Below, one piece after another: positions 1 to 60,108 of a stretch of 60,108 nt of DNA (position 1 is the first letter of the stretch; every line of letters begins with the position of its first letter). The notes below the pieces were generated by a model. That model was not told the origin of the DNA, did not search any database, and saw nothing but the letters and a program-made list of their open reading frames with translations. The stretch is from a virus. The stretch spans positions 1 to 60,108 of IMG/VR virus record IMGVR_UViG_3300008262_000065; one strand, written 5' to 3'. The translations under genes and the position numbers were made by a program.

Positions 1-101
1 TTTATTGTTTAATAAAAGAAAAAAATAATTGACATTATTGACACAATGCTTATTTATCAGTAGCTTGCGATACGAAAATCGACAATCAAATCGACACACA
101 T
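1..101. other. AT-rich left end
   Basis: This is a non-coding, AT-rich stretch ahead of the first gene. I see no convincing TAnnTTTG box. A weak TTG near position 29 followed by TATTTATC near 51 might be a degenerate promoter. If the window is circular, this stretch joins the AT-rich right end and would lie between the SSB-like gene and the primase-helicase gene. Confidence 0.4.
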
Positions 102-2519
102 ATGCCAAACCAAATCACAATATTCCAAAACATTAAGGAGACAAGCACTCCATTCCATCGTGATGTAATCAGTATCCTTGAGAGAGTCAAGGACGGTGCA
201 TCTAAAGACCTCGTTAAAAAGATTCGCTTAGAGAAAAGAAAGCAAGAACGAAATGAACTGAAGAAAGACCTGCCTGCTATCTGCTTCAGTGGTACCTTCA
301 ACAAGAGAGCAGACAACGCAATCATTGAGCACTCAGGATTGATATGCTTAGACTTTGATGGTTACGACAAACAGAAAGAACTACTGCAGGATAAAGAGAA
401 CCTGAGCAAAAGCAAATACGTTTACTCCGTATTCATCAGTCCTTCAGGTAATGGTCTGAAAGTATTGGTCAAGATACCCGAAGACATAGATGGTCATACA
501 AACTATTTTAATAGCCTTGAGAAGCATTTTAATTCACCTTACTTTGATAAGACATCAAAGAACATCAGTCGTGTCTGTTATGAGTCCTATGACCCCTTAA
601 TTTACATTAACGAGAACTCATCAATATGGGATACAATTGAAGAGTCAGAATACAATGAGGTAACAAAGCACCGAGATGCACCTACAATTCCAATCACAGA
701 TGAGAATAAGATTGTAGAGATACTCGTAAAGTGGTGGACCAAGAAGTACCCGATGTTAGAAGGACAACGCAATGCCAATGTATACATACTTGCATCTGCG
801 TTCAATGACTTCGGTATAAACAAGAGCCTCGCCTCATACATACTTAACCAATATGTAAGTGATGACTTCTCACTCACTGAGATTCAAAGAACCATTGACT
901 CAGCATACGCTAAGACTCAGAACTTTGGTACTAAATACTACGAGGATGAAGAACGTATCAATTCAATCCGTGCCAAGCTTAGAAGGGGCGTATCAAAAAA
1001 GGAAGTGCGGAGTCAGTTGCAAGACTCAGACTTAGACTCCGACACTATAGAGTCAGTGCTCAACAAAATCGAAGAGGACAATGCCAAGAAAACCTTTTGG
1101 ACCAAGAACGATAAAGGCGTTGTAAAGATTGAGCACATACTATTCAAGCACTTCTTAGAGGACAATGGCTTCTATAAGTATTGTCCGGAAGGTGGTAAGA
1201 ACTACGTGTTTGTAAAAGTAACGAACAACCTTATTGACCACACATCGGAGAAGGAGATAAAAGACTTCGTGCTCAACCACCTTATGGAATTGGATGACAC
1301 TGCGGTATACAATTACTTCGCTGATAACACAAGGTTCTTTAAGGAAGAGTTCTTGTCAATGCTGAATACCATAGACATTTACTTCATTGAGGATACCAAG
1401 AACACATCATACCTATACTACCGCAACTGCGCAGTAAAGATTAGCAAGGACAACGTGGTGCCCATTGACTACCTTGACCTTGGTGGGTACGTATGGAAAG
1501 ACCACATCATTGATAGGACATTCACTGCGTGTGGCATTACAGAGAAGTGCAACTTCAAGAAGTTCGTTAAGAACATTTGCGGTGATGACATGACACGTGT
1601 GCACTCCATGGAGTCTACCATTGGGTTCCTGCTACACGCACACAAGAACCTATCCTATTGCCCTGCGGTTATCCTCAATGATGAAGTCATCAGCGACAAC
1701 CCTGAAGGTGGAACGGGTAAGGGATTGTTCATGAATGCGCTGAGTCAGATGAAGAAGGTGGTTACCATTGATGGTAAGTCATTCACATTTGAACGGTCAT
1801 TCGCTTATCAGTTGGTATCAGCAGATACACAGATACTCGTGTTCGATGATGTGAAGAAGCACTTTGACTTTGAACGATTGTTCAGTGTTGTGACTGAGGG
1901 ATTAACGCTTGAGAAGAAGAACAAAGATGCTATCAAGATTCCATTCAGCAAGTCACCGAAGATAGCTATCACCACCAACTATGCAATCAAAGGTGCAGGC
2001 AATTCATTCGCACGTAGGAAGTGGGAACTTGAACTGCATCAGTACTACTCCAAAGACTTCACCCCACTTGATGAGTTTGGTAAACTTATGTTCGGAGATT
2101 GGGATGATGATGAGTGGTGTCAGTTCGATAACTACATGATTGGGTGTCTTCAAGGATACTTGAACACGGGTCTTGTTAAGTCTAAGTTCGTTAACCTGAA
2201 GATTCGTCAGCTATCTGCTGAGACTTGCCATGACTTTATTGAATGGTGTGGATTGGTAGATAATGCGGAGCCAAACAGATTGCTTGACGCAGGAGAGAAA
2301 CGATACAAGCAGGACCTATACTTGGAGTTCATTACTGAGTACCCTGACTACGGACCTAAAGCCAAGATGACTATCAGCAGAACAAAGTTCTACAAGTGGC
2401 TTGTGTCATATGCCATGTACAAAGAAGGCGTACTACCTGAAGATGGCAGAGACCAACAAGGCAGATGGATTCGTATCCGTAAAAGAACTGACTCAGATTA
2501 TCCTACAAGCCAAGACTAA
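102..2519 (+). CDS. Primase-helicase (VirE_N/BT4734-like primase plus SF3-type helicase)
   Basis: This 805-residue protein probably primes and unwinds phage DNA. Residues about 20-175 look like the VirE N-terminal/BT4734-like prim-pol domain, with an acidic CLDFDGYD motif near residue 82 and SPSGNGLKV near 119. The C-terminal half has a superfamily 3 helicase ATPase: Walker A EGGTGKG near 534, Walker B-like ILVFDDV near 577 and sensor KIAITTN near 620. The middle resembles the linker of primase-helicases of this class. It heads a plus-strand operon and its stop overlaps the next start by one base (TAATG). No DNA polymerase gene accompanies it, so the primers are probably extended by the host enzyme. 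The family calls come from motifs only. Confidence 0.85.
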   Translation: MPNQITIFQNIKETSTPFHRDVISILERVKDGASKDLVKKIRLEKRKQERNELKKDLPAICFSGTFNKRADNAIIEHSGLICLDFDGYDKQKELLQDKENLSKSKYVYSVFISPSGNGLKVLVKIPEDIDGHTNYFNSLEKHFNSPYFDKTSKNISRVCYESYDPLIYINENSSIWDTIEESEYNEVTKHRDAPTIPITDENKIVEILVKWWTKKYPMLEGQRNANVYILASAFNDFGINKSLASYILNQYVSDDFSLTEIQRTIDSAYAKTQNFGTKYYEDEERINSIRAKLRRGVSKKEVRSQLQDSDLDSDTIESVLNKIEEDNAKKTFWTKNDKGVVKIEHILFKHFLEDNGFYKYCPEGGKNYVFVKVTNNLIDHTSEKEIKDFVLNHLMELDDTAVYNYFADNTRFFKEEFLSMLNTIDIYFIEDTKNTSYLYYRNCAVKISKDNVVPIDYLDLGGYVWKDHIIDRTFTACGITEKCNFKKFVKNICGDDMTRVHSMESTIGFLLHAHKNLSYCPAVILNDEVISDNPEGGTGKGLFMNALSQMKKVVTIDGKSFTFERSFAYQLVSADTQILVFDDVKKHFDFERLFSVVTEGLTLEKKNKDAIKIPFSKSPKIAITTNYAIKGAGNSFARRKWELELHQYYSKDFTPLDEFGKLMFGDWDDDEWCQFDNYMIGCLQGYLNTGLVKSKFVNLKIRQLSAETCHDFIEWCGLVDNAEPNRLLDAGEKRYKQDLYLEFITEYPDYGPKAKMTISRTKFYKWLVSYAMYKEGVLPEDGRDQQGRWIRIRKRTDSDYPTSQD

Positions 2520-3997
2520 TGATGGACTACAAAGGGCTGAATGTCATTGACAGAAAGCCCGGCTATTCCAACCTTGAGATGTTAAACCATTGCAATACCT
2601 TGTATGAAATTGTCACCAAGACAAAGGACATCAAGGTATTGGATGGTAGAGCATACGTAATCAAACAAGTTCTTAAACATAAGACAGACAAAGAAACAAT
2701 GGATAGACTCAGCAATAGCATTGAGTACTACCAAAAACTACACGAAACAGAAATGAATAATCAAATCGAATTAAGAGACTATCAAAAAAGTATTGTCTCA
2801 AAGGCAGCAGAAATCATCAATGAGCACGGGTTCGTGTATCTTGCGATGGAAGTTAGAACGGGGAAGACTCTAACAAGCCTAAGCATCTGCGATAATATTC
2901 CAAACGTAGAGAATGTATTGTTCCTGACCAAGAAGAAAGCAATTGATTCTATCACTGCTGATTCAGATAAACTGTGCCCATCATACGTACTGTTCGTCAT
3001 GAACTATGAGAGCATACACAAGCTACCTAAAGTAAAGTGGGATGTAATCATATGTGATGAGGCACACGGCATGGGTGCATTCCCAAAGCCAAGTCTAAGG
3101 TCCATGCAGGTGAGAGATTTAGTTAGGGATAACAATAGCAGAGTGATACTGCTATCGGGTACCCCAACTCCTGAGTCATACTCTCAAATGTACCATCAGG
3201 TATATGGCATTCCGAACAACCCATTCAAAAAGTACTCAAACTTCTATCGGTTCGCTGATGACTACGTAAAGAAAACTCAGAAGAAAATCAATGGCGTATT
3301 GATTAATGACTACTCGAATGGTTTGCCTACCATAATGGATGCTATGGTGCACTGCACAATTAGATGGTCCCAAGTAGACTCAGGGTTCGTAGTCCAAACT
3401 TCAGAGGAAGTATTGCGTGTGGATTTGGAAGAATCAACTTATAAGTTAATTTCTAAACTCAAAAAAGATTTGGTGGTTGAGGGTAAGAGTGAGACTATCT
3501 TGGGTGATACTCCCGTGAAACTCATGAGCAAACTGCACCAATTGTATAGTGGTACCATAAAGTTTGAGAGTGGGAAATCAATGGTGATAGACTTGAGCAA
3601 AGCCAAGTTCATCAAGGAACGATTCAAGTATCAGAAGATTGGCATCTTCTACAAGTTCAAAGAAGAACTCACTGCACTTCAGGAAGTCTTTGGTAATAAG
3701 CTAACAACTGAACTCAGTGTCTTTGAAGACACCGACAAACACATAGCGTTACAGATTGTATCCGGAAGAGAAGGCATCTCGCTGAAGAAGGCTGACTGCC
3801 TCGTGTACTATAACATTGACTTCAGTGCCACAAGCTATTGGCAGAGCAGGGATAGAATGACTACCAAGGATAGACTTGAGAATAAAATCTATTGGATATT
3901 CTCTAATGGTGGTATTGAGGACATGGTATACAAAGCCGTGTCCAAGAAAAAAGACTATACCCTATCTCATTTCAAAAGAGATTTGCTAATATTGTAA
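2519..3997 (+). CDS. Superfamily 2 helicase (SNF2/DEAD-like)
   Basis: This is an ATP-dependent DNA or RNA translocase of 492 residues. Motif I is EVRTGKT near residue 110, motif II is DEAH near 179, motif III is LSGTPTP near 211, and motif VI is QSRDRMTTKDR near 441. The second RecA-like domain is recognisable by the IVSGREGISLKKAD segment. It probably works with the upstream primase-helicase in replication or recombination. A copy of the dispersed 16-bp inverted repeat lies inside the gene at 3717-3732 and is read as SVFEDT. The start overlaps the upstream stop; a second ATG follows immediately. Confidence 0.85.
   Translation: MMDYKGLNVIDRKPGYSNLEMLNHCNTLYEIVTKTKDIKVLDGRAYVIKQVLKHKTDKETMDRLSNSIEYYQKLHETEMNNQIELRDYQKSIVSKAAEIINEHGFVYLAMEVRTGKTLTSLSICDNIPNVENVLFLTKKKAIDSITADSDKLCPSYVLFVMNYESIHKLPKVKWDVIICDEAHGMGAFPKPSLRSMQVRDLVRDNNSRVILLSGTPTPESYSQMYHQVYGIPNNPFKKYSNFYRFADDYVKKTQKKINGVLINDYSNGLPTIMDAMVHCTIRWSQVDSGFVVQTSEEVLRVDLEESTYKLISKLKKDLVVEGKSETILGDTPVKLMSKLHQLYSGTIKFESGKSMVIDLSKAKFIKERFKYQKIGIFYKFKEELTALQEVFGNKLTTELSVFEDTDKHIALQIVSGREGISLKKADCLVYYNIDFSATSYWQSRDRMTTKDRLENKIYWIFSNGGIEDMVYKAVSKKKDYTLSHFKRDLLIL
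3717..3732. repeat. Dispersed 16-bp inverted repeat, copy in helicase gene
   Basis: GTGTCTT-TG-AAGACAC lies within the SF2 helicase coding sequence and is read as VFEDT. Its codon frame differs from that of copies inside the giant gene and TerL. Confidence 0.9.
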
Positions 3998-4012
3998 ACG
4001 GTTCTTGAACAT

Positions 4013-4252
4013 ATGACTGAGCAGCAAATACAATCTAAGAAAATCAAAGAACTTGAGAGCCAAGGATACTACGTTATCAAGCTTACTAAGACCAATAAGA
4101 ATGGGGTACCTGATTTGATAGCCATACCAAAAGAATCTGATGTTATTTTTGTAGAAGTAAAGACACCTAATGGAAGGTTGTCTGCCCTTCAGAAGTATAG
4201 AATAAAAGAGATTGAAAACCATGGGATTAAAGTTGATGTTTTTAGAGGGTGA
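4013..4252 (+). CDS. VRR-NUC domain nuclease
   Basis: This 79-residue protein covers a minimal VRR-NUC fold, a PD-(D/E)XK-type nuclease common in phages and often linked to replication or recombination. Conserved features are GVPDLIA near residue 31, followed by FVEVKTPNGRLSALQ, which supplies the Asp and the E-x-K catalytic residues. It follows the helicase by 15 bases, so it is likely cotranscribed. Small stand-alone VRR-NUC proteins of this length are typical, so it does not appear truncated. Confidence 0.85.
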   Translation: MTEQQIQSKKIKELESQGYYVIKLTKTNKNGVPDLIAIPKESDVIFVEVKTPNGRLSALQKYRIKEIENHGIKVDVFRG

Positions 4253-4553
4253 CAATGTTAAATATGTATTAGAGCATTGGTTCAATAGCAGAATTGCAGC
4301 TATTGAAGAAAGCATTGCTGATGAAATCATTAGTCAGTTGCTCAAGAATATAGATAACTTTCCAAAGACAGAGTCCGGAAAGTTCGCAGTAATATCAGGT
4401 GTAGTAAAGCAGGAGGTTCCGTTCTTCTTTAAGATTGAGTATACCAATGCTGAAGAGGATGCATTAACATTTCTTGATATAGAGCAAATAGGATTGGAAG
4501 AGTACTTAGATTCGATAGACAAAAACAAATACATAAAAAGCGAAGTCACATAG
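4236..4553 (+). CDS. Hypothetical protein
   Basis: I do not recognise this protein of about 105 residues. The frame is open from a TTG at 4212, but ATG 4236 (MFLEGDNVKYV) gives a 17-base overlap with the VRR-NUC gene and is the likelier start; ATG 4221 is also possible. The N-terminal half is helical (HWFNSRIAAIEESIADEII), and the rest is a mix of beta and acidic segments. It sits between two nuclease genes in the replication operon, so a role in DNA metabolism is possible but not shown. Confidence 0.6.
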   Translation: MFLEGDNVKYVLEHWFNSRIAAIEESIADEIISQLLKNIDNFPKTESGKFAVISGVVKQEVPFFFKIEYTNAEEDALTFLDIEQIGLEEYLDSIDKNKYIKSEVT

Positions 4554-4562
4554 TTTATCCAA

Positions 4563-4823
4563 TTGGCTAACAAAAAACATAACGCCCATCAGTTGGTTCT
4601 GAATTTCGAGATAGTACACATAAGTATATCCGAGTCAGAGTCAAGAACACGTGAACAAAAACGTGCAAGGAACATAGTCATATACACCAACCAAATACAC
4701 AGATGCATTGATGGCATCTATGAGCATCTTGTTGACCGAGAGTATCAAGACTTTAAGGATGAAGTTGAGTCGGCAATTGAGTACCTTGAATATCTGAGAG
4801 ACCATGGCGACAAAACATTTTGA
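4563..4823 (+). CDS. Hypothetical protein (TTG start)
   Basis: This 86-residue protein has no ATG in its 5' half, so translation must begin at a TTG; the one at 4563 lies 10 bases after the previous stop. It is charged and helical, with a basic patch (RTREQKRARN) and an acidic C-terminal half. Its end overlaps the next gene's start by 20 bases, as expected for a tightly packed operon. No family recognised. Confidence 0.55.
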   Translation: MANKKHNAHQLVLNFEIVHISISESESRTREQKRARNIVIYTNQIHRCIDGIYEHLVDREYQDFKDEVESAIEYLEYLRDHGDKTF

Positions 4824-5226
4824 GACAGAGCAGGACCTGATACGTGAGAGAAAAGCAATCGAAAGATTTGTATCCATCTTCAAGGGAAGGTTCGAGAAGC
4901 TAAGTCCTGATGACATTGACTTCAAGATATTCGATAAGGATAACAATCTCATTGCTTACGTTGAGGTAAAGGGACGGCTAAAGAATATTAGCATGGCATA
5001 CCCATTACCCGTATCCGTTCAAAAGATAGCGAAGCTTTGGGCAAAGAGATTGAACCCAACAATCATATGGGCTTGTGACGATGGGATAATCTATGGTAAG
5101 CTAAAAGAATTAGAGGGCACCCTAAGATTAGGTGGAAGAAATCCGAGAGCAGGCTCTGCCAATGACATAGAGTTGATGGTATACTACGACAAACAGAAAC
5201 CTCTAAAGTATATCAGATATGTGTGA
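4804..5226 (+). CDS. PD-(D/E)XK-like nuclease
   Basis: This 140-residue protein carries a likely PD-(D/E)XK nuclease core: DDIDFKIFD near residue 36 followed by AYVEVKGR near 51, giving an acidic residue and an E-x-K pair on adjacent strands. The size and position at the end of the replication operon would suit a resolvase or restriction-like endonuclease, but the exact substrate cannot be told. The stop codon lies inside the base of the terminator hairpin at 5223-5246. The call is from the motif only. Confidence 0.55.
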   Translation: MATKHFETEQDLIRERKAIERFVSIFKGRFEKLSPDDIDFKIFDKDNNLIAYVEVKGRLKNISMAYPLPVSVQKIAKLWAKRLNPTIIWACDDGIIYGKLKELEGTLRLGGRNPRAGSANDIELMVYYDKQKPLKYIRYV

Positions 5227-5257
5227 GTGTCTTCAAAGACACTCACTTTTATTTTTC
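5223..5257 (+). terminator. Rho-independent terminator built on the dispersed inverted repeat
   Basis: An 11-bp perfect stem, GTGAGTGTCTT / AAGACACTCAC with a 2-nt centre, is followed by TTTTATTTTT on the plus strand. It ends the plus-strand replication operon and lies between two convergent genes; the giant minus-strand gene's stop codon is inside its T-tract. The 16-bp core (5227-5242) is one copy of the dispersed repeat. On the minus strand the hairpin is present but has no T-tract. Confidence 0.8.
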
Positions 5258-8200
5258 CTTTGGCACATACCCGTGTGCAGCATCTTTGGCTCTTTGTAGT
5301 TCTGCATCTATCTCTTTTCTATAAGCTTCATATGCAGGGTCTGACTCTAATGAGTTAGAGTATGGACCATACAATTGCTCATACATCTCCGGATAGTAAC
5401 GCTTCATATCCTCTTTAGTCATAGGCTTATTCTGTGGCGTATCACTCCCTTCTTTCTCTTGAGTTGGACGATAAGACTTACTAATACCAAGTATGTCGTA
5501 CATTGCCTCTTCATCAAACCCTTCAGCAAACCCATTATATAGACCAATGAATGGGTCAAGTTGTGCTCCAATAGTAATCTCGATAACAGGTTGCACCATA
5601 CCCCATGTGGTATCTTCTTCAGTAGCTTTTTGTATCTTACGATATATCTGCATATATGGGTTGACTACACCATCACCTCTACGACCTTCTTCTCCTTCAA
5701 TATAAGACAATGCACTTTCTACTGCTGTTCCGACAAGAGGAATTGACTCAATCAAATTAAGACCAAGCATTGCCCTTTTCATTTGTCTTATTACTTCTTC
5801 ACGGTCCTCATCGTCTCCTTTAATATATTTAGCAAGATTAGATGTACCAACAAACAATGCGTTAGCCACTCCAAGGTTGATAGCAAAAGCACGAATGTCT
5901 TTTGAACTTGGCATCTTTCTTTCTTTTATTGCACGGAATATATTTGTCTGTGCAGTAAGTACTTTATTTATCTGCAAGAAAGTAGTGCTACCAAACATTG
6001 TGAATGCACGTGCCATCTCTGAACTATTCTGTTGAATAGGACTCTTCTCTGTACCTCTTCGGCTTTGAGCAGTGGCGTTATAGTTGTTGAATGCTTCTAA
6101 CGCTTGAGCCTCAGTCATACCATTTGCAATGTTACGGTTATAGTTAACCATGTATCCCATCACTCCGAGAATATCACCGAGTACAGTTGGTCCCGCAGCA
6201 CCGGTCTTGAATGCACGGACTGCACGTGCCCATATATCAGTACGCTTATTGATTGGCGTAAATACACTTGAGCCTGTTTCAAGACCATATACATCTCCCT
6301 CAATACCTTTAAGCATACGGTCTCTTACATTCGCAGACATACCATAAGCTTTACGTACTTGTTTTGGTAGAGTTGCAATAACCTTTGCACTATCAACCAT
6401 AAACATCATCATATCTATAGGAGCCTGAATTGCTTTTGGTATTCTTGAGTCTTTAGAAAAGTATCTGTAATCCTCATATGCGTTTATAAAAGAAGTAGCT
6501 TGCTTCAAAATCTGAATGGCTTTGAATGAAAGTGCATACCCCGTAAACTTAGTCATCATCTTACCAAGTGCAGTTTGTTTTTCTTTCTGTCCTGCATTTG
6601 GCGTGATAGCAAAGTTTACTGAACGCCTAACTACTTGCTGCAATCCTGACTCTTCAAGAAGAACATTAAATGCATCATTATTAAATATCGCATTCATGTC
6701 TTTTACTCCTTCAGCATATGCCTTATACTTCTCCATGGTCACAAAGTGACTCTCTACTACATCTGTAAAGTCATAATTCAATTCTATTACTCCTGTTTTA
6801 TCAGTACGTTCTTTCAAAGCAGGAGCAGTCTCAGCATTGAATATGCCACTGAAGTCCCCGTTATCTAACATATCCTTATTCACCTTCTTTGCTTGTGTGA
6901 TTGTTGGGAAGTAGTTAGATATATATCCGAGGTTTACATCATTAACATTAGAGTATACTTTGTTTACTGATTCATAGTAATCGTTGCTGAAGTAGTCAAC
7001 TAATTTATTTGTAAACTCTATAGCTTGAGGACCAACGATGTCTTTAATCTTCTGTATCTGAGCATCATTCCACCCCATCGCTTTTAGTTTTTTGTTTTGG
7101 TCATCATTTAATGATAGAGCATATATGCGTAATAATTTGTCTGCATTATATATCTCTTTTCCACCATTGATAACAAACTCATGGATACCTGTCTGAAGCA
7201 TATTACGAATCTGCTTATACCCTTTGGTTATTCCGGGTATGCTATTCGCCATAGCATCTAAGTTAGTCATCTCTAAGAAGTATCCTACCTTAGACTTCTC
7301 ATCCATTCTGTTTAGTGGACGATAGATGTTATCACGGAAGAATGTCAAACCCTTTGCATCATTATCAAATAGATTCATCAATGAACCTATATGAAGAATG
7401 CGGTTACGCATAAAGTCTTTCATACCCGTTATCGTAGTGAAATTCCAACGAGCAGCTAATTTTTTAAACCCTGACCATATCTGTAGTTTTTGGAAAGCTA
7501 ATCTAATAGCAGCCCTATCTTGTGTTAGTTCACCATTAGTCTTTTCTCTAACTACAGTTTCTGTTTTTAAAACTTTAAATTTATTTTGACCCCCATTCAA
7601 TACAATTCTATAAATCTGAGACCCATCTGTAATATCAACATACAAACCATTTGGGTCTTTGAATTTTACAACTGCTTTTATCTTAGGTTGATTTGGGGAT
7701 GAAGTATCTTGAATAAGCACATTCTCACCTACATTTAATTGTGCTATCTTATCATTTGATAAAGCTACATCTTTAACTTCTGATATAAATAATTCAGGAT
7801 ACAACTCAGCTATTTGGTCAGTGGCTTGTTTATTTATAGCCTTGTATTTCAAATTCCTAACTTCTCTGCGAGTCCTTAATCTCATGATTGATTCAGCACG
7901 AGCCGTCTGAAGTTCATTATATAACTGCTGAACATCTTCCAACTCCATAGTCATTAGGTCCCCGAAAGTATCAAATGCATATGCTTTATCAATAAGCTTT
8001 ATCTCATCTTGAGTAAGTTGTTCACCGAGCAATTCTTTTTGAATAGCTTCCTCAATTAGCCCTTTACTATCTGCATCTAATAACTCATTAGCTAATTTTG
8101 TCATGAATTCAGTATCATTTTTTACTACTGCTTCAAGAATAGACTTTATATTTTTAAAGAATTGTTGACCTCTTGCATCAAGACCACGCCCCCTACGCTT

Positions 8201-11200
8201 ACCACTTTTGCCAATTGAAACTTTAGCTTTCTTGATAACCAATTTCATCATATTCTCAATTACAGATGTTTTCATCTTGGCTCTCTGCTGCTGAACAATA
8301 GCCATTACCTTTTCGGTATCTGCAAGTATTGTGTCTTCAGTTGCATTGCTTATGATTGAGATGAGTTTATTTATCTGAACTTGAGAATATGTATCAGACT
8401 TAGGTAGTACAGAACGTATAAGGTTCTTAACTGCAATCTTAGCCTGTTGCAATTCTTTGGCACCAATCCTACGCTGACGAAGATTATTTCTGATGGCAGC
8501 TATCTGACGGGTTACATTCGTATTGGCTGAAGTATTAAGAGTCCTATCAAATGCACTAATCAATTCCATTTGAACAGTACTTGGTCGTGCATCTAATGCT
8601 CTATCAAAAGCACTAATCAATCCCATCTGAACAGTATTTGATTGAGTTTTGTATACTCTATGCGCTTTTAACAAACTAATCGCTTTAGCTCTAATTTCTT
8701 CGGCAGTTTTTGTCCGAGTTCTACCTACAACTCCTCTTGCATTAAGGTTAGAGAAACGCTTCAATTCAGTAAGGACATCAGTAAATAATTGAAGACCATC
8801 TTTTATATTAGCAAAAGCAGGAGGCAAAGGCGTATTTGTATTTACCTGTATATCATCTGACTGAGCCTGATATATAGGATGTGCCTTTAGCAACTCAATA
8901 GCCTTCTCACGAATCTCACTCCATGTTTTGGTTTGTTCCTTACGGATACCACCACGAGGACCTGAGTGTGCAAATCGCTGCAGTTGAGCACGAATGTCAG
9001 TAAACAATTGATAGCCCTTTGCAATTCCACCTTGAATATTAGCAAACTCACGAGGCAAATTAGTATCAACATCTATATTAACTATAAGTGCGTTCTTAAT
9101 GTCATTGGCTCTGAATCCACGATTCAATAGTACTTGCTTGATAGCAGCATCAGAGAATCCATTAGCACGTGCCTGTTGGATGATTGACTGCATGGACTGA
9201 GTGCTGCTGAACATGGCATCAGGATTCTTCAGAGACTTCTTCTGAGCCTCTGTAAGAGAGATTTCCTCACCGCTGAATATGTCTGCTAATGCGGTCTCAA
9301 TAAATCCATCAAGAGTAAGATTCTGAACATCTTCTGCAGTCAAGTCTTTTGACATCTTGAATTTCTCTTTGATGAATTTAAAGACATCAAGCAGCCAATT
9401 CTTAAAGTTAGACTTTACAGATTGATTGACAATTACCTCACCCTTGTTACCAATAAGAATAGCCATAGTCTCATTGATAGCACGTGCCCGGTTATCCGGG
9501 TACTTCTTCATTTGAGCATCGAATATCTTCTTTACATTCTCATCATTAGCTATACCATCCTCAACCAACTGCGTACCACGCTGATATAGTTGTCTTCCTT
9601 TTTCTGAAGTCTGAAGGTAGTCTGTCCATACGTGACCAAACTCATGCACTGTGGTATTGAAAAGGTCCGACTCGCTATTGTGTACATCAGGATTGATATA
9701 TACATCTCCATCTACAGTTACACCATACACAATTTGGTTACCACGCATATACATCTCGGTACCAACCTGAGACATTATAGTATCAAATGATACCTTATCT
9801 GTAGATATAGTTACACTTGGGAATACTTTATTTAAGAAGTTTGCAAGCTTCGTTGCATTAGAAAGATTCCCTTCAGCAAGAGCATCTGTAAATTGTTGTT
9901 GAGTTAATCCATTTTGAACAGTACCTTTTGTGCCTACGCCTTCTGAAAGGCTTGCCCTTCCGGCAGTTCCTCTACCCAACTTGGGAGTGGTGTCTCCCAT
10001 TCCTCTTTGGGTAGTTCCCCGTAAAGAAGATAAATCGCTAATCCTTTGTTCAGCACGTAACCTAACTTCTCTGCGAATATCTTCGATTGATTTTTGAGTT
10101 CTAATTCCATTTGATTTCCCCCACGTTGGGTCTGCACTTCTGTTTCTTGCAATGAGTTCTGTTGCTCTTTCATAAGCTGTTTCTTTATTTTTTCTTGATT
10201 CAGATATGTAGTTAAAAAGTTCTTGCTTTTTTACTTCTGTTCTATTCTTATCGTTAATACCAATACGTTGAGCCTCCCAAGTAATAGACTGCATTTCTCT
10301 TGGTAGGATTCCTGCTACTTGTGCTGCTCTGATATAAGCCTCTTTTACTAAAGCATATGTTGGTTCAAGGCTTCCATTAAATAACCCAAAACCACTTGCA
10401 TCATTTGCAGATATAGGAGAGTTTAATGCAGCAGATAAAGCGTGAGTATCAGCCGTTACATAAGGAGTGCTTGAATTAGGGTCAACAATATTATTATAAA
10501 AGTTTCTTACCTTATTACCATTACCCAAATTCTCATTCACATTTTTTACATCTCCATTTCTGAATATGTTAATCGCTTTTGATATTTCAGATGTAGAATT
10601 CCATCTAACAGGAGTAGTATCAAATCCAACAAATGCACCTGTAGGATTTGTTATCGCAACCTTTGGTGAGTTTATGGCTTGGTCAAATGCTCTTAAAATA
10701 GTAGCCTGAATAAATGTTCCATCATTTTTATTCTGAGCCTCGTTTATTGATACCTCTCCAATCTTATTAAATAAATCAATTAGAATTTCAGCGAAAGCAT
10801 TTGGAGTACCACTCTTGTCACTATTATACTTAACGGCTCTATCAACAATATCCTTAGTCAACTTAGTATCAGCATACTTGCTCATTATTTCAATAGTCCT
10901 TTCAGCTACTGATACGTTATTAAACCAATCATTCTGAGGACTAAGCGCAGCAATAATACCTCCGACTTGTTCTACAGTCATGTTGTACTTATTTGCTATA
11001 GCATTTGCCATTCTATTTGCTCCTACATACCACTGCTTACTGTCTTTTACAAACTCAGGAGTTAGTGTATCATACAATGCCAATAAGTTTTGAGACATTA
11101 CATCTGTAAACTCTGATAGTATTTTTTTTGCTACCTTATTAATTTCTTTCTTTATCTTTTCTTTCTCTTCTTTTGCAGCCTTACCGCTTCCGGTTATTGA

Positions 11201-14200
11201 TTTATACTGCTTTCTTAGAGATTCTATTTTTTTAGCTAAAGCAATATTCAAATAAGGCAGATTGAATATTACATCTTCTCCATCTTTTTTATAAGATATT
11301 TTACCCGAAGCAATATTAGATGCAGTAGTTACTACACGACTATTAGGAGCATGAGACTCTGAGAATATATCTTCAGCACTATAATCTTCTTGGTATCCAT
11401 TTATTGTTTTTACTGTAGGATTATTTTCCCCTGCAACAACATCTTCTTCTCCTGTAAGTTTAACACCAACTCCTTCTTTTTCTAAATCTGATATTATAGA
11501 TTCAGACTTAGCTTTTATCTCAGGAGAACGATACATTGCATCCTTAATCTTAAAGTCTTTGTTATCTCCCTTATTTTCTACGAATCCAAATTTCTTATAG
11601 AAATCAGTAAGCCTTTTAACTGACTGTCCACCAAAGTCTGTTGATGGTGTAAGAGTAATCTTTAAGCCATTAGCATCAGCATATTTTATTATCTCTTCCA
11701 TCACTTTAGTTCCAACACCTGTATTCCTCTTGTCTTCAGGAACTACAATTCTTGAAAGAGTAATGTCTCCTTTATCTAAGTTACCCGTAAGGTCTAACTG
11801 AACACCATACCTCTCTTCAAGCTGAGTAGAAAAATCAATAGGGTTTATTTTTTCTTCTGCTCTGAACTCAACCTTTCTATTGGATGCCTGAAGTATAGAC
11901 TCAAGGTCAGATACCTCTTGCTCAATCGCAGTACGTTCAGCTACCAAATTACTTACCTCATCTACCTGCTTCTTGTTCGCATTGTATACGTTGTTCTCAA
12001 TGTCAGATAGTGTGGCTCCCTCAGCAACCTTCTCAGCTAATGCAGTGATGACACCATTAGCTTTATCTTCCTCTAAGGTATCGAAGTTTGCAAGGTCCTC
12101 TTCTGTATAGTCAATACGCTGACTAATTGATTCAGTAATCTCATCGAGGCGTGTCTTTGAAGACACTAAATCCTCTTGTGCTTGGGCTACTTCTTCTTTA
12201 GTTTTTTCGGCAACGACTTGAGGTTCTGTTTTGGGTTTTCCTTCCTCCACCGTTTCGCTAATTCCGGTTTCTGACTGAACAGGAACCGCACTTGGGCTTT
12301 GCTTTTGAATGGCATCTTTTAATTTTTTATTATATATACTGAGTGCTTCTTTATCATTATCTATAGTTACACGAGCACGAAGAAGTCTGCGACTATTCAT
12401 GTTGTCTAACTCCTTCGCAAATTGTTCACGAGTCATAACCTTACCACCCATGATGATTTTAGATACACCTTGACGAGTACCTACAATATCATTAATGTCA
12501 ACTGCAATTGTTTCACCATCTCCTACTTTTGTTTTGCTCTCAGGAAGTAGTTTCTTAGTCTCAGATATTAAAGCAATCTCTTTATTGATATTGTTAATCT
12601 TGTCTTTATTTATTGTTTTCCGGGCTTCTGTTGAAGACAGTTCATTTCTTGCAGCCAACAAATTCATCACCCTCGCCTCAACCTTTTTACCATTACCAAC
12701 AAGACGGCTTGTTGTTCCAACAGATACAAGTTCACGTGCATCTCTACGTAAACCTACATTCTGCTGAATGCGTTGGTTAACAGAGGCATCAATCTTCCCA
12801 AGCTTCTGCATATTGTTAGCCCACTGAGATATTCTTTCATCGCTAACATTCTCACGGGCTACACGGTCTATACTTGTCAAGTCATAAGCCAATTCTTTTT
12901 TGGCTTGGTCTTGTGATTGAAGGAATAGATTCGCTGCCATGCTTGATACATTACTACCAAGACCGCCTAATGCTTCGAGTCCAATTTCTTTTGCATTTAT
13001 CTCTTGACCTGCTACCACTTGTGCAGTAAACTCACCAAATGCTTCTGCTGCCGGGTCATAAACAATCCTTTCCCCAACTTGTGTTGCAATTTTTACAGGA
13101 ACTGTAGCTAATTTACTTGTCGTAAATACCTTACCCGCAATACCACTTGTAAGATAATCAACTACTGCAATAGGTATACCTCTTTTTAAACCTAATTCAG
13201 ACCCTTCACTCCATACTGTGTCATCTAAAAGAGCAGCCTCTACTTGTTTTGGGTCTAAAATATTGTAGCCTTTTTCACGCATTGTGTCCATGATAGAGTT
13301 GGTATACTCTAATGCGAACTGCGTTACTGAAAGACCAATCTTCATACCTCTAACTCCACCTGCTATAGCACCACCTGTTACAGTTGCAGGGGCTAATGGT
13401 CCACCTGCTAATCCTGCAATAGCACCTGTTGCTGCACCTGCAGCACCCATAGTTGGTACTATTTTTATACCCATAGGTGCCATTTGAGCCAAAGTAGTAA
13501 CAACAAGTGTTGACAATGCTTCTGCAGGGTCAGAGAAGAAAGTTTTTGAGAACTCTCCATCACGAGCCAAATTGATTCTTGTCATTACTCGTGATTGACC
13601 GCCTGAAGCATCCATGAGATTCTCAGTAATTATTCTTGCTACCTCTTGTCTATCACTTATATTCTTTACATCCTTTAACCCTAATGTCAATAATGCTATT
13701 TGCTCTGCTGCTTGACCATTATCTATAGCATTTCCTACAGATGAAATAAACCCGGCTAAGTTTTCCTCATAATCACCATTGCCTTCTTTGTTCCACTTTG
13801 CATCGTAGTATGTCTTAGACAATTCATATTTATCAGCAGCAGATTGTTTAGCTGCTTTTACTTTTACTAATTGAGCAGTAAGACTTTTGATATTCTCAGC
13901 ATCTTGTGGTGTCTTAGGAACTATAGTACTTATTTTCTCAATAGGCACATTGTATAGTTCCATTGCAGTTTGATTTAAAGAATCATACTCTTGCTTTGCT
14001 ATAGAATTAATCTTTATGGCTTCTCCTGCAATCTCATTCTGACGCTTTGCAAGGACTTCATCAAATGCTTCACGTGTACTTTGAATAGGTCCATCTTCAA
14101 AACCCATGAACTCTACATCATATACCTCTTCAAGAAGAACATCTTTTTTATTTAGAACATCTTCTCTTTTTTTCTCAAGTTCATCTGTTGAATATTGATA

Positions 14201-15577
14201 TAAACTCTTACCATCTTCACTGAAGTACTGAGGATTTTTTAATTTTTGCTCAGGAGTTATTATCTTGCCATCAAGCAAGTTATCAATTAAATCAAGTTCA
14301 TCTTGGAGTTTGGTATAGTTCTCATACTTCTTTTTCTCAGCATAGTAATCTAATCCCTTTTCTTTATAGAATGCTTGACCTTCAATATCAAAAGCATCAA
14401 TATCTTTCCAATCTCCCTCAGCAAAGTCTTTAGCCTCTTTATCAGAAGCAAACTCAAATACCTCACCACGCCTGCTTGCTTCAGCAAATGCCTCTTCAAA
14501 TGGCAACTCCATCCAATCCCTTTTGTCTGTGGTATAAGCTGCGTTTGGGTCTTTAGGGAATAATGTAGGAACTACAAAGAACCTACCATCTTGCTCAAAT
14601 GATGTGAACTTTACAGTTGAATAGGTACCATCATCATTTAATCTACCCACTTCTCTCATTCTCTGAGCACGAAGTGCTTTGCCTATATAGTCCTCAGATT
14701 TTTCTTCTTCACGCCCTTGCGCATATAAAGTAAGAAAGCTACGAAGCTTTTCAGATTCAGCAACTTCTGTAGAAGTAAGGAATGGGTCTAAGTCAATTTC
14801 AATTTCATGCTTACCATCAGATGTACGAACATACATTGAATCACCTGTGCCGGATTCTTCAAAATGAAACCCATAGGCATTGAATCTATTGTTTAATTCA
14901 GGAACTACATCTCCTTCTTCTTTATCAATAAGGTTTGCATTTACATCCTGTATGTACTGTTGAAACTGAGCATCTTGATTTGCTGCAATATTGCTGCTCT
15001 TTATAAGTTTCTCTTCTTCTTGAGCCTTTAATATGTCTGCTTTCTTTTGTTGCTCTTTTAACTTATTAGTTTCATCAACTATGGTTTCATATTTTTCTAA
15101 AGCTTGTGGAGCACCAAAGTCAGTTGTAGTTATAAGAGTATTATCTTTTGCTATAACCTCAACTCGCTGAGGTGGAGCAGGTGGGGTAGCAGGCTCATTA
15201 AAATAAATAGCATCTACTCCACCTTTAGGAACTCTTGACGAAAGGAAGTCCTCTTCCTTTTTTGCACCAAGATTTAATGCATACTCATTGGTACCTGATG
15301 ATTCCGAAGAACCAATCCCCGATAAGAATTCCGAACCTGAGATGGGAGCCGGGGCTTCTTTTTTTTTTATAGGTTCAATTATGGACGGAGCAGGACCAAC
15401 ACCAAATTGCCTAACGAATTCTTCTTTTGATTTTGTGTATGCACCACTTGAAACAAGACCATTATATAGTTTGTCTTGATATATAGAGTCTTGCATTTGT
15501 TTTTGAAATTCATCAAAAGATTTTGTATATGCGCCACTTGATACAAGACCATCATATAATTTTCTCAATCCATCCAT
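5249..15577 (-). CDS. Giant polyvalent/internal virion protein (3442 aa) with zincin motif
   Basis: This protein fills about 17 percent of the window and is probably packaged in the virion and ejected into the host, as for other giant late proteins next to internal virion genes. Visible parts, in order: two N-terminal repeats of LYxGLVSSGAYTKS; a Gly/Ala-rich hydrophobic region near residues 690-750; a GNAT-like segment near 1240-1345 (RNTGVGTKV, then FYKKFGF); a conserved phage region with AALSPQNDW near 1540; a metalloprotease zinc motif HEFGH at about 1978-1982; a repeated helical segment near 2190-2330; and an LPD38-like region near 2750-2900. Hydrophobic segments recur near the C-terminus. 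Polyvalent proteins of this sort are known in phages and mobile elements. I see no DFDxD RNA polymerase motif. Confidence 0.75.
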   Translation of the reverse strand: MDGLRKLYDGLVSSGAYTKSFDEFQKQMQDSIYQDKLYNGLVSSGAYTKSKEEFVRQFGVGPAPSIIEPIKKKEAPAPISGSEFLSGIGSSESSGTNEYALNLGAKKEEDFLSSRVPKGGVDAIYFNEPATPPAPPQRVEVIAKDNTLITTTDFGAPQALEKYETIVDETNKLKEQQKKADILKAQEEEKLIKSSNIAANQDAQFQQYIQDVNANLIDKEEGDVVPELNNRFNAYGFHFEESGTGDSMYVRTSDGKHEIEIDLDPFLTSTEVAESEKLRSFLTLYAQGREEEKSEDYIGKALRAQRMREVGRLNDDGTYSTVKFTSFEQDGRFFVVPTLFPKDPNAAYTTDKRDWMELPFEEAFAEASRRGEVFEFASDKEAKDFAEGDWKDIDAFDIEGQAFYKEKGLDYYAEKKKYENYTKLQDELDLIDNLLDGKIITPEQKLKNPQYFSEDGKSLYQYSTDELEKKREDVLNKKDVLLEEVYDVEFMGFEDGPIQSTREAFDEVLAKRQNEIAGEAIKINSIAKQEYDSLNQTAMELYNVPIEKISTIVPKTPQDAENIKSLTAQLVKVKAAKQSAADKYELSKTYYDAKWNKEGNGDYEENLAGFISSVGNAIDNGQAAEQIALLTLGLKDVKNISDRQEVARIITENLMDASGGQSRVMTRINLARDGEFSKTFFSDPAEALSTLVVTTLAQMAPMGIKIVPTMGAAGAATGAIAGLAGGPLAPATVTGGAIAGGVRGMKIGLSVTQFALEYTNSIMDTMREKGYNILDPKQVEAALLDDTVWSEGSELGLKRGIPIAVVDYLTSGIAGKVFTTSKLATVPVKIATQVGERIVYDPAAEAFGEFTAQVVAGQEINAKEIGLEALGGLGSNVSSMAANLFLQSQDQAKKELAYDLTSIDRVARENVSDERISQWANNMQKLGKIDASVNQRIQQNVGLRRDARELVSVGTTSRLVGNGKKVEARVMNLLAARNELSSTEARKTINKDKINNINKEIALISETKKLLPESKTKVGDGETIAVDINDIVGTRQGVSKIIMGGKVMTREQFAKELDNMNSRRLLRARVTIDNDKEALSIYNKKLKDAIQKQSPSAVPVQSETGISETVEEGKPKTEPQVVAEKTKEEVAQAQEDLVSSKTRLDEITESISQRIDYTEEDLANFDTLEEDKANGVITALAEKVAEGATLSDIENNVYNANKKQVDEVSNLVAERTAIEQEVSDLESILQASNRKVEFRAEEKINPIDFSTQLEERYGVQLDLTGNLDKGDITLSRIVVPEDKRNTGVGTKVMEEIIKYADANGLKITLTPSTDFGGQSVKRLTDFYKKFGFVENKGDNKDFKIKDAMYRSPEIKAKSESIISDLEKEGVGVKLTGEEDVVAGENNPTVKTINGYQEDYSAEDIFSESHAPNSRVVTTASNIASGKISYKKDGEDVIFNLPYLNIALAKKIESLRKQYKSITGSGKAAKEEKEKIKKEINKVAKKILSEFTDVMSQNLLALYDTLTPEFVKDSKQWYVGANRMANAIANKYNMTVEQVGGIIAALSPQNDWFNNVSVAERTIEIMSKYADTKLTKDIVDRAVKYNSDKSGTPNAFAEILIDLFNKIGEVSINEAQNKNDGTFIQATILRAFDQAINSPKVAITNPTGAFVGFDTTPVRWNSTSEISKAINIFRNGDVKNVNENLGNGNKVRNFYNNIVDPNSSTPYVTADTHALSAALNSPISANDASGFGLFNGSLEPTYALVKEAYIRAAQVAGILPREMQSITWEAQRIGINDKNRTEVKKQELFNYISESRKNKETAYERATELIARNRSADPTWGKSNGIRTQKSIEDIRREVRLRAEQRISDLSSLRGTTQRGMGDTTPKLGRGTAGRASLSEGVGTKGTVQNGLTQQQFTDALAEGNLSNATKLANFLNKVFPSVTISTDKVSFDTIMSQVGTEMYMRGNQIVYGVTVDGDVYINPDVHNSESDLFNTTVHEFGHVWTDYLQTSEKGRQLYQRGTQLVEDGIANDENVKKIFDAQMKKYPDNRARAINETMAILIGNKGEVIVNQSVKSNFKNWLLDVFKFIKEKFKMSKDLTAEDVQNLTLDGFIETALADIFSGEEISLTEAQKKSLKNPDAMFSSTQSMQSIIQQARANGFSDAAIKQVLLNRGFRANDIKNALIVNIDVDTNLPREFANIQGGIAKGYQLFTDIRAQLQRFAHSGPRGGIRKEQTKTWSEIREKAIELLKAHPIYQAQSDDIQVNTNTPLPPAFANIKDGLQLFTDVLTELKRFSNLNARGVVGRTRTKTAEEIRAKAISLLKAHRVYKTQSNTVQMGLISAFDRALDARPSTVQMELISAFDRTLNTSANTNVTRQIAAIRNNLRQRRIGAKELQQAKIAVKNLIRSVLPKSDTYSQVQINKLISIISNATEDTILADTEKVMAIVQQQRAKMKTSVIENMMKLVIKKAKVSIGKSGKRRGRGLDARGQQFFKNIKSILEAVVKNDTEFMTKLANELLDADSKGLIEEAIQKELLGEQLTQDEIKLIDKAYAFDTFGDLMTMELEDVQQLYNELQTARAESIMRLRTRREVRNLKYKAINKQATDQIAELYPELFISEVKDVALSNDKIAQLNVGENVLIQDTSSPNQPKIKAVVKFKDPNGLYVDITDGSQIYRIVLNGGQNKFKVLKTETVVREKTNGELTQDRAAIRLAFQKLQIWSGFKKLAARWNFTTITGMKDFMRNRILHIGSLMNLFDNDAKGLTFFRDNIYRPLNRMDEKSKVGYFLEMTNLDAMANSIPGITKGYKQIRNMLQTGIHEFVINGGKEIYNADKLLRIYALSLNDDQNKKLKAMGWNDAQIQKIKDIVGPQAIEFTNKLVDYFSNDYYESVNKVYSNVNDVNLGYISNYFPTITQAKKVNKDMLDNGDFSGIFNAETAPALKERTDKTGVIELNYDFTDVVESHFVTMEKYKAYAEGVKDMNAIFNNDAFNVLLEESGLQQVVRRSVNFAITPNAGQKEKQTALGKMMTKFTGYALSFKAIQILKQATSFINAYEDYRYFSKDSRIPKAIQAPIDMMMFMVDSAKVIATLPKQVRKAYGMSANVRDRMLKGIEGDVYGLETGSSVFTPINKRTDIWARAVRAFKTGAAGPTVLGDILGVMGYMVNYNRNIANGMTEAQALEAFNNYNATAQSRRGTEKSPIQQNSSEMARAFTMFGSTTFLQINKVLTAQTNIFRAIKERKMPSSKDIRAFAINLGVANALFVGTSNLAKYIKGDDEDREEVIRQMKRAMLGLNLIESIPLVGTAVESALSYIEGEEGRRGDGVVNPYMQIYRKIQKATEEDTTWGMVQPVIEITIGAQLDPFIGLYNGFAEGFDEEAMYDILGISKSYRPTQEKEGSDTPQNKPMTKEDMKRYYPEMYEQLYGPYSNSLESDPAYEAYRKEIDAELQRAKDAAHGYVPKEK
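12151..12166. repeat. Dispersed 16-bp inverted repeat, copy in giant gene
   Basis: GTGTCTT-TG-AAGACAC lies within the giant gene. On the coding (minus) strand it is read as VSSKT, a different frame from the copies in the helicase and the GNAT-like gene. Confidence 0.9.
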
Positions 15578-15581
15578 ACTA

Positions 15582-15589
15582 CAAAGTTA
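15582..15589 (-). promoter_or_regulatory. Bacteroidota-type -7 box TAACTTTG
   Basis: On the minus strand TAACTTTG ends only 4 bases before the ATG of the giant gene at 15577. If used, transcription would start at or next to the start codon and give a nearly leaderless mRNA. No clear TTG is seen at the -33 position. Confidence 0.4.
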
Positions 15590-15610
15590 TATTTTTTTTA
15601 TTCGTGTTTA

Positions 15611-17515
15611 TTATAGATTATTAGCCCAACCCGGAGTATTGGTTTTTGTAGGTGTAACAGTTGAAAGTGGTTTTGATTCTGCTGCTTTTTTATCTGCTTC
15701 TGCTTGTGCTGCTGCTGATTTTTCTGCTCTTGTTTTCTCATATTGAATTTTTGCAACAGGGAATTTCTGTTCAGCAGAAGCAACACTTGCTGCTAAAGCT
15801 TTCAATGATTCAATATAATTTTTAGAGTTATTAGCATTGGTACCATCAAAACTTAATTCAAGTACCTTTTTATCTTTTGCATCTTTAATTAAAACTACAT
15901 CAGAAGGACTACCATCTCCTGTTGCCTTATACCCTTGTAATCCCGGTATAGCACCCAATATACCATTGAAGTAATCAATCGCACCATCTTCATTATCTTT
16001 ATAGGTTTTTAATGTTCCTTCACTAAACAATGTTCCAACATAATTTTTAAACTCTTCGTCTGTATTCATCTGCTCGGCTTGTGAACTTTTTTCATATGTC
16101 TTATTAAGATTTTTACCATATGCTCCTTGTTCAGAACCTCTACGTACTGCATTCATATCAAGAGTAGGGTCAAGGAATCTTCCAACTGTAGCTACAAAAT
16201 CATTATAGTCTCCAAAGTTAAATGTTTTTGTAATACCACTTCTTGTTATAGAAAGACCACTTTTTGTCCTATTAACTGCAGTAACATCGGGACTTGCTAA
16301 TACCCAACTCAATGCAGAATCTATCTCATCAGAAGTACCACCGTATAGTTTTCCTATCATATTACCTGAATCTGCATCAGCTTTTTTCTTATTACTCGCT
16401 TCAACTTGCCATTGTTGTACAGGCTGAGGCTGCTGCTCTTGGGTTACTTGTACACTTGTCTTTCTATCAAGAGCATTACGTGTCTGAGCACGTAGGAACT
16501 TAGTAGCTGCCTCTGTTTGCTTCTCACTAAATACAGGCTTAGGCATACCTGAGCCATCATCTTCTAATAAGATATACTTCTCATTTGTCTTTGCCAATTC
16601 AGGGTCAAACGTAGGCTCATAAAAATCTTTAGTACCCGGTACCTTGTCAATTGCATCAGTCAATAGGCTCAACTGATTATATGGATTTGACAATTGAGCA
16701 TTTATAGAATTCATCTCCCACTCTTGATAAGCAGTAACTGTCTTCTTATCCTCATCTGACAATCGAGTTCTATTCGTTGGGTCCAATATCTCTGTTACAT
16801 TAGCCATCTTATAAAGACCCGCTACTTTTGCAATTGAAGCAGTTTGAAATTCTCCCAATGCGCTAACCTCTCTATCTACTGAACCAACATAATCAAACCT
16901 ATCCAACTTGACATTCATCCTATTCCTAAGTTGGTTTACAGTTAGATACTTGTCAGGGTTCTCTTCCATAACCATCACCTCTTTACCATCAACAACCTTC
17001 TTGGTCATCCCGGCAAGACTTACTGTATAGTTAGTTGGATTGATATACGCTTTAGTATTCTTGAAATTACTTAGACCCTCTACCTGCTCCATAAGCCAAG
17101 CCTCAGTATCCTGAGATTCACCTGCTTGGTATCTCTTCATTGCTTCTGATGCTTTTTCTTGATACTCTTTTGCAACTTGGAACATCTGATTGGTACCATC
17201 ATTTAGATTCTGACGAGCAACGGTATAGTCTTTTACTTTAAGCATACCACTCTTCAATAGTCTGTCCTGAAGCAAACGTGCTTGTGATGCATCAGCTGCA
17301 TATCCTAATATCCATTCATTGGCTGATTTAAAATCCCCGGTAGGAGCATTAGATAATGTTTCACCAAACTCTCTCGATGCTTGGTCTATTGCATCTTTCT
17401 TTTCTTCACGCAGTCTATCCTCTTCACGGAGCATATCAACTACGTTCTTACCTATCTCAGACCAATTTATCTGAGCATCTATATTCCGTTCAGCGTATTT
17501 ATAATATGTTGCCAT
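15611..17515 (-). CDS. Probable internal virion protein
   Basis: This 634-residue protein is predicted mostly helical and charged. Its N-terminus (NWSEIGKNVVDMLREEDRLREEKKDAIDQ) and a Lys/Ala-rich, coiled C-terminus (EKTRAEKSAAAQAEADKK) resemble ejection or cargo proteins of podoviruses. It lies between a gp14-like internal virion protein and the giant polyvalent protein, and the three genes are tightly packed, so they probably form an ejectosome-like set. No catalytic motif is visible. Confidence 0.55.
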   Translation of the reverse strand: MATYYKYAERNIDAQINWSEIGKNVVDMLREEDRLREEKKDAIDQASREFGETLSNAPTGDFKSANEWILGYAADASQARLLQDRLLKSGMLKVKDYTVARQNLNDGTNQMFQVAKEYQEKASEAMKRYQAGESQDTEAWLMEQVEGLSNFKNTKAYINPTNYTVSLAGMTKKVVDGKEVMVMEENPDKYLTVNQLRNRMNVKLDRFDYVGSVDREVSALGEFQTASIAKVAGLYKMANVTEILDPTNRTRLSDEDKKTVTAYQEWEMNSINAQLSNPYNQLSLLTDAIDKVPGTKDFYEPTFDPELAKTNEKYILLEDDGSGMPKPVFSEKQTEAATKFLRAQTRNALDRKTSVQVTQEQQPQPVQQWQVEASNKKKADADSGNMIGKLYGGTSDEIDSALSWVLASPDVTAVNRTKSGLSITRSGITKTFNFGDYNDFVATVGRFLDPTLDMNAVRRGSEQGAYGKNLNKTYEKSSQAEQMNTDEEFKNYVGTLFSEGTLKTYKDNEDGAIDYFNGILGAIPGLQGYKATGDGSPSDVVLIKDAKDKKVLELSFDGTNANNSKNYIESLKALAASVASAEQKFPVAKIQYEKTRAEKSAAAQAEADKKAAESKPLSTVTPTKTNTPGWANNL

Positions 17516-17518
17516 GTC

Positions 17519-18466
17519 TTATCTATTAGGAATATAGAATGGATTCATGAACTGTGCATCTATATTAGGAATTCCTAATAGTTTTGCACGTTGGTCTGCA
17601 CTTAAATTGTATGGGTTGATATATGACTTGCTATTATCAATACCACCATAGTTCAGGTAGTCACTACCAATTTGAGATAGGTTGCCTTGAGGCATCTTAG
17701 ACATACCTTGAAACTGTGCCATAAACTTAGGGTCATTAAACAACTGCATCTTCTGCTCAGTGGTTAAGTTCGGAAACAACTTGCTCATATCTTGAGGAGT
17801 CATTTGACCAACCTGATTGGTACTAAGCGGTGTGTTAGTCGCAGGTGTGTTAGTTGCAGATGTAGTAGTAGGCACAATAGGTAGTCCCGTCAATGGGTCA
17901 ATGCCTTTTTTTCTTGCGTATAATGGGTACAATGAAAGACCCTGCGTCACCAAACTTGTAACACCCTGTATGCCCTGCTGAGTAGCAAGACCCTTAGCCT
18001 CTGCTGCTTGCGCTGCTGCTAATTGAGCACCCTCTACTTCACTCAAGTCTAACTGTATCCCAACATCACGCAGTCGTGCATCTTCTTGTGCAGATAGCTT
18101 CTCAAGACCCATCATCTCTTGACCCATTGCCGTTGCAATCTCACGCTGACCCTGTTGTTGCGCCATCTGAACACGACCTGCAACTGCTGCTGCACCACGT
18201 TCACTCTCTTTACCCGCCTCAATAGCCTGTGCTCCCGCAGCTATAATAGCCTCACGTTCCAATTCATATGGCTCCTTCTGAATTGCTAATTGGTCATAGT
18301 AATTCACCTCAAGCTTTTTACGAGCCTCAGCCATCATCTTAGATGCCTCGTCTTCTGCTTGTTGTTGTATCTTCCTTTGCTTACGAGCCTGAGCAAAAGA
18401 CATCCCGGTTGTTGCTGCGGTTGTTGCTAAACCAACCCCTGCTGCTACAGTTGTAAATGCTGCCAT
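17519..18466 (-). CDS. Internal virion (gp14-like) protein
   Basis: This 315-residue protein starts with a hydrophobic Ala/Gly/Thr segment (AAGVGLATTAATTGMSF) followed by a long Gln/Ala/Glu coiled coil, and ends with a Pro/Asn/Gln-rich region. This plan is typical of small internal virion proteins such as the T7 gp14 type found in podoviruses and crAss-like phages. It starts immediately after the GNAT-like gene and precedes the 634-residue internal protein. Function by context and architecture only. Confidence 0.6.
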   Translation of the reverse strand: MAAFTTVAAGVGLATTAATTGMSFAQARKQRKIQQQAEDEASKMMAEARKKLEVNYYDQLAIQKEPYELEREAIIAAGAQAIEAGKESERGAAAVAGRVQMAQQQGQREIATAMGQEMMGLEKLSAQEDARLRDVGIQLDLSEVEGAQLAAAQAAEAKGLATQQGIQGVTSLVTQGLSLYPLYARKKGIDPLTGLPIVPTTTSATNTPATNTPLSTNQVGQMTPQDMSKLFPNLTTEQKMQLFNDPKFMAQFQGMSKMPQGNLSQIGSDYLNYGGIDNSKSYINPYNLSADQRAKLLGIPNIDAQFMNPFYIPNR

Positions 18467-18467
18467 T

Positions 18468-18878
18468 TTAAAATACTTTAATCATTTCAGTTGTGTACTT
18501 ATCACCCTCGATATATCCAAGAGTCTTATATGTCTCAATAAGTCCTCTGTGCTTTATCAAAGCGTAACAATATTTATGCCCCAAGTTTTTTGCGATATTC
18601 GTTAGTGTCTCAATCAGCAAACCAATTGCCTGTTGGCGTTGTGGCTTCTTCCTGTAATCTTTATTTGACACTATCCAATCCACCCAAGCTACACCACTAT
18701 TGGTAGTATAGAGAAATCCTGCACATATTGGAGTAGTGTCTTCAAAGACACACAATCCACCTATGCCATCCGCAGGAAGGAAGTCTTTCTTTGGTGGCTC
18801 CCAACCCCAAGATTCCCACCATCCCACAAGGAAGTCGGAGTAATCGGTTTCTTTTAAAGGTTGAATATCTAATTCCAT
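18468..18878 (-). CDS. GNAT-family acetyltransferase-like protein
   Basis: A 136-residue protein with the overall GNAT pattern: a first beta hairpin (GLCVFEDTTPICAGFLYTT), an acceptor strand (AWVDWIVSNKDYRKK), a helix after a degenerate acetyl-CoA loop (RQQAIGLLIETLTNIAKNLG) and a final strand ending TLGYIEGDKY. Small GNATs of this kind are often found among phage late genes, perhaps modifying virion or host proteins. One copy of the dispersed inverted repeat is inside it and is read as VFEDT in the first beta hairpin. Confidence 0.65.
   Translation of the reverse strand: MELDIQPLKETDYSDFLVGWWESWGWEPPKKDFLPADGIGGLCVFEDTTPICAGFLYTTNSGVAWVDWIVSNKDYRKKPQRQQAIGLLIETLTNIAKNLGHKYCYALIKHRGLIETYKTLGYIEGDKYTTEMIKVF
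18736..18751. repeat. Dispersed 16-bp inverted repeat, copy in GNAT-like gene
   Basis: GTGTCTT-CA-AAGACAC, read on the coding (minus) strand as VFEDT. Confidence 0.9.
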
Positions 18879-18884
18879 ATACTA

Positions 18885-18892
18885 CAAATTTA
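18885..18892 (-). promoter_or_regulatory. Bacteroidota-type -7 box TAAATTTG
   Basis: TAAATTTG on the minus strand lies 6 bases before the ATG of the GNAT-like gene at 18878. It would drive the internal virion genes with an almost leaderless start. The -33 element is not clear. Confidence 0.4.
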
Positions 18893-19696
18893 CGGAAAAC
18901 TTTTCATCACATCAGACTCCACTGCAAACAACTCAGTCTTATCAGTATTGTTGTTCTCAATTGTGAATATGCAATAGTGACCCAATACACCATGAGACTC
19001 AGCAATAGAGTTCTTGATGTACAGGTAGTATGCAGTTGCAATTGATGGCAAAGAACCTGAAGGAACAGTTGTGTCAACCACTATGAAGTTTTGTCCTGAT
19101 GGATAGTTCTGAACCACATCAGTAATCTTACCAATAAATACAGGAGTGCTATATGGTGGTGGTGCACTGTATAGGTTGTCGCCAATGCTCACGATATTGC
19201 CAATAGATACTAATGGAGATATTGAGAAGTTTATCACAACCGCTGCAGGTACTGCCGTATTTATAGAAACGCTTCTACCTATACCGTTCAACGACCTCAA
19301 TGGGAACTCTTGACCCGCAGTAGCAGGAGTAGTACCCGCATTTCTGATGAATGCATACCAAGACGCTTCCTTCTTCTCAAACCAAGTCTTATTAATAAAC
19401 CCGGTAGTTTGAATGTCTGTCTCAATTTCTGCTTCCCATGCATGGTCTCCCTCTAAGTTTAGAGTCTTGAACAATTTGTTTTCTAATGGTGCATCATTGA
19501 ATACACTCTGAATACGAGATGTATACTGAACACCATAGAAGTTATTCCTCACGGGATTGACATTGTGACGATACAGATTTCCACCCTTAAAGGTGTAGAA
19601 GAACTGATTCATTCCTATCATCCAATCAGGATAGAAGGAGAAGAAGGATGTCCATCCTGTTACTCCATCGTCATATGTTAATGTATAGTTTGACAT
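18890..19696 (-). CDS. Virion structural protein (tail-associated)
   Basis: This 268-residue protein is rich in aromatic residues at its N-terminus (YDDGVTGWTSFFSFYPDWM) and predicted mainly beta. Its opening and the ENKLFKTLNLEG segment resemble a tail-associated protein found in Bacteroidota podoviruses; I cannot assign a role. It sits between the Cys-rich tail protein and the GNAT-like gene in the late operon, so a role in tail or fibre attachment is likely. Confidence 0.55.
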   Translation of the reverse strand: MSNYTLTYDDGVTGWTSFFSFYPDWMIGMNQFFYTFKGGNLYRHNVNPVRNNFYGVQYTSRIQSVFNDAPLENKLFKTLNLEGDHAWEAEIETDIQTTGFINKTWFEKKEASWYAFIRNAGTTPATAGQEFPLRSLNGIGRSVSINTAVPAAVVINFSISPLVSIGNIVSIGDNLYSAPPPYSTPVFIGKITDVVQNYPSGQNFIVVDTTVPSGSLPSIATAYYLYIKNSIAESHGVLGHYCIFTIENNNTDKTELFAVESDVMKSFP

Positions 19697-19705
19697 ATCT
19701 ATTTT

Positions 19706-21388
19706 TTAGCAAGTGCAACTTTGGAATGTAACTGTCAATACTGATGGTCCAAAACTACCTGCTCTTGCGCATACTATAGAACAAGTTAATGGTGGTATAG
19801 TTATAATTGTTGGAACACCATCACATCCTGTGTAGTCTATAGAGTGAGAGTTAGATGGGTCAGTATTACATACTTCATACTGACAACAAACCGCAGAACA
19901 ATTGAATGCTCCATTATTATTCAAAACTACTGTAGTAGTTGGAGATGATATAGTGGTACCAATAACCTCATACCAACAATTAGATATGCTTGTATCAGAT
20001 ACCTTAACCAAATCCCCTATTGTTACAGGAACATTTGCTATTGCATAAACAGTATCATTGTCGCAACATCCGTTCAATTCCCAAACATCAGGAACAGAAC
20101 TGCAGTCACAATCATCAAGTGTAACTGTAAGCCCTACAGGAGTAGTAAGTATTTGACGAGCACAAAGAGTAATTGTCTGAGTACCATTCAGGCTGAATGT
20201 AATAGTGTTACCATCACAGTCTTCATAATTGAAAGATAATGGCGTACCAATAGTATTCTCAATTACCCAAGATGCACATTGTGAAGTGCATGGGTCCGTA
20301 GTAGAACTAATGAATGTAGCCGTAGATGGTGAAACAGTAGTGCTTATAACTTCCCAAATACAACCGGGGTGTCCATCAACCAATACACGGTCACCGGGAT
20401 TCAAAGTTCCGGGAGCAGTAATAATAACTTGCTCATTGGTATAGCACTTCTCAACTATAAAATTCAAGTCGTCTACGCATATACCAAAGCTTATAATAAC
20501 ACCATTAGCATCTACCTGAATCCATCTGTATGATGGACTCATAGCGCCTGTGTTATAGAATCCCGCAGACAGAGGGAACTCGCCATTGGGGTCAGAGAAC
20601 ACCATGTCATATAATCCGAAAACTCCACCGCTTCCATTTACGTGTACATAGTAATACTGTACTGATGTATTTAGAAGACAAGCACCATCACCTGTAGCCC
20701 AACCGATACTACCTTGCCATGTTGGCAGTACTTGTGGACACTCAATCTCAATACTAAAACTTGTTCCAACACAAAGACCATATATGTATGTGTTCAATAC
20801 GGTATATGCATTAGAAGTTTTAGGGATTACCATAGTGCACATTCCGGGAGCAGATGTAGTTAAATCTAATTGACCCGAAACAACTGTTACAGTTTGAAAG
20901 CTTGTCTCTACAAATCCTGATTGCTTGTATTCAAATATTGGAAGGTCCACGTGTGGTGAACCTGCAACTATACCACAATCCGCAGATGTTTGACCGACAT
21001 ACGTAGGAAATCCTACTGTACCTTGCAACCAACCGTAATTCTGAGAAGACATACCATTGTATGAATTGGCACCAAGTTCTGCAATGATGCCATCAGGAAC
21101 ACTCAATGGTTGAAATCTAACAACAATAGCGCCTAAGTTAGACCCTGTATTCGTATCTATATAATATGTTCCTTCTGCCCCTTCTCCAACTATATTTGTG
21201 TTACACGGAGTAGTACATGATGGACATATAACAGGTGGCAATAGCACACAATCAACCTGCTCTCTAACGACAGAGCCATCAGAATAGAATCCATCAGGCG
21301 CACAGGTAGTCAATGCATCGTCTATAAACACTGCAGTTGCACTTGATAGAGTAGGACCGTTTAAAAAAACTATTTCGTTTGAAGCCAT
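19706..21388 (-). CDS. Cysteine-rich tail/adhesin-like protein
   Basis: This 560-residue protein contains several Cys-rich beta domains, unusual for a cytoplasmically assembled virion protein. The C-terminal unit (cysteines around YEVCN, YTGCDG, PPLTCSIVCAR and the terminal QSCTC) repeats an earlier unit (WVIEN, YEDCDGNTITF, ITLCAR, DDCDCSS) in the same protein. The same module ends the next gene's 1557-residue protein. It is probably a tail appendage or receptor-binding protein. Whether the cysteines bind metal or form disulfides outside the cell cannot be told from sequence. Confidence 0.6.
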   Translation of the reverse strand: MASNEIVFLNGPTLSSATAVFIDDALTTCAPDGFYSDGSVVREQVDCVLLPPVICPSCTTPCNTNIVGEGAEGTYYIDTNTGSNLGAIVVRFQPLSVPDGIIAELGANSYNGMSSQNYGWLQGTVGFPTYVGQTSADCGIVAGSPHVDLPIFEYKQSGFVETSFQTVTVVSGQLDLTTSAPGMCTMVIPKTSNAYTVLNTYIYGLCVGTSFSIEIECPQVLPTWQGSIGWATGDGACLLNTSVQYYYVHVNGSGGVFGLYDMVFSDPNGEFPLSAGFYNTGAMSPSYRWIQVDANGVIISFGICVDDLNFIVEKCYTNEQVIITAPGTLNPGDRVLVDGHPGCIWEVISTTVSPSTATFISSTTDPCTSQCASWVIENTIGTPLSFNYEDCDGNTITFSLNGTQTITLCARQILTTPVGLTVTLDDCDCSSVPDVWELNGCCDNDTVYAIANVPVTIGDLVKVSDTSISNCWYEVIGTTISSPTTTVVLNNNGAFNCSAVCCQYEVCNTDPSNSHSIDYTGCDGVPTIITIPPLTCSIVCARAGSFGPSVLTVTFQSCTC

Positions 21389-21397
21389 GATTTTATT

Positions 21398-24300
21398 TTA
21401 TGAAGGACATCCGCAATCCAAAAATGAAACATTTACATCTCCTGTCAACACAATCGGTATAATTGATGAACATAGGTTTACAGGTGTACCAATAGGTATA
21501 TCCATGTCTATGCTTTCTGATGTAAAGCAATCAGTATATCGAATAGAACCACCAAACTCTGCATATATGCTATAGTATGAGCATAACTCAGCACACTCTA
21601 CACATCCGCAACACGCATCATATACATCTACATCAGAGTAACAAAGCTGAGTCTCAACGGGAGTTCTTAAATCCCATATCAAATACAATATGGTATCAGT
21701 AGATGTTGGCATTGTAAAGTCAGCATAGTATGTTGGTGATGCACCAAGCAATGGAGTAGCAGTATTTGCTGCTGCCAATAAATTAGCTATTTCGATAGGG
21801 TCTCCACATTCATAATCAGTATTTGTTCTCAACCACATGAACTTATTGAAAGCCGGGTCAAAATCAAAATTATCAAAATTGATTTTATTAGAGAACATCC
21901 TAACTGTAGTGCCATCAAGAGGAATACTACCTACACCTTGGAAACCTGTATAGCTATTACACCATGAGACAAGTGGGTTAGCAGTACCTGATGACAATGT
22001 AACTAATCTTGATGTTAGTGGGCTAATGAATGTGCCATTAATATATTCATATTCAGAATGAATAAACTTACCACCATCAGCATCATTACTTATAACAATT
22101 TCTCTTATCTCAATCTCAGTTGGCAATGGACAACCTACATTTACTGCAATAGACATATCTCCACTGATAGGTATTATCTCAATATCCACAATTGTAGGAG
22201 TTATATTATTCTTTTGTATCGTAAAGCTACCTGAATTTGTAACTATACCTGAAGAAGTAGTTGAGCCATTGTATGTAGCTTGAACCATGAATGAATCACC
22301 CGGAGCAACATCGACTGCAGTCCATGTAACATCAAATGGTCCAACCAATGTACCTAAGTCAATACAATATTGCACAACTGTAGGAGTTGTAATCACAAAT
22401 GCCTGTGGCGTATTACACCCTATGCAATTGTCAACAGTAGGAATTGGTATATCATTATTGGTTAAGACATACTCAGTCATGTATGGGTCGTACCCACCAA
22501 GCTTTTGAGTTCCTAAAGACTCAATGAATAGGTCCCTGAACCAAGGACGCATCCCTGCTTCTGAAACAACTTGAAGTCTTTCGTTATTGTATGAATCCCC
22601 TTTTAATTGGATAACTGCACCACGTTTAGCGTCAGTAAAGAATTTGTCTTCTCCCCATTTCGCATAACTCTCAGGATTAAAGCTATTACCAAAATTCTCA
22701 ATACGAGCAATCTGAGTACCCAATACTTCAGGTACAGAAGTAATGGCACCACCTGCAGCAGCATCTGACAACAAGTTCTTACCTGCTAATACATAAGATA
22801 TTTTATCTTCCTGAAGAACAAGGATGTCTGTCTCACGACCATCAATCAATGTGATTGGTCCGAATGAATCTTCAAGTGGTTTAAAGTTTAGCAATCCAAG
22901 GTTGAATTCATTAAGCCTATTTACATTGCTCTCGTCATTATAGATTCCACTATATGTCAAGTCAGCAAACCTATCTGCTCTTATATAATCTTGGGCAGAT
23001 ACTGATACAACACGGTTACCTAAATTAAATGTCTTACCTACAATAGAGTCACGAATCTTATACGACTCAGCGCCATTACCAAAAGCAAAACAGTTAAAGA
23101 ACTCTGTATCTACTATCGCAGGTAGGTTTAATCCGAAGTCTTGATTCTGAACATTACCAAAATGCTCGCCATTAGAACCGATTGGCAATGAAAGATTGTT
23201 TTCATAAAACACATCGGGCAAAGTATCAGAAGGTTCTGTTTCAAATATCAATGTGTTCTCAGCACGGAATACCTCTATGTTCAAAGTAACTTTAGACCTT
23301 CTATTTTGAGAATTCCCACAAGCCCTTGTACCTGTAACTACAAGCAACAATGCATTGGTAAATGGACCACTCGCATATCTTAAAAATCTATAGTTGTTAT
23401 TACAATAATCTCCTGATATAGCAGGCAAGTTGGTAGCTAAACTTGGATAGTATACGTTTCCAATATCACATCCACCTGCTCCTACATCTTGGATACCCTG
23501 ATTCAAAACAACTTCTACATTATCTCCATCCCACCAATCTTTAAAGTTATCATAGTTAGCTGATGATACAAGAGTTTTATCCAATGTATAAATGCGTCTC
23601 TCACAAGCGTTATTACCATCTCCACTTCCTCTTCTCTCAAACTTAAAGTTTAATTTAATCCTACTGCCTGCAGGTATGTCATAATCAACATATGTATTTG
23701 TAGCAGTATCAAGTCTATTTACCAATATGGTAGCTTTAGGATAAGTACCTGCATCGTTTGCAGTTGCTTCATCTGTTGCAGCTATGTATGATAATTCATC
23801 CTGAACTAATGTTAAGTTATTAGGATTGATTTTCATATACACACCTGCAGGAACCTCTAAATTCACATTAGGGTCCAATGCACTTGGTATCTCTAAAAAT
23901 CCACGAGCCTTAGATTCCTTCTCAAGAACTGTAATATATTGGCAATCTTGAGCAGGACCTGCAGTATCTGCTTTTACAATCAATCTATCCCCGGTCTCAA
24001 CCTTGCGTATATTCTCTCCTTCTAATAGAATATATGCATTGTTTGTATTTGGGTCCCTAAAGAAAAGATTAGCATATATTGTCTCGTAGTTTTCTTTATC
24101 CGCTTTTATAACAAACTTATAACTCTTAGCCCAATAAGGTGCACGTTGAGTAATTGGTATCGTTACAGTGATTTTGTTTTGTCTATCACAATATCCACAA
24201 GGAACATAAACATTATTGCTACCACTAACTAAAGCAGTTGATGCACGTAGGTATTCATCCATGTAAACAATACCTACTTCATATCCTCTATGACTATGAA

Positions 24301-26071
24301 GACTTTTAGGTGTTGTTATATCTGACCAAAAGGCTTCACCATATGATACGTTATAATATTCATATACACTGAATGCAGTTGGGTTATTTACATCACCAAC
24401 ATAATTCATTGCAAGAACTTGGAATCCAATCACATCACTTGATGGGCTTGTTACTATTGTGAATCCTTGTCCACCTGCACTTACACCACTTGCATATTTT
24501 GTTACAGGCGTTAATCCATTTAAAGTATTTGGAAGCGCACAGTTAAATATATCTGTAAGAGTAGCACCATCACAAGATGTAGGAGTTAATGGATTAGAGT
24601 CATATACAGGTTTTATGTTGCTTGCAATACCAACTGCCTCAATAAACTCATTGCTTGTAGCCATCTCATACACAGATGCATAACTATTTGGCAATGTAAA
24701 TGCCCAATCAATCTGTATACTCTGTGTCTGTTCAGTTGGAACAGGAGTGCTTCCGGTAAATAATGCATGGGTTACACGTATAGCTATATTCAATTGTGAA
24801 CCTGCATTCAACTTGTCCTTTACATCCTCAAGGTCAACTGTAAATGTAGCTTGTGGTATTGACTGAGTTCCGTTAATAGTATAGGTACCACTTGTAGTAT
24901 CGTCAGGTAATGCATCATTGTTTATCTCTACAGAATTTAATGACGCTACATATGTAAGTCTTAATGGATTATCAAACTTATCAATAAGGTCATATCCCTC
25001 TATATAGTTACCATACACAAGACGATTTCCCATGATAGTTTGAGCCTTAGCAAGCAATGGTACATTATCATACAAACGAAGCAATTCTGCTTCAGGCAGA
25101 ACTGTATATATCTTGCTATTTGTAAACGTATATTGTTGTAGTGTATTATCAGGTATAGGGATTGTTGAACTATCTTTATCTAATTTCTCAATTACTCTTA
25201 TGATATTGCTACCTGCTTCTTTGAATAGCAAATCAATACCTCTAACAAGTGGACCACCCGTGAAGAAAGTGATTATGCTGCTATTTGCTAAGTTAACCAT
25301 GCCTTCATTTAGAAAGCTGCTAACACTAAACTGAAATGGATTTGGTAAAAATGCAGGAGCCGTGAATTGAGAAGTAGCTGAGTACTCACCATCAGCATAT
25401 CTATATCTATATGCAAAGCAAATAAATCTTTCTTCTAAAAAGTTTTGCTGATTCCCTGTTGTTAATGGCTGAATAGAAAGAGCCTCAGTAGGTGGAGACT
25501 TAATAACTAATATTGAATCAGGAGTAAATTGGTCTATAAATCCTATTGGAGCATTATATGTACGCCTTACATTTATAAATCTTGGTGGATTATAGTCATC
25601 AGTCCAAAACAAAAGACCCTCTTCATTTGAGTCTACAAGATTTACACCTGTTATTAGATACTGAGGATTGAAATTTAATGTTGTATCAACTCCGTTTCCA
25701 TCATCTATACTGACAACATGATAGGTCAATACATTGGTCTCTGTATTGAAAGAAACAATCAAGTCAAGCTTACCGGTAGCACCCTGAGTAAATGCAGGGT
25801 CATGTACAAACCAATACAAAGTCTCATTGGCACCATCTTGATAAGCACCAATGCATTTAGCATTGCTACTTAATGGCTCTCCTGTTGGTGGATATACGAG
25901 AGCAGTTAATGGAAGATTACCTTTTGCATTCTCTATTGCACCGATTTCAGATTCTTCACTTGAACCCAATCTGCAGTTAAGAGCATCAATGTATTCACCA
26001 TTAGGTATAAGGCGTTCATCAACCGCCTTATTCATTTTACCCGCTATAAAATTTCTTGAGATATTTGCCAT
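21398..26071 (-). CDS. crAss-like tail/stabilization (muzzle-type) protein
   Basis: This 1557-residue protein opens with RNFIAGKMNKAVDERLIPNG, the signature opening of the large protein annotated as stabilization protein in crAss-like phages, where it forms part of the tail distal to the portal. The body is beta-rich with Asn/Thr/Gly-rich loops, fitting a ring-forming tail component. Its C-terminus carries a Cys-rich module (CCGCVECAELC ... LDCGCPS) shared with the downstream 560-residue protein. It is preceded by two connector-type genes, the usual order from head to tail. Confidence 0.7.
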   Translation of the reverse strand: MANISRNFIAGKMNKAVDERLIPNGEYIDALNCRLGSSEESEIGAIENAKGNLPLTALVYPPTGEPLSSNAKCIGAYQDGANETLYWFVHDPAFTQGATGKLDLIVSFNTETNVLTYHVVSIDDGNGVDTTLNFNPQYLITGVNLVDSNEEGLLFWTDDYNPPRFINVRRTYNAPIGFIDQFTPDSILVIKSPPTEALSIQPLTTGNQQNFLEERFICFAYRYRYADGEYSATSQFTAPAFLPNPFQFSVSSFLNEGMVNLANSSIITFFTGGPLVRGIDLLFKEAGSNIIRVIEKLDKDSSTIPIPDNTLQQYTFTNSKIYTVLPEAELLRLYDNVPLLAKAQTIMGNRLVYGNYIEGYDLIDKFDNPLRLTYVASLNSVEINNDALPDDTTSGTYTINGTQSIPQATFTVDLEDVKDKLNAGSQLNIAIRVTHALFTGSTPVPTEQTQSIQIDWAFTLPNSYASVYEMATSNEFIEAVGIASNIKPVYDSNPLTPTSCDGATLTDIFNCALPNTLNGLTPVTKYASGVSAGGQGFTIVTSPSSDVIGFQVLAMNYVGDVNNPTAFSVYEYYNVSYGEAFWSDITTPKSLHSHRGYEVGIVYMDEYLRASTALVSGSNNVYVPCGYCDRQNKITVTIPITQRAPYWAKSYKFVIKADKENYETIYANLFFRDPNTNNAYILLEGENIRKVETGDRLIVKADTAGPAQDCQYITVLEKESKARGFLEIPSALDPNVNLEVPAGVYMKINPNNLTLVQDELSYIAATDEATANDAGTYPKATILVNRLDTATNTYVDYDIPAGSRIKLNFKFERRGSGDGNNACERRIYTLDKTLVSSANYDNFKDWWDGDNVEVVLNQGIQDVGAGGCDIGNVYYPSLATNLPAISGDYCNNNYRFLRYASGPFTNALLLVVTGTRACGNSQNRRSKVTLNIEVFRAENTLIFETEPSDTLPDVFYENNLSLPIGSNGEHFGNVQNQDFGLNLPAIVDTEFFNCFAFGNGAESYKIRDSIVGKTFNLGNRVVSVSAQDYIRADRFADLTYSGIYNDESNVNRLNEFNLGLLNFKPLEDSFGPITLIDGRETDILVLQEDKISYVLAGKNLLSDAAAGGAITSVPEVLGTQIARIENFGNSFNPESYAKWGEDKFFTDAKRGAVIQLKGDSYNNERLQVVSEAGMRPWFRDLFIESLGTQKLGGYDPYMTEYVLTNNDIPIPTVDNCIGCNTPQAFVITTPTVVQYCIDLGTLVGPFDVTWTAVDVAPGDSFMVQATYNGSTTSSGIVTNSGSFTIQKNNITPTIVDIEIIPISGDMSIAVNVGCPLPTEIEIREIVISNDADGGKFIHSEYEYINGTFISPLTSRLVTLSSGTANPLVSWCNSYTGFQGVGSIPLDGTTVRMFSNKINFDNFDFDPAFNKFMWLRTNTDYECGDPIEIANLLAAANTATPLLGASPTYYADFTMPTSTDTILYLIWDLRTPVETQLCYSDVDVYDACCGCVECAELCSYYSIYAEFGGSIRYTDCFTSESIDMDIPIGTPVNLCSSIIPIVLTGDVNVSFLDCGCPS

Positions 26072-26072
26072 A

Positions 26073-26978
26073 TTACTTTATCCATTTATCTCTGCCACGT
26101 AGATTCATAAGCAATCGTCCGGGATGGATGTTGCTCAAACGAATCTTCGCATTACGAAGAAGTGCTGACTTTTCTTTTCTTGCACGAGCCACAATGTATT
26201 CTTGAACTCCTATCTTATGGTTTATGATTTCATACTCAATGTATGCATACACATATTTCTCAAACAACTTGTTTACAGAAATACGTGAGTCATCACCATT
26301 CTCCATACCATCAGAGATGTATTCAAGTATGCATAATTCTCCTGACATAGATGAGTCGAAGTTTATAACACCTGACTTCTTGTCTATGTTGAACGTAGGG
26401 TTGAAGTTCGCAGTCTCAGTATTCAATCCAAAACGGGCACCAATGCCATAATCAAAATACCATATGCCTTCAACTTCCCAACCTGCTTGCCCATGGTATG
26501 GGTTACCCGGATTAAGATAGATGCTTTTCTTAGTACCCTTTATGCGGTCAAAGTCAATCTCAGAGTATTGTGGCTTCAGGACATTACCATTCATATCGAA
26601 CAATATGTTTGCGTTGTTATCCTGAAGGTATGCATCTGATGAAAGAGTTTGAATGTTCTCACTCATAGGACGCAACCATCCATCTTTATACAAAGAGATG
26701 CGCACCCAATTGACATAATCAGATGGCAGTATGAATTTGAGATTGTCTCCTACTGTTAACTCTAAAATCTTTACTTCTTTGAATGCATCGTAATTCAATT
26801 CTTGTATTGCTCTCTTAGCATGGAACAATACTTTATATCGTTCTTCATTGTTAATCAGGGAATGGTTACCTGAATACATCAACATGAAGTTATTTACAAT
26901 ATCATACAGACTAACGTATTGATACGAACCCCAATTGTCATCATTATTATAGTACTCGAACTGTGATATATAAGACAT
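26073..26978 (-). CDS. Head-tail connector/ring protein, crAss-like
   Basis: This 301-residue protein has an N-terminal helical part (AKRAIQELNYDAFKEVKILEL) then beta structure including LPSDYVNWVRISLY, which matches a connector or ring protein family seen next to the tail genes of crAss-like phages. It ends in a basic tail. Position between the 312-residue connector candidate and the large tail protein supports this. Exact ring number in the tail barrel is not assignable here. Confidence 0.6.
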   Translation of the reverse strand: MSYISQFEYYNNDDNWGSYQYVSLYDIVNNFMLMYSGNHSLINNEERYKVLFHAKRAIQELNYDAFKEVKILELTVGDNLKFILPSDYVNWVRISLYKDGWLRPMSENIQTLSSDAYLQDNNANILFDMNGNVLKPQYSEIDFDRIKGTKKSIYLNPGNPYHGQAGWEVEGIWYFDYGIGARFGLNTETANFNPTFNIDKKSGVINFDSSMSGELCILEYISDGMENGDDSRISVNKLFEKYVYAYIEYEIINHKIGVQEYIVARARKEKSALLRNAKIRLSNIHPGRLLMNLRGRDKWIK

Positions 26979-26987
26979 GGTTATCTA

Positions 26988-27926
26988 TTATTGTTGTTGT
27001 TGTTCTCTTTCCTCAACCTTAGCAAATTGATAAACCTCTGCTTCTCTGATAGAGATACCAACGTACTGTAATATTTTCTGAACCAATTTGTACTCGTCCT
27101 CAATTGGCAATTCAAAATCCTGATAGTCAGGTTGTGATTGGTCAAACGATGGCTCACCATTGGTAAGAGTTACATATGTCCACTTTGGAGTTTTAGGATA
27201 ACGGATATACTGACCCACTATCTGTCCCTGCTTTGAAATAGTTTCAGGGTATATTGTAGCCAATAGATTCTCCATAGTATATGCAGGATATGTATTGGAT
27301 GGTGCAGTAAGCAAAGAGTTGTTAAGAAGAGTTATCTTATTATGGCTCACTCTCTCAACCTCATTTACAACACTCTTATCATATACCGCATAGTTGCGTG
27401 GGAACACAGGGAATATGTTTGCAGACAATAGAAGTACGGTTTCAGATACAACCGTAACAACAGTTGCTTGTGTACCTGTAGATAGATTTGCAACAATGTC
27501 TCCAACGGCAACACCATCAGTAACAAATGTAGCAGTAGCGTCTTCTAATGAATTTAATATAAAACTTGTATTCTGACCTTCAGCAAGAATAACAGGATAA
27601 CACAACAACTTATTGATAGTGAAATAGTCATCACCTGTAGTTATCAATGATGGTAGAGAATAAGTATTAGCTGCGCTATGAGAGAAGTACTTTGTTACAG
27701 AGAAAATATCAATCATCTCCTCAACACTTTTCTTTAAATCAGCATAGCCGGTACCCGATACTCTTGCGTTCTCTTTATTTACGAGAGTATTGTACTCGTC
27801 AAAGTATTCTTCAAATATTTCCAACTGCGCTTGTAGTGCATATAGGTTGAAATCTGAAGGAGATATGTATCCATAGTTATTCTTATTAACTACCGAAAGT
27901 ACAGTATTTCTAACGGAATTAATCAT
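26988..27926 (-). CDS. Head-tail connector/ring protein candidate
   Basis: This 312-residue protein starts with a helical region (NYGYISPSDFNLYALQAQLEIFEEYFDEYN) that resembles connector proteins of Bacteroidota podoviruses, followed by a beta-rich part and a C-terminal coiled segment ending in Gln repeats (EEREQQQQ). It has its own promoter-like box at 27942-27949, placed just after a terminator. Likely a structural protein between portal and tail. Confidence 0.55.
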   Translation of the reverse strand: MINSVRNTVLSVVNKNNYGYISPSDFNLYALQAQLEIFEEYFDEYNTLVNKENARVSGTGYADLKKSVEEMIDIFSVTKYFSHSAANTYSLPSLITTGDDYFTINKLLCYPVILAEGQNTSFILNSLEDATATFVTDGVAVGDIVANLSTGTQATVVTVVSETVLLLSANIFPVFPRNYAVYDKSVVNEVERVSHNKITLLNNSLLTAPSNTYPAYTMENLLATIYPETISKQGQIVGQYIRYPKTPKWTYVTLTNGEPSFDQSQPDYQDFELPIEDEYKLVQKILQYVGISIREAEVYQFAKVEEREQQQQ

Positions 27927-27941
27927 ACTTCTCTGTTTCTA

Positions 27942-27949
27942 CAAAGATA
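27942..27949 (-). promoter_or_regulatory. Bacteroidota-type -7 box TATCTTTG
   Basis: TATCTTTG on the minus strand lies 15 bases before the ATG at 27926 and directly follows a rho-independent terminator, so it would restart transcription for the tail block. No clear TTG is seen at -33. Confidence 0.5.
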
Positions 27950-27950
27950 C

Positions 27951-27984
27951 GTAAAAAAAAAGAGGGGTCGCCCCCTCTCCTATT
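27951..27984 (-). terminator. Rho-independent terminator
   Basis: On the minus strand a GC-rich hairpin (GAGGGG / CCCCTC, 4-base loop) is followed by a run of T residues. It lies between the gene ending at 28004 and the promoter box at 27942-27949. Confidence 0.75.
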
Positions 27985-28003
27985 AAAACACTACGAGTGA
28001 TAG

Positions 28004-28759
28004 TTATTGGTTTTCTAAATGGAAATCCAACATCTTTAAGGCTTCAATACCTTCATCGGATTTCAAGAACAATGATACCAATACATATGGGTCTTCACCA
28101 TACGGTACTGTAAGCATCTTCTTCTTGTTCGTTGCGGTATTGTACCATACTTCCTTGTTGCCATTCCTGAATCCCAACAAGCCCTTATCAAAGAAGATAT
28201 GGACATTAGACTGAAGCTTCAGCATTGGGTCCTCAAGAGCATCAAGGAATTGCTTTGGATAGTTACGAGCATAAATCAAAACATCACGTTTCAATTCAGC
28301 AGATGTTACCTTGGTAGTATCACGTTGGAATAGAACACGACCAACTACTTCAAGTTGCTCAATGGTCATTTCACGAGCACGTACAAGTGCTTCTACTTCT
28401 GCATTGAGTTCATCAACAACCTTCTGAGCATCGAGTTCATTATCAACCTCTTCAAACAATCCATTGTTCTGAGGATGGTAATAAAGGAACTCCTGAAGTA
28501 CAGGGTTGTTCTTAGGTACAAACAAGAAACCATTATCAAATGTGATTGGTTCAATGATTGCATTCCCGTCTTGTTCGTCTTCAAATGGAGACTTCTGATT
28601 TACCGCATAGCGCAGTGGACGGTTTATGTTTTTTTCTTCATCATACCACAGAAGAGGGTATCTGCGTGTATTGCGTGTAGCAATAGTGTATGACAATGGT
28701 GCAAGTTCGTTGCGAAGACGGTAGTACCTGTCTTTCGGGGCTTGTTTTACTTTATTCAT
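28004..28759 (-). CDS. Late protein next to the capsid gene, function unknown
   Basis: This 251-residue protein is charged and mixed alpha/beta. Its N-terminus (KDRYYRLRNELAPLSYTI) and the IYARNYPKQFLDAL helix recur, as far as I can recall, in proteins next to the major capsid gene in other large Bacteroidota and marine phages. It lies just downstream of the capsid gene behind a terminator, so it is probably a capsid accessory or head-completion protein. No enzyme motif is seen. Confidence 0.5.
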   Translation of the reverse strand: MNKVKQAPKDRYYRLRNELAPLSYTIATRNTRRYPLLWYDEEKNINRPLRYAVNQKSPFEDEQDGNAIIEPITFDNGFLFVPKNNPVLQEFLYYHPQNNGLFEEVDNELDAQKVVDELNAEVEALVRAREMTIEQLEVVGRVLFQRDTTKVTSAELKRDVLIYARNYPKQFLDALEDPMLKLQSNVHIFFDKGLLGFRNGNKEVWYNTATNKKKMLTVPYGEDPYVLVSLFLKSDEGIEALKMLDFHLENQ

Positions 28760-28778
28760 TTTAGATATGATATGATTT

Positions 28779-28817
28779 GAATTAAAAATAGGGGAGTGTC
28801 TTTGAAGACACCCCCCA
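28779..28817 (-). terminator. Terminator after the capsid gene, built on the dispersed repeat
   Basis: The core GTGTCTT-TG-AAGACAC (28796-28811) is extended by GGGG/CCCC arms across one mismatch. Read on the minus strand the hairpin is followed by TATTTTTAATT. It lies directly after the major capsid gene and probably limits read-through into the downstream gene. Confidence 0.7.
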
Positions 28818-28833
28818 TTTTAGTTTGCTTCTA

Positions 28834-30282
28834 TTATGCTCCGTAACGGAATAGGAAGAAGTTGTTTGCTCCCAAAGTGCACACGGCACGTTCAGAGAGG
28901 AAGTTTACTTCCATTGCGTCAAGGTCACTTGTTGCAGCGCCACCGGCAGAACCTGTAATCCAAGTTTTGTACCTGCGGTCCTCAGCTTCAGACGCACGGT
29001 AACGCACGTGAAGGAATGGACGCTTGGCATTTTTACCAAGGATTTGGTCATACACAGTGGTAGAACCTGCAGGAACAAGCATACCTGTGATTACGTTAGC
29101 GGTAGTAGTACCTGTGGTAGACAAAGTCAAACCACCCCGCATGGTTGGGTCGTTCAGATACTTCCAATCAGACTTGTAGAAGTCATAACCTCTACGGAAT
29201 CCGCTGAAGCCAAGGTTCAACGCCATGTCGGTATCGTTGTCGAACAAACCGAATGAAGCTGAGTTAGCAACACCTGTTCCGTTGAAACCGTTAAGGGTAG
29301 CCAACATATCGTCAATGTCGAAAGAGAACTCACGGTTAACGAAAAGAACATTCTCTTCGATAGAACCTTGCTTGTCAAGACGAGTAACGATAGTATCAAA
29401 GTCAGCCAAGGTAGTTGGGTTACCTGCACCCCACACGTTACCACGAGAGTTAACTACGTAGAACACACCTTCAGAACCTTTGTTACCATAGGTTGGGTTA
29501 AGACCTGAGTTAGCAACACCTGAACCTGTTTCTGCAGGAACTGCTTCCAACATAGCGGTTTCAAGATAGTCTTCAAAACGAAGACGAGTCTCGTGCTCTG
29601 ACTTCAAGTACCACAAGTAACCTGTAGCACCATTCTCGGTAGTTACTTCAACCCAACCAATCTGAGCCATATCAGAACCTGAAACGGCATACTTATCTTT
29701 GATAATGATAGGAGAGTTGCTGAAGATTTCATCTTCTGCTTCCAAAGAACCAACCATACCTACAGTTCCTTTTTTGAATTCAGAACCATAAACGAATACG
29801 GTGAATTTGTTTGCAGCAGAAGCGTTGGTGATACCCGCTGCTTCGTAGAAGGCTACAGTGAAGGTAGCTGCTGAAGTGCTAACTGCAGTAACGATACCTT
29901 TGTTTTGGGTAGGACCTGCTACGTTAGGAGTAATCATAACGGTTTGACCCGGACGGATTGCAATACCTGATACGTTAAGGTCGTTAACGGTAAAGGTCGC
30001 ACTGTCAGCGGTGGTCAATACAGTAGTAGTTACATCTACGTACTTGGTGTGAAGACGACCTTGTTCTGCCCATTTGATTTGGTCAGAGTTAGAAGGCATC
30101 TCAGCACCTACCATACGAAGGAAGGAAGCTACTGTGCGGTTTCCATAGCGTTCAAATTCTTTCTCATAAGTATCAGGAAGATACTGATTCAAGAAGTTGA
30201 AGTTAGTAATGTAATTGGTGGATAGGGCAACCTGCTCTGCTGAGGGCTGCAACTGAAATCCGGGAGTTGAATTAACTGCCAT
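28834..30282 (-). CDS. Major capsid protein (HK97-fold, crAss-like)
   Basis: A 482-residue protein matching the length and style of crAss-like major capsid proteins (about 490 residues). Recognisable segments include the N-terminal ALSTNYITNFNFLNQYLPD, the central HETRLRFEDYLETAML, and the C-terminal FGLFDNDTDMALNLGFSGFRRG and YDFYKSDWKYLNDPT. Internal Thr/Val-rich sequence near residues 75-160 looks like an inserted beta domain. It follows the scaffold and portal genes as usual. Identification is by recognition of the family, not by a search. Confidence 0.85.
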   Translation of the reverse strand: MAVNSTPGFQLQPSAEQVALSTNYITNFNFLNQYLPDTYEKEFERYGNRTVASFLRMVGAEMPSNSDQIKWAEQGRLHTKYVDVTTTVLTTADSATFTVNDLNVSGIAIRPGQTVMITPNVAGPTQNKGIVTAVSTSAATFTVAFYEAAGITNASAANKFTVFVYGSEFKKGTVGMVGSLEAEDEIFSNSPIIIKDKYAVSGSDMAQIGWVEVTTENGATGYLWYLKSEHETRLRFEDYLETAMLEAVPAETGSGVANSGLNPTYGNKGSEGVFYVVNSRGNVWGAGNPTTLADFDTIVTRLDKQGSIEENVLFVNREFSFDIDDMLATLNGFNGTGVANSASFGLFDNDTDMALNLGFSGFRRGYDFYKSDWKYLNDPTMRGGLTLSTTGTTTANVITGMLVPAGSTTVYDQILGKNAKRPFLHVRYRASEAEDRRYKTWITGSAGGAATSDLDAMEVNFLSERAVCTLGANNFFLFRYGA

Positions 30283-30307
30283 TGTTTTTGTTTAGTTTAA
30301 GGGTTTT

Positions 30308-31399
30308 TTATATTCTTTTTGCACTTTTGATTTTCAACCCACGGCTTGCGCCTGCGTTTACTTCTCTTATTTGCACTCCCCCCTTATTCATCGCTTCAGG
30401 TGCTTTACGTTCAGACATATTCACATTTTTTATTTTACGTGTCACATCTTCTGTGGCATCTGCTAATCCTTGTTCATAAAAGAACTTGGCGAATTTTTCG
30501 GGGTTCATTGCTATGGCTAACGACTTGTGATAACCTACTGCATCTTTCATAAGACCATTCTCATCCAAGTACTTATTGATAAAGTTCATTGGAGTTGATT
30601 GTACCTTCTTCAATTCAGTGGCATCACCGGGAGCAAAAGTAAGTTTGCGGTCATTAACATTGAACTCAAAACCTTTGAATTCTTGACCAAACACTTCGTC
30701 AGTCTTCTGTTGGAACCACTCACGCTTTCTTTCTTGCTCTTCGTTTAAAGTGCTCGCCTGCTTAACGTATTGCTTATATGCTTCATACTCTTCTTTCTCG
30801 TCATCAGAAATACCAACCGTTCTTGACTCAAGGGGTTGTTTGTACTTTTCTTGCTGCTCGACAAAGTAGGTTTTAGCTTTAGCAATCGCTTTTTTCTTTG
30901 CTAATTTGGCTCTCTTAATATCTGAGTCATCATCCAAGTCTTCATTATACATGAAGTCTTCCATCATAGCCTCGATGTCATCTTCATCAAGACCATCCTC
31001 AGTTGCTAAGAAATACTGCTTTAGCATTTTATCAGGGTCCATAGAATCAAAATCTTCTTGCAACTTCAAGAAGTCTTGGATACCACGACCCGTATCTTTT
31101 TTGTACTTTAGGAATGCAGCAACATCTTCAGGCAAATCGTCATTGCTTTCTCTTGTTGCTACTAAGTCATCAAATGACTTTATTTCCTTGTTGTACCTTT
31201 TTCCAATATATGAAAGAACGTCTTCTTCTTTGAGTTCGATTGGTGCTTCAATTGTTTCTGTGGTCTCTATGGTTTCAGCCTGACTATTGTCATCCAATCC
31301 CCCATTCAGACTCTGCTCGTGTTTATCAAGCAACTCCTGTTCTACCTCAGCAACACTCTTCTCCGATACACCTGTTAACTCTCTTACTTTAAATTCCAT
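30308..31399 (-). CDS. Scaffolding-like protein
   Basis: This 363-residue protein is highly charged, acidic and helical (DSMDPDKMLKQYFLATEDGLDEDDIEAMMEDF and long Lys/Glu stretches), with a basic C-terminal tail (ASRGLKIKSAKRI), the usual design for a phage capsid scaffold that binds the capsid protein through its C-terminus. It lies between the portal and major capsid genes. No protease motif is seen. A promoter-like box precedes it at 31417-31424. Confidence 0.65.
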   Translation of the reverse strand: MEFKVRELTGVSEKSVAEVEQELLDKHEQSLNGGLDDNSQAETIETTETIEAPIELKEEDVLSYIGKRYNKEIKSFDDLVATRESNDDLPEDVAAFLKYKKDTGRGIQDFLKLQEDFDSMDPDKMLKQYFLATEDGLDEDDIEAMMEDFMYNEDLDDDSDIKRAKLAKKKAIAKAKTYFVEQQEKYKQPLESRTVGISDDEKEEYEAYKQYVKQASTLNEEQERKREWFQQKTDEVFGQEFKGFEFNVNDRKLTFAPGDATELKKVQSTPMNFINKYLDENGLMKDAVGYHKSLAIAMNPEKFAKFFYEQGLADATEDVTRKIKNVNMSERKAPEAMNKGGVQIREVNAGASRGLKIKSAKRI

Positions 31400-31416
31400 T
31401 TGATATGATTTTTATG

Positions 31417-31424
31417 CAAAGTTA
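31417..31424 (-). promoter_or_regulatory. Bacteroidota-type -7 box TAACTTTG
   Basis: TAACTTTGCA on the minus strand lies 17 bases before the scaffold start at 31399, in the gap after the portal gene. No clear -33 TTG. Confidence 0.5.
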
Positions 31425-31442
31425 TAGAAAAATTTTTTATAC

Positions 31443-33878
31443 TTATCTCGGAGAGAATTCAGCTAAGTCAAAACCATCAAGTGAATCTTCATTTGATTCA
31501 AAGTTTTGAGGCGGTAAGTTCAACTTTCTCTGATTAATCAATTGAGATTGCTCAGTGTTCTGTTGGCTTATACGCTTTGACTTGGCATCTTCTTTTGCCA
31601 TCTCTCTTTTAGATAGTTCACCACCATTCATCTTAGCCAACTGAATGTTATAGTTGAATTCCTCAGACATCAACCTGCTCTTCAATTCAGCCTCGTTGTT
31701 CATCTTCTCCATCTCGAATGCAATCTCTGCTTGTTTTAGCTGCATCTTCTGACGAGTCTCCATCTCAATCTTTTGAACTGCTAACTGAGCAGCCATCTCT
31801 TGAGACTTCATTTGTTGTTGAGCAGTTATAGCTTGCTTCTGCATCATCATCTTCTCTTCACGTTCCTGCTTCTTAACACGCTTCAACTTCAGCAATTGGT
31901 TTGCAAGTTTTATATTCTTCAACTCACGTATATCAATTGCATCCTCAAGATTGATGTCACCCTTCTGTAGAGCAATCATAATGTTCTGCTCAAGTTGTGC
32001 CTTCTGCTCTTCATCCGGAGAAATATCAATAAAGATTCCGAAGTCATAGATATACAAATCTTTTACCTCACCCAAGATACTTACATTGTACTTGCCAATC
32101 TTATTGGCAAAGTCATCTCTGAAGTCAGCATACTCAAGAATATCAGATACTCTATATGTCAATGCTTCTGAGATAGACTTGAATAGATAAAGACTGCTAT
32201 CAAGGATATGTCGAGTAGCCGTATTTGAATTCAACGCAGCCAACTTCTGAACGCCAACCAATGAATGCGGGTCAGGGTCAGAACCATCACGAGCCTCATT
32301 CAATCCCGTAACGGAACGAATCATATCCATGTAATGGTTGTAGTTGGTAATCAGCATTTGTGTTTTAGCAGCACCTGAATTACTATTCAACTCTTGAATA
32401 GGAACACGAGCATTATTGAAATCGCCATCTTGAGTGTACGACCTACCAATAACACTACCTGTTTGGAAGTATAATCTCAATGCATCTTCAGGATTGTAGG
32501 CATTACCTGTTCCCAAGTCAACCTCATTCAACCCATCAGCATCAATGAATACACCATCAGGTACTACTCTTGCAATAACCTGCTGCAATTTCAAGTGTGT
32601 TATCTGAATCAAGTCAGCAAAAGGAATCATCCTACGCACCAATGACTCAATCACACCCTTATACATACGTGGTGCTACTGCAACATAGTTTGGCAAAGCG
32701 TGTTGTGATGCTGACTTTGGACGAACCATATTCTCAGCCATCTCCCACTTCAATAAGATGTTGGTTCCCATAACCATAACACCATTATACCAAACATCAA
32801 TGGTCTTCTCAACTTTCTCGAAACGACCTTCTTCCATCATCTCTACAGGTGGATTGAATTGGTCATCCTTCTCTACCATACGAGTACTACCATTGTCAAG
32901 AATCTTCTTCTTATAGACTATCTTTTTAGTGGTCTTGTAATTAAAGTAAAGAAGAGTGCAAGTATCCCTGTAAAAAATATTATTCTCATAGAACTGTGCT
33001 ACGTTGTAATAATCATACCAACTCTGACTGTACTTAGATATTTCCTCTAAGTCTTCTCTTGTGAGAGATTGGTCAATCTTCATCAATTCAGTAATTGGCA
33101 GAGTCTTAATCTCTCCCCAATAGAAGCAATCTCTGAAGTATGGGTCCTCGGTATAACTGTAAACGATATTAGCAGGGTCCACATATGATATTTGAACTCC
33201 CGCACCGGGAAGAAACTCATGCTTCTGAACTGCCAATCCTATAGTCATCAAATCATAATCACATTGCTTTCTTATGTAATCATAATTGTTCTCCTCAAGT
33301 AAAGTATTGATGGCTTCCTCTTCAGCTATCTCAATCGCAGGTTTGTAATTGAGTTGCATATACAATGACAACTCCTCATCAGTAGATGGGAGTTCATCAG
33401 GATTCATAGTAAATGGGTCTACACCTGTTTGTTCTTGGATATTCTGAAGAAGGTCCTTGGCAACCATCTGCCCTTCAATCATATCCTGATACTTGCTTCT
33501 CTTAGCTTGAGACATAGCATCCTGAGAATATGCCTTAACCTTAAACAAACGGTCAGACATACCATTAACAACGATGTCAACGAATTTTGGGATAATAGGA
33601 ACAGGTGTCCAATCCAAGTTCAAATACGACAAGTCACCATTTACGGCAAGTTCATCTTTATACTTTTGTGTTGGTTGCTCACCACGTGCATATAAACGTA
33701 GTCTATGGAAGTCTCTCCATTGACTGTAATACCTGCATTGATTTCCATCCTTACGAAACCATTCGTATTGGATAGCTTGCCCTATCTGAAGCCCAAACTG
33801 CTCTGTGTTCTTCTCAGCATCAGATACAAACTGACTTGGGAATCCGACAGATGATATATCTATCTTGACATCTTTCAT
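31443..33878 (-). CDS. Portal protein (crAss-like)
   Basis: This 811-residue protein forms the ring through which DNA enters the capsid. It resembles crAss-like portals in length and in segments such as WTPVPIIPKFVDIVVNGMSD and RSKYQDMIEGQMVAKD near the N-terminus and SVTGLNEARDGSDPDPHSL in the second half. The C-terminal 170 residues form a long Gln/Glu/Lys coiled coil. It overlaps the TerL stop by four bases (ATGA), pointing to coupled translation. Confidence 0.85.
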   Translation of the reverse strand: MKDVKIDISSVGFPSQFVSDAEKNTEQFGLQIGQAIQYEWFRKDGNQCRYYSQWRDFHRLRLYARGEQPTQKYKDELAVNGDLSYLNLDWTPVPIIPKFVDIVVNGMSDRLFKVKAYSQDAMSQAKRSKYQDMIEGQMVAKDLLQNIQEQTGVDPFTMNPDELPSTDEELSLYMQLNYKPAIEIAEEEAINTLLEENNYDYIRKQCDYDLMTIGLAVQKHEFLPGAGVQISYVDPANIVYSYTEDPYFRDCFYWGEIKTLPITELMKIDQSLTREDLEEISKYSQSWYDYYNVAQFYENNIFYRDTCTLLYFNYKTTKKIVYKKKILDNGSTRMVEKDDQFNPPVEMMEEGRFEKVEKTIDVWYNGVMVMGTNILLKWEMAENMVRPKSASQHALPNYVAVAPRMYKGVIESLVRRMIPFADLIQITHLKLQQVIARVVPDGVFIDADGLNEVDLGTGNAYNPEDALRLYFQTGSVIGRSYTQDGDFNNARVPIQELNSNSGAAKTQMLITNYNHYMDMIRSVTGLNEARDGSDPDPHSLVGVQKLAALNSNTATRHILDSSLYLFKSISEALTYRVSDILEYADFRDDFANKIGKYNVSILGEVKDLYIYDFGIFIDISPDEEQKAQLEQNIMIALQKGDINLEDAIDIRELKNIKLANQLLKLKRVKKQEREEKMMMQKQAITAQQQMKSQEMAAQLAVQKIEMETRQKMQLKQAEIAFEMEKMNNEAELKSRLMSEEFNYNIQLAKMNGGELSKREMAKEDAKSKRISQQNTEQSQLINQRKLNLPPQNFESNEDSLDGFDLAEFSPR

Positions 33879-36163
33879 CTAATTATTTCGCTTTTAGTTC
33901 CCTTATTATTATATGTAGCAAAGTTAATGCTAATTTTTGATTGTGTTTTTTCAGGTTGATAAAGATGTTTCTGATTTGCCATAATAGCTAATCCCGAACT
34001 GATAGATGCGTCAAACATTGTACGATTGTTTATATCAAACTTTGCCCAATCCTCTAATGTTCTGCTGAAAGGCATGGTACCCATATCATCAGCATCCCTA
34101 TACTTACCTTCTAAATCAAGTCCTATATGCTTCTCAATGTAAGACTCAATCGCTGCTGCGTGTGCTTGCTTAACATCCTCAGATGAGTTAGGTATCCCAC
34201 CAAGTTCTTTCTCAGTCTTTGATAGCTTTACATAAGGCTTATCAGGACGGTTAAGACAGAAGCCTCTATACCCTCTATTCTTGAAGTGGTATAGCAATCG
34301 TGGCTTGTTGTTCTCTATCAGAATAGGCATACCGTAAAACGCACAAGCCATAAGAACTTCTTCAAAGAATATCTCAGCGGTCTGAGGACGAGCAATGTAC
34401 TCAAGAAAGAATTGATTTACAGGTCCCTCATCAACGTGATAACTCGTAAGACCATGCAGTGCACCATTAGACCCTTTGCCTACTACTACGCCTGATATGT
34501 CATATGAGTCACAACCGAATGCCCCCATGTGGTCATTGCCGGGATACTTTAATCCATTACGGTCTATAACTCTATTCTGATAATTCTTGCCCGGTAGCCA
34601 TGACACTAAGAATCTTCCTCTTGAATCAGGTGACCAAACAACCTTTGAATCTTTTATGCCATCCTTCCAATGGAACGAACCTCTTGTTACATGGTGCGCC
34701 TGAATCAAAGAGTCATTGTAATCTATCTGCTGATAAATCTTTGTAAGATTAAACAATGCAGCTTTACTCTCATCTCTGAATGCGTGTGACTCTGTTCTTG
34801 GGAACTGACGATAGAATTCATTTAGAGCATCAGCATCAGCCTTCAATGATTCAACCTCTGCTTCCCAATAGTCAATGGCACCATTCATAATCCAATTGTC
34901 GTCAATGCCACGAATAGGCTCAGATGGTTTACGCAACACAGGCATACCATATCTATCAATGAAGCCTTCCATGTTCCACTCCATGGGTATGAACAATGCA
35001 TATAGCCCTGACTTAGTCTGACCATTGGCATTCCTCGTAGATAAACGAGAGTCCTCATAAATATCCTTGAAGTTCTGACCACCCTTAGATAATGCATTTG
35101 AGGTAGAACCCATCATGCATTTGCCAATTATCTTGCTACCCAATCTAAGACAAGTCTTTGTTACTCGCCAATTCTCTTTTATGTTTACAGGCTTGACCCA
35201 CTTCCCACTTTCGTCATGGGCTAAGAACAACAACTTCTCACCGTCATATGAGTTGTCCTCTGTGTTCTTCCAATCTATTGTGGTATCCAATCCATCAATC
35301 TCACTGACTGATGACTCAGACATATTCTTCTTGGTAATCTTTGAAGCAGGTACCCGATAAGCTAACTCAGTCTTTGGCTTGTCCATACCATCCTGTACAG
35401 GCTTGAAGAAGAATGGTAGATTAGTACTGATTGGAACAACCTTATCAGTAAACATCTTCTTAGCATCGGCACCTGTCTTAGACAAGATACCAATACGTGC
35501 ATCTCTTGCAAGCGTTGCTATGTTCACGCACTCAGAAGAAGACATAAACGAAAAGCCTGAACGCCTTATCTTCAGATATGTCATACCGAATGACCTCAAG
35601 TCTGCACGACAAGCTTCCCAAAATATAAAGAATATCCTATTGGCTTCACGATAATCCGGGTACCCAATATCAATCTTGGACCACTGTAGATACATATAAT
35701 GTGCTCCTGTGATATACGTAGGAACACCATTATTCATGAACCAAGCGCCTTCTTCTCTTCGATTAAACGCTTGCTCAATGTAATCAACCCATTGATTCTT
35801 GAAATCATTGGGCATCTCATTCCATTGAAAGATTGAGTTTATTTTAGCTAATGGAGTTGGAAGTTCTTCTCTCTCCCAATATTGCTCTGCTGCTTTAGTG
35901 TGTCTTTGAAGACACTTTTCAGGAGCCAATGGTAACGCTATGTAAAGACCCGCTATGTTTACTATCTGACCAATTTGACCTGTCTTTGAAATAACAACAA
36001 CATCATATTGTGGGTCATAGCCATACACCCAACTACGATTACGATTTTTATTTGTTACTGCGTTCTTAGGTATGTAGTCATGAACGACATAGCACAAAGC
36101 ATTATCGTGCCCTTCGTTCTGCCCATCCTTGCTTTGATTCAACTTTCTCGATTCCTTTTCCAT
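33875..36163 (-). CDS. terL: Terminase large subunit (crAss-like)
   Basis: A 762-residue packaging ATPase/nuclease. The ATPase part shows a degenerate Walker A region near KIRRSGFSFMSSSE (about residue 200) and Walker B LLFLAHDE near 312. The nuclease domain has FGCDSYD near 547 and a later acidic cluster (DADDMG) near 690. Length and segments such as YITGAHYMYLQWSKIDIGY match crAss-like TerL. A copy of the dispersed inverted repeat at 35900-35915 is read as CLQRH near residue 85. It overlaps the upstream small gene by 62 bases. Confidence 0.88.
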   Translation of the reverse strand: MEKESRKLNQSKDGQNEGHDNALCYVVHDYIPKNAVTNKNRNRSWVYGYDPQYDVVVISKTGQIGQIVNIAGLYIALPLAPEKCLQRHTKAAEQYWEREELPTPLAKINSIFQWNEMPNDFKNQWVDYIEQAFNRREEGAWFMNNGVPTYITGAHYMYLQWSKIDIGYPDYREANRIFFIFWEACRADLRSFGMTYLKIRRSGFSFMSSSECVNIATLARDARIGILSKTGADAKKMFTDKVVPISTNLPFFFKPVQDGMDKPKTELAYRVPASKITKKNMSESSVSEIDGLDTTIDWKNTEDNSYDGEKLLFLAHDESGKWVKPVNIKENWRVTKTCLRLGSKIIGKCMMGSTSNALSKGGQNFKDIYEDSRLSTRNANGQTKSGLYALFIPMEWNMEGFIDRYGMPVLRKPSEPIRGIDDNWIMNGAIDYWEAEVESLKADADALNEFYRQFPRTESHAFRDESKAALFNLTKIYQQIDYNDSLIQAHHVTRGSFHWKDGIKDSKVVWSPDSRGRFLVSWLPGKNYQNRVIDRNGLKYPGNDHMGAFGCDSYDISGVVVGKGSNGALHGLTSYHVDEGPVNQFFLEYIARPQTAEIFFEEVLMACAFYGMPILIENNKPRLLYHFKNRGYRGFCLNRPDKPYVKLSKTEKELGGIPNSSEDVKQAHAAAIESYIEKHIGLDLEGKYRDADDMGTMPFSRTLEDWAKFDINNRTMFDASISSGLAIMANQKHLYQPEKTQSKISINFATYNNKGTKSEIIR
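33919..33926 (-). promoter_or_regulatory. Bacteroidota-type -7 box TAACTTTG before portal
   Basis: TAACTTTG on the minus strand lies inside the 3' end of TerL, 40 bases before the portal start. Its position inside a coding sequence makes it less certain. Confidence 0.3.
35900..35915. repeat. Dispersed 16-bp inverted repeat, copy in TerL
   Basis: GTGTCTT-TG-AAGACAC within TerL, read on the coding strand as CLQRH, the third reading frame seen among coding copies. Confidence 0.9.
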
Positions 36164-36392
36164 TGTTTTCCAATATGCTCTCTTCTGCTTCTAATCTTGC
36201 AAGGATTTCAAAAGCATCAAAGATTGCCAACCTTTTAGATGCTGCTGCATTCTTTAACTTGTCTGCAGCTAAATCATCATCGAAATCTTCTTTTATAATA
36301 TCCTCTTTAGCAACCTTGATGAGTTGCTCTACTGCTACATAGCCTGCAGCAATAACTTTCTTACGTAGTTCCTTGGGGTCCATCATCAGCAT
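36102..36392 (-). CDS. Candidate small terminase subunit
   Basis: This 96-residue, helical, charged protein (MLMMDPKELRKKVIAAGYVAVEQ ... AADKLKNAAASKRLAIFDAFEILARLE) sits immediately before TerL and overlaps it by 62 bases. Size, helical content and position fit a small terminase subunit, although a classic helix-turn-helix is not obvious. ATGs at 36386 and 36383 are alternative starts. Confidence 0.45.
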   Translation of the reverse strand: MLMMDPKELRKKVIAAGYVAVEQLIKVAKEDIIKEDFDDDLAADKLKNAAASKRLAIFDAFEILARLEAEESILENNGKGIEKVESKQGWAERRAR

Positions 36393-36858
36393 TATGTTTT
36401 AAGAATAATACCTGAACAAGACGAGAGTCATCACCTGTCCCAAAGTTCTCAAGCAAAGCACGTGAATGAGGATAACGTGTCCCAAATATAACTGCACGGT
36501 TGAACTTCATATGAATAGAACACATCTTTTCTCCGTCCTCATCATACAGAATGGTACCGTCTTCAGGATGTGATTCATTCAAATATAGCAACGCAATTAA
36601 ATCTCCCATCATCTCATCAGTGTGGATGAAGTTTGGTTCCTCTTGCCCATGCGGTGATTGTCTTATGAAGTTGTATACTACCTCATATCTCCATAAGAAA
36701 TAGTTCTCAATGAAATGCTGAAACTCGTCATCACTTCTCTGTTGTATACCTTTGAATACTTTGTCAGCATCAAAGATTTCCTCAAACCCATATGATAGTG
36801 CGTCACGCACATATGAAGATGGGTCTACTAATACATTGTCTAATACGATTAAATTCAT
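36361..36858 (-). CDS. 2-oxoglutarate/Fe(II) oxygenase-like protein
   Basis: This 165-residue protein fits a double-stranded beta-helix dioxygenase: H-x-D in FIHTDEM (about residues 79-81), followed by LIALLYLNESHPEDGTILY, a second His in RYPHSR near 131 and a following Arg, giving the HxD...H...R set that binds iron and 2-oxoglutarate. It lies between the GroES-like protein and the small terminase candidate. Such enzymes in phages may hydroxylate proteins or nucleic acids; the substrate is unknown. Confidence 0.6.
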   Translation of the reverse strand: MNLIVLDNVLVDPSSYVRDALSYGFEEIFDADKVFKGIQQRSDDEFQHFIENYFLWRYEVVYNFIRQSPHGQEEPNFIHTDEMMGDLIALLYLNESHPEDGTILYDEDGEKMCSIHMKFNRAVIFGTRYPHSRALLENFGTGDDSRLVQVLFLKHNADDGPQGTT

Positions 36859-37421
36859 AGTTTGATTGTTATTTGATGGTCGAACATACGATAGAGTTTC
36901 TCTCCATCGACATAAAACTCATACTCGCTATCAGGTTGAAAGCATACCTTATCTCCCGGATTGACTCCTTTGGATAATAGCATATCATTCGGATATACCA
37001 TTGTAGCCATCAATGGCTCATATGTAGTTGGCTTCTTGATATATGATTCTTCAGGTGCAATTGGTTTCACAAAACAGTATCTGTCGTATGCATTCCAATT
37101 GCCATCTTTCTTGTATAAAAAGAATTGGTCAGGCTCAATAAAGAATAAGTCTTCCTTAAAGAAACTCTTACCACTCTTTCTTCTACCCTGCATATCATTG
37201 TAGAACTTGAATGTGTTATGGTGTACAAGAAGTGTATCGCCTATTCCTATTGGACCATCATACCCCAACGGTAACTCAATTACTTCTGCTTCTCTATTTG
37301 AAAACCTATGGTCTTCTTCAGATGTATTAAAGATAAAGTCAACACCGGATACATCCTTAGTGTTGTTATATCTTTTGCTATTAAGTGGTCGTGCTATAAA
37401 GTAGAATGGCGACTGCATCAT
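36855..37421 (-). CDS. Tandem GroES-like protein (tentative)
   Basis: This 188-residue protein has two regions that each recall the 10-kDa co-chaperonin. The second ends with VNPGDKVCFQPDSEYEFYVDGEKLYRMFDHQITI, the layout of the GroES end (KVGDKVLF ... VDGEEY ... DILA). The first has EVIELPLGYDGPIGIGDTLLVHHNTF after a loop-like stretch that could be a mobile loop. A double GroES would resemble chloroplast Cpn20. The phage also encodes GroEL and a normal GroES elsewhere. A lone beta-barrel virion protein is an alternative. It overlaps the upstream gene by four bases. Confidence 0.4.
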   Translation of the reverse strand: MMQSPFYFIARPLNSKRYNNTKDVSGVDFIFNTSEEDHRFSNREAEVIELPLGYDGPIGIGDTLLVHHNTFKFYNDMQGRRKSGKSFFKEDLFFIEPDQFFLYKKDGNWNAYDRYCFVKPIAPEESYIKKPTTYEPLMATMVYPNDMLLSKGVNPGDKVCFQPDSEYEFYVDGEKLYRMFDHQITIKL

Positions 37422-37645
37422 ATATTGATATTGTACTCAATAGATACAGGAACGGTATCGTTAAACTCTTTCCACAGAACTATTTCATTCTTTTCATTGA
37501 TGATGTAAATCTTGATAGACTTCTTATCATCATCGTACTTGATGAGATGTATCTCTTGTGTCTCGTTAAGAACCTTCTGCCCAACTATATAATGCATTGC
37601 CCCGTTCTTGTAGTCGGGACCCACGGAAATCTTTCTGATGTCCAT
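37418..37645 (-). CDS. Hypothetical protein
   Basis: A 75-residue, beta-rich protein (IRKISVGPDYKNGAMHYIVGQ at the N-terminus). I believe similar short proteins occur near the terminase block in other Bacteroidota phages but can assign no function. It overlaps the GroES-like gene by four bases, suggesting translational coupling with it. Confidence 0.5.
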   Translation of the reverse strand: MDIRKISVGPDYKNGAMHYIVGQKVLNETQEIHLIKYDDDKKSIKIYIINEKNEIVLWKEFNDTVPVSIEYNINI

Positions 37646-37660
37646 ATAAATTTGATTTGA

Positions 37661-38266
37661 TTATCCTATTTTCCATATAGCTACTTCTACTGCAGGAACA
37701 TTACTCCACCCACCTAAGTTTGTGTGGGCATACAATCCACCGCCATTTACTCCTGAACTATCTCTCATGATTTCCCAAGTAAGTATATCACCTGCTTCTG
37801 CATCAAATGGGATAGTTAGGTCATAAGGGAAAAAAGTACCTGTCTCATTTAACTCAACACCTTTTGTGGAAGTTATCTGAGTGCCATTTTTTAAACCTCT
37901 GAATAACGTAACAGTACTTCCTCCCGATGAACCTTGTCTTTCAAAGTTTGCAAACCCATTGAATAAATAAAGCCCGGCTTGATTAAACACAATTGAACCA
38001 TCAGATAATAACTGAACAGGAGATGAAACTGTTCCCTGCGCAGGACCAAATGTTACCTGCAATGGGGTATCTAATCCTGCAGGTAATTGATTTGAAGTTT
38101 CTTGAGAAGATAGAACTAATGTTACATTAAGCTGAGATAACAAAAGAGCAGCTAATGAACTAATAGTAAAGTTCTTGGTTTCATTGTTGTTATCGCTATC
38201 TGTGCCAATCAGTTTATCACTGAGGCTTACGTTGGTGTCAATTGGGTATGTACTAATCTTAGCCAT
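37661..38266 (-). CDS. Virion fibre-type protein with C1q/TNF-like beta domain
   Basis: This 201-residue protein has an N-terminal stretch (KISTYPIDTNVSLSDKLIGTD then NFTISSLAALL) of the kind that anchors fibres in Bacteroidota phages; the 580-residue fibre (40868-42610) opens with a related plan ending KKITVADLKTAL. The C-terminal 140 residues are a jelly-roll type beta domain (GLYLFNGFANFERQG, TVTLFRGLKNGTQI, AGDILTWEI). A head or tail decoration that binds a surface is likely. Confidence 0.55.
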   Translation of the reverse strand: MAKISTYPIDTNVSLSDKLIGTDSDNNNETKNFTISSLAALLLSQLNVTLVLSSQETSNQLPAGLDTPLQVTFGPAQGTVSSPVQLLSDGSIVFNQAGLYLFNGFANFERQGSSGGSTVTLFRGLKNGTQITSTKGVELNETGTFFPYDLTIPFDAEAGDILTWEIMRDSSGVNGGGLYAHTNLGGWSNVPAVEVAIWKIG

Positions 38267-38528
38267 TTTCTTTTCTTGTTACTTCTCCTGTTTGGATATT
38301 GATGATAGCATCCTTACCATACTTGGAGATTAAGTGATGCTCATGGTCTGCAAATCCTTCTCTCAAAAAATCAATCTGTCTAAGTATAGAATGCTTCTGC
38401 AACTCTGCGTCTGCAAGCTGAGACTTCAACTTATTGAAATCATTTTGCATAGTTTGAGTCTTGATTAATTCTGCTTCAGTCAACTGATTTGCGTTTGCTT
38501 CCGGATTCATTTTAATTGTTTTTGCCAT
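38259..38528 (-). CDS. Coiled-coil hypothetical protein
   Basis: An 89-residue helical protein with a heptad-like centre (LKSQLADAELQKHSILRQIDFLREGF) and a conserved-looking GKDAIINIQTGEV end. It overlaps the fibre-type gene by eight bases. A promoter-like box lies at 38551-38558. No function assigned. Confidence 0.5.
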   Translation of the reverse strand: MAKTIKMNPEANANQLTEAELIKTQTMQNDFNKLKSQLADAELQKHSILRQIDFLREGFADHEHHLISKYGKDAIINIQTGEVTRKENG

Positions 38529-38550
38529 TTGATTTGATTATTATGTAGCA

Positions 38551-38558
38551 CAAAGGTA
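38551..38558 (-). promoter_or_regulatory. Bacteroidota-type -7 box TACCTTTG
   Basis: TACCTTTG on the minus strand lies 22 bases before the start at 38528, in the gap after the spanin-like gene. The following leader is AT-rich (AATAATCAAATCAA), as in other leaders here. Confidence 0.5.
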
Positions 38559-38559
38559 A

Positions 38560-39132
38560 TTATTTTTTTGATGACTTGTTTAAGCCTATCTCACGTTGGT
38601 ATCTGACACCTAAACCTAAGCCTGAATAAGTTAGATTGAAAGTGTTTCTGCTTTGCCTATACCCTATTGATGCGTCCAATCCATTTATAGTACCACCCAC
38701 TCCGAATACCAAAGCGTTACTTGGCTCTTTAATGATAGCCGTACTTACTCTGTTCTGAAATACTATCTCTCTGCTGAATATCCTATTCCTAAATACCAAT
38801 TCATTCAGTACAATCAAAGCACTACTGTCATTCTTTACTGTGTCAATGTACTTGACCTTAGCATAGTAATCTTTTAGAATAGCATTCGTATCAATCGGAA
38901 TCAGCACATACTGAGTATCTCCCGAATTCCAAACGGTATCATACTTAGGAACCGTGTCAGGATAGTAAACTGCGTATGGCATAGGCATACCCTTATAGAC
39001 TAAATAGGGTATGGAATCTGCGGGGATATATTTAACTTTTGGAGCAATAGGAGATGAGCACTGTTTTAACAATGCCCATGCCCCTATTACACCTATCAGT
39101 AAAAAAAGCAGATTACTTTTTATTCTTTGCAC
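38560..39132 (-). CDS. Spanin-like membrane protein
   Basis: The frame is open from a TTG at 39177, but a GTG at 39132 places the start just before the hydrophobic helix (LLFLLIGVIGAWALLKQC) and reduces overlap with the amidase gene to 20 bases. After the single membrane segment and a Cys comes a polar, Tyr/Pro-rich periplasmic part and a beta-rich C-terminus (GVGGTINGLDASIGYRQS). Its place beside the amidase and holin-like genes supports a role in disrupting the outer membrane at lysis. Start and role are inferred. Confidence 0.5.
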   Translation of the reverse strand: MQRIKSNLLFLLIGVIGAWALLKQCSSPIAPKVKYIPADSIPYLVYKGMPMPYAVYYPDTVPKYDTVWNSGDTQYVLIPIDTNAILKDYYAKVKYIDTVKNDSSALIVLNELVFRNRIFSREIVFQNRVSTAIIKEPSNALVFGVGGTINGLDASIGYRQSRNTFNLTYSGLGLGVRYQREIGLNKSSKK

Positions 39133-39841
39133 TGCTCTTAGGAGTTGATTCCTTCGCTGCAGATTTTGACTCGCCAACCAATATAGGTTCTTTAGCAGTC
39201 AATGACTTTAACATCTCAATCAACTTGGGATGCGGATATACATCAGTCTTATCCTTACGAACAGAGTTATGAGTATAAACACCGGGTTGAGCAGATAATG
39301 CACGAGCAGTCAATCCCCATATGTCTTCATTGTAATCCAATGGTATTTTATACTTGTCACTCCAAAGAAGCAATAGTTCTTTCACAGATTCAATCTGAGC
39401 ATCTGTGTAGCTATGCCAATATTTGAAACCTTTGTATGGGTTTTTTAACTCAGTAACTTGGTCTGCAGGAACTTCACGACCTACATAGTTTATGTACTTC
39501 GCATCTTCTCCTTCTCCTACTTTAGTAAGAGCACCCCAATTGCAAAGTTCAATTCCAATTGACAACTTGTCCAATGGCTCATATCTTAGACCTTGACTGT
39601 TGAATACTTTAGTCTCAACGCCCAAGTGATATGCCCACTTTGCAGATGAGAATCCTTGTGCAATTAATCCCTGAGAATCAATTACAACACAAGTCGCAAC
39701 ACGTTCAGTAGTTTGCTCCCAATATTTAAACACACCCGCTGCATTGTCATTACCCGCAGTATGATGTAAATAGATTTGTCTCTTTGGTATCTCTTCATTA
39801 AAGTAATGAGCAGCACCAAATGGTATTTGCTTAATGTTCAT
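39113..39841 (-). CDS. N-acetylmuramoyl-L-alanine amidase (endolysin)
   Basis: A 242-residue Amidase_2/PGRP-type enzyme that cuts the bond between MurNAc and the stem peptide. Zinc ligands and catalytic residues are visible: HHTAG near residues 26-30, VVIDSQGLIAQ then WAYHLG, IGIELCNWG, and YTHNSVRKDKTDVYPHP near 208, with the final His and the Lys/Asp. The C-terminus is Ser/Lys-rich (SAAKESTPKSSAKNKK) and may be a short tail. It lies with two holin-like genes and a spanin-like gene, forming the lysis cassette. Confidence 0.85.
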   Translation of the reverse strand: MNIKQIPFGAAHYFNEEIPKRQIYLHHTAGNDNAAGVFKYWEQTTERVATCVVIDSQGLIAQGFSSAKWAYHLGVETKVFNSQGLRYEPLDKLSIGIELCNWGALTKVGEGEDAKYINYVGREVPADQVTELKNPYKGFKYWHSYTDAQIESVKELLLLWSDKYKIPLDYNEDIWGLTARALSAQPGVYTHNSVRKDKTDVYPHPKLIEMLKSLTAKEPILVGESKSAAKESTPKSSAKNKK

Positions 39842-39984
39842 TTTCCTTGTTTATTATATGGCTTCTGATAGTTTTGACTACCCTTGTTTTTACTTGTCTT
39901 TGTCTTTGCGTGTACGCCCTTGCGAGTCTTCTTAGGTTTTGATTGAAAAGACTTTACCTCAGATACCTTACTCTTCTTTGCCAT
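39838..39984 (-). CDS. Small basic protein
   Basis: The true start is probably ATG 39984, giving 48 residues (MAKKSKVSEVKSFQ...), not the upstream codon at 40038. It is very rich in Lys with the motif KGVHAKTKTSKNKGS, which I recognise as a recurrent short protein of Bacteroidota phages. It overlaps the holin-like gene by 17 bases and the amidase by four. A nucleic-acid-binding or virion role is possible. Confidence 0.6.
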   Translation of the reverse strand: MAKKSKVSEVKSFQSKPKKTRKGVHAKTKTSKNKGSQNYQKPYNKQGK

Positions 39985-40258
39985 GCTTGTTGAATATCTT
40001 GTAGTGGAATATAACTGCCCATGTAAAGATAGCAGCAAGACCTACATTCATCAATACCTCAGTAAATGGCGCATGACTGAATGTCAATACATTTAAGAAA
40101 GAACCCGCAACAAAAGCAGAGAGTCCAAACTTTAATGTCCAATGAGATGCAAAACTCCACTTATGTACAATAGAAGAATCCTTACCATACAACTGTAGAA
40201 AGAAAAGCATTCCGGATATTGTCAATACAATATTCGCTAAGAGATTAAGGATTATCAT
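39968..40258 (-). CDS. Holin-like membrane protein
   Basis: A 96-residue protein with three hydrophobic segments (IILNLLANIVLTISGMLFFL, LKFGLSAFVAGSFL, NVGLAAIFTWAVIF) and a charged C-terminus. Size, topology and the neighbouring amidase make a holin or holin antagonist likely. It overlaps the next upstream holin-like gene by 14 bases. Confidence 0.6.
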   Translation of the reverse strand: MIILNLLANIVLTISGMLFFLQLYGKDSSIVHKWSFASHWTLKFGLSAFVAGSFLNVLTFSHAPFTEVLMNVGLAAIFTWAVIFHYKIFNKHGKEE

Positions 40259-40550
40259 TTTTGCCTGATTTTAATTTAGATATATATTTCTCATACACGA
40301 GTTCTACTATCTTCAATCCACCAAAACCTATTACGAAAGCAAAGCCATATTTCAAAGACTCTCCTTTCACTCCGAGTAAATCAATAACTACAGGAGTAAG
40401 ATAGTTAGCACTCATTGTTCCACCTATTACAGAGAACACTTGCTCTCTAACATCCTTGCCCTTTTGTTTTCCAACAAGAAGCAATGAACCAAAGAAGCCA
40501 CTTACTGCTAATCCTACGTTCAGACCTATGCTAATCAGAAACTCTTTCAT
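40245..40550 (-). CDS. Holin-like membrane protein
   Basis: A 101-residue protein with about three hydrophobic stretches (ISIGLNVGLAVSGFFGSLLLV, YLTPVVIDLLG, YGFAFVIGFGGLKIVELVY) and a Lys-rich tail. It resembles holins of Bacteroidota phages. Two adjacent small membrane proteins of this type may be a holin/antiholin pair. A promoter-like box lies 7 bases upstream. Confidence 0.6.
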   Translation of the reverse strand: MKEFLISIGLNVGLAVSGFFGSLLLVGKQKGKDVREQVFSVIGGTMSANYLTPVVIDLLGVKGESLKYGFAFVIGFGGLKIVELVYEKYISKLKSGKNDNP

Positions 40551-40554
40551 GTAG

Positions 40555-40863
40555 TTACAAAGATATTACAGTGCAGGTTGCAGGTCCCGTCACTTCCTCA
40601 ATAGCAGTTACGCATTTATCGTGAATTACGGTAGCCAATTCAACTCCCCAAAATTCTTGAGATGTCAAACCTAAATCCACTAAAGACGGTAGAGTTGGAA
40701 TCATAACAGATGACTTTCCATTATTAAAGTCTTGCTCAGACTTATAATATTGAACAGTACATCTTGATATACCGGGATTGTAAATCTGAATCAATAGATA
40801 ACAGAATGGTTGAACCGTAAAACCATCAGCGGTTTCTACATTGGTATTAATTTGAATAGCCAT
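40555..40863 (-). CDS. Hypothetical virion-region protein
   Basis: A 102-residue, beta-rich protein (VQPFCYLLIQIYNPGISRCTVQYYKSEQDF) lying between the large fibre and the holin-like genes. Its form recalls short proteins next to phage fibres, but I do not recognise the family. Confidence 0.45.
   Translation of the reverse strand: MAIQINTNVETADGFTVQPFCYLLIQIYNPGISRCTVQYYKSEQDFNNGKSSVMIPTLPSLVDLGLTSQEFWGVELATVIHDKCVTAIEEVTGPATCTVISL
40558..40565 (-). promoter_or_regulatory. Bacteroidota-type -7 box TATCTTTG before the lysis genes
   Basis: TATCTTTG on the minus strand, 7 bases before the start at 40550, overlapping the 3' end of the preceding gene. It could give separate timing to the lysis cassette. 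Confidence 0.4.
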
Positions 40864-40867
40864 TTTA

Positions 40868-42610
40868 TTAGTATTTAACTTGTGTTAATTGAATAGTTGC
40901 AACAACTCTGATTGTGCTTGACGCACCTGCGGTTGATGGTGGGGTAAATTGAATCCTCAATGCTTCATCAGTATCGTTAGCAGTAATAGTAACCGCAGAT
41001 GTACTCATGGTAGTATCTGATTGTGCAGCACCTATAGTTTGAACCGTGCCAACTAAAGATGTAGTTGTATTTAATCTTTTTATTCCAACGTGTCTTTCAG
41101 TTACATAAGATGCTCCAAGTACTAATGTAGAACCGCCACCTACGTTTGTGCATATAGCAGCAATCTGAACTCGTGCCATCCATAGTGTATTGGTAGCAGG
41201 AAGAATAGCCAATACACTTGCTCCATCAAGAAACAAATCAGCAATAGCTGTTCCTGTAATCAGCCTACGCATTTGAATGGTAGCCATCTGAGCATCAGCA
41301 AGTGCAGAGAATTGACCCGCTGAATACGCTTGCATACCATACAATGTAGCGTTTGCATTTCTACCACCTACTATAGATGTAAATTGTTCGTTAAGTTGGT
41401 TTGATAAACCACCACCAATAAAGCCCCAATTCGCACTTACTAAGTTTGTTTGACCACCTACTAATGTAGCATAAGAACCTGAAGCAAGGTTATTTGTTTC
41501 TCCACCACCTACAAAACTATAAGTTCCATTTCCTGTATTGTCATATCCACCTACAACTACGTTTCCATTACCTGTGATTTGATTTGAAAATCCACCACCG
41601 ATAAAGCCCCATTGCAAAGCATTCACCGTATTCTGTTGACCACCTACAATTGAAGTATATATACCTGCATTTGTATTTGTATCACCACCACCAATAAAAG
41701 ATAAACCTGTTGCTGCTGAGTTTATAGTATTTGCAGAGCCACCTCCAATAAAAGAAGATGCTCCTGCAGTAATTATATTTGTAGTACCACCTGCAACTAC
41801 ACCTTGTCCTACTGCAGATGTATTATTTAAGCCACCACCAATAACACTATTTGCTCCTGATGCAACTTGAGTAGCAGCACTTCTTACGTGTTGCAAATCA
41901 ACTGCGCTTGCTCCACGAGCATTACCACCTGTGGCAGTACCATCAGGTAAGTCTAATAAAAATGCACCCGTTCCCTTTGGTATGATTGCAGCATTTACGT
42001 TTGCAGCAGCATTCGTAGAAGACCAAGTAGATGTCGCCTGTGTACCACTACCAAAACCGGAAGTCCAATCTGCTATAGTAGACTTACTATTGAATGTATT
42101 CCAATCAGCAGCAGTGAGCAATCCACGAGTGGATGCATCTGCGTTAGGCATTGTCAATATACCTGTATTTGCAAGACCGAATGTTCCACCTGTAGCACTT
42201 AATGACAATGTTACTGCAGTAGCTACGTTTGATGCGTTACCCACAAAGATGTTCCCATCTGCTAATGTGCTTGTAAGCTTATTATTGAATGTGGTCCAAT
42301 CAGCAGAAACAAGTAAGCCACGAGTAGATGCGTTTGCGTTAGGCATTGTTAACACACCTGTATTCGCAAGACCAAATGCTCCACCTGTACCACTTAATGT
42401 TAGTGCTACTGAAGTGGCTACGTTTGATGCGTTACCAACAAATATATTAGTATCTGCTAATACAGATGAGCCTAATGCAGTTTTAAGGTCGGCTACTGTT
42501 ATTTTTTTAGTCTCTGTTGCACTATTATCCCACAATGGAACTAAGTCAGCAGCACTATCTACTGCACCCGGTAATATTTGTGTGAGTTGAAATATGGTTA
42601 AATCTGCCAT
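40868..42610 (-). CDS. Tail fibre with beta-roll repeats
   Basis: This 580-residue protein begins with a short anchor-like segment (LTIFQLTQILPG ... DLVPLWDN ... KKITVADLKTAL). Residues about 50-180 contain two near-identical repeats (FVGNASNVAT, LANTGVLTMPNA, STRGLLVSADWTTFNNK). Residues about 235-420 have many short repeats of the form FIGGG-x-N-x-N/VVGG, like the left-handed beta-roll of YadA-type trimeric adhesins. The last 150 residues are a distinct beta domain. A trimeric fibre contacting the host is likely. Confidence 0.7.
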   Translation of the reverse strand: MADLTIFQLTQILPGAVDSAADLVPLWDNSATETKKITVADLKTALGSSVLADTNIFVGNASNVATSVALTLSGTGGAFGLANTGVLTMPNANASTRGLLVSADWTTFNNKLTSTLADGNIFVGNASNVATAVTLSLSATGGTFGLANTGILTMPNADASTRGLLTAADWNTFNSKSTIADWTSGFGSGTQATSTWSSTNAAANVNAAIIPKGTGAFLLDLPDGTATGGNARGASAVDLQHVRSAATQVASGANSVIGGGLNNTSAVGQGVVAGGTTNIITAGASSFIGGGSANTINSAATGLSFIGGGDTNTNAGIYTSIVGGQQNTVNALQWGFIGGGFSNQITGNGNVVVGGYDNTGNGTYSFVGGGETNNLASGSYATLVGGQTNLVSANWGFIGGGLSNQLNEQFTSIVGGRNANATLYGMQAYSAGQFSALADAQMATIQMRRLITGTAIADLFLDGASVLAILPATNTLWMARVQIAAICTNVGGGSTLVLGASYVTERHVGIKRLNTTTSLVGTVQTIGAAQSDTTMSTSAVTITANDTDEALRIQFTPPSTAGASSTIRVVATIQLTQVKY

Positions 42611-42625
42611 TTCGTTTTATTTTTT

Positions 42626-42781
42626 TTATTTCCAAATAAGCTTATCTGAACCTGATGCACTAATTAATATTCTATCTGTAGGTGTCTTCCAAAGTAAAAA
42701 ATTTGTAAGAGAAGGTGGAGCACCACCACCTGTAGTAGCACCACTTATAAAGTTACCTATAGCTATTATTAATCCTGACAT
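42626..42781 (-). CDS. Small hydrophobic-start protein, 51 aa
   Basis: A short open frame starting ATG at 42781 (MSGLIIAIGNFISGATTGGG) and ending LIWK with TAA at 42626-42628. The Gly/Ala-rich middle, followed by FLLWKTPTDRILI, is typical of short proteins that accompany fibre genes in Bacteroidota phages. It fills the gap between the fibre and the 88-residue gene with tight spacing, which supports it being real. Confidence 0.5.
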   Translation of the reverse strand: MSGLIIAIGNFISGATTGGGAPPSLTNFLLWKTPTDRILISASGSDKLIWK

Positions 42782-42782
42782 C

Positions 42783-43049
42783 TTACCAAAGTGCTAATAA
42801 GTTTGTAGCTGATGTACCCGCTGCCCAAACCTTTACAACTTGAACAGGCACGAACTGCCCGGCTAACAAGCCTGTGAAAGTCACACGGTCACCACCTGCG
42901 GTAGTAACATCAAGGTTGCCTGCACCACCCACATAAATAACACAACCATTGTTCCCGCTACCATCTTGGTTGGAAACACTTGGAATGTCACTTGTGTCAC
43001 TTGGTATAACTGCTGCAGCCCTATAGGCTTGTAATTTTTGATACGCCAT
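42783..43049 (-). CDS. Small virion-type beta protein
   Basis: An 88-residue protein (MAYQKLQAYRAAAVIPSDT ... CVIYVGGAGNLDVTTAGGD ... GQFVPVQVVKVWAAGTSATNLLALW). I recognise the pattern as a frequent small phage protein near fibre and capsid decoration genes; it probably forms a beta sandwich. Function not established. Confidence 0.6.
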   Translation of the reverse strand: MAYQKLQAYRAAAVIPSDTSDIPSVSNQDGSGNNGCVIYVGGAGNLDVTTAGGDRVTFTGLLAGQFVPVQVVKVWAAGTSATNLLALW

Positions 43050-43054
43050 TTCTT

Positions 43055-43234
43055 TTAATTGTTTTCTTTTTGCTGATAAGGAAACATACGATTGAGTGTA
43101 TCTTTTCTTTTACCACATCCACAGTCTTTCTTTACTGCTTTCGCCACAGTATCAACGACCTTCTTTACTCCCGTTGCGGTAGTAATCTTTTCTATGGTAT
43201 CTCCAAGACCCTTACTTTCTTCGTTTAGTTTCAT
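43055..43234 (-). CDS. Small conserved Cys-containing protein, 59 aa
   Basis: A 59-residue frame beginning MKLNEESKGLGDTIEKITT and ending with CGCGKRKDTLNRMFPYQQ. The CGC-x-KR-x(3)-LN-x-MFPY end is a pattern I recognise from short proteins common in Bacteroidota phages. It lies tightly between neighbours. A zinc-binding or virion role is possible, unproven. Confidence 0.65.
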   Translation of the reverse strand: MKLNEESKGLGDTIEKITTATGVKKVVDTVAKAVKKDCGCGKRKDTLNRMFPYQQKENN

Positions 43235-43239
43235 ACTTG

Positions 43240-43425
43240 TTACTTAGAAATTAACTTGCTAAGTTGCTTTCCTACTGTTCCGTTCATGATGCATGGGTCA
43301 TTCAAACCTTTGCAGGTTGACTTACTCATCAGGGCTTTCTTATTGCCCATCTTATTCATCACGTTAGATTTATTCTTAGCAATGTCTTTGCTAAGAGTAA
43401 CCCCAATGCCATTTACTTTCATCAT
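43240..43425 (-). CDS. Small basic hypothetical protein
   Basis: A 61-residue Lys-rich protein (KDIAKNKSNVMNKMGNKKALMSK) with two Cys residues. It is one of a run of small basic genes between the chaperonin and fibre genes. No family recognised. Confidence 0.5.
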   Translation of the reverse strand: MMKVNGIGVTLSKDIAKNKSNVMNKMGNKKALMSKSTCKGLNDPCIMNGTVGKQLSKLISK

Positions 43426-43439
43426 GGTTGAAGTTGTTA

Positions 43440-43577
43440 TTAGTACATCTTCTTAGCTGCAGCAACTGCTTTCTTAGCAACCGCTTTGCCTACTGCTTTC
43501 TTAGCAGCGCCTTTAACAACTTTCTTTGCTACTGCTTTCTTTGCAGCCATCATGCCGGGGTTCATCATCTTTTTCAT
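43440..43577 (-). CDS. Lysine/alanine-rich histone H1-like small protein, 45 aa
   Basis: The frame runs from ATG 43577 (MKKMMNPGMMAAKK) to TAA at 43440-43442. The middle repeats K-K-A-V-A-K-K-V-V units, nearly all Lys, Ala and Val, like the tail of histone H1 or bacterial Hc1-type proteins. It could neutralise packaged DNA or be an internal virion peptide. It has a well-placed promoter box (43617-43624). Confidence 0.55.
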   Translation of the reverse strand: MKKMMNPGMMAAKKAVAKKVVKGAAKKAVGKAVAKKAVAAAKKMY

Positions 43578-43616
43578 GGTATTGTTTTTGGTTTTAAATT
43601 TTGACTTTCGTTAGTG

Positions 43617-43624
43617 CAAAGTTA
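43617..43624 (-). promoter_or_regulatory. Bacteroidota-type -7 box TAACTTTG
   Basis: TAACTTTGCA on the minus strand, 39 bases before the start at 43577, in the gap after the DUF5872-like gene. No clear -33 TTG. Confidence 0.45.
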
Positions 43625-43625
43625 T

Positions 43626-43979
43626 CTATTTTTTTTTATTAATGTTAGACACTCTGCTTCCCATGCCCACTCTCGACTTCTCAGCCTTCTTAGCTGCAAG
43701 CTTTGATGGACTCAACTCTGATTTCGTTACGGGTGTCTTTGAAGACACTCTCTTGGATGGACGACAATACTCATTGCTGCCACCACCACCACATGGTTTA
43801 CCTGTACGGGTATCAACCCACTTCTCATCCTGCCATCTCTTCAGTGATGTACCTGCCTCAGTCTTACGAACATTGCCCGAAGCCTTGCGACATTTAGCAA
43901 TAGCTTGTGACGCACGTGCCGATGGGAAAACATCGTACTGTGCTTTTACCTTTTTGTAGCAAGCGTCTTTGATAGCCAT
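43626..43979 (-). CDS. DUF5872-like basic protein
   Basis: A 117-residue protein with the segment ACYKKVKAQYDVFPSARASQ, then AKCRKASG, LKRWQDEKWVDTRTGKPCG and YCRPSKRVSSKTPVT. This is the DUF5872 pattern, found in phages and in some large eukaryotic viruses, with conserved cysteines. It is strongly basic and may be a virion nucleic-acid-associated protein. A dispersed repeat copy at 43733-43748 encodes VSSKT inside the conserved motif. Confidence 0.65.
   Translation of the reverse strand: MAIKDACYKKVKAQYDVFPSARASQAIAKCRKASGNVRKTEAGTSLKRWQDEKWVDTRTGKPCGGGGSNEYCRPSKRVSSKTPVTKSELSPSKLAAKKAEKSRVGMGSRVSNINKKK
43733..43748. repeat. Dispersed 16-bp inverted repeat, copy in DUF5872-like gene
   Basis: GTGTCTT-TG-AAGACAC, read on the minus strand as VSSKT, the same frame as the giant-gene copy. 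Confidence 0.9.
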
Positions 43980-44173
43980 TACTTTTTCTTTGATAGAACT
44001 TTTTTCTTAGCAGTAGAATTCAACTCCATGAAGTGGTAAAGGTTTTTACTCGCAGGTGTGTGTGACTTGCCCGTCATTACCTTCCCATTGTGTGCGTGTT
44101 GTGTACCCGACCACTCGGTCCCATCCTTCAGGTAGTGACCTTTGCTCTTCCAAGAATGCTTATCTGATTTCAT
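43979..44173 (-). CDS. Small conserved basic protein
   Basis: A 64-residue protein with the pattern GHYLKDGTEWSGTQHAHNG followed by VMTGKSHTPASKNLYHF, rich in His and Lys. I recognise it as recurring beside DUF5872-type genes in phages. Function unknown; a virion role is suggested by the block it sits in. Confidence 0.6.
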   Translation of the reverse strand: MKSDKHSWKSKGHYLKDGTEWSGTQHAHNGKVMTGKSHTPASKNLYHFMELNSTAKKKVLSKKK

Positions 44174-44463
44174 TAGTACTTACCTCGCTTTGATTTTGGT
44201 GATGACTGCGTTGACCCACCCGGACCTGCCCATAATTTCTTACAAGCCCAATATCTTGGAGTCAACTTATCGTTTGCAGTGTCACAACTATGACGAGCCT
44301 TGAAGCTTTTACGTGCAGCAGTAGAATAATTGTGCCCGTATCCCTTGGCACCAAAGTGCAATAGCTTCTCCTCACCACCTGAGCAAGCCTTCACCATCAT
44401 CTTCTTACCCGGACGGTCAGAAGAACGTGGCACGTTACACTTCATTTTACTCTTATCTGCCAT
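44173..44463 (-). CDS. Small conserved Cys/Lys-rich protein
   Basis: A 96-residue basic protein with KMMVKACSGGEEKLLHFGAKGYGHNY, RHSCDTANDKLTPRYWACKKLW. This pattern occurs in short proteins of tailed phages and other large DNA viruses and contains Cys/His residues able to bind a metal. Located in the small basic protein cluster. Confidence 0.6.
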   Translation of the reverse strand: MADKSKMKCNVPRSSDRPGKKMMVKACSGGEEKLLHFGAKGYGHNYSTAARKSFKARHSCDTANDKLTPRYWACKKLWAGPGGSTQSSPKSKRGKY

Positions 44464-44744
44464 TATCTTTTCTTTTTAGAGTACCCACTTGGCATTTCAG
44501 GGGCACTTCCAAGCCTTGAAAGACCTGATAAACCCACAGAATCCCCCGCTTGATTGCGGTTTGCGGACCTTCCACGGTTGCCTAATTGCTTCTTTAACAG
44601 TGGATTTTCACCCATCATCTGCTTAATTTGAGAGTTTCTGAAGGCAATCTCGTTCAAGTTAGCAGCTAAATTAGCCGTTAATGGTGAATTAGGTGCAGGT
44701 TTTGACAACTGTTCCTCTGATTTTGGTTGATTCTCCTTTGCCAT
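44463..44744 (-). CDS. Hypothetical protein, 93 aa
   Basis: The frame is open from 44801, but ATG 44744 (MAKENQPKSEEQ) is the better start, because it follows a promoter-like box at 44760-44767. The protein is polar, with NLAANLNEIAFRNSQIKQMM as its only likely helix and a Gly/Ser/Lys-rich tail. No family recognised. Confidence 0.5.
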   Translation of the reverse strand: MAKENQPKSEEQLSKPAPNSPLTANLAANLNEIAFRNSQIKQMMGENPLLKKQLGNRGRSANRNQAGDSVGLSGLSRLGSAPEMPSGYSKKKR

Positions 44745-44749
44745 TATGG

Positions 44750-44757
44750 TAACTTTG
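44750..44757 (+). promoter_or_regulatory. Plus-strand promoter TTG-N20-TAACTTTG
   Basis: TTG at 44727-44729 and TAACTTTG at 44750-44757 are 20 bases apart, the same geometry as the other plus-strand promoters in this window. It would drive the embedded winged-helix gene at 44782. It overlaps head to head with a minus-strand box (44760-44767). Confidence 0.65.
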
Positions 44758-44759
44758 TA

Positions 44760-44767
44760 CAAAAGTA
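44760..44767 (-). promoter_or_regulatory. Minus-strand -7 box TACTTTTG
   Basis: TACTTTTG on the minus strand lies 15 bases before the ATG at 44744, facing the plus-strand promoter. The two boxes are 2 bases apart, so their use may be mutually exclusive. Confidence 0.4.
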
Positions 44768-44781
44768 ATAAATTTAATCTA

Positions 44782-45243
44782 ATGGCTTCTAAAAGAAACA
44801 CCCCATCATTCGACTATCTCAAGTATTGGAGAGTTATCAGGTACTATGTAAAGGCTAAATACGGTCTGACACAGGGGGACCTTGACATCTTACTGTTCTT
44901 ATACTCCGAACAATACTTCGGCAAAGACAAGTTTGATGAGTTTAATACCCTATTGTCTTGGGATAAGAACCGATTCAACAAACTTCTACGTGATGATTGG
45001 ATTTCATGCTTCAGAAAGTACAACCAAAAGACCAAAGAGAAGTCACTATACCAAGTATCCTACAAGGGTAAGCGTGTAATTGGGGCTATTTATAAAAAAC
45101 TGAACGGGGAAGAAATCCCCGTCAGCCAATCAAATAACTCTATGTTCGCAAAGAATGTATCTTACACTGATGCAAGATACAGAGAGTTCATTAAAGAGAT
45201 GAATGCCTACTTGAAACAACAACGACATCCCTCTCCTGAATGA
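44782..45243 (+). CDS. Winged-helix (MarR-like) regulator candidate
   Basis: About 153 residues, from ATG 44782 (MASKRNTPSFDYL), chosen because it follows the promoter at 44750-44757; the upstream start lies inside that promoter. The fold suggested is a winged helix: YGLTQGDLDILLFLY, a recognition-helix-like SWDKNRFNKLLRDDW, and a wing with YQVSYKGKRVIGAIY. It is the only plus-strand gene inside the minus-strand late region and its 3' end overlaps GroES tail to tail by 53 bases. A regulator of the early/late switch is a reasonable inference. Confidence 0.55.
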   Translation: MASKRNTPSFDYLKYWRVIRYYVKAKYGLTQGDLDILLFLYSEQYFGKDKFDEFNTLLSWDKNRFNKLLRDDWISCFRKYNQKTKEKSLYQVSYKGKRVIGAIYKKLNGEEIPVSQSNNSMFAKNVSYTDARYREFIKEMNAYLKQQRHPSPE

Positions 45244-45466
45244 TTGTGTACGGAGTATCTCCGATAACCATCGTATACGAGTGTGACTTGTCGTAGTATA
45301 TCTCATCTCCTGCGCTAATCACCGTCACATCAGTACCCGGTGTCACCACAGTAGCCTTCTTATACCTGAATCCACGGGCATCCTCTGCTGATAGCAGAAG
45401 CCCCGACTCTGTTTTTATCTCTTCGTCAATGTCATTGACGATTATGTTTTTACCTATCGCTATCAT
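45191..45466 (-). CDS. groES: Co-chaperonin GroES (Cpn10)
   Basis: A 91-residue protein from ATG 45466 (MIAIGKNIIVNDI), the start that gives the usual GroES length. A mobile loop (KTESGLLLSAEDARG) is followed by KKATVVTPGTDVTVISAGDEIYYDK and the typical end DTPYTIIQERDVVVV. It forms the lid of the GroEL chamber. It is cotranscribed with phage GroEL two genes upstream, overlapping the zinc-ribbon gene by 17 bases. Phage-encoded GroES suggests capsid or other virion proteins that the host lid does not handle well. Confidence 0.85.
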   Translation of the reverse strand: MIAIGKNIIVNDIDEEIKTESGLLLSAEDARGFRYKKATVVTPGTDVTVISAGDEIYYDKSHSYTMVIGDTPYTIIQERDVVVVSSRHSSL

Positions 45467-45674
45467 TGTCTGCAGTTGTTGGTAGTTGGTCCTCGTCCTC
45501 GTAGTACTGACAGTCAAGACAGTAATGCTCGTCACCTTTTTTGATGAAACCTGCGTCTACTGCTATGTCCTCAGCAAAACTTTTATCTGAGAATAAACTA
45601 AACCCCGCAATCTCAGATGCATCAGCATTGCACTTGTCACACACTACAGTGAATTTATGGACCCTCTTTATCAT
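45450..45674 (-). CDS. Small zinc-ribbon-like protein
   Basis: A 74-residue protein with CDKC near residue 12 and CLDC near residue 52, enough for one zinc-binding site. The C-terminus is acidic (EDEDQLPTTADNDSD). It lies between groEL and groES, overlapping both, so it may be made together with them. No specific function known. Confidence 0.6.
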   Translation of the reverse strand: MIKRVHKFTVVCDKCNADASEIAGFSLFSDKSFAEDIAVDAGFIKKGDEHYCLDCQYYEDEDQLPTTADNDSDR

Positions 45675-47290
45675 TTTGTATCGTATGCTCTCGCCATCGT
45701 GATGATAGCGTTGGTTGATAGAATTGTTGTTGCCACACTGATGGCGTTCTGCAGTGCTGAACGTGTTACCTTCACGGGGTCAATTACTCCCATCTCAATT
45801 AGGTTCCCTCTCTCTCCCGTTACCACGTTGTAGCCATACCCTTCTTTTGGAATGTCACTCTCGCTATACACATCCTCCAACTTCAGACCTGCGTTTACCA
45901 ATATCTGAATCAACGGAATCTGCAATGAGGCGTGAAGTATTCTCTTCGCCTGCTCACGTTCCTTCGTGTCACCCTCTTCAGGCACAATGCTCAAAGCTTC
46001 TTCGAACAATGCCTTACCTGCACCCGGTAGTATGCCTTCCTCAAGAGCAGACCTTACGGCACACACCGCATCATCTACTCGGTCATATAACTCCTTCTGC
46101 TCAATGTCAGTATTGCCACCAACATGAATCACACCTACACCACCCGTCAATGAGGCAATGCGTGAAAGGATAAAGTCTTTGTCGTGCTTCTTGGTAGCGG
46201 TCTTGTGTGCGTCCCACAACTGAGCAACTCTGTTGTCCAACTCCTCATGGTCCGTTCTGAACTCAGAGTTTATAATCACAGTGCTCTTCGAGTCAACGAT
46301 AATCTTCGCAGCATGACCAAGGTCAGCATACGTTATCATGCTCAAGTCATCACCCGTCTTCTCAGAGAAGTACTTGGCACCAACCGACAATGCAATGTCC
46401 TGCATCAACTCATGCTTCTTGTAACCAAACTGTGGTGGCTCAATCGCACATAGCTTCAAATTGTTCTTCACCACATTCGCTGCCAACGTATTCACCACGT
46501 TCACTGAGCATGGCGCAATAAGCAACAACTTCTTACCCTCTGCAATGATTGGCTTCAACACCGGCTCAATCTGCAGCAAGTTGTGTATCTCAGCGTCACT
46601 GACCAACACCATCACATCCTCATACACACACTCGTCCTTCTTGTGGTCATTGATGAACAACGGTGAGTAGTACCCACGCTGAACCTTGAACCCATGTGTG
46701 CTCTCAGCATATGTCTCAGTGGTCTGCGACTTCTCTACCGTCACAATACCATTCTCCCCAATCTCATTGTACACCTTGGCAATAATCTCACCAATAGACT
46801 TATCGTTATTTGCCGATATAGTAGCTACATCCAACAATGTCTTCTCCGTCAGTTTGACATGGCGTTTGCTCAACTTCTCCAAGATGTTATTGCCTATGTC
46901 CACTATCTCTCGCAACACAATCGTTCTGTTCGTCTCAGAGTCCATCAATTGGTCCCCCGATTTCACAATCGCCTCAGTCAACACAATGGCAGTTGTCGTG
47001 CCATCACCCGCTGAGTTCGCAGTCTTGTCCGCTGCCTCTTTAACCATTCTTACCGCAAGGTTCTCTACCGGGTCCATCAGGTCAATAGCTTTAGCTACCG
47101 TTACCCCGTCCTTGGTCACAGTGATACCGCCCGTGTGTGAAGGTGACTCTATCAACACAGTGTTACCCCTCGGTCCCAATGTGCTCTTTACCGCACCCGC
47201 AATCTTTGAAATACCATTTACTAATTTCTTACGACCTTCCTCGCTGAAGTGCAAGTCCTTTGGTGAATAACCAATTGTACCATCCATCAT
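45671..47290 (-). CDS. groEL: Chaperonin GroEL (Cpn60)
   Basis: A 539-residue group I chaperonin. ATP-binding motifs GPRGNTVLIE near residue 40 and GDGTTTAIVL near 95 are intact, and the apical and second equatorial parts are recognisable (IASLTGGVGVIHVGG, EEGILPGAG). The C-terminus ends MARAYDTK without the Gly-Gly-Met repeat of bacterial GroEL. With its own GroES it would fold phage proteins in late infection. It heads the chaperonin operon with a promoter box at 47313-47320. GroEL genes are rare in phages of this size. Confidence 0.92.
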   Translation of the reverse strand: MMDGTIGYSPKDLHFSEEGRKKLVNGISKIAGAVKSTLGPRGNTVLIESPSHTGGITVTKDGVTVAKAIDLMDPVENLAVRMVKEAADKTANSAGDGTTTAIVLTEAIVKSGDQLMDSETNRTIVLREIVDIGNNILEKLSKRHVKLTEKTLLDVATISANNDKSIGEIIAKVYNEIGENGIVTVEKSQTTETYAESTHGFKVQRGYYSPLFINDHKKDECVYEDVMVLVSDAEIHNLLQIEPVLKPIIAEGKKLLLIAPCSVNVVNTLAANVVKNNLKLCAIEPPQFGYKKHELMQDIALSVGAKYFSEKTGDDLSMITYADLGHAAKIIVDSKSTVIINSEFRTDHEELDNRVAQLWDAHKTATKKHDKDFILSRIASLTGGVGVIHVGGNTDIEQKELYDRVDDAVCAVRSALEEGILPGAGKALFEEALSIVPEEGDTKEREQAKRILHASLQIPLIQILVNAGLKLEDVYSESDIPKEGYGYNVVTGERGNLIEMGVIDPVKVTRSALQNAISVATTILSTNAIITMARAYDTK

Positions 47291-47312
47291 GTGATTTAAT
47301 TTAAGTGATGTG

Positions 47313-47320
47313 CAAATATA
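47313..47320 (-). promoter_or_regulatory. Bacteroidota-type -7 box TATATTTG before groEL
   Basis: TATATTTGCA on the minus strand lies 22 bases before the groEL start at 47290. A -33 TTG is not obvious. Confidence 0.5.
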
Positions 47321-47557
47321 AAACCTTTAACATGAAAACCATAATGACATTTCTTTACTTTCCCTATTCTCTCTCTCTCTCTCCTCCTTTATTTATTTTT
47401 TTTTATAGTAACAAACTTCTTTTAAAATTGACATTTTTAACATTAATATTAATAATCAATAAGTTAGAAATAAATAATAAGCATTAAAATAGGTTTAGTA
47501 ATGTCGATAATAGAACATAAAAATTAGAAAGTATACCAAACCACCCAAAACACAACC

Positions 47558-47586
47558 CAAAAAAAAAGAGAGCATCGCTGCCCTCT
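47558..47586 (-). terminator. Rho-independent terminator
   Basis: On the minus strand, AGAGGGC / GCTCTCT pairs over a 6-base loop (one G-U) and is followed by a run of nine T residues. It ends the transcript of the 69-residue gene at 47625-47834. Confidence 0.75.
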
Positions 47587-47624
47587 CCAACATATATCCC
47601 AAAGAAATACAATGAAATTAGAGA

Positions 47625-47834
47625 TTAACTCTCTAACCCAAGCATACTTTCCCTCATACTCGCACGTACATCCGCCTCTACCATCATACCAATCTTCTCC
47701 TCCCGCTTACGTGCCTTCCTCGCATCAGCTGCTGCCTGTATACCCATAGTGCCATCAGGCAAGTTATTTATCAAGCGACCATTCTTTACAGTCAACCCCG
47801 GCTGACCTATAAATCCTAATACCTTCTTTTTCAT
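47625..47834 (-). CDS. Small hypothetical protein
   Basis: A 69-residue protein, MKKKVLGFIGQPGLTVKNGRLINNLPDGTMG followed by a charged helix (DARKARKREEKIGMM). I recall similar short proteins in Bacteroidota phages but no function. It has its own promoter box and terminator, so it is a one-gene unit at the edge of the late region. Confidence 0.5.
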   Translation of the reverse strand: MKKKVLGFIGQPGLTVKNGRLINNLPDGTMGIQAAADARKARKREEKIGMMVEADVRASMRESMLGLES

Positions 47835-47847
47835 AGAATTGTTTTTA

Positions 47848-47855
47848 CAAAGTTA
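47848..47855 (-). promoter_or_regulatory. Bacteroidota-type -7 box TAACTTTG
   Basis: TAACTTTG on the minus strand, 13 bases before the ATG at 47834. Confidence 0.5.
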
Positions 47856-48156
47856 CAAAAAAATATTAGATAAGTAGAGGTTTAGGGCTCTACTGCAAAA
47901 TACGCAGCGCACCCCCCGTGGGGAAGCCACCCCCTCGGTCAAGGGTGGGGGGTCTGTTTTCGCCTGCGCACCTGCAACTTTTTGGCTTTTTCCCGCAGCA
48001 CCCCCGCAGCACTGCCTGCCTGCCTTATGTGTATGGTATCGGACCTGCTGCCTGCTTACCTGCCTGCTGCCTATGGCTTAACTGCCTGCCGTCCGTCCGT
48101 CCGCACTGCCTGCCTGCATGGATGAATGAATAAGCAGCACCTTGCGCCTGCCTATG

Positions 48157-48172
48157 GTGTCCTTGAAGACAC
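48157..48172. repeat. Dispersed inverted repeat, imperfect copy
   Basis: GTGTCCT-TG-AAGACAC differs from the others by one base in the left arm (C for T), leaving a mismatch in the stem. It lies in the GC-rich intergenic region. Confidence 0.75.
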
Positions 48173-48354
48173 TATCTGTAGGGTATCAGAACACACAAGA
48201 GACAGAGAGACATCTCTTAGCCCTTTGCCCACTGCCTGCAATCTGTAATAAAAGATAGTGCTTCGAGCAGCCCAAACAATGCAGGTACAACATAAGTTCA
48301 ACCCATGTACAAACAAGGCATGAAAAAAAAATTGAAATATTTTTGCCTTGGGTA

Positions 48355-48384
48355 TTGTATTGTACGAAAATTATACTATCTTCG
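48355..48384 (+). promoter_or_regulatory. Early promoter TTG-N19-TATCTTCG
   Basis: TTG at 48355-48357 and TATCTTCG at 48377-48384, one base off the TAnnTTTG consensus, 63 bases before the first gene of the early operon. No other promoter-like box is seen before 52178, so this one probably drives the whole hammerhead-containing operon. The leader contains a short tandem of CTAA units. Confidence 0.55.
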
Positions 48385-48446
48385 TGTCGCCAATGAGGGA
48401 AACCGAGGCACTAAAAACTAACTAACTAACTGAAAATCAACACACT

Positions 48447-49109
48447 ATGAGTAATTTAATGCAAATCGAGCAGGCACTTCTAAGCCTACCACAAGTAAAA
48501 CAAGGTCTTTGCCTTACTGAAATCCGCAGCGCACTACGTGCTGAGACCAATGCACAGAAGCAGAAGTTCACCAAGACAATTGCGCTATCTGTATTGGTAT
48601 CCAAAGCCTATGCTTGGTTCCAATCTGAGGAAGGCAAGGCTATCTTCCGTGAAGAGGGGGTGACATGGACCGCAGAGGATTTCGCAAACAAAGTTTTTGG
48701 GTGGCAAAAAAGCTACTTCAGCAAGGTGAACAAAGCAGGCAAACTACCTGCAGAAACAATTGCCTTGTTCAACGCAAAGTGCGATGAGGCTGAGGCTGCA
48801 GGCGATAAGCCAAACAGAACTCTTGAGGGACTGCACAAGTGGGTGAAGGCAAGTGCCCAAGGTGAAACCGAAGGCAGCGGAAAAGGTGAGGGCGAAGGCG
48901 ATGGACAAGAGGAAGGCGAAGACACAACTGCAGCAGTGGAAGTGCAAGTGCCCACTATTTTGCCCTTTGCTTTCAAGGCAGCGGACCTTGGATTGGGCAA
49001 AAATGTGAGCATCAGAGTGCAACAAGACGGCACTTTGGTGAGCAGCAATACTGCCTATGAAATCAATATGGCGCTTGAGTTCTTGAAGGCAGCCATTGAG
49101 GCGAGGTAA
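48447..49109 (+). CDS. Hypothetical early protein with acidic linker
   Basis: A 220-residue protein, first of the early operon. The N-terminal two-thirds are helical (KAYAWFQSEEGKAIFREEGVTW, FANKVFGWQKSYFSKV). Residues about 137-155 form a Gly/Glu-rich linker, and the C-terminal part is a beta/alpha unit (NVSIRVQQDGTLVSSN). First position in the early operon suggests host takeover or regulation, but I recognise no family. Its stop is followed by the first repeat-plus-hammerhead module. Confidence 0.6.
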   Translation: MSNLMQIEQALLSLPQVKQGLCLTEIRSALRAETNAQKQKFTKTIALSVLVSKAYAWFQSEEGKAIFREEGVTWTAEDFANKVFGWQKSYFSKVNKAGKLPAETIALFNAKCDEAEAAGDKPNRTLEGLHKWVKASAQGETEGSGKGEGEGDGQEEGEDTTAAVEVQVPTILPFAFKAADLGLGKNVSIRVQQDGTLVSSNTAYEINMALEFLKAAIEAR

Positions 49110-49121
49110 GCACTATGGGGG

Positions 49122-49137
49122 GTGTCTTTAAAGACAC
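49122..49137. repeat. Dispersed inverted repeat before hammerhead 1
   Basis: GTGTCTT-TA-AAGACAC, here a perfect palindrome, 5 bases upstream of hammerhead 1. In RNA it would leave a hairpin about 10 bases from the new 3' end after cleavage. Confidence 0.9.
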
Positions 49138-49142
49138 CTCTC

Positions 49143-49191
49143 GCGTCCAAGGGTGAGTGCCCTTGCTGATGAGTCCAAGAGGACGAAACGC
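49143..49191 (+). ncRNA. Type III hammerhead ribozyme 1
   Basis: All conserved parts are present. Stem III is GCGT (49143-49146) with ACGC (49188-49191). The cleavage triplet is GTC with cutting after C49147. Stem I is CAAGGG (49148-49153) with CCCTTG (49160-49165) and a six-base loop TGAGTG. The core CTGATGA is 49166-49172. Stem II is GTCC (49173-49176) with GGAC (49181-49184), loop AAGA. The second core strand is GAA (49185-49187), followed by A49188 pairing with T49146. It lies in the leader of the amidoligase-like gene, and translation of that frame back to 49153 would run through the ribozyme, so the gene start is ATG 49222. Confidence 0.93.
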
Positions 49192-49221
49192 AAACAAAAA
49201 ACCAACAAAAACACCACAGAT

Positions 49222-50196
49222 ATGACAACATTCCAAGAATTAAAAGAAGGTCGCAAGTACGAAATTACGGGTGACTATGACCGCAGCGTAGTTCAAAGCT
49301 ACCACAGAAAGCCAAGTGCCCTCAAGCACAATGTCAGCAAGTTTGCTGCCGATGTAATGGGACTCAAAGCCATTGACCGCAGCAAGGCAATTTTGAGAGT
49401 GCAGGACGAGTTTATGAGCAAGTTTACCATTGGGTATGAGATTGAGAAAAACGCTTTCCATAGGGGTGCGGTACAAGAATACCCACTGCTGCAGGGGTTT
49501 GAACGTGACGGGTCATGTGGCTATGAGGCAGTGACAAACATCTTACCCCTACTGCCCGAAGGCAAGTGGCGCAACAAGGTGTACGAGATGTTTACGCAGG
49601 CTGAGAAAATTATTGACTCTCGCTATAGCCCTGCGGACCGCAGGTGCGGTGGTCATATCACCTTGACCTGCAAGGACCTATCAAGTGATGAGATGAGGGT
49701 AAAATTGAGAGCATATGCAGGCATCCTGCTTGCCTTGTACGAGAGTCGTATCTCGAATAGGTACTGCGGTCACAACTTGCGTATGCAGCCCGACAATGAG
49801 AATTGGTACAATGGACCGAATTGCTACGAGGGCAATGGCACAAGGTATCAGTTTGCACTTGAGAAGACCTTTGGCTATGGTCGTGAGGCACAAGGTGCGG
49901 TTGAGTTCCGTATCGTGAGCAAATTTGAGTCAGTGAAGCAGTGCTTTCGCAGGTATGAATTGTGCTACGAACTCATGGACACTGCGTTCAATAGCCCGAC
50001 AAGTTTTCCTTCCTTTCTGAAGCGAATCCGTCCGATAGTTCTTTCAATGTACGGCAACGATGCTGCAGCCTGCGACCTGCGTCTTGAGAAGGCAAAGCAC
50101 TATCAGCACTTCATCAACACGGGTAAGATACACGAGAGCATTGTATCGGTCCTTGACCCGCACAGAAACCATGGATGGCGACATATGCCCTTCTGA
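49222..50196 (+). CDS. Amidoligase-like enzyme
   Basis: About 324 residues from ATG 49222 (MTTFQELKEGRKYE), downstream of hammerhead 1. It fits the amidoligase (carboxylate-amine ligase, COOH-NH2 ligase) family of the glutamine-synthetase fold: TIGYEIEKN near residue 70 (the vGxExE start), DGSCGYEAVTNILPL near 96, CGGHITLT near 142, and GAVEFRIV near 226. Such enzymes join a carboxylate to an amine using ATP. The early genes also include a class II amidotransferase/GGCT fusion, a known partner type. Alternatives are few given these motifs, but no search was possible. Confidence 0.65.
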   Translation: MTTFQELKEGRKYEITGDYDRSVVQSYHRKPSALKHNVSKFAADVMGLKAIDRSKAILRVQDEFMSKFTIGYEIEKNAFHRGAVQEYPLLQGFERDGSCGYEAVTNILPLLPEGKWRNKVYEMFTQAEKIIDSRYSPADRRCGGHITLTCKDLSSDEMRVKLRAYAGILLALYESRISNRYCGHNLRMQPDNENWYNGPNCYEGNGTRYQFALEKTFGYGREAQGAVEFRIVSKFESVKQCFRRYELCYELMDTAFNSPTSFPSFLKRIRPIVLSMYGNDAAACDLRLEKAKHYQHFINTGKIHESIVSVLDPHRNHGWRHMPF

Positions 50197-50213
50197 CGGG
50201 GGGCATGGGGGTG

Positions 50214-50229
50214 GTGTCTTTGAAGACAC
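50214..50229. repeat. Dispersed inverted repeat before hammerhead 2
   Basis: GTGTCTT-TG-AAGACAC, 7 bases before hammerhead 2 and 17 bases after the amidoligase stop. Confidence 0.9.
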
Positions 50230-50236
50230 TGCTCCC

Positions 50237-50287
50237 GTTGTCGGGGAATGCGAGTTCCTCCTGATGAGTTCAAAAGAACGAAACAAC
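50237..50287 (+). ncRNA. Type III hammerhead ribozyme 2
   Basis: Stem III: GTTGT (50237-50241) with ACAAC (50283-50287). Triplet GTC, cutting after C50242. Stem I: GGGGAA (50243-50248) with TTCCTC (50255-50260), one G-U pair, loop TGCGAG. Core CTGATGA 50261-50267. Stem II: GTTC (50268-50271) with GAAC (50276-50279), loop AAAA. Core GAA 50280-50282. It lies in the leader of the 91-residue gene at 50315. Stems I, II and III differ from hammerhead 1 but all pair. Confidence 0.93.
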
Positions 50288-50314
50288 AAAACAACACACT
50301 AAAAAAAACAACAT

Positions 50315-50590
50315 ATGGTACACAAAATTCACGATGACATGAGTCACTACAGAGTAAGCTTCGATGGTATCCACGGCAAGCCAAAGGCTATGCAGTTGGA
50401 GAACTATCTCAACAGAAACAAGTTCGAACTTGATTGGGAGAACTTCAAGGAGGTATGCAATGGGCACAAGGAGGTGACCATTTGGAGAAACCCACGTACT
50501 GAAGATAGCATCGAAAGGTACGGCAAGAACCTTGTCTACACTGAGTTCCACGAGGAACGGAATGTGAGGTGGTTATTGACTAACTACTGA
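50315..50590 (+). CDS. Small hypothetical early protein
   Basis: A 91-residue protein (MVHKIHDDMSHYRVSFDGIHG), mixed alpha/beta, with many His, Asn and aromatic residues. It lies between hammerheads 2 and 3, so self-cleavage would release it as a 388-nt mRNA. No family recognised. Confidence 0.6.
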   Translation: MVHKIHDDMSHYRVSFDGIHGKPKAMQLENYLNRNKFELDWENFKEVCNGHKEVTIWRNPRTEDSIERYGKNLVYTEFHEERNVRWLLTNY

Positions 50591-50603
50591 GCACCAAGGG
50601 TAG

Positions 50604-50619
50604 GTGTCTTCAAAGACAC
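50604..50619. repeat. Dispersed inverted repeat before hammerhead 3
   Basis: GTGTCTT-CA-AAGACAC, 5 bases before hammerhead 3. Confidence 0.9.
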
Positions 50620-50624
50620 TGCCC

Positions 50625-50675
50625 GTTGTAAGTGGATGTGAGTCCACTCTGACGAGTCCAAAAGGACGAAACAAC
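50625..50675 (+). ncRNA. Type III hammerhead ribozyme 3
   Basis: Stem III: GTTGT (50625-50629) with ACAAC (50671-50675). The cleavage triplet is GTA, cutting after A50630, allowed by the UH rule. Stem I: AGTGGA (50631-50636) with TCCACT (50643-50648), loop TGTGAG. Core CTGACGA 50649-50655, with C at the variable position. Stem II: GTCC (50656-50659) with GGAC (50664-50667), loop AAAA. Core GAA 50668-50670. It lies in the leader of the gene at 50695. Confidence 0.92.
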
Positions 50676-50694
50676 AAACTAAAAAACAACATAT

Positions 50695-50976
50695 ATGACA
50701 CAACGTATTTCAAAACAAGTTAAAGCCATTGCTGATGCGCACATAGCTGCGAAAGCAAACGGCACATTCGACAACCCGCACGTGAGCACACGTGAGCAAG
50801 TAATTCAGGCACTGTTTGAGGGCAAGACCTTTGACGAGGTACTGCGTCAGGTAGAGACAAGGTTCTGCAGCATTACTACACTGCTACTGCAGGGCACATT
50901 TGACTACACGACTCAAGCCTACAAGAGAGATGTTTACAGAGGCTTCAAGACACTATTACAAGGGGGTGCAAGATGA
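50695..50976 (+). CDS. Small hypothetical early protein
   Basis: A 93-residue, mostly helical protein (RISKQVKAIADAHIAAKANGTF, STREQVIQALFEGKTFDEVLRQV), basic overall. It overlaps the next gene by four bases (ATGA), so the two are translated together from the 714-nt fragment between hammerheads 3 and 4. Confidence 0.6.
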   Translation: MTQRISKQVKAIADAHIAAKANGTFDNPHVSTREQVIQALFEGKTFDEVLRQVETRFCSITTLLLQGTFDYTTQAYKRDVYRGFKTLLQGGAR

Positions 50977-51284
50977 AGTATAGGGTAAACATAAATGGTG
51001 CTGATGACGGGTTTGATGTAATCACTGAGGACGGGGATGTGGTATCCCTGCATCATAACGGGGACAATTGGGTGAGCACGTACTACGGGACGAGACTTTA
51101 TTCATGCGATGCAAACAACTACGTATGGGATGAACTGAGTCAGGGTTCAGTATACCTAAAAGATTGGGACCATGAGCCAACGGTGAGTGAGGCTATCAAT
51201 GATGCACTTACATGGATGGTGTTCCCTGCCCCTGCAGAGGGGTGGCAGCAGGACGATTCCATATGGGGTCAGTTCTTTGACTAA
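50973..51284 (+). CDS. Small acidic hypothetical early protein
   Basis: A 103-residue, acidic protein rich in Asp and Trp (GADDGFDVITEDGDVVSLHHNGDNWVS, and LKDWDHEPTVSEAINDALTW). The acidity would suit a protein that mimics DNA to inhibit a host DNA-binding protein, but that is a guess. Coupled to the upstream gene by an ATGA overlap. Confidence 0.6.
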   Translation: MKYRVNINGADDGFDVITEDGDVVSLHHNGDNWVSTYYGTRLYSCDANNYVWDELSQGSVYLKDWDHEPTVSEAINDALTWMVFPAPAEGWQQDDSIWGQFFD

Positions 51285-51317
51285 AAGATAAGGTCCGATG
51301 TGGTGTTGGACGGGGTG

Positions 51318-51333
51318 GTGTCTTCAAAGACAC
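51318..51333. repeat. Dispersed inverted repeat before hammerhead 4
   Basis: GTGTCTT-CA-AAGACAC, 6 bases before hammerhead 4. Confidence 0.9.
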
Positions 51334-51339
51334 TGCCCC

Positions 51340-51388
51340 ACGTACAAGAGTGAGTGCTCTTGCTGATGATTCCAAAAGGATGAAACGT
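51340..51388 (+). ncRNA. Type III hammerhead ribozyme 4 (weakened stem II)
   Basis: Stem III: ACGT (51340-51343) with ACGT (51385-51388). Triplet GTA, cutting after A51344. Stem I: CAAGAG (51345-51350) with CTCTTG (51357-51362), loop TGAGTG identical to hammerhead 1. Core CTGATGA 51363-51369. Stem II: TTCC (51370-51373) with GGAT (51378-51381) has a T-T mismatch at the base next to the core, leaving three pairs. Core GAA 51382-51384. Compared with hammerhead 1, one stem I pair has changed from G-C to A-T on both sides. Activity may be reduced by stem II. Confidence 0.88.
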
Positions 51389-51409
51389 AAAACCAAAAAC
51401 AAAACAGAT

Positions 51410-51640
51410 ATGACAGAGCAAAACAACAATGAGAAGAGCACCATACATTGGGTTGTATGTGTTCCTGATTTTGATGAGACAATTAAAATCAAGATGTTCA
51501 ACGCCTATGAAAGCGCACAAGTTTACATTGATGGGGTGAGGGCTGAGTATGACGCTATCATTTACACGAACAAGGAGCACGTAATCATAAACCTATGCCT
51601 TCAGTATGGCATATTACCTACACAATACCTAACATTCTAA
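51410..51640 (+). CDS. Small hypothetical early protein
   Basis: The frame is open upstream through hammerhead 4, but ATG 51410 (MTEQNNNEKSTIHW) lies just after it and is the likely start, giving 76 residues. Beta/alpha with HWVVCVPDFDETIKIKMFN. Followed closely by the next gene. Confidence 0.55.
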   Translation: MTEQNNNEKSTIHWVVCVPDFDETIKIKMFNAYESAQVYIDGVRAEYDAIIYTNKEHVIINLCLQYGILPTQYLTF

Positions 51641-51643
51641 GAC

Positions 51644-51985
51644 ATGAATACAGAAGTAAGTTTCAAGATAGCAGAGATGCTAAAATCAAAAGGGTTTAAT
51701 GAAGAGGGGATTGCAGGTGTATATCATAATTCTGATAAGACACGGGTATACCCAAAAGAATACATAAAAGAAGGAGATTATACTTCAGCCCCTACCATAG
51801 CGCAAGCTATCATGTGGATGTATGAGAAGCATGGTGTGTGGGTTTATTCGTACCACAATGGGACATTATTTATTGGGTCTATACAAGACTCAACAGGTTC
51901 TATAAAAGGTAGATTGTTAGGATATAAAACCCCAACAGAAGCAGTAGAAGCAGCTATTGAGTATGCATTAACCAACTTGGTATGA
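51644..51985 (+). CDS. Conserved-type small phage protein
   Basis: A 113-residue protein with SAPTIAQAIMWMYEKHGVWVYSYH and a C-terminal YKTPTEAVEAAIEYALTNL. This layout recurs among early proteins of Bacteroidota phages and other phages, as far as I recall, with no function known. It overlaps the next gene by four bases. Confidence 0.6.
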   Translation: MNTEVSFKIAEMLKSKGFNEEGIAGVYHNSDKTRVYPKEYIKEGDYTSAPTIAQAIMWMYEKHGVWVYSYHNGTLFIGSIQDSTGSIKGRLLGYKTPTEAVEAAIEYALTNLV

Positions 51986-52176
51986 TAGAGCATACAAACA
52001 TACACTTGATACGCATAGAGAAGCCCATTGCCCGTCTGCCATTGGATATGTACGAGCAGTGGGCAACACTGAGTGAGGACAAGCGACTATACTACATCAG
52101 AAAGGGGAGTTCGGGAGTGGGTCAGGTATCAGTGAAACACGCATCAGTATTGGCTATAAAAATAATTTTAAAATAA
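51982..52176 (+). CDS. Small hypothetical early protein
   Basis: A 64-residue protein (MIEHTNIHLIRIEKPIARLPLDMYEQW), ATGA-coupled to the previous gene and last before an internal promoter. No family recognised. Confidence 0.5.
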   Translation: MIEHTNIHLIRIEKPIARLPLDMYEQWATLSEDKRLYYIRKGSSGVGQVSVKHASVLAIKIILK

Positions 52177-52177
52177 A

Positions 52178-52209
52178 TTTGCATATGTACTTTAATTGTA
52201 CTACCTTTG
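52178..52209 (+). promoter_or_regulatory. Promoter TTTG-N20-TACCTTTG
   Basis: TTTG at 52178-52181 and TACCTTTG at 52202-52209, a near-perfect Bacteroidota promoter, 27 bases before the ATG at 52236. Confidence 0.8.
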
Positions 52210-52235
52210 TACCGACATTGTAAAAAGAACTAATC

Positions 52236-52439
52236 ATGAGTAACGAAAAACTAAATAGCATTGAGTGGTTGTATAACCAAATGAGCAATCTTGCAGCAGG
52301 CTATGCTACAGAATTGAATCAGCAAGAGATACTTGAAAAAGCTAAAGCCATGCACAAGAAAGAGATAATCAGAGCATTCAATGATATGAATGATGACCTT
52401 AGTGCAGAGCAATACTACAACGAAATAATTAACAACTAA
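52236..52439 (+). CDS. Small early protein, paralogue of 57002-57205
   Basis: A 67-residue helical protein starting MSNEKLNSIEW and containing AKAMHKKEIIRAFNDM. The 57002 protein starts MSNEKLNSVEW and has ANEMHKKEMIESYNEG, so the two are paralogues. The pattern is common in Bacteroidota phages. No function known. Confidence 0.65.
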   Translation: MSNEKLNSIEWLYNQMSNLAAGYATELNQQEILEKAKAMHKKEIIRAFNDMNDDLSAEQYYNEIINN

Positions 52440-52440
52440 C

Positions 52441-52683
52441 ATGGTAACGATAAAAAACATTCAGAGTTATGGCTTCGAGACTATCGAAGACTACTATTGG
52501 TACATCTTGCAGAGCAAGGTGAATGGGCAGCACAAGCAAGCCCGTGAGTTATTCAGCAACCTATCCGAGGGTATGCAGGGACAGAGAGCAGGCTTCTTCA
52601 ATTGGCTTGAGACTGAGTCCATGCTTGAGCAGGATGAGTTGACCGCTACTATCACTTACTTTAAAACAACAAACAGAAAATAA
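52441..52683 (+). CDS. Small early protein, possible paralogue of 55487-55705
   Basis: An 80-residue helical protein with GQHKQARELFSNLSEGMQGQRAGFFNWLET and TATITYFKT. The 55487 protein shows a similar plan (YLYNQLSKKQREDFYTYLRTE ... DICYFKT). Function unknown. Confidence 0.6.
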   Translation: MVTIKNIQSYGFETIEDYYWYILQSKVNGQHKQARELFSNLSEGMQGQRAGFFNWLETESMLEQDELTATITYFKTTNRK

Positions 52684-52684
52684 T

Positions 52685-52774
52685 ATGACACCACAAGTAA
52701 TCATCTATTGCGCATTCACATTCGTAATCATACCATTCGGTATAGCGTATCTAAGATACAAAGCAGACAAGTAA
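52685..52774 (+). CDS. 29-residue single-pass membrane peptide
   Basis: ATG at 52685 directly after the preceding stop opens a 29-codon frame: MTPQ, a hydrophobic stretch (VIIYCAFTFVIIPFGIAYL), then RYKADK and stop. The hydrophobic core followed by positive charges is typical of a one-span membrane peptide. It is too short to be certain. Confidence 0.45.
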   Translation: MTPQVIIYCAFTFVIIPFGIAYLRYKADK

Positions 52775-52808
52775 TAACAACCAACAACAACACCTAAAGA
52801 CAAAGACA

Positions 52809-53099
52809 ATGACACGTAACGAAATTATTGAACAGATGGTATACCACTACCAAACAGAAGGCACTGACAGATACGGACAACTTTCCACTATCATGGTATC
52901 CAATGTCATCAGCACCAATGACCCTAAGCAGATGGAACTATTGCAAGAGATAGTTCAGGTGAGCACATACGGTGGGAGATTCGGGACCTATAGAGGGTTC
53001 GTTCCATTCGGTGCATTCAAGGACAAGCAGGTAGAAGACAGATGCAAGGCTGCATTCAAACTAAACAAATCACGCATTCAAAATCAAAACAATTGGTAA
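52809..53099 (+). CDS. Small hypothetical early protein
   Basis: A 96-residue protein (MTRNEIIEQMVYHYQTEG ... YGGRFGTYRGFVPFGAFKD). Gly/aromatic-rich centre. No family recognised. It is followed at once by the next gene. Confidence 0.6.
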   Translation: MTRNEIIEQMVYHYQTEGTDRYGQLSTIMVSNVISTNDPKQMELLQEIVQVSTYGGRFGTYRGFVPFGAFKDKQVEDRCKAAFKLNKSRIQNQNNW

Positions 53100-53100
53100 T

Positions 53101-53754
53101 ATGAGACAGATAACTATAACAATGGCAGAAGCTTTCCTGAGAGGAGAGATAAAGAAAGTAGACAACACCATGACAGATGGCAGTGCACTATACCTATTCG
53201 ACAACAAAATAGTAGAGTGGAGAGGCGATGAGTTATGGATAACCAACTGCGGATGGCAGACAAAGACCACCATGGAACGACTCAATGGAATAGGGGCATT
53301 GGCAAACTTCAGGATATGCCAAAAGAAAAAGGTATGGTATCTCAATGGAGAAGAGTGGGACGGGGAGTGGATACAAATACAGACCAATCTTCCTCGTCCT
53401 ATTGTGAATGATGAAGAGGCATTGACTGCTTGGATACAGACCAAGGTTTGGAAATCCATAGACGGGATGCGTGGGTATGAAGAGCCAACGTATGCAGTGT
53501 GCGGAGCCAATGACACGGGGATGTGGGATGACTCACCATGCAGGTCCGATGTGGCAGAAGCGGAGTTGACCGAGGCTAAGAAGGTGCTTAAAAAATCCGG
53601 CATAGCAACCAAGCTAATGACCTGCGAGTCAAGCAATGTGTTCTGTGTGCATCACTATCTGATAGTAGTGCCGAGAGATAAGCAGAGGGCTGAGGCAATT
53701 ATCAAGCAGTACCTTGAGGATAACTACACCCAACTTCTATACGCCTGCAAATAA
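53101..53754 (+). CDS. Early protein with conserved N-terminal phage domain
   Basis: A 217-residue protein. The first 95 residues (GSALYLFDNKIVEW, LWITNCGWQTKTTMERLNGI, KKVWYLNGEEWDGEW) match a small domain that recurs in phage early proteins, possibly the family called DUF8033; I am not certain of the number. The C-terminal 80 residues (LTEAKKVLKKSGIATKLMTCESSNVFCVHHYLIVVPRD) look like a separate alpha/beta unit. Function unknown. Confidence 0.6.
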   Translation: MRQITITMAEAFLRGEIKKVDNTMTDGSALYLFDNKIVEWRGDELWITNCGWQTKTTMERLNGIGALANFRICQKKKVWYLNGEEWDGEWIQIQTNLPRPIVNDEEALTAWIQTKVWKSIDGMRGYEEPTYAVCGANDTGMWDDSPCRSDVAEAELTEAKKVLKKSGIATKLMTCESSNVFCVHHYLIVVPRDKQRAEAIIKQYLEDNYTQLLYACK

Positions 53755-53761
53755 GAGAGCC

Positions 53762-53917
53762 ATGCAAGAGAGTAAGTATATATTCCGAGTGTACCACCTT
53801 GAGACATTCATCTGTGCAATCCTTGCCCACACTAAGTGGGAGGCGATTGAGAGAGCCATGCATCAGACAGAGTGGAGATATGACAGAAGAAATCTTTCTG
53901 CAAAAAAAGTTTGGTAA
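53762..53917 (+). CDS. Small hypothetical early protein
   Basis: ATG 53762 (MQESKYIFRVYHLETF) gives 51 residues and is preferred over an upstream start that overlaps the previous gene by more than 40 bases. Alpha/beta, ending in a basic tail. Its 3' end overlaps the next promoter. Confidence 0.5.
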   Translation: MQESKYIFRVYHLETFICAILAHTKWEAIERAMHQTEWRYDRRNLSAKKVW

Positions 53918-53941
53918 TGTCTAAAAATAGTATTACCTTTG
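53910..53941 (+). promoter_or_regulatory. Promoter TTTG-N20-TACCTTTG
   Basis: TTTG at 53910-53913 and TACCTTTG at 53934-53941. It drives the amidotransferase/GGCT gene; the leader carries a copy of the dispersed inverted repeat near +20 of the predicted transcript. Confidence 0.8.
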
Positions 53942-53967
53942 TACAATCAAAGTTCAACAATGGTTCT

Positions 53968-53983
53968 GTGTCTTCAAAGACAC
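53968..53983. repeat. Dispersed inverted repeat in the leader of the amidotransferase gene
   Basis: GTGTCTT-CA-AAGACAC between promoter and start codon, not followed by a hammerhead. Confidence 0.9.
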
Positions 53984-54006
53984 TGCCATAAAATCAAATC
54001 AAATCT

Positions 54007-55128
54007 ATGTGCATCATAATCGTAAAACAACGCAACATTGAGATACCATCAGAGTATCTAAAAAATTCATCACGCATCAACCCCCACGGGTTGGGTGTGG
54101 TATGGCTTGACACCTTTGAGATAAGCTATCACAAGTCAAGCGAGTGGTCAGTACTAAACACTGCCCGTCCGTACATTGCCCACTTCAGATACGCAACGGT
54201 AGGCAAGGTAGGTCCCGACAATACGCACCCATTCAGATGTGGTGCAAACAAGCATGAGTACCTGATGATGAACGGTACCATTCATGGTCTTGGCAACAAG
54301 GATGTATGCGATACAAAAGTATTGGCTGAGTCATTGGATTCTGTGCCACGCCACAAGTGGAAGGCTGAGTTGGAGAAGAACAGACTTGTTCGATTCGTAA
54401 CAATCAACACAAGGCTGCGTACCTTTCAGCTATACAACAGAGACTTATGGACATTCCGCAACGGGGTGTGGTATTCCAAGGACAACATCTTTCAGGACCA
54501 TGTGGTGGCAGTGTACGGCACACTGAAGAAGGGGCACGGCAACTACCACAGATACCTGACTGACTCAAAGTTTGTAGGGTCAGGCACAACCAAGGACAAG
54601 TACCCGCTTATCATACACGGCTTGCCTTATATGCTTGACAAGAAGGGCAAGGGGCACAACGTGAAGGTGGATGTATTCAAAGTGAATGACACGGTCCTTG
54701 GTAAGTTGGACCAACTTGAGGGTCACCCGAATTGGTATTGCCGAAAGCAAATCACCATCACGATGAAGAAGAAAGAGGTGACTTGTTGGTTGTACTTTGC
54801 CAAGGATTCAATGGCAGACGAGGGAGATGAGATGCACGAGTCATACGAGGTAGGCTACATACACCACCCATTTAAAAAGGAGACTACCATGAGAGACTTG
54901 TTCCTGCCTGCTGAGAAGCCCACGTATAAGCAGGTAAAGTTTGAGTCATTCGATGACCTATACTCAAACCTATCAGGCATTGAGACAGAGGATGATGAGC
55001 CTATCATTGACGAGATACCATACTGCACTTCATGCTACAAGGACCTTGCGAGTGACGGCTACGGGAACTACTGCTGCATAGGATGCAACGAGTGGTACAC
55101 GCAGGCAGAGGTAGACAACTTGTTATAG
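54007..55128 (+). CDS. Class II glutamine amidotransferase fused to gamma-glutamylcyclotransferase and a zinc ribbon
   Basis: A 373-residue fusion. The N-terminal domain starts MCIIIVKQ, where removal of Met would expose the nucleophile Cys2 of class II amidotransferases; INPHGLGVVW, HFRYATVG and MNGTIHG are the other family motifs. From about residue 167, VAVYGTLKKGHGNYHRYL and the Glu in QLEGHPNW (about 237) mark a gamma-glutamylcyclotransferase-like domain. The C-terminus has CTSC near 340 and CCIGC near 356, a zinc ribbon. With the amidoligase-like gene it probably makes or trims gamma-glutamyl-type conjugates on a metabolite or protein. The exact chemistry is unknown. Confidence 0.8.
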   Translation: MCIIIVKQRNIEIPSEYLKNSSRINPHGLGVVWLDTFEISYHKSSEWSVLNTARPYIAHFRYATVGKVGPDNTHPFRCGANKHEYLMMNGTIHGLGNKDVCDTKVLAESLDSVPRHKWKAELEKNRLVRFVTINTRLRTFQLYNRDLWTFRNGVWYSKDNIFQDHVVAVYGTLKKGHGNYHRYLTDSKFVGSGTTKDKYPLIIHGLPYMLDKKGKGHNVKVDVFKVNDTVLGKLDQLEGHPNWYCRKQITITMKKKEVTCWLYFAKDSMADEGDEMHESYEVGYIHHPFKKETTMRDLFLPAEKPTYKQVKFESFDDLYSNLSGIETEDDEPIIDEIPYCTSCYKDLASDGYGNYCCIGCNEWYTQAEVDNLL

Positions 55129-55143
55129 TGTCTTTGAAGACAC
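55128..55143. repeat. Dispersed inverted repeat before the tRNA-like element
   Basis: GTGTCTT-TG-AAGACAC, beginning at the last base of the amidotransferase stop codon and ending one base before the tRNA-like element. Confidence 0.9.
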
Positions 55144-55144
55144 A

Positions 55145-55188
55145 AGGTGAATGGTTTCAGGGGGGTTCGATTCCCCCCGCACCTGCCA
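55145..55188 (+). ncRNA. tRNA-like T-arm/acceptor minihelix
   Basis: GGGGG (55161-55165), the seven-base loop TTCGATT (55166-55172) and CCCCC (55173-55177) form a perfect tRNA T-arm. It is followed by a 7-base acceptor strand CGCACCT (55178-55184), a discriminator G and CCA (55186-55188). A 5' acceptor-like strand AGGTG (55145-55149) pairs with CACCT. No D-arm or anticodon arm is present. GGTTT (55153-55157) could also pair with AAACC (55188-55192) as a pseudoknot. It could be an RNase P target, a tRNA 3'-end mimic, or a phage attachment-site remnant. Confidence 0.6.
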
Positions 55189-55212
55189 AACCCTTTTAAA
55201 AAAAACAGAAAC

Positions 55213-55485
55213 ATGAAAATCAAATTCAATCACACAGAGGAAACAACAACAGATGCATTCGGTATTAAAAACATTGACGCATTCGCAGAGAACCTATCAA
55301 AATCATTAGCTGATTTTGCATTGGACAAAGACAAGAACATGGTCAGCCACTTGGGCGAGTTGATTCAAGAGAACTTAACAGATGAGGAGATTCTATTCCT
55401 TGCAACGCAACGAGCAATGAACTACGTAGAACGTAGCAGACCATTGGTAGATGCATTCATTGATTACCTAAAGGAAAGGAACTAA
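55213..55485 (+). CDS. Small hypothetical early protein
   Basis: ATG 55213 (MKIKFNHTEETTTDAFG) gives 90 residues; an upstream start would translate through the tRNA-like element. Helical after the first 20 residues, with ENLTDEEILFLATQRAMNYVE. Function unknown. Confidence 0.6.
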   Translation: MKIKFNHTEETTTDAFGIKNIDAFAENLSKSLADFALDKDKNMVSHLGELIQENLTDEEILFLATQRAMNYVERSRPLVDAFIDYLKERN

Positions 55486-55486
55486 G

Positions 55487-55705
55487 ATGATTACACTCAA
55501 GAAAATCTTTAAGGCTATCGTTGAGTTTAAAAGTATGGGTATGCACGAACAATGTGCATACCTATACAATCAACTAAGTAAGAAGCAGAGAGAAGACTTC
55601 TACACATACCTTAGAACCGAGCACTATGATGGTGCTAAAGAGGCTAAGATATTGGCAGTAGAGGACATATGTTACTTCAAAACAATCAAAAAAATTAACG
55701 ACTAA
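55487..55705 (+). CDS. Small hypothetical early protein
   Basis: A 72-residue helical protein (MITLKKIFKAIVEFKSMGMHEQCAYLYNQL) sharing its plan with the 52441-52683 protein; both end in a TYFKT/CYFKT-type motif. Probably a duplicated early gene. Confidence 0.55.
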   Translation: MITLKKIFKAIVEFKSMGMHEQCAYLYNQLSKKQREDFYTYLRTEHYDGAKEAKILAVEDICYFKTIKKIND

Positions 55706-55709
55706 GACA

Positions 55710-56105
55710 ATGGAACTAAGCATAAAAATCAAAGTAGAGAGAGAGACATTAGAGAACGTATTCATCACTGCCATTGAAGGTGGTAGCAACTATTGGTACT
55801 CAATATCTGATGAGGCATTTAAACTTATCAAAGCATCTGTGCCACGTGATGGTGTCAAAGCATTCTCAGAACGATTGTTCGAGGCAGTGTATGACAAGGG
55901 ATTGGTAGTGCCGATACATGATGTTGAGGATGAGGATGGTGAGCCACTTGGGTACCTGAACAGAGAGACATTTCAGGAGAGGCTTAACAAAATCTCAGAG
56001 GAGAACATCTCATACCTATTGTCAGAGATGAATGATGATGGCGATGCATTCTCAAGTGATGTTGTATTCCAATACTTAGTACTTGGAGAAGTAGTTTACG
56101 GGTAA
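55710..56105 (+). CDS. Hypothetical early protein
   Basis: A 131-residue acidic protein (IKVERETLENVFITAIEGGSNYWYSI, IHDVEDEDGEPLGYLNRETFQERL). The first part resembles short early proteins seen in other Bacteroidota phages. Function unknown. Confidence 0.6.
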   Translation: MELSIKIKVERETLENVFITAIEGGSNYWYSISDEAFKLIKASVPRDGVKAFSERLFEAVYDKGLVVPIHDVEDEDGEPLGYLNRETFQERLNKISEENISYLLSEMNDDGDAFSSDVVFQYLVLGEVVYG

Positions 56106-56124
56106 TAATTAAATTTGAAACCAT

Positions 56125-56454
56125 ATGGAAAAGATTATTAAATCACACGATGGCTACGTTTGGATTGATGTATCAGACAAAGCACAAGAGATTTTTGATT
56201 CAAACTTATTTGAACTGCAAGCGGTATGGCTATTGGAAGGAGAGGAAGATGTTCTCATGCGCATACCAATCGAGAGCAACTATGAACTCAACTATGCACT
56301 GACCTCAAACAAAAAGGTTTGCATCTATGCAGGGAGATTGTTGGACTCTATCAGTCTTGGATTCATTACTCAGGACTCATGGACGGCAGCAGATAAAATA
56401 TCTCATGAGGGTAACATCTATGTTCGGTTCAAGGACCTTGTGTTCTGCAAATAA
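56125..56454 (+). CDS. Hypothetical early protein
   Basis: A 109-residue alpha/beta protein (DGYVWIDVSDKAQEIFDSNLFELQAVW). No family recognised. It lies 9 bases ahead of the next gene. Confidence 0.55.
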   Translation: MEKIIKSHDGYVWIDVSDKAQEIFDSNLFELQAVWLLEGEEDVLMRIPIESNYELNYALTSNKKVCIYAGRLLDSISLGFITQDSWTAADKISHEGNIYVRFKDLVFCK

Positions 56455-56463
56455 ATTAACACC

Positions 56464-56859
56464 ATGGAGAGTCACATTGAAACAATCAAGTGCCCTAACT
56501 GCGAGGACATTCAGTCAGCAGAGGTGAGGCACACAGAGCCTTGGTGGTTGTACGTACACAACTGCAACAGATGCGGGTACACAATCATGGAGAGTGAGTG
56601 GGATGAGGTGAATCCAAAGGGCAAACTACGTGAGAAGCTAAAGAGAATATCATTGCCACTATGGGGTATGATAGTAGTGTACCTTTCATACATAATCTAT
56701 TCATTGTTGATGATGTACAAGATATTAAAGTGGGGAGAGCCTATGCCATATCCAATAGGGGTATACTTAGTGGTGTCAATATGGTGTGCACTGCTAACTA
56801 TCTGCGGTAGGTTTCTTTATGTAGTACTAAAGCACGAGACAACAGATGAGCAACAATAA
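56464..56859 (+). CDS. Zinc-ribbon membrane protein
   Basis: A 131-residue protein with an N-terminal zinc ribbon (CPNC near residue 10, CNRCG near 35) followed by two hydrophobic segments (LWGMIVVYLSYIIYSLLMMY and IGVYLVVSIWCALLTICG). It is likely anchored in the inner membrane with the ribbon in the cytoplasm. A role in superinfection exclusion or host membrane modification would fit an early gene of this type but is not shown. Confidence 0.65.
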   Translation: MESHIETIKCPNCEDIQSAEVRHTEPWWLYVHNCNRCGYTIMESEWDEVNPKGKLREKLKRISLPLWGMIVVYLSYIIYSLLMMYKILKWGEPMPYPIGVYLVVSIWCALLTICGRFLYVVLKHETTDEQQ

Positions 56860-56962
56860 TCAAACACCAACCGCAGAAGAGTTTAGAAAACAAATCTTAA
56901 AAGCAAGAGGGAGAATAAGTGAGAACGATTTACTGATTGAGTTTGCTAAACTTCATGTTTGA
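56846..56962 (+). CDS. 38-residue hypothetical protein
   Basis: ATG 56846 overlaps the end of the zinc-ribbon membrane gene by 14 bases. The peptide has TAEEFRKQILKARGRISENDLLIEFAKLHV, a pattern I recall from very short early proteins in Bacteroidota phages. Probably translated by coupling. Confidence 0.45.
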   Translation: MSNNNQTPTAEEFRKQILKARGRISENDLLIEFAKLHV

Positions 56963-56990
56963 CATGGAAATTAAACAAAGTTACCCTTTA
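56958..56990 (+). promoter_or_regulatory. Weak promoter TTTG-N20-TACCCTTT
   Basis: TTTG at 56958-56961 followed 20 bases later by TACCCTTT, a degenerate -7 box, just before the gene at 57002. Confidence 0.35.
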
Positions 56991-57001
56991 GACAAAATAC
57001 A

Positions 57002-57205
57002 ATGAGCAACGAAAAACTAAATAGCGTAGAGTGGTACGCAAAAAAAGACACTGAGGCTACCATACAATTCCTTGAGGGCAAGATGAATCAATTGCAATTC
57101 GCAATGAAGAAGGCTACAAACTTAGCAGTAGCTAATGAGATGCACAAGAAGGAAATGATTGAGTCTTACAACGAAGGATGGTCCCACGCTGAAGACCAAT
57201 ACTAA
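57002..57205 (+). CDS. Small early protein, paralogue of 52236-52439
   Basis: A 67-residue helical protein, MSNEKLNSVEWYAKKDTEAT with ANEMHKKEMIESYNEGW. Paralogue of the 52236 protein with the same N-terminus; both follow promoters of the same geometry. Confidence 0.6.
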   Translation: MSNEKLNSVEWYAKKDTEATIQFLEGKMNQLQFAMKKATNLAVANEMHKKEMIESYNEGWSHAEDQY

Positions 57206-57226
57206 ACAACAACTAAAACAAAAACA

Positions 57227-57613
57227 ATGAATAAACTAAAAGACTTTTTAGCAACAGAGATTCTCATGCAGAAGTTGAGAAAGAATCCTGACAAGCATTA
57301 CATCATGATGATGCAGATGATGTCTGACAAAGAAGAGTTTACCAAGGATGACTTTGTAAACACCGGACGAATAATGGAGAAGAGTTATTACCTACATGAG
57401 TTCGTAAACCATTCTCGTTTCAATCATGAGGTGAAAGACATTGTCCGTTATGCGGGTGGGTATTGTGTTCAGATACTGCCTTCAGGTAAGTTCATGTTCG
57501 ATACCAATGATGCACACGAGGGAGATGAAGAGAGCACCAAGTACACATCGGAGAAGCTATCGGATGTAGAGAACAAGATGTGGGAGAAGCAAGTACTAAA
57601 AAGAATAAAATAA
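57227..57613 (+). CDS. Hypothetical early protein
   Basis: A 128-residue protein, helical at the N-terminus (LKDFLATEILMQKLRKNPDKH) and acidic toward the end (DTNDAHEGDEESTKYTSEKL). No family recognised. Confidence 0.55.
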   Translation: MNKLKDFLATEILMQKLRKNPDKHYIMMMQMMSDKEEFTKDDFVNTGRIMEKSYYLHEFVNHSRFNHEVKDIVRYAGGYCVQILPSGKFMFDTNDAHEGDEESTKYTSEKLSDVENKMWEKQVLKRIK

Positions 57614-57626
57614 TTTTAAACATTTC

Positions 57627-57657
57627 TTGGACATTAAATGTACTTGATGTATATTTG
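57627..57657 (+). promoter_or_regulatory. Promoter TTG-N20-TATATTTG before replication genes
   Basis: TTG at 57627-57629 and TATATTTG at 57650-57657. The leader to the DnaA-IV-like gene at 57752 is about 90 bases and includes a dispersed inverted repeat at 57707-57722. Confidence 0.8.
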
Positions 57658-57706
57658 TACCTCGAATCAATTCAATAAAATCAAATGAAATCATACACAA
57701 AAACAA

Positions 57707-57722
57707 GTGTCTTCAAAGACAC
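57707..57722. repeat. Dispersed inverted repeat in the replication leader
   Basis: GTGTCTT-CA-AAGACAC between the promoter and the DnaA-IV-like gene. No hammerhead follows it. Confidence 0.9.
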
Positions 57723-57751
57723 CAAGTCAAACCAACAAAGCCAATGTTATC

Positions 57752-58054
57752 ATGAAGAAGGAAGTATTTAATCAGTACGCAGAGAGGATAGCATTGATGT
57801 TCGGTATCTCTAAGGAAGAGTTGTTCAGTAAGACCAAGCAGAGACACATTGCAGATGCAAGGCACTTGCTATACTATATGTGCAGCACAAGACCGATGGA
57901 GTTAATCTACATTCAGAACTTTCTTGGTGATGAAGGATACGTGACCATGCACCCGCCTATCATTCATGGTATTAAGAAGGTGACTCAGCGCCTGAAGGAT
58001 GACCGAGACTACAAAGCAATCGTTGACAAACTAAAACAATCAGTAACAATCTAA
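57752..58054 (+). CDS. DnaA domain IV-like DNA-binding protein
   Basis: About 100 residues from ATG 57752 (MKKEVFNQYAERIALMFG). It follows the DnaA C-terminal pattern: FGISKEELFSKTKQRHIADARHLLYYM (the R-H and A-R helices) and GYVTMHPPIIHGIKKVTQRLKDD (equivalent of the DHTTVLHA signature region). It would bind origin DNA without the AAA+ part. It heads the recombination genes and may steer the host replisome, which matters because no polymerase gene is present. Confidence 0.65.
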   Translation: MKKEVFNQYAERIALMFGISKEELFSKTKQRHIADARHLLYYMCSTRPMELIYIQNFLGDEGYVTMHPPIIHGIKKVTQRLKDDRDYKAIVDKLKQSVTI

Positions 58055-58065
58055 TCAAATCAAAT

Positions 58066-58689
58066 ATGTCAGAATCAAAATCAGTATTCCAAGTGTTGTC
58101 GGAAGTGGCAATCAAGGACAAAATTGAACGCAAAGGTAACACGGACTATCTATCATGGTCTTATGCATGGTCACTGCTGAAGAGCACGTATCCACACGCA
58201 CAACGCATAGTGTATGAGGACCCTGCTACGGGATGGAACTACTTCTCAGATGGTCGCAGTGCTTGGGTTAAGGTGGGTATAATGGTGCTTGGAGATGAGC
58301 ATATTGTTTACCTGCCAATCATGGACTTCAAGAACCAAGCTATCTCAATTGAGAAGGTAACTCAGGTTGATGTAAACAAAGCTATTCAGAGATGCACTAC
58401 CAAAGCTATTGCGATGCACGGTCTTGGTCTTCAGTTGTGGACGGGTGAGGACATTCCTGAAATGACAACTGCTGCCAACGCCCCTGCAGAGAAGAAGGCA
58501 GAGCAGGGTGATACCCTTATTGAACTCGTGAAGGGTGATGAGAATTGGGTGAAGGTCCTGAAGTATATCGAGACCAACAAGAATCTCGGTGCTGAGAAAA
58601 TAGGTAAGCAACTTATACGCAAGTACAAGATAAGTGCTAAGTTGAAGAAGGAAATCGTGGACCTCATTAACAAGCCTGACAATGAGTGA
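58066..58689 (+). CDS. Single-strand annealing protein (Sak3/DUF1071-like)
   Basis: A 207-residue protein with YLSWSYAWSLLKSTYPHA near residue 28, the hallmark of DUF1071 (Sak3) annealing proteins, followed by AWVKVGIMVLGDEHIVYLPIMDFKNQ and VNKAIQRCTTKAIAMHGLGLQLW. Sak3 proteins anneal complementary strands in phage recombination. The next gene, an exonuclease, overlaps it by 8 bases, giving the usual annealing-protein/exonuclease pair. Confidence 0.8.
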   Translation: MSESKSVFQVLSEVAIKDKIERKGNTDYLSWSYAWSLLKSTYPHAQRIVYEDPATGWNYFSDGRSAWVKVGIMVLGDEHIVYLPIMDFKNQAISIEKVTQVDVNKAIQRCTTKAIAMHGLGLQLWTGEDIPEMTTAANAPAEKKAEQGDTLIELVKGDENWVKVLKYIETNKNLGAEKIGKQLIRKYKISAKLKKEIVDLINKPDNE

Positions 58690-59416
58690 TATATTAGAAA
58701 TCCTAAAGAACGACCAAGAGTATTACAGAGGGGTAGGCAAGAACTACCTCTCTAACTCAGACATCGGAGTGCTGCTCAACAATCCTCAAGACTACGGCAA
58801 GTCAAGAGAAGACGACAAGGCATTGGCTGAAGGCAGACTATTCCATCAGCTATTGCTTGAGCCTGAGAAGGCAGTCAATGTCCCTCAAGTTGATGTGTCA
58901 ACACGCACAACCAAAGCATACAAGGAGTATCTTGATGAGCACAAGCTAACATTCTGTCTATTGACAAAAGAAGTTGATGAGATAACTGCACTGACTAAGA
59001 AGATGAGTGGCAACATTCAGTTCTATGAGGACATCTATCGTGATGGTAATCAGTATGAGGTACCAATGGTAGCTGAGATACATGGGCATCAGTGGAAAGG
59101 CAAAGCAGACATCGTGTGCAATGATATGCTAATTGACCTGAAGACCACATCAGACATCAACTCATTCAGATACTCAGCCAAGAAGTATAACTATGACTCT
59201 CAGTGCTACATCTATCAGAAGCTATTCAACAGACCATTGGTATTCTACGTGATTGATAAAGCGTCCGGACAACTTGGTATCTTCCGTCCATCAGAGAACT
59301 TTATCAAGAACGGAGAGTCAAAAGTGCTACGTGCTATAGAGGTATGGGACAAGTACTTCGGTCCCAATCCTACTGAGGACATTGAGAACCACTACATTGA
59401 TGAGACACTTGAGTAA
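58682..59416 (+). CDS. PD-(D/E)XK exonuclease (RecE/YqaJ-like)
   Basis: A 244-residue nuclease. GRLFHQLLLEPEK near residue 55 is the conserved start of the fold; VPMVAEIHGHQWKGKADIV and LIDLKTTSDIN (near 152-160) provide the acidic residues and K; CYIYQKLF follows in the last helix. It would resect double-stranded ends for the overlapping Sak3-like protein. Consistent with exonuclease VIII/DUF3799-type enzymes. Confidence 0.8.
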   Translation: MSDILEILKNDQEYYRGVGKNYLSNSDIGVLLNNPQDYGKSREDDKALAEGRLFHQLLLEPEKAVNVPQVDVSTRTTKAYKEYLDEHKLTFCLLTKEVDEITALTKKMSGNIQFYEDIYRDGNQYEVPMVAEIHGHQWKGKADIVCNDMLIDLKTTSDINSFRYSAKKYNYDSQCYIYQKLFNRPLVFYVIDKASGQLGIFRPSENFIKNGESKVLRAIEVWDKYFGPNPTEDIENHYIDETLE

Positions 59417-59423
59417 TCTCAGG

Positions 59424-59439
59424 GTGTCTTTAAAGACAC
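59424..59439. repeat. Dispersed inverted repeat between exonuclease and next gene
   Basis: GTGTCTT-TA-AAGACAC, a perfect palindrome, 2 bases before the next start codon, where a hairpin could affect translation start. Confidence 0.9.
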
Positions 59440-59441
59440 TA

Positions 59442-59627
59442 ATGGACGAAATGAAACAAGAAGAAATCAAATGCTACGCAGTAACGGGAGAAGTAAATGG
59501 CTCTCTCGTGTACGCTGATGATGAGGAAGAAGCTAAGACTATCTTTCATATGTTCTATGAGGATGAAAGAATACTGAGCATCAGGCAAGTCAATAGCATT
59601 GATGAGATTGAACCACCATTAGGTTAG
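59442..59627 (+). CDS. Small hypothetical protein
   Basis: About 61 residues from ATG 59442 (MDEMKQEEIKCYAVTGEV); ATG 59451 is an alternative. The core (SLVYADDEEEAKTIFHMFYEDERILSI) is alpha/beta and acidic. It ends just before a terminator. Function unknown. Confidence 0.5.
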   Translation: MDEMKQEEIKCYAVTGEVNGSLVYADDEEEAKTIFHMFYEDERILSIRQVNSIDEIEPPLG

Positions 59628-59635
59628 ACAAAACA

Positions 59636-59666
59636 CCCTCGCATCGTAAATGGTGCGGGGGTTTTT
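59636..59666 (+). terminator. Rho-independent terminator
   Basis: CCCTCGCA pairs with TGCGGGGG (one G-U) over a 10-base loop, followed by TTTTT. It ends the recombination operon but the SSB-like gene follows only 24 bases later, so read-through or a separate promoter must supply it. Confidence 0.75.
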
Positions 59667-59689
59667 AGGTACAACACATTACTAAACAT

Positions 59690-59995
59690 ATGTCAAATCA
59701 AAAAGAAAAAATCTTTGCAGACGGATTCCGTTTCGAGAGAAAAGAAAATGCACCAACATTCGTGGTTGGTAGAATGTCAATCAAGGTTGATGAAGCCATC
59801 GCCTTCTTAAAGTCTTATGAGAAAGCAGGTTGGGTAAACCTAAACATTCTCAACGGTAGGTCAGGCAATCCATACGTTGAGTTGGATATGTATGAACCAA
59901 CTAAGAAAGGTGGGGCTACCACTACACAAGAGCCTGCAGCAAAGCCTGCTCCTAAGCCATCAGCAGAAGAAGAAGCAGAGGACTTGCCATTCTAA
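59690..59995 (+). CDS. SSB-like ssDNA-binding protein
   Basis: A 101-residue protein beginning MSNQKEKIFADGFRFERK. The body (FVVGRMSIKVDEAIAFLKSYEKAGWVNLNIL) matches a short phage family I associate with ssDNA binding, and the acidic C-terminal tip EEAEDLPF mirrors the DDIPF tip that bacterial SSB uses to recruit partners. It lies next to the annealing/exonuclease genes and, if the genome is circular, before the primase-helicase. Confidence 0.6.
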   Translation: MSNQKEKIFADGFRFERKENAPTFVVGRMSIKVDEAIAFLKSYEKAGWVNLNILNGRSGNPYVELDMYEPTKKGGATTTQEPAAKPAPKPSAEEEAEDLPF

Positions 59996-60005
59996 AGACA
60001 AAAGA

Positions 60006-60032
60006 AGGGGAGCACAAAGCTTCCCTTTTTTT
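60006..60032 (+). terminator. Rho-independent terminator after SSB-like gene
   Basis: AGGGGAGC pairs with GCTTCCCT (one G-U) over a 5-base loop, followed by a run of T residues. Confidence 0.8.
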
Positions 60033-60075
60033 ACCTAATCGTTGTGACAAAATGTTATTTTCATATTTCCCTATC

Positions 60076-60090
60076 TATATATATATATAT
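60076..60090. repeat. TA dinucleotide repeat at the right end
   Basis: An alternating TA run at 60076-60090 within an AT-rich stretch that continues to the end of the window. It may mark a replication start or simply low-complexity intergenic sequence near the junction with position 1. Confidence 0.5.
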
Positions 60091-60108
60091 TCTATTATTA
60101 TTTTTTTT

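Follow-up and report, generated by a model that had tools for sequence, protein, structure and literature searches.

The sequence analysed here (the window) is a 60,108-base IMG/VR virus record. It encodes a terminase, a portal, and a major structural protein with matches to PHROG families, and since its closest named relatives are MW202828 (with a 77% identical terminase), the Flavobacterium phages 'elemo', and Cellulophaga phages, it is a Bacteroidota-type phage. The region described below is a co-directional operon on the plus strand that starts with gene A (48447..49109; 220 residues, function unknown), found in 59 loci, and continues with gene B (49222..50196; 324 residues), the conserved anchor of the region, found in 74 loci. 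These are followed by gene C (50315..50590; 91 residues), by the overlapping genes D and E (93 and 103 residues, together 50695..51284), and by genes F, G, and H (51410..52176). Four elements with the features of type III hammerhead ribozymes, also on the plus strand, separate these genes: copy 1 lies between genes A and B, copy 2 between B and C, copy 3 between C and D–E, and copy 4 upstream of F–H. No relatives of gene C were found among the collected loci, and the relatives of gene D in two of the loci (L009 and L030) also have a hammerhead 69–70 nt upstream. Comparison of the operon genes with Pfam, PHROGs, NCBIfam, and PADLOC, although not of every gene with every library, gave no useful functional match. 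The protein alignment of gene B reveals the invariant residues GxExE, DxSxGxE, CGGH, EFR, and RRYE, and its AlphaFold2 model (pLDDT 87) resembles glutamine synthetase-like folds with a Foldseek probability of 0.99 and a low TM-score (0.3). As judged from this weak match of a predicted structure, the product of gene B is likely, although not certainly, a carboxylate-amine ligase with a glutamine synthetase/amidoligase-like fold.

All four elements (copy 1, 49142..49192; copy 2, 50237..50287; copy 3, 50625..50675; copy 4, 51339..51389) contain the complete core C3 U4 G5 A6 N7 G8 A9 / G12 A13 A14 A15.1 / U16.1 H17, with CTGATGA in copies 1, 2, and 4, CTGACGA in copy 3, and GAAA in each. Residue 17 is C in copies 1 and 2 and A in copies 3 and 4. 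Stems I and II are closed by loops and stem III is open-ended in every copy, which is the type III layout. Stem I comprises six base pairs throughout, with arms that differ between the copies (CAAGGG/CCCTTG in copy 1, GGGGAA/TTCCTC with one G-U pair in copy 2, AGTGGA/TCCACT in copy 3, and CAAGAG/CTCTTG in copy 4), and a single compensated change from G-C to A-U distinguishes the stems I of copies 1 and 4. Loop I consists of six bases starting with TG (TGAGTG in copies 1 and 4, TGCGAG in copy 2, TGTGAG in copy 3), and loop II is AAGA in copy 1 and AAAA in the remaining three. The arms of stem III (GCG, GUUG, GUUG, and ACG in copies 1–4) have three different sequences, all of them paired, with the A15.1–U16.1 pair in addition. 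A standard pair is present at 10.1–11.1 in copies 1–3 (G-C in copies 1 and 3), and stem II of copy 4 (TTCC/GGAT) has a U-U mismatch at this position and thus only three standard pairs. The predicted cuts fall after positions 49147, 50242, 50630, and 51344. An original prediction, made for this locus without database searches, had placed four hammerhead cores at these sites between the genes of one operon and had described the stem and loop features, as well as the same cuts, all of which we recover; a kept loop–loop contact, which it inferred from the loops, is supported as a suggestion. Its statement that the three stems pair in each copy holds overall, the U-U mismatch of copy 4 having been overlooked.

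A structural finder run on the window gave four matches on the plus strand and none on the minus strand. In 3.2 Mb of phage loci, searched on both strands, it gave 246 matches, compared with none in the reversed sequence, which rules out hammerheads arising by chance. A covariance model (R1), built from 80 diverse phage hammerheads with the window sequence excluded, matches exactly these four places in the window, with 69.3, 62.9, 66.3, and 67.6 bits for copies 1–4 (E-values 4.1e-19, 4.3e-17, 3.6e-18, and 1.4e-18); the next best place scores 11.4 bits (E-value 0.6). The Rfam covariance-model check that had been proposed succeeded only in part. RF00008 matches copies 1–3 at 42.9, 41.1, and 41.2 bits under permissive settings, below its gathering score of 48.5, which is a curation cut-off rather than a structural feature; at the gathering score there are no matches in the window, and copy 4 is not listed even with permissive settings. 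In the 80 rows of R1, 96% of the cells are paired and the covariation score is 0.785, compared with 0.216 in shuffles. Because these rows were preselected for pairing, a fairer figure is provided by the raw matches to the palindrome described below, CTGANGA, and GAAA, collected without any pairing rule, 115 of 118 of which parse as full hammerheads. In unconstrained folding, the minimum free energy (MFE) structure is the hammerhead fold for copies 1 and 3, and the upstream hairpin and hammerhead form together without constraint in three of the four window modules. The exception is copy 2, where a competing fold (−38.0 kcal/mol) is preferred to the native one (−34.9 kcal/mol, 3.1 above the MFE). 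The identity of the four elements as type III hammerheads, which had been proposed before, is thus supported by sequence, structure, and covariation, with self-cleavage remaining a prediction.

Each ribozyme is directly preceded on its 5' side by a hairpin (49117..49142 for copy 1, adjoining stem III, 50207..50236 for copy 2, 50598..50624 for copy 3, and 51312..51339 for copy 4, all on the plus strand). The hairpins of the window are built on the palindrome GTGTCTTNNAAGACAC, which in copy 1 takes the form GTGTCTTTAAAGACAC with G/C arms. At up to three mismatches, this palindrome occurs 17 times in the window (expected, fewer than one), in some cases inside genes. The order of stop codon, hairpin, ribozyme, leader, and ATG is found again in dozens of related phages, with median distances, for 193 hammerheads, of 8 nt from the stop codon to the hairpin (quartiles 7–11), 39 nt from the stop codon to the cut, and 67 nt from the cut to the ATG. 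The corresponding distances for copies 1–4 are 38, 46, 40, and 60 nt from stop codon to cut and 75, 73, 65, and 66 nt from cut to ATG. For 197 distinct phage hammerheads, the folding energy of the 35 nt preceding stem III is −14.7 kcal/mol when the palindrome is present (−5.9 in shuffled sequences) and −13.5 kcal/mol when it is absent (−7.1 shuffled), and in 163 of the 197 the hairpin abuts stem III without a gap. A comparable hairpin is mostly absent from other co-directional gene gaps (mean −5.7 vs. −16.6 kcal/mol). On the hammerhead strand, G-U pairs are numerous in the variable outer arms of the hairpin, whose center is CA in 84 cases, TA in 19, CG in four, and TG in one; based on the arm pairing and these counts, the hairpin seems to act as RNA on the hammerhead strand. 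It may also stack coaxially on the short stem III and aid its formation, as an added or alternative role.

No U-tract follows the hairpins, which are succeeded by CTGTC or CCGTC, and an intrinsic terminator is ruled out on this basis. A promoter for a phage RNA polymerase was rejected as the main reading, since the hairpin starts at a median of only 8 nt past the stop codon and unrelated hairpin sequences take the same place in other phages. A Bacteroidota-type promoter motif (TTTG-N18-22-TAnnTTTG) was not found within 160 nt upstream of any of 192 hammerheads (1–2 expected by chance), which lends weak support to the hammerheads being internal to a transcript. That every stop codon is closely followed by a stable hairpin would also be compatible with a transcription stop or attenuator, in which the hairpin would pause or terminate transcription and the RNA beyond the cut would be degraded or set free, with lowered expression of the downstream genes as the result. 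We find this unlikely, since the U-tract is missing, modules arranged in series would shut the operon off, and the downstream leader is retained with its spacing to the ATG.

Whole records of the relatives carry 1–5 hammerheads each in 37 of 38 cases; MW202828, whose terminase is the closest among the named relatives, has none, and in the Cellulophaga phages phi18:3 and phi19:3 the finder detects no full hammerhead, only a short core match being present. Loops I and II of the relatives are short and conserved (TGNGTG and NAAA). A U-U mismatch at 10.1–11.1, as in copy 4, is present in 34 of 194 parsed elements, and it is associated with A17 at the cut site: in the palindrome scan, A17 is found in 25 of 26 hammerheads with U10.1–U11.1, compared with 18 of the 85 that have G-C (Fisher p 2.7e-12, a value inflated by related sequences). 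The same combination of A17 and U-U, with a stable structure upstream, is seen in Pa223 of the PaP3 group. According to Perreault et al. (2011; PMC3088659), the U10.1–U11.1 mismatch is natural and tolerated, PaP3 represents an active core variant, and slower phage hammerhead variants were proposed to be regulated; no mention of the coupling to A17 was found in the text consulted. The variants at 10.1–11.1 and H17 could indeed tune the rate, and cleavage switched by a ligand or protein would then govern the downstream genes. We regard such control as quite improbable, because the short conserved loops I and II leave no room for an aptamer, and because in relatives the same slot can be occupied by mini-tRNAs, a kind of tRNA-like element.

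One such element is present in the window itself. A mini-tRNA (55145..55184, plus strand), comprising an acceptor stem and a T arm and matching model R2 with 41.3 bits (E 2e-9), lies behind the stop codon of an open reading frame (54007–55128) and behind a palindrome hairpin (55128–55143), and precedes an ATG at 55213. An 11-nt linker replaces both the D arm and the anticodon arm. The consensus consists of an acceptor stem of 5–8 bp, a linker of ~11 nt (TGGT...AG), a T arm with TTCGANT, and the second acceptor strand. A scan with ATGGTNNNAGNNNGGTTCGANTCC found 106 stretches; in 75 of 85 distinct matches a paired acceptor is located at the short distance, in none only at the distance of a full tRNA, and the pattern is absent from the reversed control. 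ARAGORN detects no tRNA in the window, and no Rfam family corresponds to the mini-tRNA. From the shape of its acceptor and T arm, we infer that it is cut by RNase P, and perhaps by RNase Z as well. An HDV-like ribozyme was considered behind odd tRNA-like elements of five other loci (L046, L050, L078, L142, and L035), and none was present in an Rfam search. The original prediction had noted neither this element at 55145 nor the hairpins upstream of the ribozymes.

At the stricter limit, 73 loci contain gene B; the 149 hammerheads in the gene B loci are all on its strand, with none on the other, many of them lying directly behind gene B and some directly before it. As many contigs had been gathered by RNA patterns, viral contigs were searched again using only the gene B protein alignment; this sample alone avoids the hammerhead bias, and it contains near-copies. 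Among the best 80 gene B loci, the finder identifies a complete hammerhead behind gene B in 63, and the model adds three (L314, in which core A9 is changed, L358, and L362), for a total of 66; in the window, this slot is filled by copy 2. In four to six of the best 80, the slot is occupied by a tRNA-like element, which is minimal in L294, L330, L331, and L332, and larger or looser in L315 and L343. Four mini-tRNAs surround gene B in each of L330 and L331, some of them immediately adjacent to it on either side, and two clear ones are present in L332; no hammerhead occurs anywhere in the full records of these three or of L336. Conversely, only three mini-tRNAs are found across 63 hammerhead loci. 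The slots of L285 and L289 hold no recognized cutter, and the motifs that occupy it in L323/L353 and L328/L337 belong to no Rfam family, a pistol-like reading of the latter pair being merely our guess. Mapped on the gene B tree, the contents of the slot require 10 changes, the mini-tRNA two, and the presence of hammerheads at least five, which are forced by well-supported branches.

Since the fillings of the slot replace each other, the cutter seems to be exchanged while the cut at this place is kept. On balance we lean towards the interpretation that the early operons of this clade contain conserved RNA-cutting slots, filled with either a hairpin and a hammerhead or a hairpin and a mini-tRNA cut by RNase P, that the two have been exchanged in evolution, and that the mini-tRNAs are a class of phage RNA that is both widespread and new. 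Turnover of the slot contents, together with the many copies of the palindrome, including those inside genes, could also be expected of selfish cassettes of palindrome and hammerhead that spread without serving the phage. Such an origin appears very unlikely to us in view of the uniform placement of the 149 hammerheads on the coding strand, in gene gaps and with tight spacing, of stems that diverge between copies yet stay paired, and of the retention of the slot behind gene B across most of the clade. A slot in orthologous position that holds either a hammerhead or an unrelated, probably enzyme-dependent cutter amounts to a natural swap experiment, pointing to selection for the cut at that place rather than for the ribozyme itself.

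Returning to the conserved cut, we consider it probable that the hammerheads serve as cis-acting punctuation that divides the operon transcript into separate mRNAs, cleavage in the cell being inferred. Transcription from gene A would read through the gene gaps; in each of the four gaps a hairpin would fold shortly past the stop codon, and the hammerhead directly following it would cut itself at the junction of stems III and I. The upstream mRNA would then end with the hairpin and a short tail (~5–7 nt) carrying a 2',3'-cyclic phosphate, whereas the downstream mRNA would begin exactly where stem I does, its first nucleotide carrying a 5'-OH, and the remaining ribozyme would form a structured 5' end with the ATG 65–75 nt further on. 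Where a mini-tRNA is present, RNase P, perhaps with RNase Z, would make the cut. We also infer that the separated mRNAs live longer and that their levels become independent. With the hairpin left at the 3' end created by the cut, and stem I at the 5' end, protection of both products is suggested; this is unproven, and protection by structured ends is a tentative proposal that we would place just short of even. Since the 5'-OH left by hammerheads and the 5'-phosphate expected from RNase P are mixed, the shared purpose would be separation and not a special end. Successive hammerheads would, as inferred from the cut sites, leave the gene B, gene C, and gene D–E RNAs with a 5'-OH and a cyclic phosphate, and a ligase could join such ends of the freed gene-sized RNAs into circular or ligated forms. 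This seems highly doubtful, since a 5'-phosphate, if the mini-tRNAs are indeed cut by RNase P, is unsuited to such ligation, and PMC3088659 reports that such products were sought in other arrays and not found. Several observations count against punctuation itself, namely the competing fold of copy 2, the mismatch of copy 4, and the slots of L285 and L289; the evidence is also confined to sequences, and the hammerheads could be slow or regulated.

The role of bacterial and phage hammerheads was called an open question in a review (PMC6155905), and the present system provides fixed sites, together with a pair of exchangeable elements with which operons of bacteria could be split. Prophage clusters in which hammerheads flank single genes were described by Perreault et al. 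in 2011 (PMC3088659), who tested a triple array; clustered phage hammerheads are reported to cleave in vitro as well as in E. coli, and it was proposed there, and reviewed in PMC6155905, that such clusters split long transcripts into gene-length mRNAs. The original description of the array as unusual can therefore stand only in part, arrays of 1–5 being normal for this clade. Both those clusters and the present ones consist of several hammerheads flanking single small phage operon genes whose function is unknown, and they differ in their hosts. The hairpin module, the fixed slot at an orthologous gene, and the tRNA-like replacement are not mentioned in the text of PMC3088659 that was consulted, and in the literature consulted overall we found neither the hairpin module nor the interchangeable cutter.

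Compared with the type III hammerheads of RF00008, the elements of the window share the core, the arrangement of three stems of which stem III is open, loops I and II of the interacting kind, and a cut after NUH. They differ in their scores below the gathering score, in a stem III of only 3–4 bp, in the abutting 5' hairpin, and in that variants combining A17 with U10.1–U11.1 are common among the phage hammerheads of this kind. Within the Pseudomonas phages of the PaP3 group (Bruynoghevirus), Pa223 shares A17 with U-U, as well as the stable upstream structure; this phage is unrelated to that of the window, and in the stretch examined its hammerhead precedes the first annotated gene near the end of the genome. 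In tRNA punctuation, transcripts are processed at tRNAs by RNases P and Z. The mini-tRNA elements would work in this way, but they lack an anticodon and a D arm and occupy gaps between the genes of phages, at slots where ribozymes are otherwise found.

A minimal tRNA-like element, consisting of the acceptor stem and T arm only, is located at positions 55145-55184 of the window, between two genes and behind a palindrome hairpin. Depending on the filters applied, 95-107 distinct elements of this mini-tRNA type are present in the phage loci, and Rfam has no family for them; they may represent a new class of signals for phage RNA processing. The 16-bp palindrome GTGTCTTNNAAGACAC occurs in 17 places in the window, spread genome-wide (for example, at 28795, 43732, 53967, 57706, and 59423); every one of 34 related records also carries it, 2-16 times. 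Its 287 copies in the loci comprise 107 before hammerheads, 96 in other gaps, and 84 within ORFs.

Odd, long tRNA-like elements are found in several of the collected loci (L046 at 6779, L050 at 7455, L142 at 9769, and L035 at 5139, as well as L068, L076, L078, L007, L008, and L015). They end in CCTGACTACA, after which comes a conserved segment, CTTAGCCTCAGAGGT...AGACTGAGG, with the potential to fold into a pseudoknot. Nothing in Rfam except tRNA was matched.

The slot directly behind gene B has other contents in some loci. L323 (about 3480-3530) and L353 (about 3465-3510) share a different motif, with CAGAAACG within a hairpin and then GGATTTGGTGGTAGAAAC, which may be a third type of processing element. 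In L328 and L337 (about 3550-3580), the slot carries GGTACGACCACGTTATTCGTACC, with loop pairing possible; this element is absent from Rfam.

In the hammerheads of L005-L081 and in copy 4 of the window, A17 at the cut site accompanies U-U at 10.1-11.1, and A-A at the latter position is found only alongside U17 or C17, a pattern that suggests compensating changes close to the active site.

The hammerhead operon is neighboured by genes for a phage-encoded GroEL (45671-47290, minus strand) and for a GroES-like protein, assigned by position (45191-45466, minus strand). The product of gene B (49222-50196), the anchor gene of the array, is unmatched in Pfam; it looks like an enzyme of the glutamine synthetase/amidoligase fold.

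What the first reader, a model, noticed from the sequence alone, without database searches (positions are those of the whole stretch)
55128..55192. A tRNA-like T-arm/acceptor element with CCA sits right after a palindrome copy
The T-arm (GGGGG-TTCGATT-CCCCC), a seven-base acceptor strand, discriminator and CCA match the 3' half of a tRNA exactly in layout, and AGGTG upstream can close a mini acceptor stem. There are no D or anticodon arms. RNase P is known to cut acceptor/T-stem minihelices, so this could be another processing point, parallel to the hammerheads, between the amidotransferase gene and the next. An alternative is a mimic of the host tRNA or tmRNA 3' end, such as an attachment site.
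Basis: partly seen in the sequence, partly recalled or inferred. Interest (0 to 1): 0.72.

Follow-up and report, generated by a model that had tools for sequence, protein, structure and literature searches.

The report
Mini tRNA-like signals between phage genes
Between two genes of this phage lies a 44-base RNA hairpin that copies only the "handle" of a transfer RNA; many differently spelled versions with the same fold sit in the same position in phages of unrelated bacteria, in relatives of this phage a self-cutting ribozyme takes its place, and it therefore looks like a signal for the host's tRNA-trimming enzymes to cut the phage's long messages into pieces.

Summary
At 55145-55188 there is an acceptor stem (AGGTG/CACCT), a 10-base linker with a GG, a perfect T-arm and GCCA, and no D or anticodon arm. 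It is not a relic and not an attP. Three pattern scans that did not ask for an acceptor stem gave about 175 distinct sites in viral contigs. 155 of them have an acceptor stem of 5 bp or more (10-15% when halves are swapped), with different sequences in each and strong covariation. The elements start a median of 9 nt after one gene's stop and end about 33 nt before the next co-directional start. They occur in relatives of Flavobacteriia podoviruses and in cultured mycobacteriophages (Cuke has 10 copies, Cosmo 2). In this window four hammerheads occupy the same stop-palindrome-element-ATG layout. In relatives a hammerhead follows the same upstream gene instead. Best explanation: a minimal RNase P (probably also RNase Z) substrate that punctuates polycistronic phage mRNA and is functionally exchangeable with hammerheads. 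Cleavage itself is inferred, not shown. No Rfam family matches at threshold, and I found no report of it in the open-access papers searched.

The parts
55145..55188 (+). minimal tRNA-like element (acceptor stem + D-loop-like linker + T-arm + GCCA)
   Evidence: sequence; model R1 39.6 bits, E 5e-7 (the window was not in R1's training set); model R2 43.3 bits
55145..55149 (+). acceptor stem 5' strand AGGTG; predicted RNase P cut at 55144/55145
   Evidence: pairs with 55180-55184; L003 has AGGCG/CGCCT, a compensatory change
55150..55159 (+). linker AATGGTTTCA; GG taken as equivalent of tRNA G18-G19
   Evidence: GG present in all 14 elements, whose pattern did not ask for it; docking to the T-loop is inferred
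55160..55178 (+). T-arm GGGGGG-TTCGATT-CCCCCC (six pairs; five in standard tRNA register)
   Evidence: partial tmRNA T-arm match
55180..55188 (+). acceptor 3' strand CACCT, discriminator G, CCA
   Evidence: general 3' end in the family is N-C-N-A
55128..55143 (+). 16-bp palindrome GTGTCTTTGAAGACAC (potential 3' hairpin of the upstream message), overlapping the stop codon of the upstream gene by one base
54007..55128 (+). upstream gene: glutamine-amidotransferase-like / gamma-glutamyl-cyclotransferase-like protein, 373 aa
55213..55485 (+). downstream gene, 90 aa; homologues in L002, L003 and L024 also follow a mini element
49140..49194 (+). type III hammerhead in the same layout (palindrome 49122, ATG 49222)
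   Evidence: RF00008 42.9 bits, layout
50235..50289 (+). type III hammerhead (palindrome 50214, ATG 50315)
   Evidence: RF00008 41.1 bits, layout
50623..50677 (+). type III hammerhead (palindrome 50604, ATG 50695)
   Evidence: RF00008 41.2 bits, layout
51337..51391 (+). fourth hammerhead-like sequence (palindrome 51318, ATG 51410), below the Rfam cut-offs used
   Evidence: core CTGATGA...GAAAC read; not reported

Best explanation
The element is a minimal tRNA-like RNA: acceptor stem stacked on a T-arm, with the D and anticodon arms replaced by a 9-13 nt linker that keeps a D-loop-like GG. It marks cutting points in polycistronic phage transcripts. The host's RNase P should recognise the T-loop/GG elbow and the coaxial stack of about 11-12 bp and cut at the 5' end of the acceptor stem (55144/55145 here). 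In many copies RNase Z could also cut after the discriminator, releasing the minihelix. The upstream gene would then end just behind its stop codon (here in the palindrome hairpin) and the downstream gene would get its own processed 5' end close to its start. In this phage group hammerhead ribozymes do the same job at other gene borders, so the two elements are functional alternatives. Shown here: sequence, fold with covariation, position, genomic spread, shared layout with hammerheads. Inferred: cleavage, which enzyme, and the effect on mRNA.
For: (1) Covarying fold. Acceptor stems in 14/14, 65/74 and 76/87 sites from searches that did not ask for them, against 15%, 10% and 15% in swapped-half controls. 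(2) Position: 80 of 96 elements have the stop of a co-directional open frame within 150 nt upstream (median 9 nt; 36% for random places), and 83 of 96 have a start within 150 nt (median 33 nt). In mycobacteriophage Cuke, 8 of 10 copies lie in annotated gaps between small genes. (3) Equivalence with hammerheads: identical layout in the window. After the same upstream gene, L002, L003, L024 and the window have the mini element, while L004, L006, L007/L008, L009/L010/L012 and L013 have a hammerhead (Rfam support at L004, L006 and L010). Both kinds coexist in the window, G001, G002, G017, G018 and G020. (4) Bacterial RNase P cleaves hairpins made only of acceptor stem, T-stem and T-loop, and the T-loop contacts its S-domain (PMC10465520; PMC11143913). 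(5) The N-C-N-A 3' end resembles phage-encoded Flavobacteriia tRNAs that lack CCA.
Against: No transcript or cleavage data. The RNase P 3' determinant RCCA is kept only as N-C-N-A in most copies. In the window the acceptor stem has only 5 pairs plus a mismatch, and folding with flanks prefers another outer pairing between the linker and downstream AAACC; that pairing is only weakly enriched in the family (15/96 against 8.6%). Extra hairpins next to the element are not a general rule. The hammerhead/mini exchange goes together with a different downstream gene, so it is exchange of cassettes rather than of the element alone.
Confidence: 0.62

Rival explanations
1. The minihelix is a 5'-leader structure that is not cut: it stabilises the downstream message, spaces or insulates the ribosome-binding site, or binds a tRNA-binding protein (EF-Tu, TruB, TrmA, CCA enzyme).
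For: It lies close before start codons (median 33 nt), and the fold rather than the sequence is conserved.
Against: It sits even closer to the preceding stop (median 9 nt). It occupies the layout of self-cleaving ribozymes. The elbow and the stack of about 12 bp are just what RNase P needs.
Confidence: 0.22
2. The 3' side matters: RNase Z cuts after the discriminator and makes the new 5' end of the downstream mRNA; RNase P is secondary.
For: Most copies lack CCA, which from general knowledge blocks RNase Z, and have N-C-N-A. In Cuke a hairpin, a purine-rich stretch and the ATG follow the element directly.
Against: The window and L003 carry GCCA.
Confidence: 0.1
3. Attachment site or piece of a host tRNA/tmRNA captured from the host.
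For: The T-arm resembles tmRNA; many phages integrate at tRNA 3' ends.
Against: The only exact 21-nt match in 84,980 genomes is a non-tRNA place in a cyanobacterial MAG. The element is multicopy, with covarying stems that match no single tRNA.
Confidence: 0.02
4. Decayed remains of phage tRNA genes without function.
For: Relatives carry odd tRNA-like genes (L003:3113-3186; MW202828:520-700).
Against: Compensatory changes in 10 of 11 pairs, fixed position between genes, presence in phages of two bacterial phyla.
Confidence: 0.03

Closest known systems
RNase P model hairpin substrates (pATSer and the McClain/Altman minihelices)
   Same: acceptor stem + T-stem + T-loop without D and anticodon arms; cleaved at the acceptor 5' end (PMC10465520, PMC11143913)
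   Different: those are synthetic; these are natural, multicopy, between phage genes, and keep a D-loop-like GG linker
t-elements / tRNA punctuation of mitochondrial transcripts (general knowledge)
   Same: tRNA-like structures between genes used as cutting points
   Different: there full tRNAs or larger tRNA-like folds in organelles; here about 44-nt minihelices in phage operons
RNase P-processed bacterial mRNAs and phage C4 antisense RNA (listed in PMC11143913)
   Same: non-tRNA phage or bacterial transcripts cut by RNase P
   Different: individual cases; no recurrent covarying minimal tRNA-like module
Type III hammerhead ribozymes (RF00008)
   Same: same slot and layout in the same phages
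   Different: self-cleaving; unrelated fold
tmRNA (RF00023) tRNA-like domain
   Same: T-arm and acceptor stem, D-stem absent
   Different: no mRNA-like domain, no alanine-type acceptor, only 44 nt

Membership tests
tRNA | D arm and anticodon arm | tested here: not met
   only about 10 nt between acceptor and T-arm; ARAGORN 0 genes
tRNA | acceptor stem + 5-bp T-stem + TTCGANT loop | tested here: met
tmRNA | Rfam tmRNA model at gathering score | tested here: not met
   16.8 against 47 bits
attP site | identity to a host tRNA 3' end | tested here: not met
   the exact host is not known
attP site | adjacent integrase | tested here: inconclusive
   none recognised among the neighbouring ORFs; no systematic integrase search was run
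RNase P substrate (minihelix type) | coaxial acceptor/T-stem of about 11-13 bp with T-loop | tested here: met
RNase P substrate (minihelix type) | 3' RCCA | tested here: inconclusive
   GCCA in the window, N-C-N-A in most copies
RNase P substrate (minihelix type) | cleavage at +1 | not testable with these tools
   needs enzyme assay or 5'-end mapping
hammerhead ribozyme | CTGANGA...GAAA core | tested here: not met
   absent in 55128-55212; present at four other borders
described RNA family (Rfam 15) | match at gathering score | tested here: not met
   none in the window; lenient search of eight related loci gave one true tRNA and one sub-threshold tmRNA fragment

The most novel reading that the evidence does not exclude
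A new, widespread class of phage RNA: a minimal acceptor/T-arm minihelix with a D-loop-like GG linker, used as a standard punctuation mark of phage operons in at least Bacteroidota and Actinomycetota phages. It recruits host tRNA-maturation enzymes to mRNA and is interchangeable with self-cleaving ribozymes.
Probability: 0.5. Interest if true: 0.92.

Novelty: new variant of a known kind. Interest (0 to 1): 0.85.

Why it matters
Minimal RNase P substrates of this shape are known mainly as laboratory constructs; here they appear as a recurrent genetic element. If cut, they show how phages separate and mature their mRNAs by borrowing tRNA enzymes. They also give a natural explanation of what hammerheads in phage operons are for. 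The presence of ten copies in the cultured M. smegmatis phage Cuke makes the question directly testable, and the element helps to correct gene starts in phage annotation.

Tried and rejected
attP / host tRNA copy: exact 3' end absent from tRNAs of the genomes searched. Chance T-arm: 0.010 per shuffled window. Rfam membership: none at threshold. Hairpin before or after as a general part: not enriched over random places, so the palindrome belongs to this phage group only. Linker-downstream GGTT/AACC pairing suggested by the folding programme: 15/96 against 8.6%, not general. Protein search for relatives of the downstream gene confirmed none. Several megablast look-ups of isolate-derived contigs found no named phage. 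MAFFT alone aligned the variable linkers badly, so one register class was used for each model. Negative control: R2 in a 7.3-Mb cyanobacterial genome gave nothing better than E 0.48.

Full report
OBSERVATION. The window is a 60,108-bp virus record. Its portal protein is 77% identical to MW202828 and 45-49% to Flavobacterium elemo phages and Maribacter phage Panino, so it belongs near Flavobacteriia podoviruses. At 55145-55188 stands AGGTG-AATGGTTTCA-GGGGGG-TTCGATT-CCCCCC-G-CACCT-GCCA. This is the 3' half of a tRNA closed by a short acceptor 5' strand. No tRNA is called, and Rfam gives only a fragment of the tmRNA T-arm. In 200 dinucleotide shuffles such a T-arm appears 0.01 times per window, never with an acceptor stem.

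CONSERVATION AT THE SAME PLACE. Fifteen relatives of the upstream gene 54007-55128 were fetched. Directly behind it L002 (72% identity) and L003 (68%) have the palindrome and the same minihelix with other stems: AGGCG/CGCCT in L003 and CTGATGG/CCGTCAG in L002. L024 is a fourth case: its upstream gene ends in the same protein sequence, and all four downstream genes are homologous. In L004, L006, L007/L008, L009/L010/L012 and L013 the same upstream gene is followed by a hairpin and a type III hammerhead and then another gene. The Rfam model supports the hammerhead at this slot in L004, L006 and L010; the others I read by eye. So the element goes with the downstream gene, and hammerhead and minihelix are alternatives at one border.

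SAME LAYOUT INSIDE THE WINDOW. Both element kinds coexist in several relatives.

A WIDE FAMILY. A scan of viral contigs for palindrome plus T-loop, without asking for an acceptor stem, found 14 sites. All 14 have an acceptor stem of 5 bp or more and a GG in the linker. Among the distinct sites read, 65/74 and 76/87 have an acceptor stem, against 10% and 15% when 5' and 3' halves are swapped between sites. Covariation is strong: 96.0% of cells paired in the first nine. In 32 distinct model matches it is 94.5% against 58.6% shuffled, with 10 of 11 pairs changed on both sides. That second alignment is fitted to the model and so leans towards it; the pattern-based counts do not have this weakness for the acceptor stem. 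In 49 records chosen for the motif, 48 have matches and some have 7-10 copies. A cyanobacterial genome as control has none.

CULTURED MEMBERS. The contigs include Mycobacterium smegmatis phages: the Wildcatvirus group (MaryV, Cosmo) and Cuke. Cuke has ten copies at 30009-37395. Eight lie in annotated gaps between small genes. The other two overlap annotated starts of gp043 and gp044, and a purine-rich stretch and an ATG follow the element, which suggests that these starts are annotated too far upstream.

POSITION. For 96 distinct elements the preceding stop is a median of 9 nt upstream (80/96 within 150 nt; 36% for random places) and the next start 33 nt downstream (83/96; 62% for random places, with a broader distribution). 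The elements thus fill gaps between co-directional genes. Their 3' end is N-C-N-A, not CCA; about 8 of 96 have CCA.

MECHANISM. Bacterial RNase P cuts hairpins consisting of acceptor stem, T-stem and T-loop, and the T-loop contacts its specificity domain (PMC10465520; PMC11143913). The conserved GG in the linker can be read as G18-G19, which would build the elbow with the T-loop; this is inference. RNase P cutting at 55144/55145 would leave the palindrome hairpin at the 3' end of the upstream message and a folded 5' end on the downstream message. A type III hammerhead likewise leaves a stem-I hairpin at the new 5' end. RNase Z cutting after the discriminator is possible where CCA is absent. 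None of the cuts has been shown.

NOVELTY AND LIMITS. No Rfam 15 family matches at threshold. Ten full-text searches of open-access papers gave no description. Subscription papers and preprints were not searched, so an earlier report cannot be excluded. The general idea of tRNA-like processing signals is known; the minimal, multicopy phage form that replaces hammerheads appears new.

Noticed in passing
window 3717, 5227, 12151, 18736, 28796, 35900, 43733, 48157, 49122, 50214, 50604, 51318, 53968, 55128, 57707, 59424: A 16-bp palindrome GTGTCTTNNAAGACAC occurs 16 times (under 1 expected), between genes and also inside long ORFs, and is kept in relatives; it may be a DNA-binding site as well as an RNA hairpin.
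   Followed up: partly
L003:3113-3186; MW202828:520-700 (L032): Odd tRNA-like genes: one with a 5-nt anticodon loop just before the palindrome and the amidotransferase gene, one with a D arm but no anticodon arm.
   Followed up: partly
L026:6092-6138 (minus strand): A tRNA-like element with D arm and T-arm but no anticodon arm behind the same palindrome: an intermediate form.
   Followed up: partly
MT732433 43282 region (L074) and KC821612 26813 region (L071): Cellulophaga phages Calle_2 and phi40:1 carry a tmRNA gene predicted by ARAGORN.
   Followed up: no
L004:1816, L004:2053, L014:1154: Hammerhead-like sequences of another topology (type I; Rfam E 0.029 for the first) in relatives.
   Followed up: no
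L208 (Mycobacterium phage Cuke) 7435 and 7718: Annotated starts of gp043 and gp044 overlap minihelices and are probably too far upstream.
   Followed up: partly
L210, L218, L230: Near-identical elements TCCCA-AACGGTTTTTTGG-T-arm-TGGGA recur in different prophage-like contigs, four times in L230.
   Followed up: no
L080:1440-1545 (Tenacibaculum phage Gundel_1): Two tandem T-arm hairpins between genes of a cultured phage, the second closing as AGGTA/TACCT.
   Followed up: partly
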